Source of the DNA: Prasinococcaceae sp. CCMP 1430
Taxonomy: Eukaryota; Prasinodermophyta; Palmophyllophyceae; Prasinococcales; Prasinococcaceae
Length of the DNA: 26,637 nt
Direction of reading: 5' to 3'
Assembly: GCA_013416795.1 (NCBI GenBank)
Contig: RQSC01000978.1
Coordinates: 7,140-33,776 of the forward strand
The position numbers and the translations under genes are program-made. The notes below the pieces were generated by a model, which saw only the letters and a list, made by a program, of their open reading frames with translations, made no database searches and had not been told where the DNA came from. Shown one piece after another: positions 1 through 26,637 of this stretch (the stretch's first letter is position 1; each line of letters begins with the position of its first letter).

Positions 1-1
1 C

Positions 2-1654
2 GCGGCCGCCGGCCGCGCGGGCGCGCCGCACGCGCAGCTCGTCGAGCTGCTCGGTGACACCGCGCGCTGCGACGCACTCGTTGTGGAGCACAACGGCGTC
101 GTCGCCGACTTCAGCCGGCAGCGCGTGGATGGGCCCGCGCTCGAGGCGCTGGAGGCGTTCTACGAGCGCCGCGGCGTGGCGGGCAGCGCGGCGGCGATGC
201 TCGGCGGCGAGTGCGTCAACGGCACCGAAGGGCGCGCCGCGCTGCACACGGCGCTGCGCGCGGCCGCCGGGGACGCGCCGGTGCGCGCGCTCGGCGAGGG
301 CGAGGAGACAGGGGCGGCGGCGCGCGAGGTCCTCGCGCAGATCGAGGCCTTTGCCGAGCGCGTGCGCTCGGGCGAGCACGTGGGTGCGACCGGCAAGAAG
401 CTCACGGCCGTTGTCGCGATCGGCATCGGCGGCAGCTACCTCGGACCAGCGTTCGTGCACAGCGCGTTGCGCACCGAGCCCGCGGCCGCAGAGGCCGCCG
501 CAGGGCGCGAGCTGCGCTTCCTGGCGAACGTGGACCCGGTGGATGCCGCGCGCGCTCTCGAAGGCCTCGATCCAGAAACCACGCTCGCCATCGTGGTCTC
601 CAAGACCTTCACGACCGCCGAGACCATGCTCAACGCGCGGACGGTGCGCGCGTGGTACGTGTCGGCGCTCGGCGAGGCCGCCGTGCGTTCGCACATGGTG
701 GCCGTGAGCACGAACCTGGAGGCGGTGGCGAGCTTTGGCATCTCGCCTGAGAACGCCTTCGGCTTCTGGAATTGGGTTGGAGGGCGCTTCTCCGCGTGTT
801 CGGCCGTCGGCGCGCTGCCGCTGGCGCTGCACTACGGCATGCGCACCGTGCGGGACTTCCTCGGCGGCGCGCGCGACATGGATCTCCACTTCGCGCAGAC
901 GGCGAACACGCCGCGCCAGTGCCTGCCGGCGATGATGGGCCTGCTGGCGTTTTGGAACCACGCGGTCTGTGGCCTGCCCGCGCGCGCCGTGCTGCCGTAC
1001 GCGCAGGCGCTCGAGAAGTTTCCCGCGCATGTGCAGCAACTCTCCATGGAGAGCCTCGGCAAGGGCGTCACCGCGGCGGGCGGGCCGCTGCTCGCAAAGA
1101 GCGCCACCGGCGAGGTCATCTTCGGCGAGCCCGGCACCAACGGCCAGCACTCGTTCTACCAGCTCATGCACCAAGGGCACGTTGTGCCCGCCGACTTCAT
1201 CGGCGCATGTGAGAGCCAGGCGCCGACTAACCTCGAAGGCGAGGCGGTGTCGAGCCACGATGAGCTCATGAGCAACTTCTTCGCGCAGCCCGACGCGCTG
1301 GCGACGGGCAAAGCCGAGGGTGTGCTGCGCGCCGAGGGCGTGCCGGAGGAACTTGTGCCGCACAAGGTCTTCGAGGGCGGCCGTCCGTCCACGGTGCTCC
1401 TCATGCCGCGCGTAGACGCCTTCACCGTCGGCCAGCTGCTCTCGCTTTACGAGCACCAGACCGCCGTGGAGGGCTTTCTGTTGGGGGTCAACACGTTCGA
1501 CCAGTGGGGGGTGGAGCTGGGCAAGGCTCTCGCCAAGCGCGTGCGCGCGCAGCTGCAGGCCAGCCGCAAGGAGAGCGACGGGCCTGCGCGCGTCGACGGT
1601 TTCAATCACAGCACGACGCGAATGATGGAGCACTACCTGACGCACTCATCGTGA
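2..1654 (+). CDS. GPI: Glucose-6-phosphate isomerase, 5' partial
   Basis: Interconverts glucose-6-phosphate and fructose-6-phosphate in glycolysis, gluconeogenesis and starch or polysaccharide metabolism. The frame is open to the left edge of the window and gives 550 visible residues. Family proteins are about 550-560 residues, so roughly 20 or more N-terminal residues, plus any targeting peptide, lie outside. Visible landmarks are the sugar-phosphate-binding SKTFTT near residue 200, the first PGI signature around GGRFSACSAVG near 260, QQLSMESLGKG near 345, the catalytic-region GEPGTNGQHSFYQL near 376 and the second signature FDQWGVELGK near 500. No intron is needed in the visible part. It ends in TGA and faces the minus-strand BAT2_N gene, with 173 bases between the stop codons. 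Whether it is cytosolic or plastidial cannot be judged without the N-terminus. Family assignment is very secure. Confidence 0.96.
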   Translation, partial: AAAGRAGAPHAQLVELLGDTARCDALVVEHNGVVADFSRQRVDGPALEALEAFYERRGVAGSAAAMLGGECVNGTEGRAALHTALRAAAGDAPVRALGEGEETGAAAREVLAQIEAFAERVRSGEHVGATGKKLTAVVAIGIGGSYLGPAFVHSALRTEPAAAEAAAGRELRFLANVDPVDAARALEGLDPETTLAIVVSKTFTTAETMLNARTVRAWYVSALGEAAVRSHMVAVSTNLEAVASFGISPENAFGFWNWVGGRFSACSAVGALPLALHYGMRTVRDFLGGARDMDLHFAQTANTPRQCLPAMMGLLAFWNHAVCGLPARAVLPYAQALEKFPAHVQQLSMESLGKGVTAAGGPLLAKSATGEVIFGEPGTNGQHSFYQLMHQGHVVPADFIGACESQAPTNLEGEAVSSHDELMSNFFAQPDALATGKAEGVLRAEGVPEELVPHKVFEGGRPSTVLLMPRVDAFTVGQLLSLYEHQTAVEGFLLGVNTFDQWGVELGKALAKRVRAQLQASRKESDGPARVDGFNHSTTRMMEHYLTHSS

Positions 1655-1782
1655 GGCGCGCCACCGGTGTGTCGCTGGGGCTTGGCATCGTGCCCACGAG
1701 CGGGTGCGCGAGCACGCGCGCTGCGCGCAAACGGGGAGAACTTCGCGTGGTAAACAAACAAACCAAACCGCTATGCAGTGCA

Positions 1783-1801
1783 CGCGCGCGCGCGCGCGCG
1801 C
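1783..1801. repeat. (CG)n dinucleotide tract between convergent genes
   Basis: Nineteen bases of perfectly alternating C and G lie in the 173-base spacer between the GPI and BAT2_N stop codons. Such a tract is self-complementary and is a classic Z-DNA-prone sequence. It falls in the presumed 3' untranslated region of both genes. Confidence 0.9.
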
Positions 1802-1827
1802 ACAGCCCCGCGGACCCCTGGCCCACC

Positions 1828-2289
1828 TCACGAGAGAGAGTTGGGGAGGTCGGGCAATTGGCCCTTTGGCGGCTCGCGCGGGATCGACAGCGCCTCCGAC
1901 TTGGGAGCGGCCGCCTCCGAATTGGAGGCAGAGTCGTGTTTTTCGCCCTTGACAGCGGCGTCGCCGCCGCCACCCCTGCCGCCGCCTTTGCCGCCCCGGC
2001 GCCCACCGCGGCCCCGGCGAATCTTCTTCTTGTCCTGCGCAGCTGCGGCATCGCCATTGTTTTCACTGGGCGGGCTCTTTGGCATGTCAGTGCCAGCGCC
2101 ACCCATGGGCATGTCGAGGCCCGGCGGCGCATCGACAGCCTGCGCGGATGCCTTGCCTTCGCCCTGGTCGCCGCCACCACCGCCATTCCCCTTGCCGCGG
2201 CCCTGTCTCTTGCCACGCCGACCTCGGTGGTTCGATCCGCCCTCAGATTTGCCCGCAGCCACCGCACCGCCATTCTGCGGCAGCTCGTC

Positions 2290-2330
<41 letters not shown>

Positions 2331-4353
2331 CCTGCGAGGTAGCGGCAGGCGATGCGCCATCACTGGTGGCGAGCTTGGCCATCTCAACTGTCAGATTTGA
2401 CACCTTCGGGGCCTGCTTCTTGGTGCCACCACTGCCACGGCCCCGCCCACCGCGCGTGCCTCGCTTGGTAGACTTGCCAGAAGCTTCTGGTGTTGCAGAT
2501 TCACTCTTGGGGGCAGCCTCCACATCTGGCGCCGATATCTGCTCCGCATCGTCTGTGCCTGGCTTTGTTTGTTGCGCGTGCTTCTGCTTGTCCTGCTGCT
2601 GCTGCTGCTTCTGTTGCTGCTGCTTGGACTTGCCTTGCTGCTGCTGCTTGGCATTCTGCTGCTGCTTGGCCTGCTGCTGCTTGCCCTGCTGCTGCTTGGC
2701 CTGCTGCTGCTTGGCCTGCTGCTGCTTGGCTTGTTGCTGCTTCCCCTGCTGCTGCTTCGCCTGCTGCTGCTTGCCCTGCTGCTGCTGCTGCTTACCACGC
2801 TGTTGCGGCTTCTCGGGCGCGTCCCCCTTCGCGCCCTCCTTTGCACCAGCCTGCCCTTGGGGGCGCCGCAGGAGCTTGGGTGGGCTCGCCGGCACGGATG
2901 CCTGGGCATGCGGTGGCGGCCCAGGCGGCAATGGCGGCGGCGGTGCGGCGAACGCTGCTGGCGCTGCGCCTTCGCCAGCTCGCATGCCCTGCTGCTCCGC
3001 GGACTTTGGCGGAGGTGTCGGCGGCAGCGGCGGCTGCGCTACGTGCGGGCGCAAGTTGTTGTAGCCGTACCCGCCTCGCATGTTGGGGGGAGGGCCGCCG
3101 TAGCCCCCACCGTACGGCATCGGTGGGGGCGGCATGGTGCCACGGCCGTATGGTATGGCCTGAGGCCCACTGTACGGGTAAGATGGCACCCCCGGATGCA
3201 CCATGCCCCCATAGCCGTGGGCCTGCAATGGCACTCCGCGAGGGGCTCCGTCTCCGTGTGGCGGTGGCACGTCCTGGGGCAGCTGCGGTGGCACTGGTGC
3301 CGGGTTTTCGCTCTGGTGCTGATGAGTTTGCTGAGGAGGGGGCGGCGGAGGCCCGTCGCGAGAGGGCGGAGGCGGCGGCACGTCGCGTGCGGGTGGTGGT
3401 GGTGGTCCGTTGCGCTGAGACAAGCCGCCGCGCGAGGCCGGTGGCTGCGGAGCGTCATTCGCAGGATATCCCCCCGGTCCATTGTTGCTCCCTCGGTCGT
3501 AGCGATGATTGCCTCCACCGTAGCGATCGCCGCCACCTGAGCCGTAGCCCCCGCCGTAGCGGTCACCTCCTCCACCATAGCGACCCTGCCCCCCGCCGAA
3601 CCTCTCGCCACTGCCACCGGGGTAGCGATCGCCGCCCCCGCTGTACCGGTCGCGGTAGCCCCCTCCGCCGCCACCGCCGCCATACCTGTCGTTTCCACCG
3701 CCATAGCGATCACCGTCGCCGCCGTAGCGATGTGGTGGACCGCCGCCTCTGGGATCGCCACCATATCTGTCGTACCCTCCTCCAGGACCGCCGCGCACAT
3801 CGCCGCCGTATCCACCGCCGTCGAAGCGATGATCGCGCTGGTATCCACCGTGCCCACGCTGCCTGCCTCCCTGCTGCTGCGACATCCGAGTGGAGTGTGG
3901 CTGCGGGGCAGCCATTGCCTTGGCCTGTTCCTCCTTGCGCTGCTCCGGCGTGCCCGCGCCGCCCCATGCCAAAGCCGGCGCCGGTGCCGGCGCAGCTGCA
4001 GGTGCTTGTTGGGACCGGCTGTCGGGTCCAGGCTGCCCGCCGCCACCCCACGGCACTGACGTGATCGAGCCCCTGGGGACGATCTCAATGTTGGGATCGA
4101 CGCCGTTGTTCTCACGTCTGAGCAACACGGACGCAAGATCATGCGCGCTGGGTCAGTGCGAGGAGCTGGGATTAGGCCCTAGAGTGTGATGAGCCCCGCG
4201 CGGCCCACGGCGGCAGACACAGACGCTGCGCGGCGGCGTGGCGGCACGGCCTAGCACGCGCCCAACGCACCTCTCGCTCGCGGTGTTCACAGGCTTGGGC
4301 GCGAGCACCTTGCCCAGCGAGACCATTCTCCGGCCAGGCCGCCTGAACGGCAT
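1828..4353 (-). CDS. BAT2/PRRC2 N-terminal domain protein, low-complexity RNA-associated type (two exons)
   Basis: Gene model: exon 1 4353-4271 and exon 2 4117-1828, giving 790 residues. The splice joins SLGKVLAPKPVN (exon 1) to RRENNGVDPNIEIVPRG (exon 2) with no gap relative to the BAT2_N domain of plant MOS1-like proteins and animal PRRC2 proteins (pattern LGKV..PKP.NLPS.R.EN.G.DPN..IVPKG). After residue ~55 the protein is low complexity: a Gly-Tyr-Asp-Arg region (about 115-235) with repeated RYGGG units, a Pro-rich region (about 240-390), a long Lys-Gln-Gln-Gln repeat (about 469-536), a 13-residue polyQ run in a Gln-rich stretch (about 624-637), and RGG-like tracts towards the C-terminus. 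Relatives act in RNA granules, translation or, in plants, chromatin and splicing control. A similar RNA-associated role here is inference. It is divergent from the SAC3 gene. Confidence 0.85.
2291..2329. repeat. (TGC)13 trinucleotide microsatellite
   Basis: Thirteen perfect triplets on the plus strand read as CAG codons on the coding minus strand. They encode a polyglutamine run inside the BAT2_N protein. Uninterrupted triplets of one codon are prone to length polymorphism. Confidence 0.95.
2593..2793. repeat. Coding minisatellite of ~15-base units (KQQQA/KQQQG)
   Basis: About 200 bases built from units close to CTGCTGCTGCTTGSC on the plus strand. On the coding strand they give pentapeptides Lys-Gln-Gln-Gln-(Ala or Gly), with a few longer Gln runs at either end. 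The regular Lys spacing makes this a basic polyQ-like segment. Confidence 0.9.
4118..4270 (-). other. Intron in BAT2_N gene
   Basis: A 153-base GT-AG intron. The donor is GAG AG|GTGCG and the acceptor is a pyrimidine-rich TTGCTCAG|A. Splicing interrupts an Arg codon (AG+A). It is required because exon 2 has no ATG before an upstream in-frame stop at 4153-4155, and the junction rebuilds the conserved BAT2_N motif exactly. Confidence 0.85.
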
Positions 4354-4788
4354 GCGTGACGCCCGCGCAACCGCAACCGCGACAAGTCAGCACAGGATGG
4401 CGCAAGAGAGAGGGAGAGAGGGAGAAAGAGAGTGAGCATGCACTCGGGCTGAGCTCTCACATGAACGCCGTGCGCGGGCGACGCATCGATTGTCATGTCG
4501 TCCCAATCCGCGCGATCGCAGCAGCCGCGGCCTCCAGAGGCCCATCGCGCGCCGCCGCCAGCCGCGCGCGCCGCCGATCGCGCGGGGCGTGAAGCCGGCG
4601 AAGCGTGAGGACGTCCAGCAGTCGAAGCCGCGCGAGAGTATTGGAGCGCGAGCGCGCGAGCGCCGCGCGCGCGCTCACCCGGGCGTCGCCATCGCGCCTC
4701 GCCGGAGGAGATCCTCCCACCTGTCGTCTGCCCCACGCTCACGGGCGAAGTTGCAACTGCTCAGGGGACGGAGAGGGACGGAGAAGGA

Positions 4789-4814
4789 GGGTGGGGTGGG
4801 TGGGGGTGGGGGGG
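4789..4814 (+). promoter_or_regulatory. G-quadruplex motif
   Basis: Five G-runs of 3, 4, 3, 5 and 7 bases are separated by single T residues on the plus strand. Short loops of this kind predict a very stable parallel quadruplex. It lies about 440 bases upstream of BAT2_N and 630 bases upstream of SAC3. Confidence 0.6.
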
Positions 4815-4981
4815 AAGGCAGGCAGGCGCCACGCGGCGCGCGCGCGCGCGCGCTGTGGCGGCGCCGAACCTAACCGCGCGCTGATCACCTCGCCACGCAT
4901 CGTCGCCTCCTTTAGGATCAGGTTTCAATAAAGGGTTTACAAAAATCGCTCATCACGCCTGCGCGTTGATCAGTTTTTTCC

Positions 4982-5024
4982 GCGCGCGAATTTGAATCGC
5001 GCGCAAACCGCGCCGTCGCGCGGT
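4982..5024. repeat. Two tandem perfect hairpins upstream of SAC3-like gene
   Basis: Hairpin 1 has 8-base perfect arms (GCGCGCGA / TCGCGCGC) around a 7-base AT-rich loop at 4982-5004. Hairpin 2 has 7-base perfect arms (ACCGCGC / GCGCGGT) around a 4-base loop at 5007-5024. They are only two bases apart. A role in the 5' leader or promoter is conjecture. Confidence 0.5.
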
Positions 5025-5440
5025 CTGATGGCGGAAGAGCATGTGCGCGCGCGCGCGATCAACAGTGGAGCGGCGCAGAGTCGGCGTCGAATTGAGGAGC
5101 TCGGAGTTGGCTCCTATTTCAAGGGGAGACGTGAGGCGAAGAGGCGGGGCTCCAGAGCGCGCGCGAGAGCGCGGGGGTCGGGGCCTCCCCACCCCCATCC
5201 CCCCAACCCCGCACCCTTGCTCCCTGGTTTGCCGCCGGGGCGGCGCGTCGCTGCCGCGGGTGGGAGGCGGGCCAGCCTCCCTGTTCCCGCGCCGCGCCGG
5301 GGCGCGGCGCGGGCCGCCAGCACCGCCGCGGCGGCGCGGCTGGCCGCGGCAGGGGAAGGGGAAGGCCACCGCCGCCAGCGGCCACGCAGCCAGCCTCGGC
5401 GGGCACCGGCACCGGCGGTGCGCCCTCGACGGTGGAGGAG

Positions 5441-8400
5441 ATGCTCGCCGCGCGCCGAAAGCAGCCGGCACAACAGGGCCAGGCGTCGCGAGGCGCGGCC
5501 TTCGCTGGATACGCTGCCGCCGTGCGCGGTGGCGGCTCGCAGGACGCGCGCGTCGCGGACGGTGCGCTCGGCGGCAGGTCGGGCGGGGGGGCGAAGAAGC
5601 GCTCGCCGTCTCCGCAGCGGCAGCAGCAGCAGGCGCAACAGGCACCCGGTGGGGGCTTCGGAGGCTTCGGAGGCGCCGCCCAAGCCGCGGGATCGAGCGC
5701 CTTCGGTGGGGGATTCGGAGGGGCGGGCGGCGGTTTCGGCTCCGCAACAGCCCCGTCGCCGGCGATGGCGGGAGGCTTCGGCTCTGCCGCATCCCAAGCC
5801 CCGCAGGCAACCGGCATCTTTGGCTCTGGAGCTGCGTCTCAACCGGCGGCAGGCGGCTTCGGGTCAGCCGCGGCCTCGTCCCCGCCGGTCGTAGGCGGCT
5901 TCGGGTCAGCCGCGGCCTCGTCTCCGCCGGCATCAGGCGGCTTTGGCTTCGCCGCGGCCTCGTCCCCGCCAGCACCAAGCGGCTTCGGCTCGGCCGTGGC
6001 CGAGGCACCGTCCGCGTCAGGGGGGTTTGGCGCTGAAGCGGTGGCAGGCGGTGGCTTCGGTAAGGCTCCCCCTGCCTCGCCGGCAACGGGCGGCTTTGGC
6101 GGCGGTGCTGCCAGCTTGGGCGGCTTTGGCGGCGGTGCTGCCAGCTTGGGCGGCTTTGGCGGCGGTGCTGCCAGCTTGGGCGGCTTCGGCGGCGCTGCAG
6201 CCGGCAGCGCGGGCGGCTTCGGAGGCGCTGCCGCCGGTAGCGGAGGTGGCTTCGGAGGCGCTGCCGCCGGTAGCGGAGGTGGCTTTGGCGGCGGCGGATT
6301 CGGAGGAGGAGGCAAGCAAAGCGCTGCGGGCGACTTCGGCGCCGGCGCACGCCTCGGAGGGCTCAGTGCCGATGCAACCGAGTTCGTCCCCAAGGGCGGC
6401 GCCGTCGCCAACAAGCGTACCCTCCCCGGCCGCCTTGGCGCCTCGCCTTCGCCGTCGCCGTCGCCGCCGAAGCAGCGGGGGCTTCCCGCGCGAATCAAGA
6501 AGTCGCTCGCGCCGGAGGAGGGCAGCCCGGGCTACGAGCCCCCGCACGATGGTTCCGCCCCTTCAGCCGAGAGAATGGCCATGCTTGCAAAGATCAAGCG
6601 CAAGCAGGAAGCCAAAGCGGAGGAGCTCGTTGCGCGCCGCACGGGTGCTCAGGGCTCAGCGCGCAAGCTCCCGCCGAGAACGAGCGGTGGTGGCGGCGGG
6701 TTCGACATGGAGGCCGAGAAGCGCAAGGCCCTAGCCAACATGCACGGCTTCGCGGGCGGCGGCGACGCCGCCGATGGTGCGGGCCCCGCGCCCTCCAGCG
6801 CGGGCGCGTCGCTGTCAGCGATGGATCTCCTCAAGCAGAAGATCGCGCGAGCTGAGGCCAAGGGGGCCAAGGCTAAGGCAGCCCAGCCGAAGCAGCGCAA
6901 GCAGGTCGGTGCGGCCACGGGCGGTGGCTTTGACATGGAGGCCGAGAGGCGCAAGGCGTTGGCAAACATGCATGGCTTTGCTGGCGAGGGCGGCGGCATC
7001 GGCGAGGCGTTCAAGCCGAAGAATGCGTCACCAGCAGTGCAGGCGAAGAAGGAGAGGGCCGCGACCAAGTCGAAGAGTGGCGGCTTTGACATGGAGGCCG
7101 AGAAGCGCAAAGCGCTGGCGGCCATGCATGGCTTCTCTGGAGATGGCGGAAGTGGCGGCGGCTTCAAGGGTGCGCCCAAGGCGTCGACCTCCAAGCCGAA
7201 GCCCCCGCCAGGATTGAAGACGACGGGGATAAAGGCCGCGGGGGGGCTGATGGACCCGGCGGCGAAGGATCGCCGCGCTGCGCGATTCGCTTCACCCTCA
7301 GATGCGCGACGTGGCGGCGCGGCGGTTGCGGACGCGGGCCCGCGTTCCGGAGGCGACGGCGGCAACGACGACGACGAGTGGGATCGCATGGCTGGTCATC
7401 ACCTCGTTGGCACGTGCCAGACCATGTGCCCTCGCGACGAGATGCTGCGCCGCGAGGCTGATAGCAACATCTTCCACTTCGAACGCGAGAATCCCATGCA
7501 GCACCCCTGGACGACCAATCACGATTTGGCGGTGAAGAAGTACACGCGCAGCGTGGAACTCTCGCTGCGGCCGTGCGACGTGCGCACGCTGCCTACTCTC
7601 GAGCGCACCATGCGGCACCTGATGACCATCGGCGACAAGAGCGACGATGAGCTGCTCGCTTACGGTCCAAGCATATCCTTCATTGACACGCAGAAGTTCC
7701 TGTGGGACCGCATGCGCTCCATCCGACAGGACCTCAGCCTGCAGCACATGCTCGGCGCCGCCTGTCCGCGCGACAAGGCGCCGTCGGTCATACGCATGTT
7801 GGAGGAGATGGTGCGCTTCCACGTGCTGTGCGAGTACGAACTCTGCGACCGCGTGCAGCACGTGGGCAACCCGCACGGGTACAACTCGCATCTGAACATC
7901 GAGCAGTTGTACAAGTGCCTGACGAGCCTGAGCGCAATGTACACTGAGGCATCCGCGGCTGGCGCACCCACACCCAACGAGGCGGAGATGCAAGGCTACT
8001 TTTTCTTGCTGCAGCTCGACACGCATGGCAAGTACCGCGCCAACATGCAGCAGGTCATGCTTCTGCTCGCAGGCATGCGCCCGGAGGTGCTGGCAGCTCC
8101 CGACATGCAGTTTGCGCTCAAGTGCTTGTCGGCCGTGCGCACGGGCAACTGGGTGGCCTTCTTTGGGCTGGTCAGGAAGGCGCGATACCTCCAGGCGTGC
8201 ATCCTGCATAAGTACTTCGGCACGATGCGCAAGCGCGCGCTGCAGGTCGTCAATGAGACCGGGACGCGCCTTGGCCGCTATCTGCTCAGCGACCTGGCTG
8301 AACAGCTGCTCGTTGGTAGCAGTGGCGAAGGCGGCGTGACGATGGAGGAGCTGCTAGAGCGCGCCGGCCTCGCCGGCGGGGTAGCCCCCGCAAGCGGCAG

Positions 8401-9982
8401 CCAGGAGGCCGCACTGCGCTGCAGGGAGGTCGCGTACGTGGACGCCGACGAGCTCCCGTCGGTCCCGCACGAGCCCGTGGTGACCGCAAAGGCGGCGGGA
8501 GCGACGCGCAGCGAGATCTGCGCCGCGGGCGCGCCCGGGAGCGCTGAGGCGGCGGCGGCGGCGGCAGAGGCGGCCGCGGCCGCCGCTGACGCGGTGAGGC
8601 GCCGGCAGGCTGAACACATGAAGCGACAGATGGAGCTCGCGGCGGAACGCGAGCGCGCGGCGGCCGCTGCGGCCGAGGAGGCCGAGATCAAAGCGCGGGC
8701 GGCGCGCGAGCGCCAGCAGCGTGAGCAGCAGCGCGCACGCGAGCAGGAGCTGGAGCGCGTGCGCGCTGAGGCTAAGCGCGCGGCGGAGGCGGAGGCTAAG
8801 CGCGCGGAGGCGGAGCGTGCGGACGCCGAGGCCAAGCGCGCGGCGGCCGCCGCTGCTGGACAGCGCAGGGCCGCCGCAGAGGCGGAGCGGCGTGCACGCG
8901 AGGCCCGTGAGGCTGCGGAGCGTGCCGCCGCCGCCGCTGCGGCCGCAGCCGCCGCGCGCGCAGAGGAGGCCCGCCGTGGCCTGATTCGTCTGCTCGGCCG
9001 CCGCTGGAAGCGTCATGCGGCGGCCGCCGCATCGGAGCGCCGCGCCATTGAAGTCCTACGCGCGTGCCTGCCCTGCACCGACTACGCCGACGGCTTCGAC
9101 GCGCACACTCGCGTGGTGGCTCTCGCAGAGGTTGAGGCAGGCGCGTGCTGGGACGAGCGTGCCGCCGCCGCGATGCGGGGTATCGACTTTGTGAGTGGTG
9201 AGGTCGCCCTGGCGCGCGAGGCTGCCCGAAGGGCGGAGGCACAGGCGGAAGTCGAGGGCGAGCGTGCGGCGCGTGACGCCGAACGTGCGGCCCTCGACGC
9301 GGCGACGGGTGCAAGCGCGGCGCGCGAGCGCGCCGACACGAACATACGCGCGAGCATAGTCGGCGGGCCCCAGATCTCGCGCGATGCGCCGCTCGCGCTG
9401 GCGCCGCCGCCCCAGGTCGCTGCAGAGGGGCGCGCTCTCTCCGGGACTGCGGGGTTGCTCGCGGCCCCGCCCGTTTCCGCGCCGCCGACCCCTGAGCCGT
9501 CGGACTGGGGGGGCTTCCACCCGCGGAGCGCCGCTGAAGACGTGGGAGCGCACGCCACGAACAAGCGCAAGGCCACGGAGGAGCCGCCGCTCACGCAGAC
9601 CGAGCTCGAGGCGGCGCTCGCCGAGGCCGACAAGGAGAACGAGGCGCTCCGCACCGCTGCTTCCGAGGAGGTGCGCGCGGCTGCGGCGTTCGAAGCCGCG
9701 CTCGAGGCGGCGGCCGCCAGCCCCATGGTGGCAGCCGCTGCTCGGCCCCTGGGCGCGCGCCTGGCGGCCGCCAACGCGGGCGCGGGGAGGCGGCATCGAC
9801 CGTCGAAGCAGCAGCGTGTGTGCGCGCCGGCCGCGCTTGGCTGGAGGGACGGGGCTGGCAATGCAGAGATGGAGGCGGAGGCCTCGGAGGACGCCGAGGC
9901 TGTCATGCACGCCGAGGCCGCCGCTGCCTACGCCGAGGAAAGCCGCTTGGAAGGCATGCTACGCACCGCGCTTTGGGGCTGA
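5441..9982 (+). CDS. SAC3/GANP-family mRNA export factor with FG-repeat N-terminus (TREX-2 scaffold)
   Basis: A 1513-residue protein from the first in-frame ATG (5441); more N-terminal sequence through a spliced exon cannot be excluded. Residues about 70-300 are GGFG-type repeats resembling FG nucleoporins, as in the N-terminus of animal GANP/MCM3AP. Residues 421, 497 and 549 begin three near-identical copies of a motif close to FDMEAEKRKALANMHGF. The SAC3/GANP domain spans about 653-955, with diagnostic GTCQTMCPRDEM, KKYTRSVELS, LRPCDVRTLPTLERTM and WDRMRSIRQDLSLQHM followed by the RFHVLCEYELC helix. Residues about 1030-1290 form a long Ala/Arg/Glu coiled-coil-like region, where relatives bind ENY2/Sus1 and centrin. 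In yeast and animals this protein scaffolds TREX-2 at the nuclear pore for mRNA export. Family is secure; export function is by homology. Confidence 0.9.
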   Translation: MLAARRKQPAQQGQASRGAAFAGYAAAVRGGGSQDARVADGALGGRSGGGAKKRSPSPQRQQQQAQQAPGGGFGGFGGAAQAAGSSAFGGGFGGAGGGFGSATAPSPAMAGGFGSAASQAPQATGIFGSGAASQPAAGGFGSAAASSPPVVGGFGSAAASSPPASGGFGFAAASSPPAPSGFGSAVAEAPSASGGFGAEAVAGGGFGKAPPASPATGGFGGGAASLGGFGGGAASLGGFGGGAASLGGFGGAAAGSAGGFGGAAAGSGGGFGGAAAGSGGGFGGGGFGGGGKQSAAGDFGAGARLGGLSADATEFVPKGGAVANKRTLPGRLGASPSPSPSPPKQRGLPARIKKSLAPEEGSPGYEPPHDGSAPSAERMAMLAKIKRKQEAKAEELVARRTGAQGSARKLPPRTSGGGGGFDMEAEKRKALANMHGFAGGGDAADGAGPAPSSAGASLSAMDLLKQKIARAEAKGAKAKAAQPKQRKQVGAATGGGFDMEAERRKALANMHGFAGEGGGIGEAFKPKNASPAVQAKKERAATKSKSGGFDMEAEKRKALAAMHGFSGDGGSGGGFKGAPKASTSKPKPPPGLKTTGIKAAGGLMDPAAKDRRAARFASPSDARRGGAAVADAGPRSGGDGGNDDDEWDRMAGHHLVGTCQTMCPRDEMLRREADSNIFHFERENPMQHPWTTNHDLAVKKYTRSVELSLRPCDVRTLPTLERTMRHLMTIGDKSDDELLAYGPSISFIDTQKFLWDRMRSIRQDLSLQHMLGAACPRDKAPSVIRMLEEMVRFHVLCEYELCDRVQHVGNPHGYNSHLNIEQLYKCLTSLSAMYTEASAAGAPTPNEAEMQGYFFLLQLDTHGKYRANMQQVMLLLAGMRPEVLAAPDMQFALKCLSAVRTGNWVAFFGLVRKARYLQACILHKYFGTMRKRALQVVNETGTRLGRYLLSDLAEQLLVGSSGEGGVTMEELLERAGLAGGVAPASGSQEAALRCREVAYVDADELPSVPHEPVVTAKAAGATRSEICAAGAPGSAEAAAAAAEAAAAAADAVRRRQAEHMKRQMELAAERERAAAAAAEEAEIKARAARERQQREQQRAREQELERVRAEAKRAAEAEAKRAEAERADAEAKRAAAAAAGQRRAAAEAERRAREAREAAERAAAAAAAAAAARAEEARRGLIRLLGRRWKRHAAAAASERRAIEVLRACLPCTDYADGFDAHTRVVALAEVEAGACWDERAAAAMRGIDFVSGEVALAREAARRAEAQAEVEGERAARDAERAALDAATGASAARERADTNIRASIVGGPQISRDAPLALAPPPQVAAEGRALSGTAGLLAAPPVSAPPTPEPSDWGGFHPRSAAEDVGAHATNKRKATEEPPLTQTELEAALAEADKENEALRTAASEEVRAAAAFEAALEAAAASPMVAAAARPLGARLAAANAGAGRRHRPSKQQRVCAPAALGWRDGAGNAEMEAEASEDAEAVMHAEAAAAYAEESRLEGMLRTALWG
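6089..6178 (+). repeat. Three exact 30-base tandem copies in the FG region
   Basis: A 30-base unit is repeated three times without a mismatch (6089-6118, 6119-6148, 6149-6178) and encodes GGFGGGAASL each time. It is followed by two copies of a related ~33-base unit. A diverged 42-base unit encoding GGFGSAAASSPP-type repeats lies upstream at about 5852-5977. Identity at silent sites indicates recent expansion. Confidence 0.9.
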
Positions 9983-10214
9983 TACGTCTTTCTGCCGCTG
10001 GCGTGGGTCTGTGCTTGTCGCTGCGCGTGTAGCTGGCTGGCTGGAGCCAGCTGGCTGGCGGCTGAGGGGCGGGCGCGTACAATGTTGTAAACTTACTTTG
10101 TGTAGTACTAATATATATTTTCGTATCGGACGCGCTCATGTTACCGTCGCCCGGCGGCGCTCGCCATGTCTGGTCTGCAAGGCTCAGTGCGTACTGCGTA
10201 CTGTACTGCCTAGT
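9983..10214. terminator. Convergent 3' region of SAC3-like and PLAC8 genes
   Basis: The 232-base spacer holds a GCTGGCT-GG-AGCCAGC hairpin at 10036-10051 with perfect 7-base arms. A TGTAA element, the polyadenylation signal type of green algae, lies at 10086-10090 about 105 bases after the SAC3 stop. A locally AT-rich stretch runs from about 10081 to 10130. Use of TGTAA by this organism is not established. Confidence 0.35.
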
Positions 10215-11336
10215 CTACTCTTGAAAGACTGCAGGCCCCGCATTTGACGCCTCGTGATACTTTGAACGCATGAATTTGTGCTCCTGGCACACGGAGCAAT
10301 GCCAGCACAACAGCTTGGTGAGCAGGTCGGACGAGCAGCAATTCTGGCTCGCTGGGATGCCGTATCGCGCACGCAGGCGGCGGCGGTGTCCGTATGTGTC
10401 AAAAGCGCGCCAACCAATCCGGATGCCATCGTAAATGCTCGCCAAGATCAACATTTTCGCCACGTTCGTTGCAGGCTCGTGTGTAATGGCACACGGCAAA
10501 CAGAGACTCCACCGAGACAGGCCAAAACACAAGAAACAGGGCATAAAAGGGAGAAAAGACAAGTCCTTCGCCGCAACACAGAAGATCGGCGTGAGCGCAA
10601 GGCAGGCGGGTACCGGCACGACGGAGAGGCTCAGGCAATAGCGCAGGCAACCTGGAAGGCAGATCCTCCCACAGCAGCCCCTGCATGGAGGCTCCGTGTG
10701 CTCCGCATGCATCAGCAATCGACAGGCCTCGTGCTCTGGTCTCATGGACGCCGCGTTGGCGGACAACGCGTCCAACGCTGCGTATACGTCACCTGAGGAG
10801 GGAGCCGGCCGCGGAAAGCGCCGCGTTAGACAACTTGAAGGGCACACAGATGCCCAACAACGACGTGGTAGATGGTTGGTGGCAATTCGCGATCAGATAT
10901 ACTCACCTTGCGCACAGTGTGAGCAGAGGACATCGTATTCGCACAGTGTGTGCAAGCAGCGGCATTGAACGAGCGGCGGGAAGCGCTCAGGTGCGTCCAC
11001 CTCCGCTGAGCCGCGCGACATGAGCTGCTGTACTGCTGGGGTTAGCTCGGGCGTTGCTGGTCCATCCGAAGAGCTCTCAGAATCTGACAGCGCCGTGTAT
11101 TCCCGCCTGCGCCGACCCGCGGTGGCGTTGGCGGCCGACTGGCGCTCCTCAGAGGTGGTGGCGCTTTCGATCTTAGCGCGCGTGAGCGGTCCATCAGCGA
11201 CTTCGCCATCGTCTGCAGCTTCTTCTGCGGCTGCTGTGGCGGCCGGTGGGACGGGTTCGCTGGAGGACAGCGGTGGCACCTCGTGACGGAGCAGCGGAAA
11301 ACGCAGTTCCTCTTCATGCTCGGCTGGCTCGCTCAT
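10215..11336 (-). CDS. PLAC8-family cysteine-rich protein (two exons)
   Basis: Gene model: exon 1 11336-10907 and exon 2 10792-10215, giving 335 residues. The N-terminal ~115 residues are acidic and Ser/Ala/Glu-rich without cysteines. From about residue 120 the PLAC8 pattern appears: QCRCLHTLCEYDVLCSHCAQG, split by the intron, then hydrophobic Cys-rich segments. The diagnostic C-terminal block has RRRLRARYGIPAS followed by a CWHCSVCQEHKFMR motif near residue 315, matching the family's R.R.RYGI...D....C..C...QE.RE pattern. PLAC8 proteins include plant cell-number and cadmium-resistance proteins and animal placenta-specific 8. They are usually membrane-associated with two hydrophobic segments. 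The central region is longer than usual, so a further small intron there is possible. The start ATG (MSEPAEHEEE) is the first in frame; upstream only GTG is available. Confidence 0.75.
10793..10906 (-). other. Intron in PLAC8-family gene
   Basis: A 114-base GT-AG intron with a textbook donor CAAG|GTGAGT and acceptor CCCTCCTCAG|GT. The split Gly codon (G+GT) keeps the frame, and the joined coding length is an exact multiple of three. Confidence 0.88.
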
Positions 11337-11727
11337 CCTGCGCGTCCCACCCGCCGCGCCCCAGGCCACTCGCGTCCACTCGGTGCGTATTGGCGCGCCC
11401 CGGCCCGCCCCGCCCCGCCCGCCCCACGCCCGCGCGCACGCGGCTGCGCAGCGCCGCGCCACATGCTACCCCTGTGGCAACGTGGGTCCCACCTGTGGTG
11501 GCGGTCCCACGGTGCCAGGTGGCGACCGTTCTTGTCCAATAACGGCCACCTCGGGTGTGTACTGCTGAGTCCAACGTGGCGTTCGTGGAAATGGATAGGA
11601 TTTGGATTAGATTTGGGCGCGTGTGGAAAAGCACGCACGTGAAAATCGCAGTAGGCGAAACGGGCGAAGAGAATGCCAGTGTGCCTCAGAAACGAAGTTA
11701 CGCTCGCCGCTGCGCGGGCGCGCTCAC
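11337..11727. promoter_or_regulatory. Intergenic region upstream of PLAC8-family gene
   Basis: This 391-base spacer lies between the ABM-like stop and the PLAC8 start; both genes are on the minus strand. It contains a run of GC-box-like CCGCCCC units at about 11398-11427, a CCAAT sequence at 11536-11540 (plus-strand orientation), and a CGTGGG...CCCACG inverted repeat at about 11480-11512. No gene was seen. Promoter assignment is inferred from position. Confidence 0.35.
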
Positions 11728-12315
11728 TCAAGTGACGACGATCCTGCCTGCAGCTTGGTCAGCCGAGGGCACATCCACCCTGTGAAGCTTTCCGCGCTCA
11801 ACCAGCTCGTCTTCCGCCCGGTCCCAGTCGATATCTTCGGGCGACTCGTCTTCGGCCAGCTTGATGCGCACCGTCGCAGCCTCGCTGCACTGCGTGCAAG
11901 CGCGCGGGCGAGTGTGCGCGGGAGAGGGGCCCGAGTCAGGAAATGTGGCGCCTGAGGACTGACCTGACACGTGGGGATCACGGCGCGCGGACGCGCCGAC
12001 GCAAATGCGCGAGGAGGCGAAAGCAGGCAGGCGCGCGTTGCCTTCTTCGCTCACCATGGCGCTCAGAATCTTCATCGCCTGTACATGCGGCGTGGCGCGC
12101 ACGTAGGCGCGCATGACGCCCTCGCTCTGCCACACGGTCAGCGTCTCGAAGGCCAGCCCAGGCCGTGCACGCAGGTCCACGCGGAGGTTCCCCCCGGCTG
12201 CGCGCGCCTGCCTCTCGGAGCGTATGGTGTGATACATGAAGCGCGGGAGCCACCACGCCGAGCGCAGGCGCAGCCGCGTCAGCACCGCCATGCGCGGCGC
12301 CGGCGCCGCCGCCAT
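11728..12315 (-). CDS. ABM-like dimeric alpha/beta-barrel domain protein (two exons)
   Basis: Gene model: exon 1 12315-12055 and exon 2 11889-11728, giving 140 residues. The body reads as a small barrel of the antibiotic-biosynthesis-monooxygenase-like type: WWLPRFMYHTIRSERQA, then GNLRVDLRARPGLAFETLTVW, then EGVMRAYVRATPHVQAMKIL. The intron then leads to a CSEAATVRIKL block and a W-x-x-A...ERGK...V..PS C-terminal motif. In similar plant and cyanobacterial proteins the His-Arg helix runs directly into a W-C-D-E-A motif, which supports the intron call. Members include heme-degrading and aromatic-polyketide oxygenases, but many are uncharacterised and no substrate can be assigned. The frame extends upstream to another ATG at 12564, giving an unlikely Arg/Ala-rich extension, so 12315 is preferred. 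Confidence 0.6.
   Translation of the reverse strand: MAAAPAPRMAVLTRLRLRSAWWLPRFMYHTIRSERQARAAGGNLRVDLRARPGLAFETLTVWQSEGVMRAYVRATPHVQAMKILSAMVSEEGNARLPAFASSRICVGASARRDPHVSGQSSGATFPDSGPSPAHTRPRACTQCSEAATVRIKLAEDESPEDIDWDRAEDELVERGKLHRVDVPSADQAAGRIVVT
11890..12054 (-). other. Intron in ABM-like gene
   Basis: A 165-base GT-AG intron with donor GCCATG|GTGAGC and acceptor GCACGCAG|TGC, both in phase 0. Reading through is also open, so intron retention would not cause a stop. The spliced product fits the domain better because it removes a Pro/Ser/Arg-rich insertion. Confidence 0.7.
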
Positions 12316-12881
12316 GGAATGCCGACCGCGCGAGCGCGCGGCGTCCGGTGCGCGCAGTGTGGCCTCACCGCCTGCGCGCCAGGCATCAGGCCGCGCGCGT
12401 GCGGCATCCACACCCCAGTGCCGCCCAGCAGCGGCGAGGTGGCGCCTGGGGTGGTGGAAACGACGCCTCGCGCTTCCTTTCCCCTCGGCTCTTTGGTCCC
12501 ACTCGAAGAAGTGACCTTTCGTTCGAGATGCCCCTTCGAAAATGTTGATTTCGGAAAGATCCATCAAAACGCATTCAGCGCAGACCACACCCGCGCGGCA
12601 GCGCGCGCCACAAGCGGCGCGCGCGCGGCGACGGCGAGGAAGGGGGGGGGGGAGGGGGTGCACCGAGCACTGCGAGGTGCGAGTGCTTCGCCTGAGGGAC
12701 ATGCGTGGCTCCGCCGCCGCGCGTGCGGGTCGCGGGGTGCGCGGAGAGCCACCACTGCGCGTGAGCACATACAATGCATGTTTGCCCGAGCGTGGCCACC
12801 GTGGCGCGCCGCGCGCGCTCCCGGGCGAAGTGTACAAATTTGAAGAAAGAATACAACAGGGCGGTGCTCGGCTGGGCTGCC
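12316..12881. promoter_or_regulatory. Intergenic region upstream of ABM-like gene
   Basis: This 566-base spacer separates the LRR stop from the ABM-like start, both on the minus strand. It contains a G11 run with a following G5 at about 12642-12658 and a short AT-rich patch at about 12834-12856, where the LRR transcript would end. An in-frame ATG at 12564 could extend the ABM-like protein. No independent gene was recognised. Confidence 0.3.
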
Positions 12882-14166
12882 TCACACCCTCGTATGGCGC
12901 GCGTGCTTGCGCTTCACGTCGTCGTCCGCGCCTGACGCGAGCAATTTCAGAATAGGCCTCGGCCCGCCGGTGACCACACGCCCCGGGGTGTACATGTCGT
13001 GAATAGAGTGCATGAACGCACACGCGAGGTTGCCGCACGCGCGCTGCGAGTCGACCGCGGTACCCACCAGGTCAACTTCTCGCAACGCGTCCAAGCCGGC
13101 TGCGGGCAATCCAGCGGGATCTCTCTCCGATCCGCGAACGCCGCACAGCGCGCGGACGGCGGCATCGCCAACTCCCCCGCAGCCGCGCAAGGAGAGTACC
13201 TCGAGGCCGCCACAGCCCGCGGCCAGCGCGGCGATGCCTGTGTCGGACACCAGCAATCCGTCCAGGCGCGCGCTGGCAACGTGCCGCGACAAGGCCATTC
13301 GCGCGCGCGCGCGCGCGCATAGGTATGGGTCAGCCAGCGTGACAGCAGGTGTGGTGCGCACATTGGCGCGTGCGCGCGGAGGGCATGCGCACAGGGAGCG
13401 GGGCGCGCCAGTCCGGGCGCTTACCTCGCGAGGACAAGGCAGCGCTCACTCAGCGCCACACACACGCCATCGCCCAGGCGCGCGCACCGCGCGAGTACCA
13501 CTGCGCGTAGCGACGGCAGCGATGCCAGCGCGGCCACCAGACCGCGCGTGGTGAGCCGCGCGTTGTCGGAGAGGTCGAGAGAGGTCAGGCCGACATTCGC
13601 GCAGGCGACGCGTGTCACGTGGTCATCGCTGAGATTGAGGTGCGCCGCCCCGAGCCTGCGCAGCCGCGGCATCGGCGCCTCGGTGAGGTACTTGACGAGC
13701 TTGGAGTGCGTGATGCCCGTGTCGGAGACGTCCAGCGCTTGCAGGCGAGAGCGTAGCGCTCGGCACGCGCGCTTGGCGAACAAATCGCTGACACCGCGGC
13801 ACTGGCGCACAGAGAGCGACGACAGGCAGGGTAGCGCGAGCAGCGCGGGCAGGACCTGTTGCGTCGTGTGCCGCGCGCGCATCAGCAAAGGCCAGTGTGC
13901 GACCAGCCGAAGCGGCCTGCAGCAGAGCGCCGTAGCTGCCGCCCGCGCCGCACCTGTAGCCCAAGCGCGGGCGTATTGTCCAGCAGCACCGAGCTCGTAT
14001 CACGCTTGTCGAGCGCGTTGAGCTTGTCGGCGATCTCCCCTGCGCTCGCGGCCGTGCCCCCCGCGCGCTTCAGCCCGTCGCGCTCAACGGCGCGGTCTGC
14101 CGCGTCTGCCGCCGCGAGCGCTGCGCGCACGACGCCCAGCCGCGCGCACGTGCCCCCCGCCGCCGC
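12882..14166 (-). CDS. Leucine-rich-repeat protein, AMN1-like, 5' partial (three visible exons)
   Basis: Visible exons are 14166-13954, 13855-13425 and 13272-12882, giving 344 residues; the 5' end is in the assembly gap. The first visible exon is Ala-rich and helical, leading to SSVLLDNTPALGLQ. Exons 2 and 3 carry consecutive cysteine-containing type LRRs, with units such as LSSLSVRQCRGVSD, LQALDVSDTGITHS, LTSLDLSDNARLTTRG, LRAVVLARCARLGDG, LLVSDTGIAALAAGCGG and LEVLSLRGCGGVGDAAV. Such repeats occur in F-box/LRR and AMN1 proteins and generally bind protein partners. No F-box is visible, but one could lie in the gap. The C-terminal ~40 residues after MHSIHDMYTPG are not LRR-like. It diverges from the TrmB fusion across the gap. 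Confidence 0.75.
13273..13424 (-). other. Intron 2 of LRR gene, containing a (GC)n tract
   Basis: A 152-base GT-AG intron with donor GCGAG|GTAAGC and acceptor GTTGCCAG|C. It rebuilds a Ser codon (AG+C) and joins two LRR units in register. It contains a ~19-base alternating GC run at 13300-13318, close to the acceptor. Confidence 0.85.
13856..13953 (-). other. Intron 1 (visible) of LRR gene
   Basis: A 98-base GT-AG intron in phase 0. The donor is GGGCTACAG|GTGCGG and the acceptor is GACGCAACAG|GTCCTG. It joins ...ALGLQ to VLPALLALPCL, a standard LRR beginning. Both flanking frames stop or turn non-LRR if it is not removed. Confidence 0.85.
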
Positions 14167-14614
14167 NNNNNNNNNNNNNNNNNNNNNNNNNNNNNNNNNN
14201 NNNNNNNNNNNNNNNNNNNNNNNNNNNNNNNNNNNNNNNNNNNNNNNNNNNNNNNNNNNNNNNNNNNNNNNNNNNNNNNNNNNNNNNNNNNNNNNNNNNN
14301 NNNNNNNNNNNNNNNNNNNNNNNNNNNNNNNNNNNNNNNNNNNNNNNNNNNNNNNNNNNNNNNNNNNNNNNNNNNNNNNNNNNNNNNNNNNNNNNNNNNN
14401 NNNNNNNNNNNNNNNNNNNNNNNNNNNNNNNNNNNNNNNNNNNNNNNNNNNNNNNNNNNNNNNNNNNNNNNNNNNNNNNNNNNNNNNNNNNNNNNNNNNN
14501 NNNNNNNNNNNNNNNNNNNNNNNNNNNNNNNNNNNNNNNNNNNNNNNNNNNNNNNNNNNNNNNNNNNNNNNNNNNNNNNNNNNNNNNNNNNNNNNNNNNN
14601 NNNNNNNNNNNNNN
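14167..14614. other. Assembly gap of 448 N
   Basis: The sequence is unknown here. The LRR gene on the minus strand and the methyltransferase gene on the plus strand are both open into the gap. Their N-termini and any shared divergent promoter must lie in it. The N count may be only an estimate of the true distance. Confidence 0.99.
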
Positions 14615-14615
14615 C

Positions 14616-16475
14616 GCGTCAGCGTCGCCTGCCGAGGCCGCCGCGGTGGTGGACGCGCTCGCGACCGCGGCCGCGCCGCGGCTGGTCGCGCTCGAAGACA
14701 CGGAGCTTGCGGCAGCGGCGGCGCAGCTCGCGGGAAGCAATGCCCGCAGCGTCGCAGCGGCAGAGGTGGTCGGGCGCGAGCTTGAGACGCGCGCGCAGCG
14801 GCTCGCGGCAGGGCCGCTGGCGGACCTCGCCTGCGCTGCTGCGGCGCTCAGCACGCGCTCCGGACGCGACGCGCGCAGTGCACTGGCCGCCGCAGCCGAT
14901 GCGGCGCCTGCGGCGCTCGCGCGTGCTACAGATGCGCACGCCGCCGCGAATTTGGCCCTGAGACTCGCAGAGGCGGGAGCACTCGACGCGCGCGCGCTCG
15001 AGGGGGCGTACAGAGTGGCGACGGGGGCGCTGAGCGCGGCGACGCTCGCCGAGCTCCCGGGTCTGTCTGCGCGGCTGGCGCGCGCCGCCGCCGCAGTATG
15101 TGGCGGCGAGCGCGCGCATAACACCTCGGCTGTCGCTCTCGCTTTCGATCGAGCGCTCGCGAACGAAGTTGAGGCGCGGTCGGGCGGGGCGGAGCTGGAC
15201 GAGCTGCTCGCGTTCGCCTCACGCGCACAGGCGGCCGGCGCGCAGGGCGACCCGCTCGTCGCCGCCGCGGGCCGCGGCTGCAGTGCTGGCGTAGGTGGCG
15301 GAGGCGCGCTCCCGGGTGCCGATGCAAAGTCCGCCAAGCAGCTCGCACGTGCGGCCAGGGATCTGCGCGCGGCCGGCTTCCCCGCGGCGATGCTTCGGCC
15401 TCTGGCGGCGACGGCCATGGCGAAAGTGCCCGATATCGACAACTTCACGCAGGCGGGTGAGGCAGCGTTCCAGTTTGCGGCGGCGGGTGTTGGAGACTTC
15501 GCGCTGTTCGCCGCGCTCCAGGAGGCCGCTGCGGCGGCGATGGAAACGGCGCCGCGGCGAGCCTTGCGACCGAAGACTGTGGCACACTGCGCCTCGCTCA
15601 TGGCGGCTGCCGGCTGCGCACCCAACGCGCGCTATCAGGAAGCGCTGCTCGACGCCGCGCGGTCCGCGCTCGCGCGGGGTGGGGCCTCTGCCAGCGACGC
15701 CGAGGTGCTCGCGGCTGTCGTCGATGGAGAGGGCCGCTTAAGCGCGTTCCATCCCTCTGCGCTCGTTCTACTGTGGCGATGGCAGAAGCTGCTGCCCAAG
15801 CCAGACACGGCGGAGGCGAGCGCGCCGCGGGCAGCAGCCGCTGTCGACTTCGCGGACTCGTCCCTGCCGCTCTGCGTCGATCTCGGATGTGGCCTGGGGT
15901 CGTTCGTTCTGGGCGGCGCCGCGGCTGACGATGACGGCGCCCGCAACTGGCTAGGCATTGACGCGAGCGCGGTTGCCATCGACCGCGCGCGCGGCGCGGC
16001 GGCGCGCATGGGCCTCGCGCCGCGTGCTCGATTCGCGGTGGGCGACGCCGCCGACACGCTCGCCGCCGTGGCGTCCGACTATCCGGGCGAGGTGTCGCTG
16101 TGCTGCATTCACTTTCCGACACCCTTTCGCACCGCGGAGGACAATCGCGGCGGCGAGGCCTCACTCGACACGCAGGTGCACGGTGGCGGAGCGTTCATGG
16201 TCCAGCCCGCGCTCGCAGAGGAAGTCGTAGCGGCGCTGGCGCCTGGCGGCGGTGTGGCGCTCAAGAGCAACTCGCGGGACGTCCTCGAGGCCATGCGCGA
16301 CGAGGTCCTCGCCGCCGCCACACGTCGAGGCGAGCGCCTCGTGTCCGAGAGCTGGCCCGCGGTGCCCCCCCTCGCTGGCGATCGCCTCGCCGAGACCGAC
16401 GCTGCGAGCGCCGCCGCTGGTCGCGACGTGCACCGCGCCTACCTCGCCAAAGCGTCGCGGCTGGGGCTGCATTAG
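14616..16475 (+). CDS. Helical-repeat protein fused to TrmB-like tRNA (guanine-N7) methyltransferase, 5' partial
   Basis: The frame is open from the gap and gives 619 visible residues. The first ~400 are Ala-rich helical units of roughly 35-40 residues (for example AAFQFAAAGVGDFALFAALQ and HCASLMAAAGCAPNARYQEA), resembling alpha-solenoid repeats of organellar RNA-binding proteins. From about 420 comes a Rossmann methyltransferase: SAM-binding VDLGCGLGSF, acidic strand NWLGIDASAVAIDRAR, then DYPGEVSLCCIHFPTPFR. That last block matches the plant chloroplast TrmB type (SYPGDL....I..PNP) and replaces the bacterial FPDPW. A C-terminal LKSNSRDVLEAMRDEV...HRAYLAKASR also fits. TrmB enzymes methylate G46 of tRNA; organellar location is inferred. 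FPTP in place of FPDP and absence of the basic KKRHHKRR element make the substrate uncertain. Ends in TAG. Confidence 0.7.
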   Translation, partial: ASASPAEAAAVVDALATAAAPRLVALEDTELAAAAAQLAGSNARSVAAAEVVGRELETRAQRLAAGPLADLACAAAALSTRSGRDARSALAAAADAAPAALARATDAHAAANLALRLAEAGALDARALEGAYRVATGALSAATLAELPGLSARLARAAAAVCGGERAHNTSAVALAFDRALANEVEARSGGAELDELLAFASRAQAAGAQGDPLVAAAGRGCSAGVGGGGALPGADAKSAKQLARAARDLRAAGFPAAMLRPLAATAMAKVPDIDNFTQAGEAAFQFAAAGVGDFALFAALQEAAAAAMETAPRRALRPKTVAHCASLMAAAGCAPNARYQEALLDAARSALARGGASASDAEVLAAVVDGEGRLSAFHPSALVLLWRWQKLLPKPDTAEASAPRAAAAVDFADSSLPLCVDLGCGLGSFVLGGAAADDDGARNWLGIDASAVAIDRARGAAARMGLAPRARFAVGDAADTLAAVASDYPGEVSLCCIHFPTPFRTAEDNRGGEASLDTQVHGGGAFMVQPALAEEVVAALAPGGGVALKSNSRDVLEAMRDEVLAAATRRGERLVSESWPAVPPLAGDRLAETDAASAAAGRDVHRAYLAKASRLGLH

Positions 16476-16550
16476 CGTGGCCTCCTAGGCGTAAACATGT
16501 CCTGCCCCTGCCGTCGTCATGGTTGCGAATTTCGGTGTATGTGTGATTTA

Positions 16551-16616
16551 ATATTATTCCGTACTTTAATCACAATTATTACAATTGATTGCATCGAAAA
16601 TGACGGAATATTATTT
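16551..16616. repeat. Imperfect inverted repeat in AT-rich island
   Basis: Arms 16551-16563 (AATATTATTCCGT) and 16604-16616 are complementary at 12 of 13 positions, around a 40-base AT-rich spacer. It lies 75-140 bases after the methyltransferase stop. It could form a 3' UTR hairpin or be the remnant of a very small inverted-repeat element. Confidence 0.6.
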
Positions 16617-17061
16617 GTGCCGCGCGACCGTCGCGCGACGCTCCCTGAAAAAGAGGCGCTGCTGCAGCAGGGGACAGGGGGTCTCGTCGAGGGGTGGGGA
16701 ATGCAGGGAGGGGGGTTGGGGAGGGAGCAGCCGGGAGCACGCGGGCTGGCTGGAGCGCCACACAGTGCGCTCGTCGCATGGGCTCGTCTCTCGGTGCGCG
16801 CCAGCGAGCGCGGGTGCCGCGGAGCTTGGCGCCGCGAGCGCCTGCGTGCGCGCGCGGCAGAAAGGGAAAGTGCGCGACGCGTGCTGAGGGAGGGAGGGCA
16901 CGTGTGTTGGGTGAAAGGCGCAAAGCGGCCTACGCAGCTCGCTGGGGTGGCCCTTTGTGGCGTGCGGTAGCGGAGAGGAGGGGGAGAGCCTAGGACAGAG
17001 CGAGAGGAGGGGTCGGCTGGCAGCTGCCGCAACTCAGGTGTTGCTCACCTTTCGCAGGTGG

Positions 17062-17079
17062 GACACACACACACACCGT

Positions 17080-17104
<25 letters not shown>
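17062..17104 (+). repeat. Adjacent (AC)n and (GA)n microsatellites
   Basis: Alternating AC from 17062 to 17077 is followed by alternating GA from 17080 to 17104, then more imperfect GA/GGGA purine sequence to about 17150. The kinase-like gene starts at 17176. (GA)n upstream of start codons can act as a GAGA-type promoter element in plants and animals; here that is only a possibility. Confidence 0.85.
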
Positions 17105-17110
<6 letters not shown>

Positions 17111-17175
17111 AGGAAGGGAGAGAGACAGAAACAGACAGAAAGAGTGAGACCGCTCGCACGCGCGAGGTGGCGATC

Positions 17176-18639
17176 ATGGGCTCAGGCGGAGACAGCTTAC
17201 GGGAAGCCGGGTCATCTGACCGCGTGTTCGCGCTCCCGGGCGCTCTGTGGGCCGTCCTGCGCAATGGCGTGCGTGGCGGCGCCTTGCGCGAGCACGACGT
17301 GCTGGCTCACAAGGCCAAGGGCCAAGACGGCGCACCGCCCGCGCTGAAGCGCGCAGTGTCCACGGTGGTATCGGTGAATTTGGCGGAGGGCCAAGAGAGC
17401 GACGAACGCGCAGCGGATCTGACCAGGCGCCTCTCTCGTGCGCTGAGTCGCGCGCCTTCGGTCGCCCCGGAAGTCCCACGCCTGATGGCAGACGTGACAG
17501 CCGCCTTCATCGAGGGCGCGCTGCGTGAGAGCGGGGCGCTGCCGGTGGGTGTGTCCGTCAAGGAGATCGACATACAGCCCATGGCCCTCAACGGTTTCCT
17601 TTCGGACGTCGGCCGCGCGTACATCACCTACGAGTGCAGCGAAGACTGCGACGCCGGTGAGACGCGGACGCCTCCCAGCGTCATCGTCAAGCTGTGCACG
17701 GCGTCCGAGGAGGTGCTCGAGGCCGCCAAGGCCAACAGTCTGTATCGCATGGAGGCGGAGTTCTTCCTCAAGTTTGCAGAGACCTGTGCTGTTGGAGCAC
17801 CGCACTGCTTCTGCGCGCTGGAGGATGATAGAGGAGGGCACGGTGCTCTGGTTTTGGAGGACCTCGAGTTGCGCCCCACGCTGTATTGTGTCTCGCAGGT
17901 GAAGGGCATCGGCCGCCGCGAGGCCGTGTGCATGGCCGAGGCCATGGGGGCATTGCATGCCCAGCACTGGAGCCCAGAGGGCCGCGCTGGGATGCCCGAG
18001 TGGCTGAGCCATGTGTGCGACATCAGCATCCGCGATCCGGACAACAAGAAGTGCGCGCCGATCTACCTCCAAAGCAAGTTTGTCGACCCTGCCAGCTGCG
18101 AGGCGCGCGGCGTGGGAGGCGAGACGCTCGCCGCCGCCCGCCGCGTGATGGAGCGCGGCGCCGAGCTCAAGGCCGCGCTGTCGGGGCCCGGCCCGTGCAC
18201 GTTGCTGCACAACGACGCCCGCTGCGACAACGTGTTTTGGGGCGATGAAGGAGGCGTGCCAGGCGGCGTCGTGTTCCTGGACTGGCAGCTCTTGGGGTGT
18301 GGGCCCGGCCCCATCGACCTCGCGTGGGCGACGACCAACTCCATCACGGATGCGCCGCCCAGCGAGGCGCGCGACAGGGTCTATGTGATCAAGTACTGGG
18401 AGAGCTTGACGTCGCGTGGTGTGGACAAGAGGAGCTATCCCTTCGAGGCCTGCTGGCGGGACTACCTCCTCGGAGTCGCATGGTCCTATGCGTTCCTGAC
18501 GCACCTCGCCGCCCTTGGCAACGCCGAGGAGATGCTCGAGAATGAGCTCTGCCGCAAAATTCATGACCGCTGCATGACAGCCGTCGCTGCGCTCGGCGTC
18601 CACGAAATTGCCTACGAGCGCATCGTCGGATCGACGTAG
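17176..18639 (+). CDS. Ecdysteroid-kinase-like (CHK/EcKinase) small-molecule phosphotransferase
   Basis: A 487-residue protein from the ATG at 17176 (ATCATGG context). It has the fold signature of the aminoglycoside-phosphotransferase/choline-kinase superfamily: VIVKL with the ATP-binding Lys near residue 172, ALVLEDL as the hinge segment, catalytic loop LLHNDARCDNVFW with HND..CDN near 345, and the metal-binding VVFLDWQLLGCGPGPIDLAW near 369. The DWQ...GP..DLAW wording is typical of the EcKinase/CHK group, known from insects, nematodes, fungi and many protists. It probably phosphorylates a small alcohol or sterol-like substrate, but the substrate cannot be predicted. The N-terminal ~110 residues are poorly conserved-looking. 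All catalytic residues are present. It converges on the sulfotransferase gene, 150 bases apart. Confidence 0.85.
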   Translation: MGSGGDSLREAGSSDRVFALPGALWAVLRNGVRGGALREHDVLAHKAKGQDGAPPALKRAVSTVVSVNLAEGQESDERAADLTRRLSRALSRAPSVAPEVPRLMADVTAAFIEGALRESGALPVGVSVKEIDIQPMALNGFLSDVGRAYITYECSEDCDAGETRTPPSVIVKLCTASEEVLEAAKANSLYRMEAEFFLKFAETCAVGAPHCFCALEDDRGGHGALVLEDLELRPTLYCVSQVKGIGRREAVCMAEAMGALHAQHWSPEGRAGMPEWLSHVCDISIRDPDNKKCAPIYLQSKFVDPASCEARGVGGETLAAARRVMERGAELKAALSGPGPCTLLHNDARCDNVFWGDEGGVPGGVVFLDWQLLGCGPGPIDLAWATTNSITDAPPSEARDRVYVIKYWESLTSRGVDKRSYPFEACWRDYLLGVAWSYAFLTHLAALGNAEEMLENELCRKIHDRCMTAVAALGVHEIAYERIVGST

Positions 18640-18740
18640 CGCCCCCTTCAAGAGTCGCTGCATCACGCCCCGTGCGCGATCATCGACACGCGACACCAGT
18701 GCGCAGTAATACTTCGCTAGTCCTACAGTACAACATCAGA

Positions 18741-18776
18741 TTGCAACACTACTGTAAAACAGTTGTGTTGGTGCAA
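18741..18776. terminator. Strong hairpin between convergent kinase and sulfotransferase genes
   Basis: Arms 18744-18754 (CAACACTACTG) and 18760-18770 (CAGTTGTGTTG) pair at 10 of 11 positions around a TAAAA loop. The outer TTG/CAA can extend the stem past a 3-base bulge. A TGTAA sits at the top of the stem on the plus strand (18753-18757). It lies in the 150-base gap between two convergent stop codons and would be in the 3' UTR of either transcript. Confidence 0.5.
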
Positions 18777-18789
18777 ATCAATGGACTGT

Positions 18790-21009
18790 CTATCCAACGC
18801 GAGCAGACACGGTCGCTAGCGCGTGAAAGACGAGCTGGTGCATGCGGGTGCGCTCGCAAATTCTGTCCATCGTGCCAGGCCCCTCGTTGGCGGTGTGGTT
18901 CGTGTCAGCTTGTGGCGGGGCTGCGTGCGCAGCGCCGTCGCCGTGACGGAGGAAGTTTTCGAGTTCCTGCTGCGCCGAGGCAGTGCCGCGCGCGACGTTG
19001 TGCGCGCCGCCCCTGAGCCCGCTGCTCACACCCCACTCACGGGCGAGCGCACTCAGATACGCGGCTGAGCGCTCGTCCCACCCACCGTGCGATGATGCAC
19101 CCAGCGCGTCAGCGTCCTCGTCGCTGGCGCCCGAGAGCAGCACGAGAAACGTGTCAACAGTCTCCAGCAGGGACCACAGCGTGGCCATTGCGTCTGCACG
19201 GGTCACCGGTGTCGCTGCGAGCTTTGTAGACACGTGACCCCAACGCCAGAATTCGCCATCCGGGTACCCAGGAGCGCTCGTAGACAAGTCGGAGGCGCAC
19301 AGCAGAGGCGGCCCCCAACCGTGCCCTTCTCGAGAGTCAGAATTCCAATCCTCCTCATGGAGCTGCTTGCCGCCGTGCAGCACGAACTCTGAGTCCACGC
19401 ACGTGTTGAGCACGCTCTGCGGAAAGCTCGCGCTGCCAAAGTAGCGAAGTGCGAGCTCATCGCCGAAGTGTGGTTCGTGCTCGAGGAAGGCCCTCAGCAA
19501 GCCAAGCGAAGCTGTCCGCATGTGCGTCGAGTTCATTGGGAGCGGCCCAGGTTGGTCGTCGTCAGTGGTAGCACTACTCTTGGCATCAGACAGTCGCCTG
19601 CGGCCGCTGGTGCTTGGGAGCCGACCTGAGCTCGGCGCCCGCTGGCTGAGGTTTGGCGAGGAGACGTCGGCGACGACGGCCACGGCATCTCCAGCTGCCC
19701 CAGAAGGCACTCGAGCTATCATCGGTGCAAGCGACGCATTGGCGCGCACTAAGTCTGCGACAGCCAGCTCGGCCGCGGAGTGCGGTCCCTGGCCGCTCAT
19801 GAGCGAGGATTGGCCCCCGCAGCACACTGCGTGCTCCACCTGTGAAACGTAGTGCGATATGCTTTCACGGACATTGGCCACGACCTCGAAGGAGCAGCCC
19901 CATCTCTCATACTTCGCCCGAACGCGCTCCACGGTCACGGCCATTGCCTGCAGTGGCGCCGCGCCGACGTGGAAGCGCAAAACTCGCGTCTCTGTGCGCT
20001 CGCCCGGGGCGAGGGCGGTTGCCTCGGACATGCGGCGCAGCTCGGCGGCGGGCATGGCATTCTGCAGGGCATAGCCACCAGATTGTCCGCTGCGGTGCAG
20101 GGCGTCGAGCGGGAGCACGCTGCGCAAGGTCTCGCTTTCCCAAGGCGAGTACGACACGATGGCGCCGCGATTTGCCGCCCTGCCAATCAAACCGGCGACA
20201 GAAGTGCCGCCGGCTTTGGGCGCGTGGAAGAAGATAATTTTGCGGCACTGAGAGTGCACAGACGACGCGCCCTTACCCTGGGCGGCCAATGCCGCCCCCC
20301 GCGCCTCCCGGGTGGCCACCGCCCGAGCAGCGACTCTTGAGAACAGCTCGACACGACCTTTGTCGGGGCTGTTCGTGTCGATGCAGTGGCGCAAATACGG
20401 TTGCGAGCTCGCACCGGGATAGGCACTCAAAGCCTCGAGCGTTGGCGCGGCGGTCTTGCCTACGGCTTTGTCGTTGCTCCTGTTGGTGTCTTTGTCTTGC
20501 CCGCGCGTGTCAATGTCATCAGTCGACGAGGTCGACGCATTGTTGAGCTGCTCAGCAATCCGAGGCTGCGACTCTGCTGTTTCGGCGCCCAACAGCCAGT
20601 CCCTCGCGCGTTCCTCGGCACTCAGAGCGCCGTCGGCACGGATGATGCGCGTAGCCAAGCTGCGCTCCTCAGCAGAGCCTCTTCGCCCCCCCTGAGGCGG
20701 GAGCGCTGCCGGCTGCCCCGCTGCCAGTGCTGTTGTGGCCTGCCTCGCCCGTTGCACCGCGCCGTAGCTCGCCGCCCCCACGAGCGCGAGCACCACCGCC
20801 GCCACACCCGCGAGCGCGCTGCCCGGCCGCACGCGCAGCAGCACCATCGCCGCCGCAGCTCGCGGCCACCCCCGGCCGCAGCCACCCCCTTTCCCCCCCC
20901 CCTTGGCGAACGCGCTGGCGAGGACTGCCGCCCGCCCGCGCGCGCGCTCTGGCGCGCCCGGCATCAAGTCCCGAGCGCGCGCGCGGGTCGTTTTCGAACG
21001 CTCCGCCAT
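18790..21009 (-). CDS. Type II membrane sulfotransferase, Golgi type
   Basis: A 739-residue protein from ATG 21009; an alternative start at 20847 would remove 54 residues. A single hydrophobic anchor (LAGVAAVVLALVGAASYGAV, about residues 65-84) after a basic N-terminus, followed by a polar stem, gives type II topology typical of Golgi enzymes. The 5' PAPS-binding signature KIIFFHAPKAGGTSV near residue 260 is the FFH.PK..GTS form of carbohydrate sulfotransferases. A VRESISHYVSQVEHA segment later in the protein is a plausible 3'-phosphate-binding motif (R....S). It should transfer sulfate from PAPS to a glycan, glycolipid or protein; the acceptor is not predictable. Ser-rich low-complexity insertions in the catalytic half make it longer than usual. 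No intron is needed. It diverges from the CLC gene. Confidence 0.75.
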   Translation of the reverse strand: MAERSKTTRARARDLMPGAPERARGRAAVLASAFAKGGGKGGGCGRGWPRAAAAMVLLRVRPGSALAGVAAVVLALVGAASYGAVQRARQATTALAAGQPAALPPQGGRRGSAEERSLATRIIRADGALSAEERARDWLLGAETAESQPRIAEQLNNASTSSTDDIDTRGQDKDTNRSNDKAVGKTAAPTLEALSAYPGASSQPYLRHCIDTNSPDKGRVELFSRVAARAVATREARGAALAAQGKGASSVHSQCRKIIFFHAPKAGGTSVAGLIGRAANRGAIVSYSPWESETLRSVLPLDALHRSGQSGGYALQNAMPAAELRRMSEATALAPGERTETRVLRFHVGAAPLQAMAVTVERVRAKYERWGCSFEVVANVRESISHYVSQVEHAVCCGGQSSLMSGQGPHSAAELAVADLVRANASLAPMIARVPSGAAGDAVAVVADVSSPNLSQRAPSSGRLPSTSGRRRLSDAKSSATTDDDQPGPLPMNSTHMRTASLGLLRAFLEHEPHFGDELALRYFGSASFPQSVLNTCVDSEFVLHGGKQLHEEDWNSDSREGHGWGPPLLCASDLSTSAPGYPDGEFWRWGHVSTKLAATPVTRADAMATLWSLLETVDTFLVLLSGASDEDADALGASSHGGWDERSAAYLSALAREWGVSSGLRGGAHNVARGTASAQQELENFLRHGDGAAHAAPPQADTNHTANEGPGTMDRICERTRMHQLVFHALATVSARVG

Positions 21010-21584
21010 CAAAACGAATCCGTCCAGAGGGGAATCCCCGAGGTACACTCTCCCGTGGGTACCCCAAGTCACATCACTGGTACAGTATCAATGCACAGAA
21101 TGGCAGACTGCATTTTCGCAGCTTTTTTTTTTGACGTGGAAAGCGTCGGGTTGTACTGGCATCACTTTGCATTACTTTTTCGCGCGCGTGGAGAGAAACG
21201 CGCGCAGCTGAAATCTGAATCGCCTCCCGTCCAAGCTCATTCGGCACTCGAAGCATCCCGAAGCTGCGTTTTGTACGTGATTTTTGTCCTTGTTGCGGAT
21301 GCCTTTTTGGGCGTGTTTTTTTTGGCCCGGGTCGCCTTCGCCAGCGCCCTGTCAGCCAGCCGGCGTGCCGGCGGCGCGCGGAGGCGCCACTGCGCCGCAG
21401 CGCGACGAGCGCACCCATCGACTCCGCTCCGCCACGCCCCACGTCACTCAACCTGCCGGGCGCGAGCCTCGGCGGGCAGGGGGCGCGCGCACGCGGGGGA
21501 CGTCCTTGACGTGCCCGAATGGGGCGCGCCCGCCAGCAGCGGCGGCGGCGGCTTGTTGTCTCGCGGGTTATTTTTGTGCCGGTG
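21010..21584. promoter_or_regulatory. Divergent promoter region between sulfotransferase and CLC genes
   Basis: These 575 bases separate two divergent start codons. Three copies of TGACGTG occur: 21132-21138 (+), 21440-21446 (-) and 21507-21513 (+). The first two share the octamer TGACGTGG in opposite orientation. TGACGT is the core recognised by bZIP factors of the TGA/CREB type. A T-run lies at 21123-21132 and another at about 21317-21325. No gene was seen. Confidence 0.5.
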
Positions 21585-24500
21585 ATGGCGCCGCCGGCTG
21601 GCGACGCGCCGCTCAAACAGCGCGGCCGAGCTGGCGGCAGCGAAGCCAGCAATGGCGGCGGCGGCGCCCGCGCTGGCGGCGACGGTGCGGGCGTTGGCGG
21701 TGACGGCGGCGCGCAGCCGCGCTCACCGTCAGGGGGATCACGTGAGCCGGCGGCGCAAGAGGTGCCGACGCTCCGCGGGCGCCACAGTCGGCGCGTGGCC
21801 CCAACGGTATCGCACCTAGCGCGTGCGATGCAAGCAGCCCCAAGCCACAACGTGCAACGACACAACAGCGATGATGGGATCGGTGCCTCATCCTCAGACA
21901 GCGACGACGACTACTCCAGGCGAGGATCCTTTCCTCTGCAGTCGCTGAAGACGCGCGCGGCCGCGAAGGGTGACTCGTCGCTATCGATATTTTTGCCAGG
22001 CGCAGCAGGGGCACGCATTGTCGAGCAACTCGATGACGGCGGCGAAAGTGAGTCGGCATCTTCCACCCACGCACGCTCCGAGACCGCAGGCGAGTCGACG
22101 CTCGCAAGGGGGCACAGTAGCGAGCGACGCCCCCCCGTCGTTGGTGACGCCACAATAGCGGTGGCGAACCCGGATGGCGCCGGCCCTTACATTAGCCTCG
22201 AGCAGCGCGAGGGCCGCACCGTGCCCTCGCCTGCACTAAGGCGCCACGGCGAGGAGGCGCATGCCGACGACAGCGACGGAGGTGCGAGCGAGGCGCGTGT
22301 TGCGGTTCGGCGTTTCGAGGACTACGTGCTGCACAACATAATCTTCGAGACGAGGCAGGCGGCGCAGCTCGACAAGAGCGAGGCAGCGAGAGGTGGTGCC
22401 ACGTCCCTTGCTGTGCTGGCGCCAGGGGGCACGGGCGCCGAGCAAAACTCGTCCGCGTCGACAATGGGCGTCAACGTGGAAAATGGCTCCAAGCCAGGCA
22501 TGTCGGCGGCAGAGCCGGACAGTCCTGGGGCGCCACTTGCCAAGCGGCGCAAGGGTGTACAGGGTTGTTGGGCAGCCTTGCATCCACAGCGACTGCGCGC
22601 TGCCTTGAGGCAATGCACCCCACGTGGTCTCTGGCGCTGGTGCTATGCCGCCACTTTCTCATATGGCATGCGCGCAAGTGTGCTGCTTCTAGCGCTCGGC
22701 GGGCTCATGGGCTGCCTGGACGCATTCCTCCTCATTATGTTCCGGTTGCTGTTTCGCCTGAGGCAGGTCATATTCCAGGCCCCGTCCGAGTACGCCTCCC
22801 AGTATGCGCTCTACGTGGTAGTCGCTGGCGTCTACGCCGGCGCGGCTTACGTATGGGCCCAGCTGCTGAACCCAGCGAGTGTGGGCAGTGGCCTGCCAAA
22901 GATGCGAGCGATCCTTCTCGAGCACGGACACGAGCAGGCGCCGCCGCGTGGGGTGTCCAGGTTGCGCAATTATCTCGGTCTTCGCATGCTCCTCGCGAAG
23001 GCGGGCGGTTTGCTGCTGGTATTGGCGTCTGGGATGCGCGTGGGTCGCGAGGGGCCCTTCGTACACATGGGCAGTATCATCGCAGTTCAGATGTTGCGCG
23101 TGCCTTACTTTGCGAACCAAGGCGGATTTAGTTCGTACTGGGCTGAATTTGTGTTCGCCGCAGCGGCCGCGGTCATCGGTGCTCTCTACGATGCCCCCGT
23201 TGGTGGCCTCCTATACGTACGTCTCGTCGGCGGTCTTTGAGCGCTCACAGCACGCCCATATCAGGTCGATGTTTTGCATGCGCGGCCACCGCACACGATC
23301 GCGTTGACCTGACGTTCCCGGAGCTCGCGAAGTATACTGAAATGCATGTGCAGCGCTGACAGGGCTGACTGCGCTGCCTATCTCGGCGCGAGCTGAAACA
23401 GACGATCGAAGTCCTCACCACATTCAGCCTCCGCCTGAGCGTGTACATCAAGTGCTTTGTGACCGCCTTGGTGGGCGCCATCGTCGCGTGGGGGTTTCGC
23501 GGCGGCAACGCCATGTTCACGCCGGACTCCGAGTATTTCTGGAGCGGCTTTGATACCATCGCAGCCGCGCTCGTGTTAGGCGTGATCTCCGGACTGATGG
23601 GCGGGCTGTGGGTTCGCGCCGTTGTGGCGTGGGGGCGCGTATACAAATGGCTAATGCGTGCGAGCGGCAGGCCACTCGGCGTCGGGGCGGCCCTCGTCGT
23701 GGGAGTGGCGGTGGTGACCGCACTGGTCACCTTCCCGCTGGGCGACTACATGCGCGCGTCGTTCAACAACGCCCTGCAATGTCTGATCGACGCGACACTG
23801 AACTACGGGGTGCTGCGCGCGCCAGACATGCAAGAACAGTGCAGCGGCCCGAGTGGCGCAGGCGAGTACGCAATCTTCTTCGGAGTTACGTTCCCATTCG
23901 CGGCTGCATCTGTTCCTCTTCCTGTGCCCGCAGGCCTGTTCTTCCCCGTATTCACTAGCGGCGCTGCGTTTGGGCGACTCTATCAGTCTCTGCTGCAGGC
24001 AATGGGCATCGACACCAACACGGAACCCGCCACGTACGGCGTGATCGGCGCCGCTGCACTCGCGGTCAGCGTGACGCGCTCGGTATCGGTCACCATAATC
24101 GCCATGGAAATGACTAGCCAGCTGCTGCCCGAACTTCCCATACTGACAGCCGTGCTAGCTGCACTGTTCATCTCCGACCTGGTGAGTCCATCCATTTACG
24201 ACGCGCTGGCAAAGGAGGCGCGCATCTCCTTCCTCCCCATCCTGCGGCTCAACTGGGCGGCGAAACACTGGCGCGACAGCCGCGTGGGCGAGCTTATCAC
24301 GCGGCGCCCCGCGCCTCTCCAAGACATTGTGAGCAAGCGCTCGAATCGCAGCGTCGCCGTGGCAAGTGGAACGTGCGAAGACACCGCTGGCGACACGCTG
24401 GCAAAAGGCGTGCGCACGACGGATCCGATGCGCTTGGGTGCCCAGAGTTTGCAGCCGCTGGACATCTGCCATTGCGTGCCATTCATCACGGCGCGCGTGG

Positions 24501-26107
24501 CATGCGAAGACCTGGAGCGCATGCTAGTTGTGACCAATACGAAAGAGTACACCGATCGCCGCGGCGCAGCACGGCTCATTCCTATCGTGAGCGACGCCGA
24601 TGGGCTGTACCTGTTGGGAGGAATCACGCGCTCGCGCGTGAAGCGCCTTGTCGAGGCGTATCACAGCTTTGAGCGCGCGCCGGATGCGCCCGCAGACGTC
24701 CCCATAAGCCACGCCATGCGGAGGCGCAGGGGTCTGGCTACCGCGGGCGCCACGCCAGGCGCCACGCTGGTGGAGAAGGCCTCCCGGGCGCGGCGATCAA
24801 TGTCAGACCCGGGGCGCCTCACCGACAGCGCCGATGAGAGTGACGCCAACGCTTCCATCGGCCAGCCAGGCGGGGCTGGCGAGAACCACAACGACGGCGC
24901 GCTGCCATCCTCTCCCGAGGAAAACGACTCTGACGCCGGAGCTCAACAACGGGCCCGTGGGAAATGGAAGGCCGCCTTCGGTTTGGCACACGCCGAGGCA
25001 CTTGCCCGGTCCTCGGCGGCGTCGGCCGAGAGCCAGCACTCCAATGGCATCACTCCTGCCATTTCGACGAAGGCAAGGCATTCGTCTGTGCGGCGCGCGG
25101 CCAGCACAGGAACATCCAAACTTCTCAACGTCGTAGCACAGGCCGTGAGCCAGCTCGGTGCGGAGGATAGCGCCCCACCTGCCTTGCCGCGCGTAACGAC
25201 CAGAGACAAGAAGGCTTTTGCGGAATTGGCGCAGGAGGCGAGAGCGATGGACCAGCGAACGAAGGAGGACATCGGCCGCGTGGGCGCCGGCATCGTGGCG
25301 CCGCGCGAGCTCGACGAGGTGATCACCTCGTCGCCGTCTTCGCCAACGGCGTCCCTCCTCGGCGACGGCGATGCCAATCGGGCGGACTTCGGCGGCTCAC
25401 GTGAAAGCCAGCCAGAGTATGACGCCTCTTCGAGCGACACCAGCCAGCGACGCGGAGCGGCGGGGCTCGTGCGCCGTCTCGTTTCACGCAGTCACTCCAC
25501 GCCCATCGGCCCCGCGGGCCCCTCAACATCGCCACCGCCCGCCGTCGGCTTCGAAGCTTCGACGGTCGTTGACCACGGCGGCGAGCATTTCTTCGACGCG
25601 CCGGAGAGTCATCCGACCGAGTCTCAACAGAACGGACACGGAGGGAGGCGAGGCAGAGGCGCATTCGCCAACGATGCGGCTCGCGGCGGGCTCGAAGCAT
25701 GCGAGGAGCGACCATTGCTCGACCTCCTTGAGCTCGACGCGCTCCTCCACATCATCGATCACTCGCCCGCAACGATCGGTGAAGAGTGCTTGCTGTCCGA
25801 TGCTTTCCTCATCTTCAGCAGCCACACAGTCGGTGCCGAAGCATTCGTTACGCAGCGCGGCTGCCTCGTGGGCGCGCTGTCGAGATTCGACCTGTACCAT
25901 GCGACCTACAAGGCGCGAGAGCGCGAGCGCGCTGCGGCAGCGGCGGCGGCGGCCGCAGGGATGCGCAGGGAGCCGTCCCCGCGCGCGCATGCTGGCCTTG
26001 CCACTGGCAAAGCCGAGAGCCCATCCTCGCCGCATCGGCAACCGCGCGGCCGTCACTGGCAGCGGCAAAGCCGACGCCCTGGAAGCATCGCCCCCGCGGC
26101 GCCATGA
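21585..26107 (+). CDS. CLC-family chloride channel with paired CBS domains (two exons)
   Basis: Exons 21585-23216 and 23402-26107 give 1445 residues; an ATG at 21519 in weaker context would add 22. The N-terminal ~350 residues are disordered and acidic/Ser-rich. The membrane domain has GSGLPKM near 434 (Ser, the Cl-type selectivity residue, not the plant nitrate Pro), GREGPFVH with gating Glu 489, APVGGLLYTIEVLTTF across the splice, and PAGLFFPVFTSGAAFGR near 720. In TIEV the position of the bacterial and endosomal proton glutamate is Val 548, as in the CLC-0/1/2 channel class, so it is predicted to be a channel and not a Cl/H antiporter. CBS1 ends in a LIPIVSDADGLYLLGGITRS motif before about 970. 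CBS2 lies at about 1315-1378. They are separated by ~350 low-complexity residues. The tail is Ala/Arg-rich. Confidence 0.9.
23217..23401 (+). other. Intron in CLC gene
   Basis: A 185-base GT-AG intron in phase 0, with donor CTATAC|GTACGT and acceptor GCTGAAACAG|ACG. Splicing converts APVGGLLY plus TIEVLTTFSLRL into an uninterrupted CLC helix; unspliced, the frame stops at TGA 23238-23240. Confidence 0.88.
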
Positions 26108-26186
26108 GCGCGGCAGCGCCCTGCGTCCGCTCGCCTCGCGTAAAACCAAAGAATACAGGCCAGTCGCGCTTACGTGCAGGGACCGT

Positions 26187-26577
26187 TCACGCGCGCTTCT
26201 GGCGGTCGAGCTCGCCGCGCGCCTCCCGCTGCCTGGCGTCGAGCGCCTCGCGCAGCGCGCGCTCAGCCGACTCTCGGCTGGCGCCGATCGCCTTGAGCCG
26301 ATCGAGCTGCTCTTGCGTGATGCCGCGCTGGGGGGGCTTGCTGAGGTCCACGCCCAGCTGCAGGTGAAGAGCCCGGCGCATGTCAGAGCGGAGGCGCACG
26401 CGCTCTCCCTGCAACAGCGCGTGCGCAAGCGCCACGCACCCTCTCAGCCATTTCCTCGTCCCTGGCGCGCACCGTTTCCATGAGCCAAGTCCCAGCCACC
26501 GTGAAGAACAGCACACCAAGGGCCGCCACGCGCAGCGGCTGCCCCTTGTTGTGCCCTATGCGAGGATCGAGTCCCAT
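26187..26577 (-). CDS. Small single-span membrane protein, unknown function (probable tiny intron)
   Basis: Proposed exons 26577-26440 and 26408-26187 give 119 residues. Exon 1 reads MGLDPRIGHNKGQPLRVAALG and continues as one hydrophobic span, then METVRARDEEMAER. Exon 2 begins GERVRLRSDMRRALHL and is an Arg/Glu-rich helical tail ending REARGELDRQKRA. One span near the N-terminus and a charged helical tail resemble small mitochondrial inner-membrane or respiratory assembly factors, but no family was recognised. The two parts are in different frames; either a 31-base GT-AG intron or an indel joins them. The frame is open upstream of the ATG to the window edge, so the 5' end may be longer. The stop codon is 79 bases from the convergent CLC stop. 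Confidence 0.5.
26409..26439 (-). other. Candidate 31-base intron
   Basis: Donor GAGAGG|GTGCGTGG and acceptor GCTGTTGCAG|GGAG are both phase 0 and have GT and AG ends. At 31 bases it is far shorter than the other introns here (98-185). It is not a multiple of three, so retention gives an early stop. A sequencing or assembly indel is the alternative. Confidence 0.4.
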
Positions 26578-26637
26578 GGCAGCCGCGCCGCCGGTCGCCA
26601 CCGGCCTGCGGCCCGCCGCGCGAGCGCGGGCGCGGCC

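Follow-up and report, generated by a model that had tools for sequence, protein, structure and literature searches.

An open frame in a contig of the alga Prasinococcaceae sp. CCMP 1430 raises the question of whether a TrmB-type methyltransferase has been fused behind a helical-repeat domain and, if so, whether the fused copy still makes m7G46 in tRNA. The window, meaning the whole stretch of 26,637 nucleotides that was analyzed, belongs to a G+C-rich eukaryotic genome of 24.5 Mb. The first base of the frame lies one base past an assembly gap, so that the N-terminus of the fusion protein is absent (Table 1). A gene with weak LRR_6 and LRR_4 matches (12882–14166, minus strand; apparent intron near 13290–13430) enters the same gap from the left and also lacks its start, indicating that the starts of both divergent genes lie inside the gap. 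With a correctly sized gap, the full-length fusion protein would have at most about 770 residues. On the plus strand, the window also carries an ecdysteroid-kinase-like gene of the APH fold (17176–18639; PF02958, 34.4 bits), here in an alga.

Table 1. Features of the fusion gene and of the adjoining gap (positions in the window; residues counted from the first visible codon).
Feature	Residues	Position	Strand	Basis or comment
Assembly gap, 448 N		14167–14614		Hides starts of fusion gene and divergent LRR gene
Fusion gene, visible part, 619 codons and TAG		14616–16475	+	Open frame, coding composition
Ala-rich helical-hairpin solenoid	1–398	14616–15809	+	Helix-breaker period, AF2 helices; no Pfam or PDB sequence match
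Hairpin repeat	68–103	14817–14924	+	Self-built repeat profile, 21.0 bits (repeat itself in profile)
Hairpin repeat	106–141	14931–15038	+	Self-built repeat profile, 27.7 bits
Hairpin repeat	193–227	15192–15296	+	Self-built repeat profile, 30.6 bits
Hairpin repeat	239–274	15330–15437	+	Self-built repeat profile, 36.6 bits
Hairpin repeat	276–311	15441–15548	+	Self-built repeat profile, 35.7 bits
Hairpin repeat	318–353	15567–15674	+	Self-built repeat profile, 37.9 bits
TrmB-type Rossmann methyltransferase domain	411–612	15846–16451	+	Profiles, AF2 model, fold matches
SAM-binding motif I, DLGCGLG, kept	422–428	15879–15899	+	Alignment
FPTP replacing FPDP (E. coli D144 to T502)	500–503	16113–16124	+	Alignment
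FRTAEDNRGGEASLDTQVHGGGAFMVQ, replacing the basic tRNA-binding block; insert of about 15 residues	504–530	16125–16205	+	Alignment
N552 where E. coli has D180	552	16269–16271	+	Alignment
AETD replacing cyanobacterial TERE (T217 to A592, E220 to D595)	592–595	16389–16400	+	Alignment

The G+C contents of the three codon positions in the fusion frame are 0.81 (GC1), 0.61 (GC2), and 0.80 (GC3), with GC2 lowest in every block, and an open frame of 1857 nt was found in 0–0.2% of draws of second-order Markov sequences. Methionine is present at positions 259, 268, 309, 329, and then 465. Since there is none between 329 and 465, the TrmB domain has no start of its own just upstream of motif I, and a stand-alone methyltransferase beginning upstream of this motif would need a start within the last repeats. 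A solenoid–TrmB fusion in one frame, as proposed in the initial annotation, is thus the simplest reading of the locus. The gap adjoining the gene and the long branch of the TrmB domain in the tree (see below) could point to a decaying pseudogene or an assembly artefact, to which we give a small chance, given 619 codons free of stops and frameshifts, coding composition along the whole frame, and a confident model of the Rossmann domain.

On profile and model evidence, the C-terminal domain is a member of the TrmB/Methyltransf_4 superfamily. It matched PF02390 with 24.6 bits (cut-off 24) and, over residues 412–612, TIGR00091 with 35–39 bits (equivalog cut-off 112.65). A single-sequence AF2 model of the 619 residues had a mean pLDDT of 43.5 and was unusable for this domain. 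A second AF2 model, for which the alignment contained 39 rows of bacterial TrmBs, gave a pLDDT of 90–96 over most of the domain, with lower values at the insert. The best 23 PDB fold matches were all TrmB, METTL1, or Trm8 (Z 16.0–18.2), followed by other methyltransferases at 15.2; this agreement is partly built in, since the alignment behind the model consisted of TrmBs.

The nearest paralogue in the same genome is the stand-alone plastid-type TrmB (L002/L009; 31% over 194 residues), itself closest to cyanobacterial enzymes (up to 48% identity). A tree of 46 rows located the window domain inside the cyanobacterial clade, next to a TrmB-TRM1 copy, two long branches being joined. In the tree without that copy, it was sister to its own plastid TrmB (97/72) within a cyanobacterial clade (87/95), on a long branch. 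A tree placing it outside the cyanobacterial group was not rejected (AU p 0.375). Owing to the long branch and to this last result, the chloroplast-type origin that had been assigned to the domain receives moderate support and is not proven. The plastid and cyanobacterial enzymes (L002/L009 and, for the cyanobacteria, loci L022 onward) have the SxYPG...C..FP.P and GxxVxR stretches in common with the window domain. They are stand-alone proteins, whereas the copy in the window follows a solenoid within a single protein and lacks the N-terminal RQHxNPL block, FPDP, RHHKRR, D180, and TERE. No relatives were found in the viral contigs searched.

Alanine substitutions in E. coli TrmB abolish multiple-turnover methylation at D144, R154, or R155 and leave less than 10% activity at R26, H151, D180, T217, or E220; D144 and D180 are linked to methyl transfer and guanine positioning (PMC10130221). 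The window domain keeps none of D144, H151, R155, D180, T217, and E220, and the alignment of R154 is uncertain because of the insert near the basic block. The replacement of FPDP by FPTP and the absence of the basic tRNA-binding stretch had been noticed earlier, and both observations stand: RTAEDNRG, followed by the insert, occupies the place of KRRHHKRR in the plastid enzyme. As judged from the alignment, the decay exceeds that description, D180 and T217 also being gone. Other changes affect a tryptophan (F504), a lysine (T506), and the H and K/R positions of the basic block. Inspection by eye revealed neither a GT donor between FPTP and the insert nor a hidden frameshift, intron, or other frame restoring FPDP.

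Eight of the 22 columns conserved at 85% or more in 39 bacterial TrmBs are kept in the window domain (P418, G424, G428, A435, G447, F500, P501, and P503, all on the SAM side or structural), compared to 17–22 in the bacterial proteins; D449 is likewise kept. The bacterial loci were retrieved by FPDP and RHHKRR patterns, with hand-written motif rows in the query alignment as a search aid only; this choice inflates the conservation of the corresponding columns, of which D180, T217, and E220 are independent. In a second alignment, the numbers of conserved columns kept, out of 32, were 26 for the plastid copy (its last exon joined by eye for this count), 17 for METTL1, 15 for TrmB-TRM1, 13 for PPR-CCCH-TGM, and 12 for the window domain. 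The latter is the sole one among the five TrmB-like genes to have lost both D144 and D180.

Since none of the catalytic residues that could be placed is kept and the basic block following FPDP is replaced, tRNA m7G46 methyltransferase activity is unlikely. As previously proposed from the altered FPDP block and the missing basic stretch, the target may be something other than tRNA G46. A protein that is still a canonical m7G46 enzyme is hardly credible: PF02390 is just over its cut-off, but TIGR00091 reaches 39 bits at most and every placeable residue whose loss kills E. coli TrmB is changed, R154 being the only uncertain one. In this genome, m7G46 is covered by the canonical stand-alone METTL1-type and plastid-type copies, which are both retained.

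The FPDP and basic block is kept in both stand-alone copies and lost in all three fused ones, namely those joined to PPR-CCCH, TRM1, and the solenoid (L001, L002, L003, L004, and the window gene). In L004 (G000:C38:87164-90334, frame 640–3027), a TrmB-like domain (PF02390, 46.7 bits; motif FPSPLNPRRRE) is in frame with a TRM1-type m2,2G26 tRNA dimethyltransferase (PF02005, 78 bits). L010 (G000:C82:510500-516500, exons 1475–2497 and 2778–3992) combines PPR_2, zf-CCCH, and Methyltransf_4, with PPR_2 and PPR_3 at 41 and 33 bits and a degenerate FPEPP motif. Proteins combining a PPR solenoid with a TrmB/TGM domain, designated PPR-TGM, have been reported in algae and protists, the PPR-CCCH-TGM subtype being found in prasinophyte algae and the TGM domain being described as chlamydial in affinity (Manna and Barth, 2013; PMC4029402). 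L010 is a member of this subtype, and its presence points to a green alga of probable prasinophyte affinity. The premise that TrmB enzymes normally stand alone leaves out the published family and the two further fused genes of this genome, and the novelty of the window gene is lower than first implied since PPR-TGM fusions were published in 2013.

The window gene resembles PPR-TGM proteins in outline, with an N-terminal alpha-solenoid (about 300–500 residues in that family) ahead of a C-terminal TrmB/TGM domain; from its sequence, we do not place it as a member. PPR-TGM proteins have three to seven PPR motifs in hairpins of 35 residues, whereas the window solenoid has no Pfam match at E ≤ 10 and hairpins of about 41 residues. 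The CCCH finger of the PPR-CCCH-TGM subtype is absent from the window gene, which also lacks D180, unlike PPR-TGM. Finally, the PPR-TGM domain groups with other bacteria, whereas the window domain is of the plastid/cyanobacterial type in a tree comprising no chlamydial TrmB. Our literature search returned no OPR- or HPR-TrmB fusion. Thus, the repeat–TrmB fusion is itself known; a non-PPR solenoid, a plastid-type TrmB, and the loss of catalytic residues are new here.

The Ala-rich helical repeats described ahead of the TrmB domain were recovered over about 400 residues with 33% alanine. The spacing of the helix breakers G, P, and N has a period of 20.8 residues, matched by 2 of 2000 shuffles; this spacing alone was significant, substitution-score autocorrelation being not significant. 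The AF2 model has about 19 helices across residues 1–392, with a helix start every 20.8 residues on average and a median hairpin spacing of 41; its confidence over the solenoid is low, too weak to name a repeat class. Six repeat units were aligned by eye around an 'Axx(hydrophobic)xAAG' turn (Table 1).

OPR, HPR, and FASTK-like repeats are RNA-binding helical repeats of 37–38 residues. By eye, organellar RAP, OPR, HPR, and FASTK proteins also show helix-hairpin units, a pattern like 'AxxLAxAGxxxxxL', and a similar length range, whereas the fusion has no RAP domain (PF08373) and no profile match. Residues 1–398 matched no Pfam model, PPR, TPR, RAP, and FAST included, at E up to 10. The same library clearly detects PPRs, CCCH, and RAP domains elsewhere in this genome, making PPR and RAP unlikely for the solenoid. 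The solenoid sequence and the self-built profile retrieved nothing useful from PDB sequences, and the profile gave no signal against RAP, PPR, and control proteins of the same genome. Two matches were rejected: the only genome match of the solenoid, to an organellar-type DNA polymerase A, was judged to be due to chance (E 0.17), and that of residues 314–400 to L009 was spurious, the alignment having run on into sequence ahead of the plastid TrmB in a gene that shows no solenoid. The genome has three RAP genes elsewhere. In L018 (G000:C133:63000-66500, minus strand, 464–1945), one frame encodes the predicted C-terminal fold of a 5'-3' exonuclease (PF01367; 39.2 bits against a cut-off of 40) together with a RAP domain at the C-terminus (24.0 bits against 24.2).

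Assignment of the solenoid to an organellar RNA-binding repeat class was not borne out, as there is no Pfam match, the charge is neutral (net −2, pI 6.2), and the model is too weak. The neutral solenoid and the acidic methyltransferase domain (pI 4.9) do not favor RNA binding; charge is undecisive on this point since the repeats of the RAP protein L017 of the same genome are acidic too. The solenoid might be a HEAT/ARM-like protein-binding scaffold, the whole protein then being unrelated to RNA. Its neutral charge would suit this reading, as would the hairpin spacing of about 41, which fits HEAT/ARM as well as OPR/HPR, and the fold matches of the weak single-sequence model to generic designed repeats, retromer, and importins. 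We consider it improbable: the partner domain derives from an RNA methyltransferase, and trypanosome RNA-editing (RESC) and Toxoplasma mitoribosomal proteins are also among the matches, all at the noise level for helical repeats (Z 8.4–9.6). Among the fold matches listed for the second model, all places were filled by the methyltransferase domain.

The best explanation, for which we see the case as evenly balanced, is that the fusion carries a repurposed, probably non-catalytic SAM-fold module, borne by the solenoid and serving organellar RNA or RNP metabolism. A plastid-type TrmB would have been duplicated, would have diverged strongly, and would have been fused behind about ten hairpin repeats of about 41 residues. 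The fusion would no longer make m7G46, a capacity that would remain with the stand-alone plastid paralogue. Recognition would fall to the solenoid, which would bind an RNA or an RNP partner, probably in the plastid. The TrmB fold could in principle still hold SAM and would act as a structural, RNA-contacting, or SAM-responsive module, by analogy with further inactive methyltransferase folds that have been co-opted for RNA metabolism in organelles. Against the absence of catalysis, the SAM-binding residues are kept, which would be unnecessary for a purely structural relic.

This retention of DLGCGLG, G447, D449, and the FP-P frame fits an active methyltransferase that has acquired a new target, the solenoid bringing the SAM-binding domain, with a rebuilt pocket, to one organellar RNA. 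The confident modeling of most of the domain is in line with this possibility, and a transfer of recognition to the solenoid would be compatible with the missing generic tRNA-binding block. We regard it as rather unlikely, since both D144 and D180 have been exchanged and nothing evidently takes their place. The earlier suggestion that the repeats direct the methyltransferase to an RNA is doubtful for this reason, activity being the less likely reading. A specific version, in which a plastid TrmB copy devoid of its own tRNA grip would methylate a non-G46 organellar site on an RNA chosen by the solenoid, is a long shot; one such site would be m7G36 in the chloroplast tRNA-Leu(UAG) anticodon, an orphan modification for which published listings name no enzyme (PMC6320965, PMC4033218).

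Provided that the protein exists as predicted, the window gene would add another solenoid–TrmB fusion, one that differs from PPR-TGM in the kind of repeat and in where its enzyme domain apparently came from. It would also be a weak candidate for organellar m7G sites that have no assigned enzyme. The preservation of the catalytic block in both stand-alone copies and its loss in the three fused ones suggest that TrmB has repeatedly been taken from catalysis to other uses once fused.
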